A stretch of DNA of 38,294 nt from Syntrophorhabdus sp. Its GTDB lineage: Bacteria > Desulfobacterota > Syntrophorhabdia > Syntrophorhabdales > Syntrophorhabdaceae. The notes beneath the pieces were generated by a model. It was given only the letters and a program-made list of their open reading frames with translations, was not told the origin of the DNA and did no database searches. Positions 1-38,294 of the stretch are shown here, piece after piece. The position numbers were made by a program, and so were the translations under genes. Every line of letters begins with the position of its first letter. The stretch's first letter is position 1. The DNA lies in NCBI GenBank assembly GCA_012719415.1, contig JAAYAK010000111.1, forward strand, positions 1-38,294, written 5' to 3'.

Positions 1-72
1 CCTCTTCCCCCGTCATTCCGGCACCCCTCTTCCCCCGTCATTCCGGCACCCCTCTTCCCCCGTCATTCCGGC
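1..72. repeat. 25-bp tandem repeat, 2.9 copies
   Basis: Three head-to-tail copies of a 25-bp unit begin at 1, 26 and 51. The third runs into a palindromic element at 62-88 after 22 bases. Each unit contains the half-site GTCATTCCGGC, so the array looks like repeated partial copies of that palindromic repeat. The array touches the window edge and may extend further left. The units abut with no spacers, so this is not CRISPR. Confidence 0.85.
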
Positions 73-88
73 GAAGGCCGGAATCTAG
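62..88 (+). repeat. dispersed REP-like palindromic repeat, copy A
   Basis: The core ATTCCGGC-GAAG-GCCGGAAT is an 8-bp perfect stem with a 4-base loop. A second copy, 25 of 27 bases identical, lies inverted at 10603-10629. Similar 'GTCATTCCGGCGAAGGCCGGAAT' style elements are common between genes in GC-rich proteobacteria. No gene is associated with it here. Confidence 0.8.
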
Positions 89-294
89 GAGGAGCATCGT
101 CGCAAGGAAAAGTCAACGACGAGAGACCAAGGCTTGACCAAAGGATGGGTCCCCGATATTCTCCTTCAGATACGGATACTTAGACACTGATTCGAGGTTC
201 TCCTGGGCAGTTTTCCGGGAGGCGGTACGAGGACCGAAAGAGGGCGGGAACATTGGGGGGATTGTGGTGTATACTTTCTTTGTGGGAGGTGATC
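89..294. other. intergenic stretch, no gene seen
   Basis: I see no convincing coding region here; the 113-residue opposite-strand reading frame (180-521) has no family resemblance or ribosome site. The only signals are a TATACT box at 270-275 without a clear -35 and a strong Shine-Dalgarno at about 285-290, both just before the small ORF at 295. Confidence 0.5.
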
Positions 295-507
295 ATGAAA
301 GAAACGAAAACGTCACCGACGACAAAACTGGACGTGCGGGGTATCAAGGCAAGGAAGGACTGGATGGAGCACTGGACGCACAATACGACAGAGTACCTGC
401 AGCCGTCTGTCATCAAACGTTCGTTAAGATCATGGCAGGGTGTGGCCAGGAGCGGCTTGCGGCCTCCGAAGGCGACACCGAAGCACACAGGTGGACAAAG
501 AGGCTGA
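295..507 (+). CDS. possible small protein, 70 aa, unknown
   Basis: The ATG at 295 follows an excellent Shine-Dalgarno (GGAGGTGATC directly before it), which is why I choose it over the upstream in-frame start at 253. The 70-residue product starts MKETKTSPTTKLDVRGIKAR, is basic and tryptophan-containing, and ends in a Gly/Gln/Arg-rich tail. It has no signal peptide, membrane segment or family I recognise. It lies 245 bases upstream of the PP-loop enzyme on the same strand and could be a small partner of it; that is speculation. An overlapping frame (264-542) is also open, so this could equally be a non-coding stretch or a gene remnant. Confidence 0.4.
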   Translation: MKETKTSPTTKLDVRGIKARKDWMEHWTHNTTEYLQPSVIKRSLRSWQGVARSGLRPPKATPKHTGGQRG

Positions 508-638
508 TAAGGTCGATCCACGGTACGATGAATAGAGAGTGACCGGCCTCGGATGATAGCCGGAGCCTTGTTGTTCCTGGAAGAGCATCATCTTCTACCA
601 GGGTTCGCGGGCGCCGTATCCTTGTCCCTCAAGCGGTA

Positions 639-675
639 TACAGACCAGACTGACTGGTGAACATATCTGTCTGTA
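639..675. promoter_or_regulatory. nested inverted repeats, possible operator
   Basis: An inner repeat ACCAG-ACTGA-CTGGT (644-658) sits inside an outer pair TACAGAC (639-645) and GTCTGTA (669-675). The arrangement lies 78-114 bases before the PP-loop enzyme start and resembles sites bound by TetR-type dimers. No regulator gene is adjacent, so the role is inferred from symmetry only. Confidence 0.3.
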
Positions 676-752
676 CTATCCAGTAGTATTTGACCCTGGT
701 TCACGGAAACGGTAAACTCGGTTCAAAAAAGCAACGAGACAGGGAGCGAGCT

Positions 753-2219
753 ATGAGGACACTTGAGCGTCCGGTTCTGCAGTACCGATGGCAGGTCAAA
801 GAAACGAAGACGGGGCCGCAGCTTGTCTATTTCGGGTTGCGCAATCCGCCGCATCACACGCAGGCTATCATCCCCTTACCCCCTCAACTGGCGGATCGCC
901 TGCGATCCCTCGACGGCCGGACTGCCGCGAAGGACCTGCCGTCAGATCTTACGGATCATGAAATGTACACCCGGTTGGTCGCGGAAGGCATTATAGTGGA
1001 TGCGCGCGAGGTCCGTCAACCGTCCACCAGGGACAACTTCCGGCAGTGCGTCCGCTGCGTCACCAACGACTACGTTCTGCCCGGCCTGGAATTCGACGAA
1101 AAGGGGTTGTGCGCATTGTGCCAGTGTTACGAACTGGCAGAAAGGTCGGGACAGGGCGTGGCACTGCAGGAGGGCATCACGGACGAGGACCTCATCCGGA
1201 TATCCTCGGAGAACACCGGTTCACGCTTCGACGCCATGGTCCTGTACACCGGCGGCAAGGACTCCACGTACCTGCTCTGGTACCTGGCCAAGAGACTCAA
1301 GCTTCGTGTCCTCGTCGCCTCCTGGAACATGCCCTACACAAACGACACATGCAGGGAGAATATGGTCCGGGCCATGCGGTTGCTTCCCGATGTGGAATTC
1401 GTCGACCGCACCTTGCCCTCACGCATGGTCCGGCAGGCCATGCGTGACCAGTTCGAGCGTGTCGGCTGGCCCTGCCTTTGCCCGACGGTGGCCCATGCGC
1501 TTTTCTACCCCCTTGCGGTGCAGGAGAACATTCCATTGATCATGCACGGGGTCGAAGAGGTGCAGATGGCGGTCATGAACTACGTGATGACCGAGATCAG
1601 GACGGGACAGGCCCGCACGGAACGGGTCTTAGACCATCGGGCCGACACATTGAACTTCCTGCGGATGGTCGCGAGGGTCTCTGAACCCCCGCAGCCTTAT
1701 TCCTTGACCGCCGACCTCACGCGGCACATGTCTTCCGTCAGCGAACTTCTGGCCCCTGTTTACAAACCCCTCAACGACATTCTGACCATGGCGGAGGGCG
1801 ATCCGGGCATGCCGATCCCCATTCTCCACCGCCTGAAGTCCAACACCGCCTATGGCTCGTGGGCAAAGGCCGTCGAGCTTATCAAGCAGCAAATGGACTG
1901 GCGCATGCCGCCGGGACAGAAAGGGTTGCTGCACACCAGTTGCCGCCTTGAAAAGGTCAAAGACCATTGCCAGTTCAAGCGCTTCCAGAGCGCGAGGAGC
2001 ACATTCCTGCCCCAGGCCATCGTCGAACTCGGCGCGGGCGTCTATTTCGGACTTCTTTCCCGGGAAGATGCCTTGGAGGAACTGCAGGAAGCGGGATATT
2101 ACAATGAACCTCAGGTACTGTCCGAACTGACCCGCGATCTCGGCATCGATCCCGGTGGGGGGCGGGCGCCGGGTGAAATGTCATGGACCCTGGGGAATTG
2201 CACCGGGTGTTCCACGTAA
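753..2219 (+). CDS. PP-loop ATPase with zinc-ribbon and N-terminal winged-helix-like region
   Basis: The 488-residue protein carries the PP-loop YTGGKDS at 165-171, the ATP-pyrophosphatase signature of the adenine nucleotide alpha-hydrolase superfamily (N-acetyl sugar amidotransferases, ExsB/QueC, TtcA). Just before it are C99-x2-C102 and C120-x2-C123 (plus C125), a zinc-ribbon arrangement like that of sugar amidotransferases. Residues 1-95 look like a PqqD/RRE-type winged helix (PLPPQLADRLRSLDG followed by a VAEGIIV turn). The protein ends in C483-x2-C486 two residues from the C-terminus. I chose ATG 753 because AGGGAG precedes it; an in-frame TTG lies at 690. The reaction is probably ATP-dependent adenylation of a carboxyl, amide or carbonyl group; the substrate is unknown. 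trmO follows at 30 bases. Confidence 0.8.
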   Translation: MRTLERPVLQYRWQVKETKTGPQLVYFGLRNPPHHTQAIIPLPPQLADRLRSLDGRTAAKDLPSDLTDHEMYTRLVAEGIIVDAREVRQPSTRDNFRQCVRCVTNDYVLPGLEFDEKGLCALCQCYELAERSGQGVALQEGITDEDLIRISSENTGSRFDAMVLYTGGKDSTYLLWYLAKRLKLRVLVASWNMPYTNDTCRENMVRAMRLLPDVEFVDRTLPSRMVRQAMRDQFERVGWPCLCPTVAHALFYPLAVQENIPLIMHGVEEVQMAVMNYVMTEIRTGQARTERVLDHRADTLNFLRMVARVSEPPQPYSLTADLTRHMSSVSELLAPVYKPLNDILTMAEGDPGMPIPILHRLKSNTAYGSWAKAVELIKQQMDWRMPPGQKGLLHTSCRLEKVKDHCQFKRFQSARSTFLPQAIVELGAGVYFGLLSREDALEELQEAGYYNEPQVLSELTRDLGIDPGGGRAPGEMSWTLGNCTGCST

Positions 2220-2249
2220 AAGGAACAAGGGCAGAGGGATTCCGAAAGA

Positions 2250-2666
2250 ATGAACGAGACCATTTTTGAGATCAGACGGATAGGGGTGATACGTTCGAGG
2301 CTGTCAAGCCGGGAGGAGGCCCCCAATCAGGGAAGCGAAGGCGCGCCTGACGCGTGGATCGACGTGGACCCCGCCTTTACGGAGGGCCTTCAGGGTATCG
2401 CGGCGGGCAGCGACGTTATCGTGGTCACATGGTTTCACCTGTCCCGCCGTGATCTGTTGAAGGTGCATCCCCGAGGGGACCGCACCAGGCCCGTGACCGG
2501 GGTCTTCTCCACGCGCTCTCCCGACAGGCCAAACCCTCTTGGCCTTCATCGCGTCACAGTCATGGAGATCACCGGGAACAGGGTAAGGGTGGCACCCCTG
2601 GAAGCCATCGACGGAACACCGGTCGTGGACATCAAGCCCGTGCTGCCGCAATCGGCGGACTCATAA
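2250..2666 (+). CDS. trmO: TrmO-like tRNA (t6A37) N6-methyltransferase
   Basis: The 138-residue protein matches the TrmO/YaeB (UPF0066) family, S-adenosylmethionine-dependent beta-barrel enzymes that methylate N6-threonylcarbamoyladenosine at position 37 of tRNAs. Diagnostic sequence is GVFSTRSPDRPNPLGLHRV (residues about 85-103), with the N-terminal IGVIRS and 'EAPNQG' segment. It has only the barrel and lacks the C-terminal extension of E. coli TrmO (about 235 residues); short versions are common in bacteria and archaea, where the substrate may differ. GAGGG lies about 12 bases before the ATG. It sits 30 bases after the PP-loop gene and converges on the CHAT gene with a 20-base gap. Confidence 0.85.
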   Translation: MNETIFEIRRIGVIRSRLSSREEAPNQGSEGAPDAWIDVDPAFTEGLQGIAAGSDVIVVTWFHLSRRDLLKVHPRGDRTRPVTGVFSTRSPDRPNPLGLHRVTVMEITGNRVRVAPLEAIDGTPVVDIKPVLPQSADS

Positions 2667-2686
2667 CAATTCGACCAGGGATGCCG

Positions 2687-5041
2687 TTATCTGGCGGAGC
2701 CGGTCAGTTCGAAGGCGGCCCAGAAGAAGGGGTGGCCGTATTTCTCTTTTGTCTTCAGCTGCGCGCGCCTCAAGGCCTCCTGCTTGTTCGTTGCCTTCAG
2801 GGCGCTGTAGAACTCCGTCATAAGGTGTGACGTTGCCATGTCGTCGACCTTCCAGAGGCTCGACACGACGGTGCTGCTTCCCGCGTACAGGAAGCCGCGC
2901 GTCAGACCCACCACGTCATCGCCGTTTGCCACCTTGCCGAGCCCCGTTTCGCACGCGCTCAAGGTGACAAGGTCCGCCTCGAACCGCATCGAGTAGAGGT
3001 TGTCGACGGTGAGCCTCCCGTCGCTCTGCCCGTCGCGGGCAAGGAGCAGGGCCGACTTGAGGGGCGCGTCGGGATCGAACTGGCCATGAGTGGCGAGATG
3101 TATGTAGTTGAAGCCGGTGCCGAACTTCCTCAGGGCAGTCTCCGTCGCTTTTTCACGCACGAGGACCATCGATCCGGCACGGGACGCGGCCACGGCCACA
3201 GCTTCATTCTGGGCGTACTTGAGATCGTACTTCGGATCGCCGAGGTCGGGGTTGCCGAAGGCAAAAATGCCGGGGCGGTCGGACGATCTCCTGGTCCTCA
3301 GGTACTTGCTCACGCTCGCGCTCGGCAGCATGCGGATGCCGCAGCGTTCGATGAGGTAGCGCTGGCCGTCGTGGAGCGCGCTAAAGGGAAGATAGTGGAG
3401 CACGCCGTGGGGAACGATCACCAGGTTCGGCTTGGCGAGGCTGCCTTCGACGGAACCCAGGATCTGTTTGTAGAGACGCCGGCACAGAGGCAGGGGATCG
3501 CCGGAGCGGGGGTCAGCGATAAGGCTTCGAAGAAGGCGGATGTCATCGACAAGAGGCCCCTTCTTCACCCTGGTCGATCTCAACGTGCCGTCGGACAGGA
3601 GAAAGATGTAGATGTCGTTGTCGTCGTAGTAGTACTCGACAAGCGCTTCATCGGCACCGATGAGACGCTGAAGCTCGGCGAGGGGAAGGGATGTGACGCT
3701 GACAAGAGAAGCCAGTTCGGGAGACTGCCCCCGTATCTGTTCTCTCGTCTCAACACTGCGCGTGCGGTTCTGTGAGCTCGAGGGAGAAAGGTCCTGGATC
3801 ACTGCCTCCTGTTCTTCCCTCTTGATGATGCCCAGCAGGTGAAGCACCTTTTCCCTGTCCGCGCCCGCGACGGAGAAGTCCTGTTTCTCCGCCAGGAGAT
3901 CGACGAGGGTCCTTGACTTCGAGCGTTCAACGTAGTCGAAGGCGGCCTCGTACTGCCCGCTCGCGTGGAATGAGGCTATCAACCGCCTGTACGCTTCCTG
4001 CTTGTCCCCGACGAACCCGATCTTGTTCGTTTCCGTGTTGATGGTGGAACGCTGGGACTCGATCACCTCGATCGCCCGGCGGTAGAGATCAATGGCCTCG
4101 GGGAGCCTGCCCTGCTTCTCGGCGACCCGGCCCCTCTCAAAGAGGGTGAGCCAGTAGATCTCGCCGTTATCGGCGATCCGGGCGTTCCGCAGCATGACGT
4201 CAAGGGTCTTCCCTGCCTCCTCGAGATTGCCGAGTTCCGAGAGGCATTTGCCCCGGATCATCAATTTCGGCAGCGTGAGATAGACTGTCTCCACGGCATC
4301 GTCTCCCGAGTATCCCCAGGCTACGTTGTTGATGAACCATACCGACCGCGCGAGGATGCTGTCCTCGTCCTTGACGTATTCGAAGGCCTTATTGTACTGG
4401 CCGAGCGCCATGTTGACCCTTGCCAGCGCGTTGGCGCGAAACGTGGTTGTGAAGGCGATGCCCATAAAGCCCAGCGAGAAATTCTCCAGTTCTTCGGCCT
4501 GTGTCCTGGCGCTTTTCGTGTCTCCACCCAGGGCGTGTGCCAATCCCAGGGTGCCCATGAGCGACAGGCGATAGATCTTGGGGGACCATATCCCCGTCGT
4601 CATGTGGTCGCGCACCTTGCCGAGGGCCGTCTTTGCCTCCCTGACGGCCTCATTGTACTGGCCGAGTTCGATGAGCGCCTCGGCCCGAAGCATGTTGGGC
4701 AGGGGTGTCCCGTCAGAGTTCGCCACGAAGAGTTTGTCCGTTTCCAGGACGTAGTCACCCGACTGGACGCGTTTTTCCAGCTTGTCGAGGCAGTCAAAGA
4801 GCTTGTTGTATCTTTTCAGCCTTGAGTACGCAACGCACAGATAACCCAGCAGCGACGCGTCGGGTTCCTTCTGCGAGGCCGCAAGCCTCTGTTCCGCCGC
4901 TTTCTCCAGGTCCCTGTAACGCCCCAGCATCTGAAGGTCCGTCAGCGTCGCCGCGTCAGCGAAGACGCACCAGAAGAGCGTGCACACGACCGCCACGATG
5001 ATGACGGGATAATACTGTGAAGGTACCCTGCGCATTCTCAT
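2687..5041 (-). CDS. exported TPR-CHAT domain protein
   Basis: The 784-residue protein has an N-terminal signal peptide or anchor (basic MRMRR, hydrophobic stretch, FADAA cleavage-like site at about 30). Helical tetratricopeptide-like repeats follow over residues about 40-400 (for example EALIELGQYNEAVREAKTAL). The C-terminal third is a CHAT domain, a caspase/separase-fold protease. The predicted catalytic pair is visible: His652 in HLATHG and Cys697 in LSACETG, followed by the conserved GLTRGFLYAG and SLWKVDD blocks. The leader suggests a periplasmic or surface location, unlike craspase-type CHAT enzymes. GGGGG lies about 5 bases before the start. The gene is monocistronic with its own promoter at 5099-5127. 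The substrate is unknown. Confidence 0.88.
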   Translation of the reverse strand: MRMRRVPSQYYPVIIVAVVCTLFWCVFADAATLTDLQMLGRYRDLEKAAEQRLAASQKEPDASLLGYLCVAYSRLKRYNKLFDCLDKLEKRVQSGDYVLETDKLFVANSDGTPLPNMLRAEALIELGQYNEAVREAKTALGKVRDHMTTGIWSPKIYRLSLMGTLGLAHALGGDTKSARTQAEELENFSLGFMGIAFTTTFRANALARVNMALGQYNKAFEYVKDEDSILARSVWFINNVAWGYSGDDAVETVYLTLPKLMIRGKCLSELGNLEEAGKTLDVMLRNARIADNGEIYWLTLFERGRVAEKQGRLPEAIDLYRRAIEVIESQRSTINTETNKIGFVGDKQEAYRRLIASFHASGQYEAAFDYVERSKSRTLVDLLAEKQDFSVAGADREKVLHLLGIIKREEQEAVIQDLSPSSSQNRTRSVETREQIRGQSPELASLVSVTSLPLAELQRLIGADEALVEYYYDDNDIYIFLLSDGTLRSTRVKKGPLVDDIRLLRSLIADPRSGDPLPLCRRLYKQILGSVEGSLAKPNLVIVPHGVLHYLPFSALHDGQRYLIERCGIRMLPSASVSKYLRTRRSSDRPGIFAFGNPDLGDPKYDLKYAQNEAVAVAASRAGSMVLVREKATETALRKFGTGFNYIHLATHGQFDPDAPLKSALLLARDGQSDGRLTVDNLYSMRFEADLVTLSACETGLGKVANGDDVVGLTRGFLYAGSSTVVSSLWKVDDMATSHLMTEFYSALKATNKQEALRRAQLKTKEKYGHPFFWAAFELTGSAR

Positions 5042-5351
5042 CTACCCCCTTCCGCCAGGCCAGACCGGGCAATGGTGACAGTGATCCCTGCTAGGTGAAT
5101 AGTATCCCCTTCCTCCAGACGTGTCAATCATTGTGACGTACCCTTGGTTCGGGGCGGAGATGGTTCCAGTCAAGGCGTGAAAGTTGGAGGGCCGGGGAAG
5201 CACCATGACTCAGACACAGCACATGGAGCGTCCTCCGGAATGTTCTGTTATGCAGCAAATATGGTCGAGATGGCACGTCATGGGGTAAAGGAGCGGAGGT
5301 CACAGAAGAGAGTGTGAAGGTCCGAAGAGCAACGCTGCAGGCGCCTGGTGC
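5042..5351. other. intergenic region between two minus-strand genes
   Basis: This 310-base gap holds the CHAT promoter at 5099-5127. A 27-codon plus-strand reading frame (5204-5287) starts after GGGGAAG, but I do not regard it as a supported gene. I see no clear terminator for the DUF364 gene or any other structure. Confidence 0.5.
5099..5127 (-). promoter_or_regulatory. sigma70-type promoter of the CHAT gene
   Basis: On the minus strand a perfect -35 TTGACA (5122-5127) is followed after 17 bases by TACTAT (5099-5104). Transcription would start near 5092, about 50 bases before the CHAT start codon. Confidence 0.6.
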
Positions 5352-6179
5352 TTACCTGTTATTGAGAATGGTTCTGTAGGTGTTCTTCTGGAAGCAGGTT
5401 TTCAGAGTGCTGTCCTCCCAGCGTTCTCTCTCTGAGAGCCGCCGCAGGAAATCCGTGCTGTCCTTTACCACCCTGCCGCCCACCACGTCAACGCCGCACG
5501 CAAAAAGCGGGTCGGGGAAGTATCCGGCGGTAGGGCCGACGACGGATATGAAGGTATCCGGCGAGCAGTGCTGGAGAATGTCATCCAGCGAATTGTTCAG
5601 CACTGTGGTGCCGGTGCACAGTATCTTGTTGCACCCGGCGAGGCGCGTTATGTCCGTCGTGATCGGGATGTCGTGGTATTTTTCTGCCAGGTGTTCCCGT
5701 TTCTCGATGATGACCAGTTCGGCGCCAGCCTTTCTGATAGTGTTGACGAGCCCGGAAAAAAGGCCGACCATGCCGATCCTGTCCTCTTTGTTGACCGAGA
5801 TCAGTCCCAAAGGATTGGTGGTATGATCGAGCGGGAAATTGGTCTCTTTCATAACATACTGACAGATGGCGTTGATCGAGGCCATGCCGATCATTTCTCT
5901 CACAGGATCGTCACCGCCGAATTCAAAGGCGAATTCCTGCGGATATCTCCCTGTCAGCTCACCCGGCTGCAGGGCATTGTACGCTCCTTCCTCACTGTCG
6001 GGAAGAAGAATGTAGCTGATGCCGGTGGCCCCTCCTCTCAGGACGAGCGCCATGAACTGCGAATCCTTCGGTTGTCCGCCTCTATAAAAAGGAGGAAGGA
6101 AAACGGCCTCTACGGGGGGAATCGAAAAACTGTTTTCCAGCTGGCCGACCATCTTCTTGAATTCATCTTTCAAACTCAT
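5352..6179 (-). CDS. DUF364/DUF4213-type protein, putative metal-binding
   Basis: The 275-residue protein resembles the DUF4213-DUF364 family, whose C-terminal DUF364 domain is described as a putative heavy-metal chelation domain. Supporting sequence is the conserved region around NPLGLISV, the VGLFSGLV glycine turn, the TDITRLAGCNKILCTGTTVLN segment (residues about 180-200) and PTAGYFPDPLFACGVDVVGG near the C-terminus. There is no signal peptide. I start it at ATG 6179, preceded by GGAGAGGGA, because the 25 residues upstream (to 6254) overlap a hairpin and look non-coding. It is 81 bases downstream of the Tat flavoprotein gene on the same strand and may be partly co-transcribed. Its biochemical role is unknown. 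Confidence 0.75.
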   Translation of the reverse strand: MSLKDEFKKMVGQLENSFSIPPVEAVFLPPFYRGGQPKDSQFMALVLRGGATGISYILLPDSEEGAYNALQPGELTGRYPQEFAFEFGGDDPVREMIGMASINAICQYVMKETNFPLDHTTNPLGLISVNKEDRIGMVGLFSGLVNTIRKAGAELVIIEKREHLAEKYHDIPITTDITRLAGCNKILCTGTTVLNNSLDDILQHCSPDTFISVVGPTAGYFPDPLFACGVDVVGGRVVKDSTDFLRRLSERERWEDSTLKTCFQKNTYRTILNNR

Positions 6180-6224
6180 TGGGTCCCTCTCCTGCCTGTC
6201 AAGCGTGACTTTTTTTGAGTAAGG

Positions 6225-6252
6225 GAGGAAGCGGGGTTTTCCCCGCTTCCTC
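6225..6252. terminator. 12-bp hairpin between flavoprotein and DUF364 genes
   Basis: A perfect inverted repeat (arms 6225-6236 and 6241-6252, loop TTTT) lies just after the flavoprotein stop codon. On the minus strand the hairpin is followed by A-rich rather than U-rich sequence, so it is not a classical intrinsic terminator. It may act as a 3' stabiliser or attenuate transcription into the next gene. Confidence 0.6.
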
Positions 6253-6260
6253 ACGTTGAT

Positions 6261-7883
6261 CTACCTGGCCGGAGTCTGCGGCGGCTCCGCGGCTGCGTTC
6301 TTCCCGGCGATGCGGCCGAACGCCAGAAGATCGGCAATCGCTCCTCCGCTGCCGGGGTACCGGGCGCCGAAGAATCCCACCGAATCGCGTCCCGCGGCAT
6401 AGAGCCTTGGAATGACCGTGCCAAAGGTGTCGATCACCTGGGCCCTGGTATTGATCTTCAGCCCACCGTCATGGCATACCATCCCGACGTGTATCTTGAA
6501 GGCGTAGAATGGCGGTTTCTTGAGGGGGGCAAGCCCTTTCTTTCTGCCGAATTCCGCATCCTTGCCCTTTTCGGCGTTTGTATTGTAAGTGGAAAGGGTC
6601 TTTTCGAGGGATGCCGCATCGATGCCGATACTCCTGGCGAGTTCACCGATGGTTTCCCCTTTCCAGACGTACTTTCCGGTGACACCCTTTTCCATATCCC
6701 TCGGATCAACGCCAAGGGCGAGGGTCCTTGTCGGCTCTATGCCCTTGGGTACCATATCGAGGGCCTTCTTGACCGCCTCTGAATCAAAAACGCAATAGGC
6801 CGTCGTTGCCTTCTTCTTGAACATTTCCTCGCTTACCAGCACGTAATAAGCGCCCTCGTTGCAGAACCGTGTGCCATCCTCTCTGACATAGATGTTCGGC
6901 AGACCCCAGATGTTGATGTACACGATCCCACCCATCTTGTGGCCGGGGAACATCACGGACGGCAAAAATCCACCGGTGTTGAGGCATGCCATTGCCGCGC
7001 CGGACAACATACCCATACGGTAACCATCGCCTGTCGCGGTGAGGCTTCCGGCAGGCACGGTGAGCGCAACGTCGGGTGAGTAGTCCTGCAGCCACCTCTT
7101 CGTGGCATCTCCCGACATCACACCACCCGTTGCAAGAACCACCGCCTTTTTCGCTCGTATGCTGGTAACCTTCCCGGACCTTTTTGCCATGATCCCGATC
7201 ACTTCGTTGTTGGTATCCGTGGTGGCGGGACGCGTGATCAGTTTCAACCCTTCCGTGTTCGTCATGATCCTGACGTTCTTGTGTGCTCTTACCGCGTTAT
7301 GAAGTGCCCTGAAAAGCGCTCCTCCCGTTCCCTTGACCCTGTGGCCCCTTTTCACGGCGGGAGTGATCCTGGTGTATTCGGGTTCATCTTCCATACCGCT
7401 CATGGCAAGGAGATCTTTCGGAAATTCAGCTCCGAGACCCTCAAGCCAGGCGATGTTCTCAGCTGACATGTCGCAGACAACCTTGACCAGTGCGTCGTCT
7501 GCTCTTCCCTGTCCGCAAGCCTTGATGTATTTGAACATTTCCTGTGCCGTGTCGTTTATGCCCGCGCTCTTCTGCAGCGGGGTACCGGCAGCCAGCACGA
7601 TGCCGCCGGAGATGGCTGTTGAGCCACCGGGAACAGGAGTTTTTTCGAGTATAACGACGGAAGAGCCTGCCTTGGCCGCTTCGATGGCGGCACAGGCGCC
7701 CGCACCACCAAAACCGACCACCACGACATCGGTCTCCATGTCCCATTTCTTTGGCAACGGAGCGGCTTCGGAGCCGGAACGGGTCCCGCCGGCAAGCAGC
7801 GCGGCCCCCGCGAGCCCTATGCCAGCAACAAACTGCCTTCTTGAAACCTTACCCGAGGGTTTTGAGCGATCATCTGTGTCCAT
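6261..7883 (-). CDS. Tat-exported FAD-dependent oxidoreductase (fumarate reductase/KstD-like)
   Basis: The 540-residue flavoprotein has a twin-arginine leader (SRRQF, R15-R16, then a hydrophobic Ala/Gly stretch to about 40). The FAD Rossmann motif GFGGAG is at 57-62, followed by a long helix and ILEK. The GGSTAISGG block at about 90 and C-terminal GGAIADLLAFGRIAG are typical of the FAD-binding-2 family (fumarate reductase flavoproteins, 3-ketosteroid dehydrogenases, urocanate reductases). It lacks a multihaem c-type domain, so its electron partner must be separate. Substrate cannot be told from sequence; reduction or oxidation of an activated C=C bond is the usual reaction. AGGAGGT lies 5 bases before the ATG. 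Confidence 0.88.
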   Translation of the reverse strand: MDTDDRSKPSGKVSRRQFVAGIGLAGAALLAGGTRSGSEAAPLPKKWDMETDVVVVGFGGAGACAAIEAAKAGSSVVILEKTPVPGGSTAISGGIVLAAGTPLQKSAGINDTAQEMFKYIKACGQGRADDALVKVVCDMSAENIAWLEGLGAEFPKDLLAMSGMEDEPEYTRITPAVKRGHRVKGTGGALFRALHNAVRAHKNVRIMTNTEGLKLITRPATTDTNNEVIGIMAKRSGKVTSIRAKKAVVLATGGVMSGDATKRWLQDYSPDVALTVPAGSLTATGDGYRMGMLSGAAMACLNTGGFLPSVMFPGHKMGGIVYINIWGLPNIYVREDGTRFCNEGAYYVLVSEEMFKKKATTAYCVFDSEAVKKALDMVPKGIEPTRTLALGVDPRDMEKGVTGKYVWKGETIGELARSIGIDAASLEKTLSTYNTNAEKGKDAEFGRKKGLAPLKKPPFYAFKIHVGMVCHDGGLKINTRAQVIDTFGTVIPRLYAAGRDSVGFFGARYPGSGGAIADLLAFGRIAGKNAAAEPPQTPAR

Positions 7884-7921
7884 GTAAACCTCCTCATAAG
7901 TTGTATGATATCGCTACGGTA

Positions 7922-7950
7922 ATTCTACTCCTTCCGAAATCGCCCGTCAA
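7922..7950 (-). promoter_or_regulatory. sigma70-type promoter of the flavoprotein gene
   Basis: On the minus strand TTGACG (7945-7950) is followed after 17 bases by TAGAAT (7922-7927), about 39 bases before the start codon. The -35 lies inside a short CCCGT-TTGA-ACGGG type symmetry (7943-7955) that could be an operator. Confidence 0.6.
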
Positions 7951-8029
7951 ACGGGCAGACCGCCGTCAGTATCATTGTGTATCATTTGGGGATGAAGCGG
8001 ATAGCATCTGGCCAACACCATCCAGCGGC

Positions 8030-8090
8030 CATCATTACTCGGTTAAGCCTGGCAGGAAGGAGAATGTGAAAATCGAAAGGATGTCCCGTC
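8030..8090 (+). repeat. imperfect direct repeat flanking the Fic gene, left copy
   Basis: This about 61-base element begins CATCATTACTCGG and includes the shared core GCCTGGCAGGAA. It matches 9869-9930 in the same orientation at roughly 80-85% by eye with two single-base gaps. The two copies lie on opposite sides of the Fic gene. Confidence 0.8.
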
Positions 8091-8195
8091 GTTTTGAACC
8101 TTGAGGCCATCCCCACATTCGAAAATAACACCAAAGGTGCGAAAACAACACTAATCGTTGAAGAGACTGCGTAATCATCACTGTGCCGATCATCA

Positions 8196-9767
8196 TTAGG
8201 GGGTAGGCTTGGCCGACCCTCCGGCTTCGCCATTCCCGCCAAACTCGTTCCACGCCTCATTCACCGCGTCTTCTATCCGTTCTATTTCATCATCGGCAAG
8301 CTCCGGGAATTGACCCCGCTTCGACTTTGAGAGGGTCCCGTTGTTCTGTCGTATCAACCGGACGAGAAGGCTCGCTCTATTTGTCGGCATGTCGACTATC
8401 TCCCCGATCCTCTCCATCGCCCTGTCGAAAAATTGGACGAATCTCAACTCGGCCCCGAAGTCCTTGTCGAGGGTTTCCTCGATGCAGGAATAAAGGTACT
8501 CCGTCTGAGGTGTTGCGTCGAAATACCGGTAGAGGTCTGCGGTATCGTTATGAACCGTCATGCGGGAGTCTGTGTCCATCGTGAATTCGACAAATGGTAT
8601 TATCGTTTTTGAAAATGCCTCCAAGGCCTCATCGTAATGGACCCTGTCATTTAGCATCATTGCCGAGATCGGAAAAATGATACCAGTCGGCGTGAATCCC
8701 GATCTTGCCAGGACATGATGCACAATAAACCGGTGAATACGGCCATTGCCGTCCTCGAAGGGATGAACGAAGACAAACCCGAACGCCGAGGCTGCCGCCA
8801 GGGATATCTCGTCCATTCCGTTAACGCCAGGCTCCACGAGCTTTTCCAGCATCTGCATCCAACCTCGCATGAGAGAGTCAACGTCTTGTGGTCTCGGACA
8901 GGCAAAGTGGACGTGTTGTGAGTAGTCGTGAAGCGTCTCTCCTATGTAGTTCTGTCCGTCTCTCCATCCCTTCTGTGCATATCGTGGATCGACAATTGCG
9001 TTCTGGAGCTCAACGAGGGCTCTCTTGGACGCCACATTAAACGTTCCTGCCTGGGAAAGCACGGCTATAAAACGCTCCGTGCGGCCCCTGGTGGGTTTTT
9101 CACCTTCGATTGCAAAGGACGATTTCGTTTCTTTCGTATAGAGGTAGGCAGCCGCACGATGAAGGATGGATGGGTCGATGCCTTCAACAATTTTCCTGGC
9201 TCGAACCCGCAGGTGTTTCTGAAAGTAGTGTTCGAGTACGGGTGTTCTTCGTATGAAGGGGCAAAACTCCCTGGTGCCAAGCATGTTGTCGTTCACACGC
9301 TGTCTTTGAACGCGGCGTTTTGGACCCACGATATGGATTTTTTCGTTGAGGAGGTCAATATATCTGCCCGACCCGACGTTCTTGACGTCGAGAGTATCAC
9401 CGGTTAACAACTCATACAGATACCATGCCCTCCGTGCGAAGATACCGAGGGGCTCCCTATTTACCCATCGCTCTACATCCTGCTTGGGAACGGTAAGGAA
9501 GAGGGTCTTATAAACGCCGACGTCCACCGGTTCGTACCTAAGAGCGAAGCGGAGATTGCCCTCTAACCCTGCCGCTTGATAGCCTTTGGCCGCAGGGTAC
9601 TGCTCGAGGACGCGGTTCGCTGTAGTAATGGTTTTTCTTGTTCCGCGGACGATCTCAGATCTAACCCGAGGCAAAGGAACCTTGAGATGAAAGTCCCTAA
9701 TGAGAGCGTGTAGTCCCACGGCGTTATCTCTGTCATTTTCGCCGAGAATGTCACTCTTTGTTCGCAT
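8196..9767 (-). CDS. Fic-domain protein (AMPylator-like) with N-terminal inhibitory helix
   Basis: The 523-residue protein carries the complete Fic active-site motif HPFEDGNGRIHR at 335-346, with catalytic His335. Fic enzymes usually transfer AMP from ATP to hydroxyl side chains of target proteins. An (S/T)xxxE(G/N) inhibitory motif, S217-FAI-E221-G222, lies upstream of the Fic core, making it a class II (intramolecularly inhibited) Fic protein; the flap is around YIGETLHDYSQHV (274-286). The first 200 residues are not a domain I recognise. The C-terminal region after 440 may be a helical winged-helix-like tail. GGAGGG precedes the ATG. No antitoxin gene adjoins it, consistent with self-inhibition. 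It is bracketed by direct repeats. Confidence 0.9.
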   Translation of the reverse strand: MRTKSDILGENDRDNAVGLHALIRDFHLKVPLPRVRSEIVRGTRKTITTANRVLEQYPAAKGYQAAGLEGNLRFALRYEPVDVGVYKTLFLTVPKQDVERWVNREPLGIFARRAWYLYELLTGDTLDVKNVGSGRYIDLLNEKIHIVGPKRRVQRQRVNDNMLGTREFCPFIRRTPVLEHYFQKHLRVRARKIVEGIDPSILHRAAAYLYTKETKSSFAIEGEKPTRGRTERFIAVLSQAGTFNVASKRALVELQNAIVDPRYAQKGWRDGQNYIGETLHDYSQHVHFACPRPQDVDSLMRGWMQMLEKLVEPGVNGMDEISLAAASAFGFVFVHPFEDGNGRIHRFIVHHVLARSGFTPTGIIFPISAMMLNDRVHYDEALEAFSKTIIPFVEFTMDTDSRMTVHNDTADLYRYFDATPQTEYLYSCIEETLDKDFGAELRFVQFFDRAMERIGEIVDMPTNRASLLVRLIRQNNGTLSKSKRGQFPELADDEIERIEDAVNEAWNEFGGNGEAGGSAKPTP

Positions 9768-9806
9768 TTGTCCCTCCGGAGATAGGAACCTTCGCTTTCA
9801 TTACTT

Positions 9807-9835
9807 AGCATAATAGGCTAGACGGACGCTGTCAA
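9807..9835 (-). promoter_or_regulatory. sigma70-type promoter of the Fic gene
   Basis: On the minus strand TTGACA (9830-9835) and TATGCT (9807-9812) are separated by 17 bases, about 40 bases before the Fic start codon. Confidence 0.65.
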
Positions 9836-9868
9836 GAAAAGAAAGAGAGCTTATATGAGGAACACGGT

Positions 9869-9930
9869 CATCATCGCTCGGTCAGGCCTGGCAGGAAAGA
9901 GAATATGAAAATCCGAAGGTCGTTCCCGTC
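9869..9930 (+). repeat. imperfect direct repeat flanking the Fic gene, right copy
   Basis: Counterpart of 8030-8090 in the same orientation. The best conserved block is GCCTGGCAGGAAAGAGAA (one mismatch to the left copy). Together the copies enclose the Fic gene and its promoter, about 1.8 kb. Confidence 0.8.
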
Positions 9931-10172
9931 CACGTCTGCCGCCGCTATTCTATTCGTTATGTGAAGACTTACAGAATTATGAACGAACCCCTGGCCGCGG
10001 TAAGCGGATTGGAGGTTCCTTCGAAAGCGACAACTCCGGTAGGGGTGCGTTATCTGTAATACCGCTTATCTCCCATAAGTGTTCTGTGGAGCGCATCGCC
10101 GCAGCGACCGAAGAAGAAACGGAACCGTATCAAAGTGGTACGGCGATCAACCGGAAACGACCTCAAGGGGCT

Positions 10173-10196
10173 GGGGGTGTCAAATCCTTCACCCCC
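10173..10196 (+). terminator. hairpin, possible terminator
   Basis: Arms GGGGGTG (10173-10179) and CACCCCC (10190-10196) enclose a 10-base loop and are followed by TCTTT. No plus-strand gene precedes it, so what it would terminate is unclear. Confidence 0.35.
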
Positions 10197-10208
10197 TCTT
10201 TACATCGG

Positions 10209-10238
10209 GCCCCCTGGGAAACCGGGGGGCTTTCATTT
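10209..10238 (+). terminator. strong hairpin with T-rich tail
   Basis: GCCCCCTGG (10209-10217) pairs with CCGGGGGGC (10222-10230) over a GAAA loop with one G-U pair, followed by TTTCATTT. It has the form of an intrinsic terminator on the plus strand although no plus-strand gene lies upstream. It may belong to an unrecognised transcript from 9.9-10.2 kb. Confidence 0.5.
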
Positions 10239-10240
10239 AC

Positions 10241-10284
10241 TTCCTGCTTACCCGGTGCTTACTCAGCTTTCCTGCTTACCCGGT
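10241..10284 (+). repeat. 16-bp direct repeat pair
   Basis: TTCCTGCTTACCCGGT occurs at 10241-10256 and again at 10269-10284, 28 bases apart, between the hairpins and the 3' end of tRNA-Leu. Confidence 0.75.
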
Positions 10285-10322
10285 TGATTACCCATATGTC
10301 CTTGTAAACCCTTTATTATCAA

Positions 10323-10407
10323 TGCCTGGGACGGGGGTCGAACCCGTACACTCGCGAGGAGCGAGGGATTTTAAGTCCCTTGCGTCTGCCTGTTCCGCCA
10401 CCCAGGC
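10323..10407 (-). tRNA. tRNA-Leu (anticodon UAA)
   Basis: Read on the minus strand, this folds as an 85-nt class II tRNA. Acceptor arms GCCTGGG and CCCAGGC pair perfectly, with discriminator A. The anticodon stem AGGGA/TCCCT encloses loop CTTAAAA, giving anticodon TAA for UUA codons. The variable arm is long (CTCCTCGCGAG-type stem), as expected for tRNA-Leu, and the T arm contains GGTTCGACCC. The 3' CCA is not encoded and must be added. A near-consensus promoter lies immediately upstream. Confidence 0.96.
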
Positions 10408-10421
10408 ACTAAGTAAGTCCT

Positions 10422-10451
10422 TTTATAATAGTAAACAGTCGGGATTGTCAA
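10422..10451 (-). promoter_or_regulatory. promoter of tRNA-Leu
   Basis: On the minus strand a perfect TTGACA (10446-10451) is followed by overlapping -10 candidates: TTATAA (10423-10428, 17-base spacer) and TATAAA (10422-10427, 18-base spacer). Transcription would begin about 8 bases before the mature tRNA. Confidence 0.75.
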
Positions 10452-10476
10452 CAGGAACAAGGCACGGACCACAGAG

Positions 10477-10506
10477 GCGGCTTGAACCGCTTAAGCCGTT
10501 TGAACG
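10477..10506. repeat. nonamer repeat cluster, locus 1
   Basis: The stretch reads as GGCTT-GAACCGCTT-AAGCCGTTT-GAAC, the same 9-base units as the arrays at 19495-19560 and 19668-19704. CGGCTT and AAGCCG can pair as a short hairpin. Confidence 0.6.
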
Positions 10507-10602
10507 TCAAACAAAGAGCTTCTTTCCCGTCATTCGCGGACTTGTTGGTAGCCTCACTCGCGCAAACGTCATGCGGCTGTGTTCCTCGGCCCCATATCTT
10601 TG

Positions 10603-10629
10603 CTGGATTCCGGTCTTCGCCGGAATGAC
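10603..10629 (-). repeat. dispersed REP-like palindromic repeat, copy B
   Basis: The reverse complement matches copy A (62-88) at 25 of 27 positions, with the same stem-loop core. It is located between tRNA-Leu and plsY. Confidence 0.8.
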
Positions 10630-10746
10630 AGAACAGAAACGGGACTTGGAAGCGACTCTTTCAGTGGCCTGTGGACCGGAGTCCCCTCCTTTACTTAAAA
10701 CCTAACACTTAACACTTAAAGCCTTCCTTGCCGTTTGACAGAATCA

Positions 10747-11397
10747 ATGTTTTTCGCTTATTCTTTTTTCGTGCTCCCTGATCAGTTGACAGGCTTCGTT
10801 CTAAACCCGTTCCTGGTGGTCTTTGCTTACCTTTTGGGGTCCATTCCCGTGGGGGTCATTCTGGGGAGGCTAAAAGGGGTCGATCCCAGGAAGATGGGTA
10901 GTGGGAACATCGGGGCCACGAATGTCATGCGCGCCGCCGGCAAGAAGCTGGGGGTTGTCACGCTTATCCTCGATGCGGCGAAGGGGTTTCTGCCGGTTGT
11001 CCTGGCGACGGTCCTCGGCGTGCATGTGTACGTCATCGCCCTCGTGGGGCTCGCGGCCTTTCTGGGCCACGTGTTCCCCGTTTTCCTGAGGTTTAAGGGA
11101 GGGAAGGGCGTTGCCACGGCCCTTGGGGTCTATCTTGCCGTCAGTCCCGTGACCATCCTGGGGGCCTTTGTCGTTTTCGTCATCGTTGCCGCCATATGGC
11201 GCTACGTATCGCTTGCCTCCATGATAGGAGCCATGGCGGTCCCCATCGGCCTGTACCTCATCGGGGCCCCCTGGAGCTTCGTCGTGATGGCAGTCCTTAT
11301 CACCCTCGTCGTCATTGTCCGCCACAAGGACAACATCGCCCGCCTCGTCAAGGGCACGGAAAGCAAGTTATCTTTCTCGGGTGGGTCGAAGAACTAG
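10747..11397 (+). CDS. plsY: glycerol-3-phosphate acyltransferase PlsY
   Basis: This is the integral membrane acyl-phosphate:glycerol-3-phosphate acyltransferase that makes lysophosphatidate, the first step of phospholipid synthesis. All family blocks are present: YLLGSIPVGVILG, the GSGNIGATNVMRAAGKK motif, FKGGKGVATALG, and the C-terminal VRHKDNIARLVKGTE. About five hydrophobic segments are visible. The start is uncertain: ATG 10747 has no clear Shine-Dalgarno, TTG 10735 and TTG 10786 are in frame, and a start near 10786 would give the usual N-terminal length. Monocistronic, convergent with the downstream amidohydrolase across a hairpin array. Confidence 0.93.
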   Translation: MFFAYSFFVLPDQLTGFVLNPFLVVFAYLLGSIPVGVILGRLKGVDPRKMGSGNIGATNVMRAAGKKLGVVTLILDAAKGFLPVVLATVLGVHVYVIALVGLAAFLGHVFPVFLRFKGGKGVATALGVYLAVSPVTILGAFVVFVIVAAIWRYVSLASMIGAMAVPIGLYLIGAPWSFVVMAVLITLVVIVRHKDNIARLVKGTESKLSFSGGSKN

Positions 11398-11486
11398 AAG
11401 CCAAGAGACTGTGTCACGCCTGTTCGTCGCTTGCGTTCCTCACTCGAGCACACGGAGGAAGGGAAGAGAGAGCACAGAAAGAAGAC

Positions 11487-11523
11487 GCGGCCTGATCCCG
11501 GGAGGCTCCCGGGATCAGGCCGC
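11487..11523. terminator. 17-bp perfect hairpin
   Basis: Arms 11487-11503 and 11507-11523 pair perfectly around a 3-base loop. There is no T-tract on either side. It could block transcription from both directions between the convergent genes or stabilise the plsY mRNA end. Confidence 0.6.
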
Positions 11524-11530
11524 ACTTGCG

Positions 11531-11547
11531 TCCCGCCTGCGGCGGGA
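11531..11547. repeat. 7-bp hairpin in array
   Basis: TCCCGCC-TGC-GGCGGGA, the second stem-loop of the array, 8 bases after the first. Confidence 0.55.
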
Positions 11548-11614
11548 GGAAAAGAGTTGTCACATTAATGGGACCCATCAGCAGACATCGCTGCTATCGA
11601 GGTTGGTTTTTCTT

Positions 11615-11632
11615 CCCGCTCGGCAGAGCGGG
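11615..11632. repeat. 7-bp hairpin in array
   Basis: CCCGCTC-GGCA-GAGCGGG, the third stem-loop. TTTTTCTT lies to its left on the plus strand, so no U-tract follows it in either reading direction. Confidence 0.55.
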
Positions 11633-11639
11633 ATCGAAG

Positions 11640-11670
11640 ATTTCCGGGAATTTCTCAAATTCCCGGAAAT
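11640..11670. repeat. 14-bp perfect hairpin in array
   Basis: Arms 11640-11653 and 11657-11670 pair perfectly around CTC. It is the fourth stem-loop and lies 87 bases downstream of the amidohydrolase stop codon on the minus strand. Confidence 0.6.
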
Positions 11671-11756
11671 GTCCTTCTCCGCGATCTCTCCTCATCCTCC
11701 GTGACCTCGAGTGAGGGCCGAAGGTCCGAACGGGCGTGAGATTGCCGTTTGAAGGC

Positions 11757-13505
11757 TTACCGATCGACAAACAACGGGACAAGCCGCCGGTTCTTGATGT
11801 CAGCGAGGCCCCTGTCGGTGATGCGAAGGAAAGGGAGGCCTGAGAAGGGGATGGTCTGGATGGTGAGGAAGGGGCGTTCGAGGGTGATGCCTATCTCGCG
11901 GACCTTTTTCTCCATTTCCTTTGTGGTGTTCGCTATTTCGTCTATGGTGCCGATGGGCATGGTGCCGAAGACGGGCATGGGGAATTCGAATATCACCTTG
12001 CCGTTTTTGACTATGACCGTGCCGCCCGCGATGTCTATGAGCCTGTTGACGGCCGTTGCCATGTCCTTTTCCGAGCTTCCGATGGTGAGGATGTTGCCGG
12101 TGTCCCAGATGAGCGTCGTCGCTATGGCGCCGTTCTTGATACCGATGCCGTTGATGAACCCGTGGCCGTGTTGGGTGCCGTCATAGCGGTTGATGACGGA
12201 GACGCGGATGATGTCGGCGGACGGGTCGGGCTCGAGGCAGCCGTTCCGGACAGAGGGTGTCCACAGGACCTCTTCGGTGATGGTCTGGTTGACGACCCTG
12301 ATGACACGCACGGTCCTCGATTTCCCATCGGTTTCGATCCTGAGGTCGTCGGGGGTGCACTTCGCCGCCTTCACGCTGTGGCGTACGGCCTCGGGGTAGA
12401 CATGGGGAGGGATGTCCTTGATGAAACATCCTTTCTCGAAGACCATTTCCCCGTTCGTCATCACCTGCTCCACCGTCACGCCTTCCAGGTCCGCGAGGAA
12501 AATGATGTCGGCGTGCCGCAGGGGCGCTATGGCACCGAGGTGCCTGAAGCCGTAATAGTCGGCGGGGTTGATGGTGGCCATCTTGATCGCGTCCATGGGC
12601 TTGAATCCGTAGGATATGGCGGTGCGGACAATGGCATCGAGATAGCCTTCCTCTCTCAACATGACGGCGTCGAAGACGTCGGAGGTGAGGATGAGCCTTC
12701 TCGTATCGATATCCATGTCCTTCAGTCGATGGAGCTCGGGGAGTTCCTTCCTGACGAAGCCCTGGCGTATCATGATGGTGAGCCCGAGGCGGAGCTTCTC
12801 GATGACCTCGTCGACCGTTACCGACTCGTGGCAGGATGTGATGCCCGTGAGAACGTACTGAACGAGCCTTTTCGCGTGGGCCCCGGCGGCGTGTCCGTCG
12901 AGTTTCTTGTTGGCATTTATGGCGCTCACCGCCTGCTTGAGGATCCGGGGGTCTCCTTCGACGATGCGTGTCCAGTAGGCTTCACCTATCGCCGGCACGT
13001 CCTGCCGTTTGAGGAAGAGGTTAAACTCCTCGAGGGTGAGCCCCCTGGAGCTTTCCATCTCCGGAAAGGGGGGCGTCAGCGGTGGGGCCAGGAAGTAGCA
13101 GCGCAGGGGGTATCCCCGCGTGCTTTTCGTGAAGGCGGTGACCCCTTCCATGCCGCAGGCGCAGGCGACGGCGCTCGTCTCGGTGACGACCGTGGTCGTG
13201 CCGCCCCGGATGGCGTAGGGGACGAGAGCATAGAAGGGATAGAGACTGTCGATGTGGGTGTGTGAATCGATGAACCCGGGGCACAGGTAGCTTCCTCCCG
13301 CGTCTATGACCCTCTTGGCACGGTACGAGGCGGCCTTTCCATCCTCCTCGACGGAGGCGATGAACCCGTCCTTGATGATGACGGATGAGCCTTCATCGAT
13401 GCTGTTGGTGAAGACGTTGACGATCTTCCCGTTGACGATGACCGTGTCGGGCCTTGTCCTGCCCTTGACGACATCGAGAAGTTTCTTCAGAGTGCCTGGT
13501 CTCAT
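11757..13505 (-). CDS. adenine deaminase-family amidohydrolase, divergent C-terminus
   Basis: The 582-residue protein is an adenine deaminase (Ade)-type metal-dependent amidohydrolase, the family converting adenine to hypoxanthine and ammonia. The metal motif H82-x-H84 (SHTHID), a conserved Glu in IGEAYW, DGHAAG, SCHES and the TSD motif are all present. The C-terminal Ade domain is recognisable (HGHGFINGIG, GAIATT, DMATAVNRLIDIAGG), but the family's AHDSHN segment reads WDTGN, losing both histidines. The substrate may therefore differ from adenine. I start at ATG 13505 (AGGGTGA upstream) rather than 13565, which would lie upstream of the promoter. Divergent from the MFS transporter gene. Confidence 0.85.
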   Translation of the reverse strand: MRPGTLKKLLDVVKGRTRPDTVIVNGKIVNVFTNSIDEGSSVIIKDGFIASVEEDGKAASYRAKRVIDAGGSYLCPGFIDSHTHIDSLYPFYALVPYAIRGGTTTVVTETSAVACACGMEGVTAFTKSTRGYPLRCYFLAPPLTPPFPEMESSRGLTLEEFNLFLKRQDVPAIGEAYWTRIVEGDPRILKQAVSAINANKKLDGHAAGAHAKRLVQYVLTGITSCHESVTVDEVIEKLRLGLTIMIRQGFVRKELPELHRLKDMDIDTRRLILTSDVFDAVMLREEGYLDAIVRTAISYGFKPMDAIKMATINPADYYGFRHLGAIAPLRHADIIFLADLEGVTVEQVMTNGEMVFEKGCFIKDIPPHVYPEAVRHSVKAAKCTPDDLRIETDGKSRTVRVIRVVNQTITEEVLWTPSVRNGCLEPDPSADIIRVSVINRYDGTQHGHGFINGIGIKNGAIATTLIWDTGNILTIGSSEKDMATAVNRLIDIAGGTVIVKNGKVIFEFPMPVFGTMPIGTIDEIANTTKEMEKKVREIGITLERPFLTIQTIPFSGLPFLRITDRGLADIKNRRLVPLFVDR

Positions 13506-13536
13506 TAGTTCACCCTTTTTGATGCGGAATTTCTCT

Positions 13537-13565
13537 ATTTTACTTGAAAAAGGCCCGTCCTGCAA
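13537..13565 (-). promoter_or_regulatory. promoter of the first amidohydrolase
   Basis: On the minus strand TTGCAG (13560-13565) and TAAAAT (13537-13542) are 17 bases apart, about 30 bases before ATG 13505. It overlaps the divergent transporter promoter. Confidence 0.6.
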
Positions 13566-13573
13566 AGTATTGT
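13544..13573 (+). promoter_or_regulatory. promoter of the MFS transporter
   Basis: TTGAAA (13544-13549) and TATTGT (13568-13573) are 18 bases apart. The site lies almost exactly on top of the opposing amidohydrolase promoter, and it excludes a transporter start at 13544. Confidence 0.5.
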
Positions 13574-13615
13574 TGTAAGTATTCCAGCGTCTCTGATCCC
13601 TTGGGAGAGTCCATC

Positions 13616-14866
13616 TTGGAGCGTCACAGGCGATACCTGTTTCTGATCCTTGCCGCGCAGTACCTCATCGTCTATTTCCACCGCGTGTCGCCCGCCGTGA
13701 TGGCCCAGGACCTTGCCGCCAGCTTCGGGATATCGGCAACGGCGCTCGGTGTCGTCGCGTCAGCGTATTTCTACTCCTACGGGGCAATGCAGGTCCCCGT
13801 CGGTATTCTTTCGGACTCCTGGGGACCGAAGAAGACCATTCTGCTTTGCAGCCTGATAGCCGCGCTGGGTGCGATCGGCTTCGGCCTTGCCCCCTGTTTC
13901 GGTATCGCCGTCGCGGCCCGCTCCCTTGTGGGACTGGGGCTTGCCGCCGTTTTCGTATCGTCCCTGAAGATCTTCGGGCTCTGGTTCAGGGGGGCTGAGC
14001 TGGCGAGGGTCGCCGGTGCCCTCATGGCCGTGGGGGGCATCGGTTGGTTCTCGGCGACAACACCCCTTGCCCTCCTGTCGGAGGTGCTGGGATGGAGATC
14101 AGCTGTTGTCACCGTGGGTATCCTTTCTCTCGGGGTCATTTTCCTCATCTGGAGATTTGTCGAGGACTCTCCGGAGAAGAAGGGCCTCCCTCCCGTGGTG
14201 GGAGCGGGCGAGGGTGTCGTGACGGGCAGGCGCAACGTGCTTACGGACCTCAAGGTCATCCTCAGGAACAGGTATTTCTGGACCATAGCCATCTGGTTCA
14301 TCATGAGGGGAGGGGCCCTTTTCGGTTTCTTCGGTCTCTGGGCAGGGCCATATCTCACGGATGTATACGGGTTCAGCAAGGGTACCGCCGGCAACATCCT
14401 CTCCATGATAGCCTTCGCGATGATATTCGTGAGCCCTGTCATCGGCCACCTTTCGGACAAGACGTTGAAGAGCAGGAAAAAGATCCTCGTGTGGTCGTCG
14501 GCACTCAACGTCCTGTGCTTCGCCTGCGCCGTTCTCTTCTTCGACAGCCTCGGGCTCGTCGCGCTCTACGTGCTTTTCTTCTTCATGGGTATCACGATCA
14601 GCTCCGTCGGGACCGTTGCCATAGTCACCACGAAGGAGCTCTTCCCCGACGAGATAGCGGGCACGTCCATGGGGATGGTCAACATTTTCCCCTTCATCGG
14701 AGCCATTATCTTTCAGCCGCTGATGGGCTACGTCCTCGACAGGGCGGGCATGACGGGCGGATCCTATCCGCCGTTCGCGTACAAACAGATGCTGTGGATC
14801 TACTTCATCACCAGCATCCTCGCCCTCATAAGCATCATGAAATGCAAAGAGACCTTCAGAGGCTGA
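13616..14866 (+). CDS. MFS transporter, likely purine or related solute
   Basis: The protein (416 residues from TTG 13616) is a 12-helix major facilitator. It shows the motif A-like loop GILSDSWGPKK between helices 2 and 3 and hydrophobic segments along its whole length. I prefer TTG 13616, preceded by GGGAG at about 9 bases, because the promoter region covers the upstream in-frame ATG (13544); TTG 13601 is another option. The protein starts ERHRRYLFLILAAQYLIVYF, a plausible first helix. It lies between two adenine deaminase-family genes, which suggests uptake of a purine base or nucleoside-like compound. That assignment is from context only; the sequence alone does not define the substrate. 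Confidence 0.8.
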   Translation: MERHRRYLFLILAAQYLIVYFHRVSPAVMAQDLAASFGISATALGVVASAYFYSYGAMQVPVGILSDSWGPKKTILLCSLIAALGAIGFGLAPCFGIAVAARSLVGLGLAAVFVSSLKIFGLWFRGAELARVAGALMAVGGIGWFSATTPLALLSEVLGWRSAVVTVGILSLGVIFLIWRFVEDSPEKKGLPPVVGAGEGVVTGRRNVLTDLKVILRNRYFWTIAIWFIMRGGALFGFFGLWAGPYLTDVYGFSKGTAGNILSMIAFAMIFVSPVIGHLSDKTLKSRKKILVWSSALNVLCFACAVLFFDSLGLVALYVLFFFMGITISSVGTVAIVTTKELFPDEIAGTSMGMVNIFPFIGAIIFQPLMGYVLDRAGMTGGSYPPFAYKQMLWIYFITSILALISIMKCKETFRG

Positions 14867-14890
14867 ACCCTTGAACCTTCTTTGAATCTC

Positions 14891-14920
14891 TTGCCATCGA
14901 AGGGGGTTTTGGGCTACATT
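14891..14920 (+). promoter_or_regulatory. possible promoter of the second amidohydrolase
   Basis: TTGCCA (14891-14896) and TACATT (14915-14920) are 18 bases apart, 45 bases before the ATG. The gene could instead be co-transcribed with the transporter (98-base gap). Confidence 0.35.
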
Positions 14921-14964
14921 GAAACGTATTCCAAAGGAAAGATGATCGGCAGGACAGAGCTATA

Positions 14965-16701
14965 ATGATCGACAAGACACTCCAGGATCTGAAGTCCCTC
15001 GTGGCCGTCGCCAGCGCCGAGCGGGCGCCGGATGTCATAATAGAAGGCGGCGAGGTGTTCGATGTCTTCACGGGGGAGACCTTCCCCGGTGACCTGTGGA
15101 TCTGTGGCAACTGGATCGCCTATGTCGGGGAAAGAAAAGCAACATTGTCCGAAGCGACGAGGATCGTCGATGCTCGGGGTCTTGTTGCCGTACCCGGCTA
15201 CCTGGACGCCCACGGGCACGCGGACATATTCTACAACCCGGCGACGTTTTCCGATGTTGCCGTGACGAAGGGGACAACGACCGTCTTTTCCGACAGTCAT
15301 GACCTCATGAGCTGTCTCGGGCCCAAAGGGTTCGCCGAGGTCTTGAGGAAGGCGCGGTATTTCAACATCAAGTATCTCTGGGGCGTGCCGGCCACCTATC
15401 CACCCTATCCGGAAGTGGAGGGCGGCGAGATGTTCTCCATCTATGATATCTGGGACCTCTTTTCGCGCCACCCCGAATGTGCTTCCGTGAGCGAGGTCTC
15501 GTCATACCTGAGGATAATGAGGAACGAGGACGAGATACTGGAAAGGATGCTCCTTGCCCGGTCCCTGGGGAGGAACGTCGAGGGTCATACCCTTGGCGCC
15601 TCCTATGATCGGCTGAACGCCCTTGTCGCGGCGGGCATCACATCCTGCCACGAATCGATCCGCCCCGCGGACCTGAAGAACCGGATACGCCTGGGGCTTT
15701 ACACGATGGTCCGCCACAGTTCCATCAGGACCGACCTCGAGGAGCTGGGCCCCGCCATAAACACCCTCCCCAACGATTCCATCATCCTCGTGTCCGACGG
15801 CATCTTTGCCGACGACCTGATGTTCAGGGGGTACATGGACCATATCGTGAGCGAGGCCATCCGTTTCGGGGTCGAGCCGCGCAACGCCATCCGAATGGCC
15901 ACCATCAATCCGGCCAGGTATTTCAGGGTGGATTCGGAGGTGGGCAGTCTGACGCCGGGCAGGATAGCGGACGTGCTCCTTCTCGAGAGCCTCGACAGGC
16001 CCGTGCCCGTCAAGGTCTTTGAGCGCGGGACCCTGGCGGCCGAGGCAGGGACGCTCACGCGGCGGCCGTCGCCGGAGCTTGAGGTGGGGGTCGAGTTCTA
16101 CCCTTACGCGTTCTCGTCCGTCGATGCCTCCGAGTTCATGGTGGAGCGGCCGGGCGTGGAGACGGTTCCCGTCATCGACATTGTCGATCGCACCGTTACG
16201 AGGCGGATGGATGTCGCCCTGCCACGGGCTGGCAACATCATACTTCCCGACAGGAAAGAGGATGTGCGGAAGATCGTGTACTCCCGCAGGGAGGAGAAGA
16301 GGTGGGGCCAGGGATTTCTTCATGGTTTCGGGGCGGATTGCGGGGGCATTGCCTCCACGGTGGCCCACGAGACCCATGGTCTTCTCGTTCACGGTTTCAA
16401 CGACGACGACATGGCCCTGGCGGCGAACACGGTGCTTGCCATGAAGGGAGGGATAGCCGTCGTTGATGCCGGCAAGGTTCTCCATGCCCTGCGGTTGCCG
16501 CTCGGCGCCATCATGTCCCGTGTTCCGCTGCCCGAGCTGGACCGGGCCCTTCGAAAGCTCGTCGACCTTCTTCACTCCCTCGGGAACACCCTTGACGACC
16601 CCCTCTGGACCATGGGCTTTCTTCCTTTCACATCCATCGTGGAATTGAGGATCACCGTTTCGGGCACCTATGACGTCAGAAAAGGTTCGATAGTGTTTTG
16701 A
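14965..16701 (+). CDS. ade: adenine deaminase-family amidohydrolase
   Basis: The 578-residue protein is a second adenine deaminase-type amidohydrolase. It has H83-x-H85 (DAHGHAD), a conserved Glu in VSEVSS, EGHTLGAS, SCHES and LVSDGIF, and the family block IRMATINPARYF. The Ade C-terminal domain is complete, with VAHETHG in place of AHDSHN (one His of the pair kept in position, one shifted context), GFNDDDMALAANTV and LPLGAIMS. It is closer to canonical Ade than its neighbour at 11757-13505. The ribosome site is weak (AGGACAG about 10 bases upstream). Its stop codon overlaps the TTG start of the PBP gene, so the two are translationally linked. Confidence 0.86.
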   Translation: MIDKTLQDLKSLVAVASAERAPDVIIEGGEVFDVFTGETFPGDLWICGNWIAYVGERKATLSEATRIVDARGLVAVPGYLDAHGHADIFYNPATFSDVAVTKGTTTVFSDSHDLMSCLGPKGFAEVLRKARYFNIKYLWGVPATYPPYPEVEGGEMFSIYDIWDLFSRHPECASVSEVSSYLRIMRNEDEILERMLLARSLGRNVEGHTLGASYDRLNALVAAGITSCHESIRPADLKNRIRLGLYTMVRHSSIRTDLEELGPAINTLPNDSIILVSDGIFADDLMFRGYMDHIVSEAIRFGVEPRNAIRMATINPARYFRVDSEVGSLTPGRIADVLLLESLDRPVPVKVFERGTLAAEAGTLTRRPSPELEVGVEFYPYAFSSVDASEFMVERPGVETVPVIDIVDRTVTRRMDVALPRAGNIILPDRKEDVRKIVYSRREEKRWGQGFLHGFGADCGGIASTVAHETHGLLVHGFNDDDMALAANTVLAMKGGIAVVDAGKVLHALRLPLGAIMSRVPLPELDRALRKLVDLLHSLGNTLDDPLWTMGFLPFTSIVELRITVSGTYDVRKGSIVF

Positions 16702-18902
16702 AGAAGGACAGGAAGAAAAAAAGGAAAGGCTCGACGGGAAAGCTGTACAAATACCTGCTGATCCTCCTCATCGCGTCGGCTGCGCTCTTCGTCTCGGCGT
16801 TCATCTTCTTTATCATCAACGACATACCTTCCGTCATGGCGCTGAAGGACCTCAAGAACAAGCCCGTCACCAGTGTCTACGACGTCAACGACGAACTCAC
16901 CTACCTTTTCGTACCCGACAACAGGGTCTTCGTGCCTTACAAACGCATCCCGAAGCATGTGAGGGCCGCCTTCCTGGCGGCCGAGGACGCCGATTTCTTC
17001 AAGCACGGGGGCGTCGATCCCATGGGCATCCTGAGGGCGTTCATCAAAAATGTTGCATACGGCCGCATGGCACAGGGAGGCAGCACCATTACCCAGCAGG
17101 TCATCAAGTCTCTCGTTCTTGGTCCCGAAAAGAGCCTCAACAGGAAGATACGGGAGGCCATCCTGGCGTACAAGCTGGAGAATTACCTGAGCAAGAACGA
17201 GATCCTGAACCTGTACCTCAACAACATCTACATGGGACATGGCGTCTATGGTGTCGAGGCCGCGTCGGAGGTGTACTTCGGGAAGCATGTCTGGAACATA
17301 ACGCCCGCCGAAGCGGCCCTGCTGGCAGGTATCGTGCAGGCTCCCTCCCGGTACACGCCCAAGAAGCATCCGGGAAATGCCCGGATGAGACAGGAATACG
17401 TCATCGATCAGATGGTGGAGAAAAAGTTCATCACCGAGAAGACAAAGCAGCAGATGCTCAAGGAAAAGGTCGATATCAGGGAGGATGACGGTGTCTTTGC
17501 CGACAGCTACTACAAGGACCACATATTCCGGTACGTGGAGGCCCGGTACGGCAAAGGGGTCCTTTCCAGGAAGGGACTCAAGATATACGCGGCCGTGGAC
17601 AGGCGGATGCAGAAGACCGCCGAGGACGCGATAAGAAGGGGTCTTGAGCTATACGAACGGAGAAAAGGTGAATACACCGTCCTTTACCACATGGCGCGGG
17701 GTAAGTGGGACGATTTCAGGCGGGCGGAAGAGCGCGACCGCAAACTGTTTCCCGTCAGCAAGGGACGGACCCGCAACCTGCTCGTATCGGAGAGGATAAA
17801 GGATGGGTATGCCGTCTTTGTGGGTGAGCAGAAGGCCGTCCTCAAGATGGATACCCACCCCTTCAAGCCCGGTGACGTGGTAAAAGGTCTCTGTACCGGG
17901 GAGGACAAGAAGAAAGCCCCTGTTTTCGAGGCCCTTCGCTCGCTGAAGGTCGAAGGAGCGCTCGTGAGCCTCGACGTCAATCTGGGGTATGTCTACGCCA
18001 TCGTCGGGGGAAGGGATTTCGAGAAGAGTCCTTATAACAGGGCGACGGTGGCAAAAGTGCAGGCCGGCAGCGCCTTCAAGCCATTCATCTACGTCACGGC
18101 GCTCAAGAAGGGGTACACTCCCGATTCCGTTCTCCATGATGAACCCAAGAGCTACTCCACGGGAATGGGGCGGTCATGGACACCGAGGAACTATGACGGC
18201 AGGTATTCCGGCGACATATCAATGCGGGATGCCATTGCCTACTCGAAGAACGCCGCGACGGTCAGGCTCCTCGAGGAGGTGGGCATAGCCCCTGTCAAGG
18301 AGACCATCAGGGACATCGGCATAGAGGCCGATATCGAGAACAACCTTTCCATCGCCCTCGGGTCGTCAAATGTCACTCTCCTCGAGCTCGTGAAGGGTTT
18401 TGCCGCCTTCGCGAACGGGGGCAACCGCATAAAGCCTTTATTTATAAGGAAGATAGTGGATCAGAATGGGACGGTCCTCGAAGAGAATGCTGTACAGAAG
18501 GAGAGGGCCCTGCCCGAGGATGTGGCATCGTCGATGAATATCCTTCTCAAGGGCCCTGTGCAGTATGGAACCGCGAAGGGTGCCTCCAGCATCGGGTATC
18601 CCGTGGCGGGCAAGACGGGGACGACGAGCAATTACTACGATGCCCTGTTTGTGGGTTATTCTCCCCACGTGGCGACGGGAGTGTGGGTTGGGTTCGACGC
18701 CAGGACCTCACTGGGAAAGGGGGAGAGCGGAGGGCGAGTGTGTTTGCCGATATGGATGAACTTCATGGGTTCCGTCCTCGGCCGTTTCCCGGGCGGGGAT
18801 TTTCCCGAGGTCTCCGGGGCGGCCCTCCCGGGCGTGACGGGCGTGACGGGCGAGACGGGCACACAGCACAATATGAATACCATTGAGGGGATGGGAAGAT
18901 GA
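16698..18902 (+). CDS. class A penicillin-binding protein (PBP1A-type)
   Basis: The 734-residue bifunctional enzyme polymerises glycan strands and cross-links peptidoglycan at the inner membrane. A basic cytoplasmic N-terminus and one membrane helix (about 18-43) are followed by the GT51 transglycosylase: catalytic Glu96 in AAEDADFFKHGG, and GGSTITQQ. The transpeptidase has the SxxK motif S458-AF-K461, S516-K-N518 and K639-TGT. The C-terminus is a short Gly-Val-Thr/Gly-Glu-Thr repeat from three 9-base repeats (18831-18857). The TTG start at 16698 overlaps the stop codon of the preceding gene. It is followed by the SAPE-like gene after 29 bases. Confidence 0.93.
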   Translation: MKKDRKKKRKGSTGKLYKYLLILLIASAALFVSAFIFFIINDIPSVMALKDLKNKPVTSVYDVNDELTYLFVPDNRVFVPYKRIPKHVRAAFLAAEDADFFKHGGVDPMGILRAFIKNVAYGRMAQGGSTITQQVIKSLVLGPEKSLNRKIREAILAYKLENYLSKNEILNLYLNNIYMGHGVYGVEAASEVYFGKHVWNITPAEAALLAGIVQAPSRYTPKKHPGNARMRQEYVIDQMVEKKFITEKTKQQMLKEKVDIREDDGVFADSYYKDHIFRYVEARYGKGVLSRKGLKIYAAVDRRMQKTAEDAIRRGLELYERRKGEYTVLYHMARGKWDDFRRAEERDRKLFPVSKGRTRNLLVSERIKDGYAVFVGEQKAVLKMDTHPFKPGDVVKGLCTGEDKKKAPVFEALRSLKVEGALVSLDVNLGYVYAIVGGRDFEKSPYNRATVAKVQAGSAFKPFIYVTALKKGYTPDSVLHDEPKSYSTGMGRSWTPRNYDGRYSGDISMRDAIAYSKNAATVRLLEEVGIAPVKETIRDIGIEADIENNLSIALGSSNVTLLELVKGFAAFANGGNRIKPLFIRKIVDQNGTVLEENAVQKERALPEDVASSMNILLKGPVQYGTAKGASSIGYPVAGKTGTTSNYYDALFVGYSPHVATGVWVGFDARTSLGKGESGGRVCLPIWMNFMGSVLGRFPGGDFPEVSGAALPGVTGVTGETGTQHNMNTIEGMGR

Positions 18903-18931
18903 TGATACAAGAGAACATACAAGGAGTGACC

Positions 18932-19483
18932 ATGAAAAGAAGGGGAGCATTTTTGAAGGGTCTCATTGCAGTGTTCATCGTTCTGGCAATGTCGATCACC
19001 TGCGCGGCGCAGACGGCCAAGCCTCAGCCTCAACCCCCGACAGCATCCGGGGAACAGGCGAAGAAGGATGTGCCGAAGGGTCAGCCGCAGTGGAGGCTCT
19101 ACATGGGGAACGAAACGAGGAGGTATTATTTCGACTCCAACAGCCTGGAAAGACTCGACAAACGTGTCGTGAGGGTATGGGAGCGGATAACTGAGCCCGA
19201 TAAGGACGGCAACGAGGTGGAGAGGGTCCAGACCCTCATGGAGCTCGATTGTGGCTCCAGCAAGTACCGCATCATCGCAGAAAAGGAGTTCGGGTCCGCC
19301 AAACCGGGGGAAAAGCCGGAAGCGCGGATGGAAAACGGTCCGTGGACGTACTTCGAGCAGGACACCATCCTTGGCATCCTGCAAGACAACGTGTGTTATC
19401 CGCTGACCACGCCGGCAGGAGTGGTCCCGCCGAAACCCGTGGGATCAGAAGAGCCCCCGAAACGACCGACATTCAAGAACTAG
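18932..19483 (+). CDS. small exported protein, surface-adhesin E (SAPE)-like
   Basis: The 183-residue protein has a signal peptide (MKRRGAFLKG, hydrophobic core, cleavage near CAAQT at about 25), a Pro/Gln-rich spacer, then one globular domain. The domain resembles the surface-adhesin protein E family: WRLYMGNETRRYYFDSNSL, a VWERI strand, and paired cysteines in MELDCGSSKYRI and DNVCYPL that could form a disulfide. I choose ATG 18932, preceded by AAGGAG at 6 bases, over the in-frame ATG at 18899 that overlaps the PBP. It probably shares the PBP transcript. Function is unknown; periplasmic location is inferred. Confidence 0.7.
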   Translation: MKRRGAFLKGLIAVFIVLAMSITCAAQTAKPQPQPPTASGEQAKKDVPKGQPQWRLYMGNETRRYYFDSNSLERLDKRVVRVWERITEPDKDGNEVERVQTLMELDCGSSKYRIIAEKEFGSAKPGEKPEARMENGPWTYFEQDTILGILQDNVCYPLTTPAGVVPPKPVGSEEPPKRPTFKN

Positions 19484-19494
19484 CGCCAGCACCG

Positions 19495-19560
19495 CCGCTT
19501 GAACCGCTTGAGCAGCTCGAACCGCTCGAACCGCTTGAACCGCTTGAACCGCTTGAACCG
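19495..19560 (+). repeat. nonamer tandem array GAACCGCTT, locus 2
   Basis: About seven 9-base units (GAACCGCTT with GAGCAGCTC and GAACCGCTC variants) lie 12 bases after the SAPE-like stop codon. The related array at 19668-19704 is in opposite orientation, so single strands of the two could pair. Confidence 0.85.
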
Positions 19561-19667
19561 GAGGGGTCATTTGACAGAGCGGTTGCTTGGATACCGTTAT
19601 GATGGCGTCGTGGTGATGGCGGAGAGGGATATCAGATCCCTGTCCAGCGCCAGGACGGTGTAATAAC

Positions 19668-19704
19668 GTTCAAACGGCTCAAGCTGTTCAAACGGCTCAA
19701 GCTG
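19668..19704 (-). repeat. nonamer array, inverted, locus 3
   Basis: An 18-base unit, GTTCAAACGGCTCAAGCT, is repeated twice exactly (19668-19685, 19686-19703). On the minus strand it reads as the same GAGCCGTTT/GAACAGCTT nonamer family as locus 2. It ends 4 bases before the mnmE stop codon. Confidence 0.85.
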
Positions 19705-19707
19705 TCC

Positions 19708-21090
19708 TTACTTCCCTATACAGAACTGACTGAAGATCTCGTCGAGGATCTCTTCGGGGCAGGTTTCGCCTGTGATCTCACCGAGATGGTGGAGGGCCTC
19801 GTGGAGCTCGAAGGCGAGGATCTCTGGAGAGGTTCCCGTTTCAAAGCCCTTCATCGCGGCGGCTATATTGGAGGAGACCTTCATGAGGACGTCCCTGTGA
19901 CGAAGAGTTGTAATGAGGAGGGAATTCTTTCGACCGTTCCCTGCAAGGGCCGAGATGACAGATGACCTGAGGTCGTCGAGACCCGTCCCGTCCTTTGCGG
20001 ATATACGGATTGGTTGAAGTATACCCTTTGAAGTCAAGGTATTATCGCTCAAAGATTGTTTCAAGTCGCACTTATTTATCACAACTATCTTATTATATTG
20101 ATTAATCTTGTTAAATATACGCTCATCGTCGTCGGAATAGGGGAGAGAACCATCAAGCACCCAGAGGATGAGGTCCGCGTCGGCTGCTCTGTCCAGAACG
20201 CGGCGAATGCCTTCCTCTTCCACGACGTTCTCGGGCGTTCGTATGCCGGCCGAGTCGACAAGCCGGAGTTTCGCCCCTTTCAGATACAGGGTCTCCTCGA
20301 TGAGGTCGCGCGTTGTACCCGGCAAGGCTGTCACTATGGCACGTTCCCCGAGGACGAGGGCATTGAGGAGGCTTGATTTTCCCACGTTCGTCCGGCCCAC
20401 TATAAGGACCTCGAAGCCTTGTCTGAGCCCTTTTCCTTCGTAATATGACGATACGAGCCCATCGATCTCCCTCTTCGTCTTCCTGAGGGAGGCGAAGGGT
20501 CGTGTGAGATCGACGTGGAGGTCCTCGTCGGGGAAGTCGATCGTTGCCTCCACGGCCACGAGGGCCTGTTTCAGGTTTTCCCTGAAGAGGTCCATCCTCC
20601 TGGAGAGACCGCCCTTAAGGCAGGTGAGGGCGTACCGCAGTTCGTCGTCCGTTTCGCTCCGTATAACGTCCAGGACCGATTCAGCCTGAACAAGGTCGAT
20701 CCTGCCGTTGAGAAAAGCCCTGCGCGTGAACTCACCGGGCTCGGCGAGGCGGCCCCCCTGCCTCATCACGAGGTCCAGGATGGATTTCTGCGCGGCAAAA
20801 CCGCCATGGGAATGGATCTCGGCTACATCTTCGCGGGTGTACGTGGCGGGGGCGGTCATGAGGACGGCGAGGACCTCGTCCACCTCCCCCGCGTCTGCGG
20901 GGTCTACGACGTGTCCCAGTATAAGCTTGCCGTGAGCCTTTCTGCGTGGTTTCTTCCCGCGGGGTCTGAAGATCTTCTCCAGGATGGGGTGCGCCTCGGG
21001 CCCGCTGATGCGTATTATGCTGATGCCGCCCTCACCGGGGGGTGTCGAGACGGCGCATATGGTGTCAGCGTCTCCCGCGCGCGTTGCCAC
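19708..21090 (-). CDS. mnmE: tRNA modification GTPase MnmE
   Basis: The 460-residue GTPase works with MnmG to install carboxymethylaminomethyl (or aminomethyl) groups on U34 of tRNAs. The N-terminal formyl-tetrahydrofolate-binding domain begins DTICAVSTPPGEGGISIIRI. The G domain has GRTNVGKSS, GTTRD, DSAG and NKCD. The C-terminus is FCIGK, with the conserved catalytic Cys. I start at GTG 21090 because GGAGGT lies 4 bases before it; further in-frame GTGs up to 21111 lack this. It overlaps the end of jag by 26 bases and closes the rpmH operon. Confidence 0.96.
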   Translation of the reverse strand: MATRAGDADTICAVSTPPGEGGISIIRISGPEAHPILEKIFRPRGKKPRRKAHGKLILGHVVDPADAGEVDEVLAVLMTAPATYTREDVAEIHSHGGFAAQKSILDLVMRQGGRLAEPGEFTRRAFLNGRIDLVQAESVLDVIRSETDDELRYALTCLKGGLSRRMDLFRENLKQALVAVEATIDFPDEDLHVDLTRPFASLRKTKREIDGLVSSYYEGKGLRQGFEVLIVGRTNVGKSSLLNALVLGERAIVTALPGTTRDLIEETLYLKGAKLRLVDSAGIRTPENVVEEEGIRRVLDRAADADLILWVLDGSLPYSDDDERIFNKINQYNKIVVINKCDLKQSLSDNTLTSKGILQPIRISAKDGTGLDDLRSSVISALAGNGRKNSLLITTLRHRDVLMKVSSNIAAAMKGFETGTSPEILAFELHEALHHLGEITGETCPEEILDEIFSQFCIGK

Positions 21091-21838
21091 GGAAACCTCC
21101 ACGGCCACCACCCCGGGGTCCTCCCCGGTCGCCGCCGAAAGGGATCCCCGTCGGGGTGAGGACGACCCTCTTGATGTGCCCCTCTCCTTCGCTCTTCGTG
21201 GTGATACCCTTGTTGTGCTTGAAGAGTGTGTGGATGATACGCCGCTCGTAGGGGTTCAATGGGTCCGTCTTGAGCTTTTTTCCTGACCTTTTTGCTTTAT
21301 CGGCAAGACGTTTTGCCATAATTGTTAAAGCTTTTTTTCTTCTTTCTCTGTAACCATTTATATCTACAAGTAATTTAAGGTTCTGCTTGAATTTTTTCGC
21401 TACCGCCAACCTCAAGAGATGTTGCAGGGCCTCGAGGATCTCCCCGTCCTTGCCGATAAGGACGTCACCGTCGTCACACTGGACCAGAAAGAGAATCCTG
21501 TCCGTTTTCTCGCTTATGTCCGTCGCCATGACCTGGAAATCAAGTCCGACATGTCTGCCGAAGTCCTTCAGGAACGCTATGCCGAACTCTTCGACCGTAT
21601 CCCTGAGGGGAGCCTCATCGGAGATCGCCGTCACGGCCGCCTCTTGCCCGCTGTCCCCCTCACTGCCTCTTAATCTCACGGTGATGCGGATCTTCTTTGT
21701 GCCCAGGAGACCGAGAATACCCTTTGTGTCTACCTCCTTGACCTCTACATCGAGGTCTCTTTCATCGACATTCAATTCCTGGGAGGCCTTCTTGACGGCC
21801 TCCTCGTATGTCTTTCCTTCGAACTCGAGCGTTTCCAT
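21065..21838 (-). CDS. jag: Jag/KhpB RNA-binding protein
   Basis: The 257-residue protein has the Jag N-terminal domain (METLEFEGKTYEEAV; KGILGLLGTKK), a KH-type domain around GKDGEILEALQHLLRLAV (about 127-144) and an R3H domain with NPYERRIIHTLF and the His-rich turn. KhpB-type proteins bind RNA and influence cell envelope synthesis and division. After the R3H domain is an unusual Arg/Gly-rich tail (GGDRGGPRGGGRGGFRG), typical of nonspecific RNA-binding tails. It is 13 bases downstream of yidC and overlaps mnmE. Confidence 0.93.
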   Translation of the reverse strand: METLEFEGKTYEEAVKKASQELNVDERDLDVEVKEVDTKGILGLLGTKKIRITVRLRGSEGDSGQEAAVTAISDEAPLRDTVEEFGIAFLKDFGRHVGLDFQVMATDISEKTDRILFLVQCDDGDVLIGKDGEILEALQHLLRLAVAKKFKQNLKLLVDINGYRERRKKALTIMAKRLADKAKRSGKKLKTDPLNPYERRIIHTLFKHNKGITTKSEGEGHIKRVVLTPTGIPFGGDRGGPRGGGRGGFRGNARGRR

Positions 21839-21851
21839 GTGTATTTTCTCC

Positions 21852-23450
21852 TTACCGGACCACCTTCATTTTCTTGTTGATGTAATACTGCTGGGCGATG
21901 GAGGCGACGTTGTAGACGAGCCAGTATAGTACGAGTCCCGACGGGAAGCCCCAGAAGATGAAGGTAAAGACGATGGGCATGAACATCATCATCTTCTGCT
22001 GCATCGGATCGGTGCTTGTCGGAGTCATTTTCTGCTGTATGACCTGGGTGACTCCCATGATGAGCGGCAGGAGCCTGATGGGAATGGTGTACCCCATGAC
22101 GGTGAAGGAGAAGAGGTCTTCCGGTGCCGACAGGTCATTGATCCACCAGAGAAAAGGCGCGTGCCTCAATTCTATGGCCCCGGAAAGGGCCTTGTAAAGG
22201 GCGAAGAACACCGGGATCTGGGGCAGCATGGGCAGACACCCGCTCATCGGGTTCACGCCCCTTGACTTATATATCTGCATCAGTTCCTGATTCAGCCTGG
22301 CCTTGTCGTTCTTGTACTTCTCCTGCAGCTTCTTGATCTCGGGTTGGACCGCCTGCATCTTCGCCATGTTCTTGAAGCTCATTACGCTCAAGGGGTGAAA
22401 GATTATCTTTATCAGGATCGTGAGGAGGATGATATCGATACCGTAGTTGTGCGTGAAGCGGTTGAAGAAGTCGAGAAGCCACACGAGAGGCTTGGCTATG
22501 ATATCGAACCAACCGAAGTCTATGACCTTTTCCGCGTTGACGTTGAGACTCGCGAGTATGTCCGTTTTCTTGGGGCCGAAGTAGAGTCTGCCGGCGAACT
22601 TGTTCGATGCCGGAGCGAGGCGTATGTAGGGTATGTTCTTGTCCGTCTTTCCGATGAAGAGGGCCGGTTTGGCGTCTTCCGACGGGATGTATATGAATGT
22701 GAAAAAGCCTTCGTCGAACCCGGTGTACCGGTAATTCCTGTCAAAGCTGAGCGTTTCCTTTATCGAGTCGATCTGGTTAAGGCTCTTGCCGTTGAAGACG
22801 AAAGGCCCCTTGAAGACATAGCTTGACTCGTTCTTGTCGCTTATCACGGCAAAATCCGCCTGCACGCCCTGGGCCTTCGACGCCTCCACTTCGACGGAAA
22901 GGTCTATGCTGTAGCTGTCGGGGTGGAAGGTGTAGGTCTTTTTCAGTTTCGTTCCGTTCTCGAGCGCCCCCGTCATGGTTATCGATGCCGGGCTGTCCTT
23001 CACGGTAAGGCCCGCCTTGTCGCAGGTGAAATAGGTGCGGTCGAAGGCGCCGTTCTGGTGAACGGAGGGGTTGTACAGGTAGGGCTTTACATTCTCGATG
23101 ATCTCTTTCTCTTCCGTTCCCTTGACGGTCGCCTTGTAGTTCTTGAGCTTGACGCTCGATATCCCTCCGCCGAGGTCTGTGAGCGTCACGTCAAGGTACG
23201 GTGTCGAGACCGCAAAGGTCCTGCTCGCCTTTTTGTCCGTTGTCTGGGAGGCGGCCGGGGATGGTGGAGGTGTTCCCGGCGCTGCCGGCGCGGCGTCAGC
23301 CTTGGCTGCCGGTTTCGGAGCCTCACCCTGAGGCGCGGGCTGGGTCTGGGTTTGGGGCTGCTCGGGCGCCTGCTTCGGCATGAAGTATGTCTGAAACACG
23401 AAAAGCATGGCCATCGTCAGCACAAGCACGATGATGGTGCGTTTATCCAT
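21852..23450 (-). CDS. yidC: membrane protein insertase YidC
   Basis: The 532-residue insertase places proteins in the inner membrane, alone or with SecYEG. An N-terminal anchor (MDKRTIIVLVLTMAMLFVFQ) is followed by a Pro/Ala/Gln-rich linker, the large periplasmic beta domain (about 85-320) typical of Gram-negative YidC, then the conserved core: HPLSVMSFKNMAKMQ, the C1 coiled coil, and MSGCLPMLPQIPVFFALY. The C-terminus is basic. This form supports a Gram-negative host. It lies between yidD and jag in the conserved cluster. Confidence 0.97.
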   Translation of the reverse strand: MDKRTIIVLVLTMAMLFVFQTYFMPKQAPEQPQTQTQPAPQGEAPKPAAKADAAPAAPGTPPPSPAASQTTDKKASRTFAVSTPYLDVTLTDLGGGISSVKLKNYKATVKGTEEKEIIENVKPYLYNPSVHQNGAFDRTYFTCDKAGLTVKDSPASITMTGALENGTKLKKTYTFHPDSYSIDLSVEVEASKAQGVQADFAVISDKNESSYVFKGPFVFNGKSLNQIDSIKETLSFDRNYRYTGFDEGFFTFIYIPSEDAKPALFIGKTDKNIPYIRLAPASNKFAGRLYFGPKKTDILASLNVNAEKVIDFGWFDIIAKPLVWLLDFFNRFTHNYGIDIILLTILIKIIFHPLSVMSFKNMAKMQAVQPEIKKLQEKYKNDKARLNQELMQIYKSRGVNPMSGCLPMLPQIPVFFALYKALSGAIELRHAPFLWWINDLSAPEDLFSFTVMGYTIPIRLLPLIMGVTQVIQQKMTPTSTDPMQQKMMMFMPIVFTFIFWGFPSGLVLYWLVYNVASIAQQYYINKKMKVVR

Positions 23451-23462
23451 TCATTACCTCCG

Positions 23463-23672
23463 TCATGGTACGGGGTCATATCCGCCCGGGAAGAGCGGAT
23501 TGCACTTCAATATACGTTTGAGCCCCAGGAGCGTACCTCTCCAGACACCCTTTTTCTCAACAGCCTCTATCATATACTGGGAACAGGTCGGGTAGAAACG
23601 GCACTGAACGGGCAAAAATGCGGAAAACGTCGCCCTGTATAACTTCACGATGAAAATGACGATTTTTTTCAT
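23463..23672 (-). CDS. yidD: membrane protein insertion efficiency factor YidD
   Basis: The 69-residue protein contains the family signature CRFYPTCSQYMIEA and CNPLFPGGYDPVP. YidD assists YidC-dependent insertion. Its ATG overlaps the rnpA stop codon by one base, indicating translational coupling, and yidC starts 12 bases after its stop. Confidence 0.96.
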   Translation of the reverse strand: MKKIVIFIVKLYRATFSAFLPVQCRFYPTCSQYMIEAVEKKGVWRGTLLGLKRILKCNPLFPGGYDPVP

Positions 23673-24022
23673 TACCTGGTGCTTGTGCGCCTTTTCGTCG
23701 AAGAAAGGAGGGTCAATAGCTCCGGCTCCACGCTTCCCATGGTGAGACTCTCGGGCAATCCTTTGACCCTGATGAGGCTGTTCGAATCTTCCCTGAAGAG
23801 GTCTTTATGCAATCGGAAGAATTCCTTCACGATCCTCTTCACTCTGTTGCGCACTACTGCAACCCCCGTTCTCTTGCGTATAGTGACGGCAAACCTTCTG
23901 GCACCGCACCCGTTGTCCACGGCGAGCAGGACGAAATGGGCCGTCTCTGAACATTTTGTCCATGCTGCAGCGCGAAAGTCCCCCCTCTTGAGCCTTTCTC
24001 GTTTCTTCAGGGTGCGGATCAT
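23672..24022 (-). CDS. rnpA: ribonuclease P protein component
   Basis: The 116-residue basic protein is the protein cofactor of RNase P, which trims tRNA 5' leaders. The RNR motif is clear (VVRNRVKRIVKEFFR, about 59-73), after RFAVTIRKRTG. The N-terminal LKKRERLKRGDFRAA is typical. It follows rpmH by 76 bases and is coupled to yidD. Confidence 0.95.
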   Translation of the reverse strand: MIRTLKKRERLKRGDFRAAAWTKCSETAHFVLLAVDNGCGARRFAVTIRKRTGVAVVRNRVKRIVKEFFRLHKDLFREDSNSLIRVKGLPESLTMGSVEPELLTLLSSTKRRTSTR

Positions 24023-24098
24023 CAGGTCACATTCAACTGGCGGCGATCATTACGGGTAGTTGCCGCCAATGCCCCCTATTCGGACCCTCCGGGGCCGA

Positions 24099-24233
24099 TC
24101 AAACGGCGAGGTTTTTCCTGCCTTTTGCCCGCCTGCGCCTGATCACCTCGCGGCCGGACGCGCTTCTCATTCGCACGAGGAAACCGTGCGTTCTCTTTCT
24201 GCTTTTGTTGTGAGGCTGGTAGGTTCTCTTCAT
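24099..24233 (-). CDS. rpmH: 50S ribosomal protein L34
   Basis: This 44-codon gene is below usual ORF cut-offs but unmistakable. The product starts [20 protein letters not shown] and continues with [20 protein letters not shown]34 is a small ribosomal protein of the large subunit. An upstream ATG (24240) is in another frame. It heads the rpmH-rnpA-yidD-yidC-jag-mnmE cluster. A -35-like TTGACT lies on the minus strand at 24287-24292, with only a weak -10 after it. Confidence 0.97.
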
Positions 24234-24490
24234 CTTTCATCCTTGTTATAATTTGAAATTATTACTTAAACATAAAACTGGTAGGGAGTCAAGATACAAT
24301 GGGCTTGCGGGGCCGGCAAACCCGCACAGGGGCACACGTGTCTGCCCTGCGGGCCAATGGGGTAGAAACACCATTATTATGGAGAGGGTGGTTCGCCGTC
24401 GGACAACGAGCGGGAGCTTGTCGTCGATGAGAGGGAGACTGCCATGCTATTCCCGCGGATATTCTCGTTTTTCCTCATTTGCGTGCTTGC

Positions 24491-24550
24491 GCGCAGACCC
24501 GTGTGCCCGTTTGCGCAAAGCGCAGACCCGTATGCCCTTCGGGCAGACCC
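24491..24550 (+). repeat. direct repeat, 29-base period
   Basis: GCGCAGACCCGTGTGCCCGT (24491-24510) recurs as GCGCAGACCCGTATGCCCTT (24520-24539), with a third partial copy GGGCAGACCC at 24541-24550. CCCTTCGGG forms a small hairpin in the last unit. Confidence 0.65.
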
Positions 24551-24557
24551 TTTCTTC

Positions 24558-24586
24558 TTGATTTTTGGGGGAAAGGCATGTTAAAT
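24558..24586 (+). promoter_or_regulatory. promoter of the EF-G paralog
   Basis: TTGATT (24558-24563) and TTAAAT (24581-24586) are 17 bases apart, about 44 bases before the start codon. Confidence 0.5.
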
Positions 24587-24629
24587 TCACGGGATTTTAA
24601 ACGATTTTTCACCGTCGAAAGGAGTCTTC

Positions 24630-26726
24630 ATGAAAAAGTACGAGCCTGAGGCGATCAGGAATGTTGGTATCTTTTCTCATGGCGGAGAGGGCAAGACATC
24701 GATTGTGGAAGCCATGCTCTTTCTGGCCGGGGAGAACACGAGGCTCGGCAGCGTAGACGAAGGTACCTCCCTTATGGACTACGAGCCGGAAGAAGTGGAG
24801 AGGAAGATCACGATATCCTCCACCCTGGCTTGCTTCGAATGGGCAAAGAACAAGATTAACCTCCTCGATACCCCGGGTGACGACAATTTTATCTCCGACG
24901 CGAAGCTGTGCATGAGGGTTGTCGATACGGCGGTGATCGTCATGAGCGCTGTATCGGGTGTGAAGGTGGGAACGGAAAAGGTCTGGGGATATGCCAGTGA
25001 GTTCGGCGCGGCGGCCGCCATCTTCGTGAACAAGATGGACAGGGAACGCGCCGATTTTGCCAGGACCGTGGAGGATATCCAGAAGAATCTTACAGACAGG
25101 ACATGCCTTGTCGTACAGATGCCGGTGGGTCAGGAAGAGGATTTCAAGGGTGTTGTGGACCTTCTTGCCATGAAGGCCTGCATTTATAAGGGGGACACCT
25201 CCGGCGCGTTCGATGTGGTGGACATACCGGCGGACCAGTTCGACCTTGCCCGGAAGTATCGCGAGAAGCTTGTGGAAACAGCGGTCGAGATGGATGACGA
25301 GGTGATGGAGCGTTACTTGAATGGCGACGAGATAAGCCCCGAGGAGATCGAAAAATGTCTCAAGGCGGGGATCGCGGACAACAAGATCGTTCCCGTCTTT
25401 TGCGGGTCGGCAGCTCGGAACATAGGCATCAACACCTTGCTTGACGGCATAGTGAAGCTTTTTCCGCCGCCTTCGTCCAGAAAAGAGGTCCAGGGTATCG
25501 ACCCGAAGACGGGTGAGAAGGTCTCACGCGAGTCATCGGCCGGACAGCCCTTCAGTGCGCTCATCTTCAAGACAATCACCGACCCCTTCGCGGGCAAGCT
25601 GACACTCTTCAGGGTCTATTCCGGGGAGCTCCATCCCGATATGACGGTGCTGAACGTCCTCAAGGATGAGAAGGAACGGATCGGACAGATCTTCTCTCTC
25701 GTGGGAAAGAAGCAAAAACCCGCGGGCTCGGCAAGCGCGGGGGACATCGCCGTCGTGGCGAAGCTCAAGGATGTTCAGACGGGTGACACCATCTGCGAGG
25801 AGAAGTCAGCCATCAGGTACGAGGGTGTGACGGTGCCGAACCCCGTCATATCCTTCTCCCTGCAGCCCAAGGCAAAAGGCGATGAAGACAAATTGAACAC
25901 GTCGCTGGCGCGGCTTATCGAGGAAGACCAGACGATCAAGTATTCCCGTGACGAGCAGACGAAGGAGTTTCTTCTCTCCGGTATGGGCCAGGTCCATATC
26001 GAGGTCATCGTGGAGAGGATGAAGCGCAAGTTCGGCGTCGAGGTCGAGCTCAAGGATCCGAAGGTGCCTTACAAGGAAACGATCAAAGGGACTACCAAGG
26101 TCCAGGGGAAATACAAGAAACAGTCCGGCGGCAAGGGCCAGTACGGCGACACGTGGCTGGAACTCGCCCCCAAGCCTCGCGGCGAAGGTTTCGAATTCGT
26201 GGACAAGATCGTCGGCGGCGCGATCCCCAGGCAGTATATCCCCGCCGTCGAGAAGGGCATCGTGGAGGCCATGAACCAGGGTATCCTGGCGGGCTATCCC
26301 GTCATCGATTTCAAGGTCACCCTTTATGATGGGTCCTATCACGACGTTGACTCGTCGGAAATGGCGTTCAAGATCGCGGCGTCAATGGGCTTCAAAAAGG
26401 GCCTCGAGATGTGCAAACCGACCCTTCTCGAACCGATCATGAAGATGGAAGTGATCGTGCCGGATGAGAACATGGGCGATATCATGGGCGACATGAATTC
26501 CCGGAGGGGCAAGATCATGGGCGTGGAGACCAAGGGAAGCAACCAGGTGGTCAAGGCGGTGGTTCCCATGGCCGAAGTGCTGAGGTATGCACCCGATCTA
26601 AGGTCTATGACAGGCGGACGCGGGACATTCACCATGGAGTTCTCCCACTATGAGGAGGTCCCGGCACAGATCGCCGACAAGATAGTCGAGGCTGCAAAGC
26701 GCGAGAAAGAGGCACAGGAAAAATAG
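24630..26726 (+). CDS. EF-G-like translational GTPase paralog
   Basis: The 698-residue protein has the full five-domain EF-G layout: P-loop SHGGEGKTS (16-24), switch I ERKITI, G3 motif DTPGD (80-84), NKMD, a SAARN G5-type segment, then domains II-V ending TGGRGTFTMEFSHYEEV. The G3 motif has Asp84 where EF-G, EF-Tu and EF4 have the catalytic His of DTPGH. This fits the 'elongation factor G-like' paralog group rather than the housekeeping FusA. Its role (recycling, stress or another ribosome function) is unresolved. AAGGAG lies 6 bases before the ATG. It stands alone between a promoter and a strong terminator. Confidence 0.9.
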   Translation: MKKYEPEAIRNVGIFSHGGEGKTSIVEAMLFLAGENTRLGSVDEGTSLMDYEPEEVERKITISSTLACFEWAKNKINLLDTPGDDNFISDAKLCMRVVDTAVIVMSAVSGVKVGTEKVWGYASEFGAAAAIFVNKMDRERADFARTVEDIQKNLTDRTCLVVQMPVGQEEDFKGVVDLLAMKACIYKGDTSGAFDVVDIPADQFDLARKYREKLVETAVEMDDEVMERYLNGDEISPEEIEKCLKAGIADNKIVPVFCGSAARNIGINTLLDGIVKLFPPPSSRKEVQGIDPKTGEKVSRESSAGQPFSALIFKTITDPFAGKLTLFRVYSGELHPDMTVLNVLKDEKERIGQIFSLVGKKQKPAGSASAGDIAVVAKLKDVQTGDTICEEKSAIRYEGVTVPNPVISFSLQPKAKGDEDKLNTSLARLIEEDQTIKYSRDEQTKEFLLSGMGQVHIEVIVERMKRKFGVEVELKDPKVPYKETIKGTTKVQGKYKKQSGGKGQYGDTWLELAPKPRGEGFEFVDKIVGGAIPRQYIPAVEKGIVEAMNQGILAGYPVIDFKVTLYDGSYHDVDSSEMAFKIAASMGFKKGLEMCKPTLLEPIMKMEVIVPDENMGDIMGDMNSRRGKIMGVETKGSNQVVKAVVPMAEVLRYAPDLRSMTGGRGTFTMEFSHYEEVPAQIADKIVEAAKREKEAQEK

Positions 26727-26757
26727 CTACGGTGCGCTATAATAATGGTATGAGACG

Positions 26758-26789
26758 GGGCCCCTGAAGAAGGGGCCCTTTTGTTGTTT
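26758..26789 (+). terminator. intrinsic terminator of the EF-G paralog
   Basis: GGGCCCCT (26758-26765) pairs with AGGGGCCC (26771-26778) around a 5-base loop, followed by TTTTGTTGTTT. It lies 32 bases after the stop codon. Confidence 0.9.
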
Positions 26790-26835
26790 CCGCTTCTTGC
26801 ATTGTGAGGGGCAGCGTACGCGACAGGGAGGGCAG

Positions 26836-27285
26836 ATGCGGGCTGTGATCCAGCGGGTCAGGAGTGCTTCCGTAGAAGTGGACGGACGGTGCGTGGGACA
26901 GGTGGGGCCGGGCCTCCTCGTTTTTCTTGGCATCGCCAGAGGCGACGGCGATAGGGACATTGACTGGTTGATCGAGAAGATCGTCAACCTGAGGATATTT
27001 GAGAAGGAGGACGGCAGGTTCGACGAGTCCCTGCTAGACAGGGGCGGTTCCCTTCTCCTGGTATCGCAGTTCACCCTCTATGGCGACTGCGCGAGGGGTC
27101 GACGCCCGTCTTTTTCCGATGCCATGCCGTCGGATGAGGCAAAGGTCCTTTTCGAGACCTTCCTGGAGAGGGCTAGGCTCCGCGTTCCCGACGTTAAGAC
27201 CGGGGTGTTCCAGTCTCACATGGAGGTGACCCTCACGAACGATGGCCCCGTCACCCTGATCATAGACTCCCGGAAACAGCCATGA
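26836..27285 (+). CDS. dtd: D-aminoacyl-tRNA deacylase
   Basis: The 149-residue enzyme hydrolyses D-aminoacyl-tRNAs (and glycyl-tRNA-Ala), clearing mischarged tRNA. Both signature blocks are present: SQFTLYGD (about 79-86) with the catalytic Ser/Gln/Thr region, and GPVTLIIDS near the C-terminus, the cross-subunit Gly-cisPro motif. I use ATG 26836 (MRAVIQRV is the canonical N-terminus; AGGGAGGG upstream) rather than the ATG at 26797. It follows the terminator of the EF-G paralog, so it needs its own promoter, which I could not identify. Confidence 0.95.
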   Translation: MRAVIQRVRSASVEVDGRCVGQVGPGLLVFLGIARGDGDRDIDWLIEKIVNLRIFEKEDGRFDESLLDRGGSLLLVSQFTLYGDCARGRRPSFSDAMPSDEAKVLFETFLERARLRVPDVKTGVFQSHMEVTLTNDGPVTLIIDSRKQP

Positions 27286-27642
27286 CAACGTCTCCGTACT
27301 ACGGAGTATGACGGCAAGGCAACAAAAGTTATACATATCCTCACATTTATCTTGACAACCCTTTCACTACCCTAGTATAAGTATATTTCATCTTAAAGAC
27401 ATACGTTGCATTACGGTTTTGTCGGGGACGGTCGACACATCACAGACGGAGTCATCATCTGATTCCCCGGAATGATCGCTGGCCCATTGTGGACTGGCGA
27501 CGCTTGGGTACTTATGGGTGCGAAGCTCGATGATGGGACTGTTTGAGCACAAGGAACGCGAGACCGGAGTCTACGGAAAGCGTCCCGAAAGGTGTGCGTG
27601 CGTCCCTCCAGCAGGGACCCGGTGTGGGAAGGGTCGGTGCCT
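27286..27642. other. leader region of the giant mosaic gene
   Basis: This 357-base gap contains a good promoter (27352-27381) and about 255 bases of predicted untranslated leader. A small CTCCG/CGGAG hairpin lies at 27292-27306. A 38-codon frame (27530-27646) overlaps the next gene's start but lacks a ribosome site. I could not match the leader to a known riboswitch. Confidence 0.5.
27352..27381 (+). promoter_or_regulatory. sigma70-type promoter of the giant mosaic gene cassette
   Basis: A perfect TTGACA (27352-27357) is followed after 18 bases by TATAAG (27376-27381). The surrounding 60 bases are much more AT-rich than the rest of the window. The start codon is about 255 bases downstream. 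Confidence 0.7.
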
Positions 27643-30600
27643 GTGAACAACATTCATGACAAAGAGGCCCTCAGGGAAGACGGCGGCCGGGGGAACCGCG
27701 GTGTTTCGGACGATGAAGCTGTAAGCGCCGCGCTTCGCTATCTCTTCGGTCTCCAGAGGGACGACGGCGGTTGGGGGACGTCGCAGGACGGACCCAGTTC
27801 CATACACATGACCGCGATGGTCGTAATGCTCCTGAGGCGTTTTCCCCCCGACGAAGACAGGCGTGTCGCCCTGGAAAAGGCTACGGGATACCTCCTGGCG
27901 AGACAATACGGGGACGGAGGTTTTGGAGACGCTTTCTCCACCGTGCACGAGACGGCCCTCGCGAGCCATGCCCTTGAAGGTCTGCTCGATGGCCCGGAAG
28001 CAGTCGTCAAGGCGAAACAATACCTCGTTCGGGCACAATCGGAAAATGGTTCGTGGAACGACGACCTGTACTCCACGGTCCTTGCCCTTGAGGCCTGTGT
28101 GCCTACCGGGGAAGGTCTTGCGGTCACCGGGGCCGGGGAGGGAGAAACGTGGATAGAGGAGGAGGGACACAGGGGTGCAGGGCCGGGCGACGCGGAGGAT
28201 GGGTATCCGGGAGCCGACGGAACGCCGTCGGGCAGCCGCTATAGGGCGGCATCGGACGAGAGCGGTGATGGAGGTACGGCCGCGAAGGGTCAGATCCGGG
28301 GATCGAATGAGCGAACGAAGATCTCCCTCGTTTCGCGCCGGAAGGCCAGCGCCGTTTCCATTCAGGATGCCGTCCAGGATGCCCCTCTCTCGGTCAGGAG
28401 CGTTATTGTGCGGTCTGTCGGGACGGACAGAAAGGAGTACGGTCCGAACGAGACGGTGCGCATATGCTCCACCATCGAGAATCGATCGGAGGCCGACTTC
28501 AGCATCGTTGTCAATGCCCAGCTCGCTGATGCCCGAGGCCATATAGTGGACGTGGCGGCCCATGAAACAGGACCCGCGGTGAAGCTCGGCGCGGGGGCCT
28601 CCGAGCCCGTGATGCTCCTGTGGAACACGGGCATGAGCCAGCCTGGCGCCTACAGCGTTCGTTTCCATGTCGCCGACGCTGCCAGCGGGAGCGTTGTCGA
28701 TGAAAGAAAGCTGGCATTCGTTATCGTTCCCTCTGTCGCCCTCGAGGACCTCGATCTCGTCGTCACCCCCTCGAGCCTCGATCAGTACGAGACGAAAACG
28801 GTGGAGATGCGGCTCACCTTGCAGAACAGGTCCAACACGGACGCTGTCATGAACGTGGAGGTCCTCATGAAGGACCCGGAGGGAACCCGGGTACATGAGG
28901 GACGGGTCGCTGTCGACGTGCCGTCGTCGGTACCGGAGAGGATCCTGGAACTGCCTGCCCTGACGCATGTCTTCGACCGCTGCGGGCAGTACCTGGTGGA
29001 GGTCTCGGTCCGTTCGGGGGAGGTTTTGTGCGGACAGGTGAGGAGTGCCATCCGCGTTGCCCCGGCGACGAGGATCGAGGTCGTCAAGACCGTGGATCCC
29101 GCGACTGTAACCCCCGACGGGGACAAGGAGGTGAGGGTGAGCATCCGCCTCGAAGGCGTGGGTGCGACGGTCAACCCCTCGCTCCTCTCGGCGGTGACGA
29201 ATAGCGGCGGCGACAGGATCCTCCTCAGCTTCGATAAGGCGATGGCACAGCCCGCCGTTGGGGTCCCGATGTTCACGGTCACGGCTGACGGGGTTCCCTG
29301 TGCCGTCCTTAAAGTGCGCCTCAGGGAATCGGACATTACCAGGATCGATCTCGTTCTCGCGGCGCCGGCGGCAAAGGGACAAGAGATCCGTGTGGGCTAT
29401 GCCGGCTCAAGCCTCACGTGCATTGAGGGCAAACCCCTCATGCCCTTTGACGACGAAGAGGTTGCAAACAGGGTTTCGCCGCCCATATTCAACCAGGACG
29501 GATATGGCTTCAGTGGCCCCATCCCGCCGAACCCGCTCACCGTAAGGACGGTGATGACGGGATACGGCGAGTGGCCCCGGGGTTTTTACAAAAACGTCCT
29601 CGCCTTTGCGGGCGCCGTGTTCGACGGCAAGGCCATCTGGATGGTCCCGGCCAATGCCGACAGCGTCGTGAGACTCGAAACGGATACGGGTGAGATGACC
29701 GCATTCAACCACTGGCCGGAGGGGTTTCGCAAGGGCAACCTCGCCTTTGCGGGCGCCGTGTTCGACGGCAAGGCCATCTGGATGGTCCCGGCCAATGCCG
29801 ACAGCGTCGTGAGACTCGAAACGGATACGGGTGAGATGACCGCATTCAACCACTGGCCGGAGGGATTCTCGAAAGGCGGCCACGCCTTCGCCGGAGGTGT
29901 TTTCGACGGTGAATGCCTGTGGATGGTCCCCTCCTATGCCGACAGCGTCGTGAAACTGGATACCGGCACCGGTGAGATGACAAGATACAATGGCTGGCCG
30001 AAGGGGTTTTCAAAGGGCGGATATGCCTTCGCGGGAGGCATCTATGACGGCCGCTTCATCTGGATGGTCCCGGCCAATGCCGACAGTGTTGTGAGGATGG
30101 ACACGCATACGGGCGAAATGAGCGCCTGCGGCGGGTGGCCCGAGGGTCTCGGCAAGGTCGAATACGCCTTCGCCGGAGGTGTTTTCGATGGTCGCTACAT
30201 CTGGCTCGTGCCTTATTATGCCGACCGGGTCGTGAGGGTGGATACCCAGACGGGCGAGATGACCGGTCATCACCAGAGGCCCGAGGGTCTCGGCAAGGTC
30301 GAATACGCCTTCGCCGGTGCCGTTTTCGACGGGCAGGGTGTCTGGATGGTGCCCTTGAACGCCGACCGGATCGTCAGGATAGACAAGGATACGGCAGAAG
30401 CGACGGAGTACCCGGAGTGGCCGCAGGGTTTCATCAAAGGGGTGAACGCCTTCGCCGGGGGTGTCTTCGACGGAGAGTGCATCTGGATGGTACCCTCTTA
30501 CGCGGACAGGGTGGTGCGCATCTCTTCCTTTTCATCCCTGTCCCTTTCGGCCTCCGTTACCGCGAGCGACGCCTTCTCGGCGTACATCAGTCAGGACGAG

Positions 30601-32145
30601 TCCGGGGAAGGCAGGCTGGCCGGCCAGGGAAAGGGGTGGTCCTCCGTCCATACCCTCCACGCCCCCCTTGTCCCCGGTCTCACGAACTACCTGCATGTGA
30701 AGTGCGTCGATACCGCGGGCCCCGTGGCGGCGTTCATGGCGGACATCTTCCTCAATGACGAGAGCTTCCATTTTGCCGACGGGTCGAGACACCTTGTGAC
30801 CTCGGAGGGCGGCTGGCGGGTCTACACCGACAGGTTCGGAGGCACCGAAGGGCCGGTCACGGCTGTGTGCAAGAACGGTGAAGGCTCTTGGTCGACGCGC
30901 TTCGGCATCGACCTCGACGCGAAGTGGATATGGACCGGAAGGGGCGTGGACAGGGGCACGCGGTTCTTTTCCACCCCCATATACTATTCACCCGTCCCCA
31001 TCGCTCCCATGGAGGACGTGGTCATCACCGAAACGGTGGCCGGGGGGAAGGTGACCGTGGATGAACGTTCCTTTACGCGGGAACCCTCGCGGGTCGAACG
31101 GGGAGAGGACGGAACGATCGTTGAATGGCGCCTCGAAGAGTTCAGAGTGGGCCAGCGTGAGGATTTCTCTTTCAACGTGATGCTCAGGGATACGGTTCCC
31201 GGTGAGGAGCGTCTCGTCAACCGTTCTCTCAAGGTGGCTTACAGGGACGTCCGGGGGGCGATGGCCGAGAGGGAATTGGGCTCTTCTCACGTTCGTGTGC
31301 TTTCCTCCCCTTTTGCCGGTTCCATCGGCACACAGCGGCAGGTGTACGGGGTTGGAGAAGATGTGGATATTCTTTGTTCCGTCAGGAATCTGAGCGATCT
31401 TCCCCGGACCCTCGATGTCAGGGTGACGATGGAGGACGCGCAGGGAGTGCTCATCGAGGAGAGTCTTGTAAAAGACGTGCGCTGTGAGCCGGGAGAAGAG
31501 AGGGACATCGACGGACTCGCCTTCAAGCTTGTCGCGACCAATGCCGGGCTTCACAGGCTTCGCCTGCTACTGCATGAAGGTCAGGAAGAAAGAGTTCTGG
31601 CCGCAACCGGTTTCACGGTGGAAGACGTGCCCGCCACGGGGGTCTCCCTGCGCGGTAGCGGCCCGGCAGGTGGGCAGGCAGATACCCCTGACGGGGAGGT
31701 TGACAGCGAGGCCGGAGGGGACGGCAGCGATGGCGGCCTTCCGTCGGAAGGCGTCGGCGGGCAGGCTTCGGAAGAGGGTCTGCCCGAGGGTCTGCCGGAG
31801 GGTCTGGAAGGGACGGTCAACGCACAGCCGAGCCCCATATTCCAGGGGTTATCGGAAACCATCTACTACACGGTGTCACACGGTGCGGGAGGGGACCTCA
31901 CGGGACTCAGCGTGAACGTGGTGATAGCGGAGGGAGAAACGGGAAAGGCCAGGCAGTCGTTCCTGGCGCCTCGCGCCCACTTAAAAGGCGGGTCCTTTGC
32001 CGGGAGCTTCACCTTTTCGACGGGTGCACTGGAGCCAGGCGAGTACATGGTGAAACTGGTGATCTCGCCTGGTTCCGGAAGTGAGGGGCGGGAGATAGCG
32101 GCCACGAGCTTTGTGATCCGCAGGATCGAGATGGTGGTGACCTGA
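27643..32145 (+). CDS. giant mosaic protein: cyclase-like repeats, beta domains, seven-bladed propeller
   Basis: About 1500 residues, not a family I can name. Order: three terpene-cyclase/prenyltransferase-type helical repeats (QRDDGGWG, RQYGDGGFGD, AQSENGSW; about 20-156); a charged linker; three Ig/CARDB-like beta domains (about 245-515); a SwmB-like domain (about 515-625); seven 47-residue repeats, consensus AFAGGVFDG-xx-IWMVP-xx-ADSVVR-x-DTxTGEMT (about 650-962), fitting a seven-bladed propeller; a lectin-like region; two more beta domains; a Gly/Glu-rich linker; a final beta domain. There is no signal peptide or membrane helix. The start is uncertain: GTG 27643 (GGGAAGGG upstream), GTG 27637 or GTG 27592. 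It heads a four-gene cassette. The modules suggest binding or scaffolding rather than catalysis. Confidence 0.85.
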   Translation: MNNIHDKEALREDGGRGNRGVSDDEAVSAALRYLFGLQRDDGGWGTSQDGPSSIHMTAMVVMLLRRFPPDEDRRVALEKATGYLLARQYGDGGFGDAFSTVHETALASHALEGLLDGPEAVVKAKQYLVRAQSENGSWNDDLYSTVLALEACVPTGEGLAVTGAGEGETWIEEEGHRGAGPGDAEDGYPGADGTPSGSRYRAASDESGDGGTAAKGQIRGSNERTKISLVSRRKASAVSIQDAVQDAPLSVRSVIVRSVGTDRKEYGPNETVRICSTIENRSEADFSIVVNAQLADARGHIVDVAAHETGPAVKLGAGASEPVMLLWNTGMSQPGAYSVRFHVADAASGSVVDERKLAFVIVPSVALEDLDLVVTPSSLDQYETKTVEMRLTLQNRSNTDAVMNVEVLMKDPEGTRVHEGRVAVDVPSSVPERILELPALTHVFDRCGQYLVEVSVRSGEVLCGQVRSAIRVAPATRIEVVKTVDPATVTPDGDKEVRVSIRLEGVGATVNPSLLSAVTNSGGDRILLSFDKAMAQPAVGVPMFTVTADGVPCAVLKVRLRESDITRIDLVLAAPAAKGQEIRVGYAGSSLTCIEGKPLMPFDDEEVANRVSPPIFNQDGYGFSGPIPPNPLTVRTVMTGYGEWPRGFYKNVLAFAGAVFDGKAIWMVPANADSVVRLETDTGEMTAFNHWPEGFRKGNLAFAGAVFDGKAIWMVPANADSVVRLETDTGEMTAFNHWPEGFSKGGHAFAGGVFDGECLWMVPSYADSVVKLDTGTGEMTRYNGWPKGFSKGGYAFAGGIYDGRFIWMVPANADSVVRMDTHTGEMSACGGWPEGLGKVEYAFAGGVFDGRYIWLVPYYADRVVRVDTQTGEMTGHHQRPEGLGKVEYAFAGAVFDGQGVWMVPLNADRIVRIDKDTAEATEYPEWPQGFIKGVNAFAGGVFDGECIWMVPSYADRVVRISSFSSLSLSASVTASDAFSAYISQDESGEGRLAGQGKGWSSVHTLHAPLVPGLTNYLHVKCVDTAGPVAAFMADIFLNDESFHFADGSRHLVTSEGGWRVYTDRFGGTEGPVTAVCKNGEGSWSTRFGIDLDAKWIWTGRGVDRGTRFFSTPIYYSPVPIAPMEDVVITETVAGGKVTVDERSFTREPSRVERGEDGTIVEWRLEEFRVGQREDFSFNVMLRDTVPGEERLVNRSLKVAYRDVRGAMAERELGSSHVRVLSSPFAGSIGTQRQVYGVGEDVDILCSVRNLSDLPRTLDVRVTMEDAQGVLIEESLVKDVRCEPGEERDIDGLAFKLVATNAGLHRLRLLLHEGQEERVLAATGFTVEDVPATGVSLRGSGPAGGQADTPDGEVDSEAGGDGSDGGLPSEGVGGQASEEGLPEGLPEGLEGTVNAQPSPIFQGLSETIYYTVSHGAGGDLTGLSVNVVIAEGETGKARQSFLAPRAHLKGGSFAGSFTFSTGALEPGEYMVKLVISPGSGSEGREIAATSFVIRRIEMVVT
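29598..29864 (+). repeat. perfect 126-bp tandem duplication inside the propeller
   Basis: Bases 29598-29723 and 29739-29864 are identical over 126 bases at a 141-base (47-codon) period, covering blades 1 and 2. The remaining blades (to about 30530) have diverged at the DNA level but keep the same period. Confidence 0.9.
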
Positions 32146-32198
32146 CGCGGGGAGGCAACACACCGTCAGGGATAGAACGAGCGTAAAAGGAGGCACTT

Positions 32199-33005
32199 AT
32201 GCCGAACGATTTCATTGGGGATCTTTCAAAAACAAGGCTTCTCGATCTGATATCGCCCCTGCTGAGCAAAAAGAGATCGGGCATGATACAGATCAAGGGA
32301 GGCGAGGTCGGCGAGATCTACATAGAGGGATCGAACATAATCCATGCCAGGACGGGAGACCTGACGGGTGAAGAGGCAGTGCTCGCCATGATGGAATGGA
32401 ACGCGGGACGGGCCACCTTCGACTGGGAGGCGGCGACAGACGAGCAGACGGTCTACATGCCGACGGAACAGCTCCTCATGATCTGGACCAACCGCGAGGC
32501 GGAGTGGGGGAGGATCAGGGAACTCATCCCGTCCCCGAACGTGGTGTTCCGCATCCCCGTCAACGGATGCCCGGACAACAGGAGCGTTCAGGCGAACCAG
32601 TGGAAGGTGCTGGCCCTCTGCAACGGAATGAGATCGGTCTCGGACATCGCCGACGCGCTGGGCTGGCAGCTTTTCGAGACGTCACAGACGTTGCACGGCA
32701 TGGTCCGGGACGGCCTCCTGGAGAAGGCTGCCGAAAAGAGGGTGGAACAGACCGAGCGGGTCCGCAGAACTGTGAACGGTAACTTCTTTCCTCTCATCGA
32801 GAACGAGCTGCGCAAGGCCATGGGTCCCATCGCTCCCATAGTCATCGAGGATAAGCTCGCCGAGTTTGGGGAGTCGAGAGAGGCCTTCCCCGAGGACAGG
32901 CTCTCGCCATTCATTCAGTCCGTCGGCGAAGAGATCTCCGATGGATCGAAGAGGGCCCTGTTCACGCGTCTCATGGCGGAACACCTTGCGCGAAAACAAA
33001 AATAA
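32199..33005 (+). CDS. DUF4388 (PATAN) protein with winged-helix-like middle
   Basis: The 268-residue cytoplasmic protein begins with a DUF4388/PATAN domain (about 4-95): GDLSKTRLLDLISPLLSKK, then SGMIQIKGG, GEIYIEGSNIIHA and EEAVLAMMEW. Residues about 125-180 look like a winged helix (NQWKVLALCNGMRSVSDIAD...LHGMVRDGLLEK). The C-terminal 80 residues form an acidic helical domain (LIENELRKAMGPIAPIVIED) seen in other DUF4388 proteins. PATAN domains are known from PatA-type regulators and gliding or signalling proteins, where they mediate protein contacts. AAGGAGG lies 6 bases before the ATG. It is 53 bases after the giant gene. Confidence 0.8.
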   Translation: MPNDFIGDLSKTRLLDLISPLLSKKRSGMIQIKGGEVGEIYIEGSNIIHARTGDLTGEEAVLAMMEWNAGRATFDWEAATDEQTVYMPTEQLLMIWTNREAEWGRIRELIPSPNVVFRIPVNGCPDNRSVQANQWKVLALCNGMRSVSDIADALGWQLFETSQTLHGMVRDGLLEKAAEKRVEQTERVRRTVNGNFFPLIENELRKAMGPIAPIVIEDKLAEFGESREAFPEDRLSPFIQSVGEEISDGSKRALFTRLMAEHLARKQK

Positions 33006-33036
33006 CTAAATCCTAAAATCTCAGGAGGGGGTTTGC

Positions 33037-33987
33037 ATGTCTACAGAGAATAAAGTCACATCAGGGTTGCTTTTCAGGCTCATCGCGGGAATTTTCGTCC
33101 CCATCCTGCTGGCTTTCGCGTTTTTGGGGTGCGTGTTGTTCCTGAACATCGATCTCGGAGGCTTCCAGTTCTTGAGCATCCGTGGCATCTGGACGAAGAG
33201 CATGAGTGAACTCGGCGCCGCGAGCCTGAAGGAGTCGACGGCATCACTCAACAGGCTCGGCGAGCAGATCATCCAGCAGAAGGCCGAGGACGTCGCCAGG
33301 GAGATGGAGATCGCCCTGGGGACGGCGAAGAAGAGACCATCCATGGAGACGCTGCGGAACGACGGGTCCCTGAAGCAGATCGCCGTTCAGAAGGTCGGCG
33401 TGACGGGTTACACCGCGATCCATGACACCCAGGCGATAAACCACTTTCATTCCAACCCCAAGCTCGTGGGATCGGATCTGCACGACCTTTCCGGAAAGCT
33501 TCCGCAGTTCTGGAAGCTCCTTGAAAAGGGACTCGCGGGACCCGCTGGAGGGTATTACAACTGGAGGGACCCTGACGGCAGCATCCGCCCGAAGTACATG
33601 TACATTGCCCCCGTGAAGGGTTTGGGTCTCTTTGTCGCGGCGACGACATACATAGACGAGTTCTCGAAACCGGCCCAGGCGATAACGGCAAAGATGGGTC
33701 AGATGCAGAAGACATACGCCGCGCAATACAACAGGCGGTTCGGCCTTATCCTTATCATCCTTGCCGTCGTTCTTCTCGTATTGCTTGGTGTCATCTACCT
33801 GTATTCCTTCTCCGTGGTCCGTCCCATCCGTCACCTCTCGGAGGTGGCCGACAAGATAAGCATGGGCGATCTCAAGGCTACCGTGGATGTTAAGGCGAAG
33901 GGCGAGATAGCCGTTCTGGCCGAGTCGATAGAGAGGATGCAGGCAAGCGTGCGGGCAGCCATCGAGAGGCTCCAGAAGAGAAGATAG
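33037..33987 (+). CDS. membrane Cache-HAMP sensor without output domain
   Basis: The 316-residue protein has two membrane helices (about 10-37 and 232-256) flanking a periplasmic single-Cache-type domain. Typical sequence is GVTGYTAIHDTQAINHFHSNPKLVGSDL and a GGYYNWRDPDG turn followed by KYMYIAPVKGLGLFVAATTY. A HAMP domain follows (VVRPIRHLSEVADKISMGDL, about 262-305). The protein stops 15 residues later (RLQKRR), with no methyl-accepting, kinase or cyclase domain. Signal must pass to a separate protein, plausibly the flanking DUF4388 proteins. GGAGGGGG lies 6 bases before the ATG; gaps to neighbours are 31 and 63 bases. Confidence 0.88.
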   Translation: MSTENKVTSGLLFRLIAGIFVPILLAFAFLGCVLFLNIDLGGFQFLSIRGIWTKSMSELGAASLKESTASLNRLGEQIIQQKAEDVAREMEIALGTAKKRPSMETLRNDGSLKQIAVQKVGVTGYTAIHDTQAINHFHSNPKLVGSDLHDLSGKLPQFWKLLEKGLAGPAGGYYNWRDPDGSIRPKYMYIAPVKGLGLFVAATTYIDEFSKPAQAITAKMGQMQKTYAAQYNRRFGLILIILAVVLLVLLGVIYLYSFSVVRPIRHLSEVADKISMGDLKATVDVKAKGEIAVLAESIERMQASVRAAIERLQKRR

Positions 33988-34050
33988 CGGGACTGACCGC
34001 GCGCCCTGGGAAATAGGGGCTGGCGGTCCAACGAAAGAGCAGAGGTCGAT

Positions 34051-35307
34051 ATGATATATCCACAGGGAAAAACGATCCATCAGAACTTGTCCGCGGAATA
34101 CACGGACGTTCCACGGCTCCTGTCGACCCTTACGGGCAACGGTTTCTCGGGAGTGGTGGAGATAGAGGGAGGAGGCACGAAGGGCGCCTTTTTCATCGCA
34201 AGGGGCCGGATGATAGACGCGGTGGTTGGTGTCGATGCGGACCCGCCCTCAATGACGGGAGATACGGCGGTGCCGGAGCTTTTTGCCCTGGCGAGGCAGC
34301 CACAGGGGCTTCTCCACGTGCACGAGCTCACGGCGGCCCAGGTCGAGGTCGCCACGGGTTCCTTGAGGTCGGAGCTTGTCTTCAAGGACCTCAGCACCGA
34401 TTTCATCCGCGTGGAGCAATTCGTCGGCAAGCTGGGCGAGGAGAAACACACGGGTTACATCGAGATATCCGGGAAGGACGGCAAACGCATCGGAACCCTT
34501 TCCCTCAGGGCGGGGGAGCCTGTGGCTCTGCAGGTTCTTTCGGAATCCGGTCAGGCAACCCTTTTTGAAGGTGAAGCGATCCCTTCGGTCCTCGACAATG
34601 CCGTGAGGCATGGCGCCCTGTTCAATGTCTACCGCAGCTCAGGCGTTACGGAGGGGACCCCGAAGGCTGCCGATGCGGGTCCTGAGGGACCTGATGGAAT
34701 TTCACGGAAGACCACAGTCTCCCAGACCCGGGCGAAGAGGGAATTGAAACAAGTGAGCGATCCCGCAGTCGAACCGGAGAAAAAGGACGATGTTCCGGCG
34801 GGACCGGTCCCGGCGGAGGAGCGGGTGGAAGCGCCGAAGGAGCCACCGGCGCCGGCGCCGGCGCCGGTGGATGCGAGGGCGGGGGAACAGGAGGCGGACG
34901 ACGTCTCGGCGAGCGGCCGGAAGGAGTTCATTTCCGCCCTCCAGCGGGTGTTGTCCAAGATAGAGTCCTTCGTCGACCACATATCGAAGAAGGGCGACTT
35001 CCAGAGGGTCTTCAGGCGGGTCTGTGTCGATGCATCGGACCTGTTCCATTTCCTTGATCCCTTCGAAGGACAGTTCGAGTACGATTCCGGCAGGATACGG
35101 GTTGACGACACGATCGGCCCCGACGATCTTGCCGTCGCCACCGCATATTGTCTCAATCTCGTGCTGGCTGACCTCAACAAGGAATACCTGAAGGGCGCCG
35201 CCCTGCCGCCGGGCCTTAAAGGGGAGATAGAGTCGGCGTTCAGGCATTACAAGGACGCCATCAAGAACTCGGGGATGAACTTCGTGGTTCCCACCAACAT
35301 GAGATGA
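34051..35307 (+). CDS. second DUF4388-type protein with linker and helical C-terminus
   Basis: The 418-residue protein has two N-terminal domains resembling DUF4388 effector-like folds: residues about 14-105 (LLSTLTGNGFSGVVEIEGGG, GAFFIARGRMIDAVVG) and 112-195 (VEQFVGKLGEEKHTGYIEI, GTLSLRAGEPVALQV). A low-complexity Pro/Ala/Glu linker spans about 200-290, including PPAPAPAPV, encoded by a 28-base palindrome. The C-terminal 125 residues are a compact helical domain I do not recognise (SALQRVLSKIESFVDHISKK, then AYCLNLVLADLNKEYL). No membrane segment. It is the last gene of the cassette; AGAGG precedes the ATG weakly. Confidence 0.75.
   Translation: MIYPQGKTIHQNLSAEYTDVPRLLSTLTGNGFSGVVEIEGGGTKGAFFIARGRMIDAVVGVDADPPSMTGDTAVPELFALARQPQGLLHVHELTAAQVEVATGSLRSELVFKDLSTDFIRVEQFVGKLGEEKHTGYIEISGKDGKRIGTLSLRAGEPVALQVLSESGQATLFEGEAIPSVLDNAVRHGALFNVYRSSGVTEGTPKAADAGPEGPDGISRKTTVSQTRAKRELKQVSDPAVEPEKKDDVPAGPVPAEERVEAPKEPPAPAPAPVDARAGEQEADDVSASGRKEFISALQRVLSKIESFVDHISKKGDFQRVFRRVCVDASDLFHFLDPFEGQFEYDSGRIRVDDTIGPDDLAVATAYCLNLVLADLNKEYLKGAALPPGLKGEIESAFRHYKDAIKNSGMNFVVPTNMR
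34843..34870. repeat. 28-bp perfect palindrome within a coding linker
   Basis: The sequence is a perfect inverted repeat of 14 bases with no spacer, made of CCACCGGCGCCGGC and its complement. It encodes part of the Pro-Ala linker of the second DUF4388-type protein. Confidence 0.9.
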
Positions 35308-35357
35308 CCCCGGGGAGGCACACTCTTGCCCGATGGCATGTTCCTTCGGGAAAGGGC

Positions 35358-35386
35358 TTGACAAGGATACGGGTTCATTCTACTGT
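35358..35386 (+). promoter_or_regulatory. sigma70-type promoter of the kor operon
   Basis: A perfect TTGACA (35358-35363) is separated by 17 bases from TACTGT (35381-35386), which keeps the three most conserved -10 bases. The predicted start is about 35393, only about 12 bases before the korD ATG, so the leader would be very short. Confidence 0.6.
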
Positions 35387-35404
35387 GTAATTGTCACTTT
35401 GCTA

Positions 35405-35692
35405 ATGGCTGAACCGCGCAGGAAGAAAGCAGCTCCAAAGGTCGATATCTACAAGGCCTGGTGCAAGGCGTGTGGTATCTGTGTCGCTTTTTGTCCCACC
35501 GGATCCCTGGCCCGCGACGAGGCAGGGTACCCCTATGTCAAATACCCCGACAAGTGCACCAACTGTGGTTGGTGCGAGATACGGTGTCCCGATTTTGCCA
35601 TCACGGTGCAGCAGAAGAGGGACGAAGCGAGAAAGATGAGGGAATCATTTGAAGAAGAAGCCCCTGAAGGAACGGCTGCTCCAGGGGAATGA
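35405..35692 (+). CDS. korD: 2-oxoglutarate:ferredoxin oxidoreductase delta subunit (2x[4Fe-4S])
   Basis: The 95-residue ferredoxin-like subunit has two CxxCxxCxxxCP cluster motifs, CKACGICVAFCP and CTNCGWCEIRCP. It passes electrons from the TPP centre to external ferredoxin. I choose ATG 35405 (MAEPRRKKAAPKVDIYK), although it lacks a Shine-Dalgarno. The frame stays open to ATG 35333, which lies upstream of the promoter and encodes nothing family-like. It overlaps korA by 44 bases. Confidence 0.9.
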   Translation: MAEPRRKKAAPKVDIYKAWCKACGICVAFCPTGSLARDEAGYPYVKYPDKCTNCGWCEIRCPDFAITVQQKRDEARKMRESFEEEAPEGTAAPGE

Positions 35693-36791
35693 AGCCGTTG
35701 TCGAGGGAGCCCTTCGCGCGGGGTGCCGGTTCTTCGCCGGGTATCCCATAACCCCGGCGACAGAGATCTCGGAGCAGCTCTCCGTTCGGCTGCCACAGGT
35801 CGACGGCACATTCATCCAGATGGAGGATGAGATCGCGAGCCTGGGGGCGGTGATCGGCGCCTCGCTCGCGGGCGTGAAATCGATGACCGCGACGAGCGGC
35901 CCCGGTTTCTCGCTTATGCAGGAGAATCTCGGGTTCGCCATCATCGCCGAGGTGCCCTGTGTCGTGGTGAACGCCATGAGAGGCGGGCCGAGCACCAGTC
36001 TTCCCACATCCCCCGCGCAGAGCGACGTTATGCAGGCCCGTTGGGGGACCCACGGTGACCACCCCATCATCGTCCTGTGCCCGTCGACGGTCCGCGAATG
36101 CTTCGACCTTACCGTCAGGGCATTCAATTATTCCGAGAAATACAGGATACCCGTGATCCTTCTCATCGATGAAGTGGTGGCCCACATGCGCGAGAAGGTC
36201 ATGATCTCCGATGAGGAAGACATTGAGGTATTCAACAGGGTGAGACCCACGATGCCGCCGGAATGGTATATCCCTTACGAGGATACGCCCCAGGGGGTGC
36301 CCGCGATGGCCGATTTCGGGGAAGGGTATCGCTACCACGTGACAGGGCTCACCCACGATGTGCGGGGGTTTCCCACCTCCCGGCCCGATGAGGTCGATCC
36401 CTTCATACGCAGGCTTTTCAGAAAGGTGAGTCAGAACTTCGCGGACCTGCAGATGGGCGAGCACTTCCATATCGATGATGCCGACGTTGCCATCATCGCC
36501 TACGGATGCGTCGCCCGTTCCGCGAAACGCGCCGTCTCGGACTGCCGGGAGAGGGGCATAAAGGCGGGCATGCTCAAACTGAACACGTTGTGGCCCTTCA
36601 TGAGGACCGACGTGGAGAAGGTGCTCAGGCAGGCGAAGGTGGTTATCGTGCCTGAGATGAACATGGGACAGATATCACGGGAAGTGAAGCGCGTGAACAA
36701 GGGCGAAGCGAAGGTCTTCACCATCAACAGGGTGGACGGCACCATCATAACGCCGCAGGAGATAATGGCCCGGATCAAGGAGGTGTTCTGA
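35649..36791 (+). CDS. korA: 2-oxoglutarate:ferredoxin oxidoreductase alpha subunit
   Basis: The 380-residue subunit contains the pyrimidine-binding and transketolase-C-like domains. Conserved segments are GNEAVVEGALRAGCRFFAGYPITPATEI, the MEDEIASLGAVIGASLAG glutamate region, TATSGPGFSLMQENLGFA and GPSTSLPT. The enzyme oxidatively decarboxylates 2-oxoglutarate to succinyl-CoA, or runs in reverse, with ferredoxin. 2-Oxoglutarate is chosen over other 2-oxoacids mainly because sucC follows. It starts at TTG 35649 (GAGGGA upstream), inside korD, and its stop overlaps the korB ATG by one base. Confidence 0.92.
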   Translation: MKKKPLKERLLQGNEAVVEGALRAGCRFFAGYPITPATEISEQLSVRLPQVDGTFIQMEDEIASLGAVIGASLAGVKSMTATSGPGFSLMQENLGFAIIAEVPCVVVNAMRGGPSTSLPTSPAQSDVMQARWGTHGDHPIIVLCPSTVRECFDLTVRAFNYSEKYRIPVILLIDEVVAHMREKVMISDEEDIEVFNRVRPTMPPEWYIPYEDTPQGVPAMADFGEGYRYHVTGLTHDVRGFPTSRPDEVDPFIRRLFRKVSQNFADLQMGEHFHIDDADVAIIAYGCVARSAKRAVSDCRERGIKAGMLKLNTLWPFMRTDVEKVLRQAKVVIVPEMNMGQISREVKRVNKGEAKVFTINRVDGTIITPQEIMARIKEVF

Positions 36792-37627
36792 TGGGTGACG
36801 TTACCAAGCTGATCCACCACTATTTGCGCCACGACAAGAAGTTTCCCCACGTATGGTGCCCCGGCTGCGGGATAGGCATCATTTTGGGGGCACTCATCAG
36901 GGCCATCGATCACAGGGGCTACGAAAAGGACGACATCGTCCTTGTATCCGGCATCGGGTGCACCGGCAGGCTCCCCGTATACGTGGACTTTAACACCCTC
37001 CATACAACACATGGCAGGGCGCTTACCTTCGCAACGGGGATAAAGCTGGCAAAACCACGCCTCAAGGTGATCGTCGTCATGGGAGACGGCGACGCCGTGG
37101 CCATTGGCGGCAACCACTTTATCCATGCGGCGCGCCGCAACATCGATCTCACCGCCGTCATCGTCAACAACAGCGTTTACGGCATGACGGGCGGGCAGTA
37201 TTCTCCGACGACGCCCTACGGCATGAAGACGGCGACGAGCGTTTACTCCAACGTGGAGCACTCCTTCAGCATATCGGAGCTTGCCGTGACGGCGGGGGCC
37301 GTCTTTGTCGGGCGGGGGACGGTCTATCACGCCAAGCTGCTCGAAAGCCTCATGGAGAAGGCCTTTCAGAAGGTTGGGTTCTCCGTTGTGGAGATCATAT
37401 CTCATTGCCACACTCAGTACGGGCGCATGAACCGGATGGGAAGCGCCGTGGAGATGATGCAATGGCAGAGAGACCACGCGGTGACCATGGAAAAGGCCGC
37501 GCAGATGAACGAGGAGGACCTGAAGGACATGTTCAGGATAGGTGTCCTTGTCGACAGGGACCTGCCCCCGTACCAGGATGAATACGAAAGGGTGCGGAGG
37601 TGGTCGAAGGGCGTGGAGGGGAAATAG
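36791..37627 (+). CDS. korB: 2-oxoglutarate:ferredoxin oxidoreductase beta subunit (TPP)
   Basis: The 278-residue subunit binds thiamine diphosphate. The motif GDGD (about 98-101) followed by NN at about 126-127 is the TPP-Mg signature. WCPGCGIG near the N-terminus and SGIGCTGRLPVYVDF are characteristic of KorB. There is no extra ferredoxin domain. It is translationally coupled to korA (overlapping TGATG). Confidence 0.95.
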   Translation: MGDVTKLIHHYLRHDKKFPHVWCPGCGIGIILGALIRAIDHRGYEKDDIVLVSGIGCTGRLPVYVDFNTLHTTHGRALTFATGIKLAKPRLKVIVVMGDGDAVAIGGNHFIHAARRNIDLTAVIVNNSVYGMTGGQYSPTTPYGMKTATSVYSNVEHSFSISELAVTAGAVFVGRGTVYHAKLLESLMEKAFQKVGFSVVEIISHCHTQYGRMNRMGSAVEMMQWQRDHAVTMEKAAQMNEEDLKDMFRIGVLVDRDLPPYQDEYERVRRWSKGVEGK

Positions 37628-37628
37628 C

Positions 37629-38216
37629 GTGGCCTTTCGGTACGATATCAGGCTCAGCGGTTCCGGAGGTCAGGGCATCATCCTCATGGGCATCATCCTC
37701 GCCGAGGCCATAGGCATCTACGACGGCAGGTTCGTGGCGCAGACTCAGAGCTACGGCCCCGAGGCACGGGGTGGCTCGAGCAAGGCCGAGGTCGTCGTCA
37801 GCGACAGAGAGATCGATTACCCCAAGGCGCTCCAGCTAGACCTTCTCGTGGCCATGAACCAGAGGTCCTGCGACGAGTATTACATGGACCTCAAACCCGA
37901 CGGTATCCTTGTCGTCGATTCGACACTGGTCAAGCAGGTGCCTCTGTCGAGGGCCTACCGGATACCTTTTACGCGCATAGCACGGGAGGAACTGAACAGG
38001 GAGATGGTCGCGAATATCGTCGCCCTGGGGGCCCTGTCGCGGCTTACCCCCATTGTCTCCGCCCGGGCTGTCGAAAGCGCCGTCCTCGGCCGCGTGCCCA
38101 AAGGGACAGAAAAGCTCAACAGGGAGGCTCTTCAGGCGGGGATGAGGGCGGCCCGAAAGACGAAGAAGATCAGATTTCCCGAGGCGATCTCGGAGCTTGT
38201 CGATGAAGATACATGA
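37629..38216 (+). CDS. korC: 2-oxoglutarate:ferredoxin oxidoreductase gamma subunit
   Basis: The 195-residue subunit has the gamma-domain signature [18 protein letters not shown] and [21 protein letters not shown]. The gamma domain contributes to coenzyme A binding. GTG 37629 is preceded by GGAGGGG at 6-7 bases and sits one base after the korB stop; the frame extends upstream to 37542 within korB but that is not needed. It overlaps sucC by 14 bases. Confidence 0.94.
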
Positions 38217-38294
38217 ATTTCAGGCCAAGAGACTTCTTGCGGAGTACGGCGTCCCCGTTCCCCGGGGGCAGATAGCGAGAACAGACGAAGAGGC
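38203..38294 (+). CDS. sucC: succinyl-CoA synthetase beta subunit, 5' fragment
   Basis: Only the first 30 codons lie in the window. The start [20 protein letters not shown] is the canonical N-terminus of the ATP-grasp SucC family. SucCD interconverts succinyl-CoA and succinate with ADP/GDP phosphorylation. The start codon lies inside korC, which ties it to the kor operon. Confidence 0.9.

Follow-up and report, generated by a model that had tools for sequence, protein, structure and literature searches.

A giant leaderless protein of Syntrophorhabdus joining a half cyclase-type toroid, Ig-like domains and a predicted seven-bladed propeller, encoded beside a PATAN/Cache module

The window, that is, the whole stretch of 38,294 nt analysed here, sits on one contig (JAAYAK010000111.1) of a 3.7-Mb MAG of Syntrophorhabdus sp. 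(GCA_012719415.1; G000), and all coordinates below refer to its plus strand. It carries a giant gene (27643-32145) that starts with GTG and encodes a protein of 1,500 amino acids without any transmembrane segment. The reading frame is open and intact from 27592 to 32145 and the GTG at 27643 is backed by the relatives, confirming the position that an earlier note on this DNA, made from the letters alone, had given to the gene. At the locus, fusA-dtd is followed by the giant gene, a PATAN - Cache/HAMP - PATAN module and korABC-type genes. Domain searches identified the module as a DUF4388 (PATAN) plus winged-helix-like protein of 268 aa (32199-33005), a Cache-HAMP membrane sensor of 316 aa without output domain (33037-33987) and a second DUF4388 (PATAN) protein of 418 aa (34051-35307). 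Several Thermodesulfobacteriota families keep this triad (32199-35307) together, whether or not the giant protein accompanies it.

Alignment of the upstream DNA showed a sigma-70-type promoter, TTGACA-18-TATAAG (27352-27381), which is conserved in the relatives as TTGACA-18-TATAAT; owing to the final G of its second hexamer, the promoter of the window is passed over by a consensus scan. The promoter is followed by a 5' leader of about 250 nt (27382-27642), of which the first 30 nt (ATTTCATCTTAAA-ATATACGTTGCATTAC) hardly vary between species and possibly represent a regulatory site. A riboswitch in this leader was rejected, as an Rfam search gave no match up to E=1. In the alignment of the relatives, a GTG or an ATG occupies the start position, preceded by a GGGAGG-like ribosome site, and in the sister-genus relative (genome G029) an in-frame stop lies directly before the ATG. 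The three upstream frames, read in seven genomes, encode no conserved leader, hydrophobic or otherwise. A missed N-terminus, one of the options considered in the earlier note, is therefore unlikely and was rejected.

The protein begins with half an alpha/alpha toroid of three squalene-cyclase-type repeats (residues 22-152; 27706-28098), recognized both by Pfam profiles and in the predicted model. PF13249 (E=1.2e-7) and PF13243 (E=1.4e-6) both exceed the gathering score here, and six helices, mostly with a pLDDT of 77-90, are predicted at residues 23-152, forming three hairpins, which amounts to half a complete alpha/alpha toroid, as had been supposed from the sequence. Inspection of residues 22-152 found no DXDD motif. 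As for an alpha-2-macroglobulin thioester domain, the TED profile reached 14 bits against a cut-off of 22, and no CGEQ motif is present in the sequence. Behind the toroid lies a variable disordered linker under weak constraint (residues 156-251, pLDDT below 50; 28108-28395), followed by two Ig-like beta domains (residues 252-473, pLDDT 75-88; 28396-29061). These domains had been called CARDB/Ig-like, of which the Ig-like part agrees with the predicted folds; the CARDB label was dropped, as PF07705 matched neither the giant protein, nor its relatives, nor anything in the whole genome at E<=0.01. In the relative from G029 (L019 7253-11920), a CarboxypepD_reg domain replaces the Ig pair while the other architecture is kept, indicating that this stalk is modular. 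A Swm/Big-type Ig-like domain comes next (residues 511-608; 29173-29466). Its Swm repeat match (PF13753) is weak in the window protein, at 22.7 bits under the curated Pfam cut-off of 27, and a Swm-type match occurs in 5/6 members scanned with Pfam and, as TIGR02059, in 6/6 scanned with NCBIfam. The SwmB-like domain proposed earlier is kept here as a weak, candidate Swm-like domain.

Residues 634-963 (29542-30531) were predicted from their repeats and from the structural model to form a closed seven-bladed propeller with the shape of virginiamycin B lyase (Vgb). Seven repeats of exactly 47 aa each were found in the window protein, as in each of the five other relatives that are complete. In the model, each blade has four strands and a velcro strand lies at residues 636-641; since a repeat-end-like strand precedes repeat 1 and is missing from the last repeat, the ring would be closed by this N-terminal strand. 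When residues 634-968 of the predicted model were aligned to virginiamycin B lyase (VIA-align), a Z of 30.9 and an rmsd of 2.4 over 293/299 residues were obtained, about 4 Z units ahead of the next families in the fold search. Structure prediction therefore bears out the closed seven-repeat propeller that had been placed at about residues 650-962. At the sequence level, a propeller profile run against all PDB sequences retrieved no Vgb up to E=1, and Pfam and NCBIfam scans of the giant proteins matched no Vgb model.

The blade signatures SYAD (blades 3 and 7), YYAD (blade 5) and LNAD (blade 6) are largely preserved across genera. Blades 1 and 2 (29593-29874) are identical over a 120-nt core in both the window and the species of G002, and the two species are about 18% apart there. 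The two blades are thus homogenised within each species and differ between species, which is concerted evolution, and this tandem homogenisation illustrates, on a small scale, blade amplification still under way in nature. A copy in MAG G005, near-identical to the window, shows six blades; we attribute this to assembly collapse because two blades share 120 identical nucleotides and the other complete relatives have seven, and rejected a genuine six-blade variant, the remainder of the gene being 99-100% identical. The same MAG holds two different fusA-dtd-giant-gene loci (L015 and L016), one of them nearly identical to the window. Because the second copy stands beside a second, different fusA-dtd, it probably comes from a contaminating species, and G005 probably mixes two species.

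The 540 residues after the propeller had been described as a long flexible tail. They are mostly beta domains, about four in number, and the description holds for a single disordered linker some 55 residues long. The first is a well-conserved beta domain whose model confidence is too low to assign it a fold (residues 964-1115; 30532-30987; dN/dS ~0.12), followed by a beta-sandwich-like domain in the predicted model (residues 1116-1218; 30988-31296) and an Ig-like domain that matches the Ig-like domains of GH2 enzymes with Z ~13 (residues 1221-1329; 31303-31629). The variable disordered linker (residues 1331-1383; 31633-31791) then leads to a conserved C-terminal Ig-like domain (residues 1387-1500; 31801-32142). 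All structures are predictions built from eight or nine homologues, the model of the C-terminal half being moderately confident (mean pLDDT 63). With multi-domain models, Foldseek returned a mixture of Ig and transglutaminase-type hits at low TM-scores, and only the propeller was taken as a firm fold match. The C-terminal domain is also found on a separate protein in genome G021 (L079 2942-4714), a leaderless chain of 590 aa composed of a CarboxypepD_reg-like domain, a long acidic linker and this domain.

Orthologues of the giant protein were found in 9/11 other genomes of the genus and in one genome of the sister genus. The carriers are Syntrophorhabdus-type or Syntrophorhabdaceae-type MAGs (Deltaproteobacteria/Thermodesulfobacteriota), with Syntrophorhabdus sp. 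PtaB.Bin047, UBA1386 and Syntrophus sp. SW.3.55 as named records; the genomes compared are MAGs throughout, some of them incomplete or mixed. The window protein shares 42-77% identity with five aligned full-length orthologues. The propeller profile found no match among 394 further genomes drawn from across the phylum, nor any in phage records. A weak PHROG match the size of one blade and a weak plasmid match (24% identity) were the sole hits of this kind; a phage origin was rejected, and so was a defence system, PADLOC giving no match to the giant protein. Comparison between species yielded a dN/dS of ~0.17 across the whole protein, which is purifying selection, with the strongest constraint in the propeller and the following domain (0.09-0.12) and much higher values only in the two linkers, indicating that the giant protein is real and constrained. 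The gene is patchy: at this locus it is absent from G003 and G021, and it is C-terminally shortened in G007. In an EF-G tree, G003 and G007 are both nested inside carriers of the gene, and their states are thus most simply explained as losses.

Besides the window, seven genomes from two genera show the order giant gene-PATAN-Cache/HAMP-PATAN (in G009 and G011 with the giant gene in gapped pieces), and G004 matches the locus order as far as its contig extends. The gap between the giant gene and the module is widened to ~0.4-0.65 kb in G008 and G029. The module occurs without the giant gene in G016, G050 and G089, and its first two genes do so in G021; neither giant gene nor module is present at the locus in G003, and the shortened gene of G007 has no module. 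Within the order, the C-terminal domain was detected in 10/11 genomes with a full-length match to the first gene of the module, the exception being G016, and in 0/35 genomes without one, G041 with two short fragments of that gene being counted among the 35. The two nested lineages without the module (G003 and G007) are also without the C-terminal domain; because this domain adjoins the module, single deletions can explain both. In G021, which has no giant gene at the locus, module and C-terminal domain lie at separate loci, making it the sole independent case in a count over related genomes. This distribution is suggestive of a link between the C-terminal domain and the PATAN/Cache module. Cyanobacterial PATAN proteins link sensors with the control of type IV pili (PMC7690835), and a role in surface behaviour is therefore conceivable.

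Neither the window protein nor any intact relative, their starts aligned, has a signal peptide, and the strongest hydrophobic 19-mer of the giant protein reaches only 1.76 on the Kyte-Doolittle scale. The absence of a signal peptide and membrane segment remarked on in the earlier note is therefore confirmed and conserved in the relatives. Since the starts are aligned and the upstream frames hold no conserved leader, it is a real property of the family and not an annotation slip. The cysteine content (0.5-1.5%) is not informative on location. Most bacterial domains of the toroid, Swm and carboxypeptidase-regulatory types are extracellular. The combination of extracellular-type parts with the lack of an export signal means that the giant protein would either work inside the cell or leave it by another route.

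The folds, predicted in part, point to binding or scaffolding rather than catalysis, and the label of a binding or display protein given before fits them. Our tentative preference, held at somewhat less than even confidence, is that the giant protein is a lineage-specific, non-enzymatic, multivalent binding scaffold which is cytoplasmic and tied to the PATAN/Cache module; we infer its binding role, its lack of enzymatic activity, its location and its link to the module alike. In this scheme the protein would be synthesised leaderless and would most probably remain in the cytoplasm, the propeller would act as the main binding head with the Ig-like domains as a stalk and two flexible linkers joining the parts, and the C-terminal domain would connect the scaffold to the PATAN / Cache-HAMP / PATAN sensory module. 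The consistently leaderless relatives, the absence of an LssB-type exporter described below, the selection on the propeller and the next domain, folds of a kind common in binding proteins, the missing DXDD motif, the conserved neighbourhood and the shared distribution of C-terminal domain and module all speak for this reading. Against it stand the extracellular-type domains, the signal peptides on two toroid-bearing proteins (L012 and L034, see below), the fact that the C-terminal domain adjoins the module, the genome G016 and the widened gap in G008 and G029.

We favour the cytoplasmic scaffold, on the grounds of the consistently absent export signal, over an adhesin of the cell surface or matrix that would exit by a non-Sec route and display the Ig stalk and propeller outside, an alternative that rests on the usual extracellular location of such domains and that we regard as a serious contender, if the less probable of the two. 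Domain types of this kind are usual in exported proteins, and two toroid relatives carry signal peptides: a stand-alone one of the same family (L012) and a protein of ~3,400 aa in the Thermodesulfobacteriota MAG SKW55 (L034 2345-12784), in which two stretches of helical toroid are accompanied by many CARDB-like domains. The fold matches of the Ig-like parts include the biofilm scaffold RbmA, and the neighbouring Cache sensor has an extracytoplasmic sensing part. There is also a precedent for leaderless exoproteins in marine Synechococcus (PMC4949707). Arguing against the adhesin are the lack of a leader, a C-terminus in which nothing RTX-like was seen and the absence of the exporter from several carriers. 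In a search covering the LssB type of type-I exporter, full-length matches scored 540-551 bits in the family genomes having one, whereas none was found in the genome of the window (best match 284.5 bits, partial), G008 or G011, the latter two being 99-100% complete; LssB-type export of the giant protein was accordingly rejected. Moreover, the C-terminal domain is unlike a general sorting tag, a candidate that was also rejected, since across the order it is common to just the giant protein and one other, likewise leaderless, protein. An unlikely variant is a display protein that is exported with neither a Sec/Tat leader nor an LssB-type exporter, by an undescribed route, and whose C-terminal domain serves as a handle for the PATAN/Cache module.

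Profile searches and predicted folds support the view that the domain order is unusual, and the giant protein is a new arrangement of known folds. With Vgb (PDB 2z2o/2z2p) its predicted propeller has the closed seven-bladed form and an equal shape in common, but Vgb is a stand-alone enzyme of ~300 aa, whereas the propeller here is one of about nine parts and lacks a Vgb profile match. Squalene-hopene cyclases (PF13243, PF13249) have the same QxxDGGWG-type helical repeats, matched here above the curated cut-offs, yet they form two complete barrels and possess DXDD, whereas the giant protein has three hairpins joined to beta domains and no DXDD. These comparisons bear on the very unlikely reading of the protein as an enzyme, with the propeller as a Vgb-type lyase or the toroid as a terpene cyclase, for which the rank of Vgb as best propeller fold match and the cyclase profiles of the toroid speak; the half-sized toroid without the DXDD motif and the propeller without a sequence-profile match to Vgb structures speak against it.

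The likeness to Synechococcus SwmB (PF13753, TIGR02059) is confined to one weak domain match in most relatives, a single sub-threshold copy against a long array of repeats. The SKW55 protein likewise sets a helical toroid beside many beta domains in one giant chain, but differs in its signal peptide, its two toroid stretches and the lack of a tblastn match to the propeller. Matrix proteins of the RbmA/Bap1 type are exported by Sec, and in Bap1 a propeller is joined to other beta folds; at the level of fold, the giant protein resembles these biofilm proteins in its tandem Ig/FnIII-like domains (RbmA by fold search). CylK likewise carries a Vgb-like propeller of seven blades fused to a further domain (PMC8916777), but it is an alkylating enzyme with a Ca-binding beta-roll, and outside the propeller the two proteins have no part in common.

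Export by Sec, with a leader missed through a frameshift, an upstream ORF or an assembly error, is highly improbable: the domain content raises the expectation of a leader and the 5' leader RNA is long (about 250 nt), but the start is aligned over species and independent assemblies with exchange of GTG and ATG at that codon, and the stop in G029 and the upstream frames argue the same way. Least probable of all is a recently acquired or decaying mosaic whose function does not matter to the host, as the patchy distribution with its absences and its shortened copy might suggest, given the low dN/dS, above all in the propeller and next domain, the conserved promoter, and seven blades whose individual signatures are kept over genera.

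Taken singly, the parts of the giant protein are known folds, and what is unusual is their order in one chain together with the consistent absence of an export signal. If the protein works inside, bacteria would use Ig-stalk-plus-propeller scaffolds in the cytoplasm, beside a PATAN-type sensory module; if it works outside, these anaerobes would own an export route that is invisible to standard annotation.
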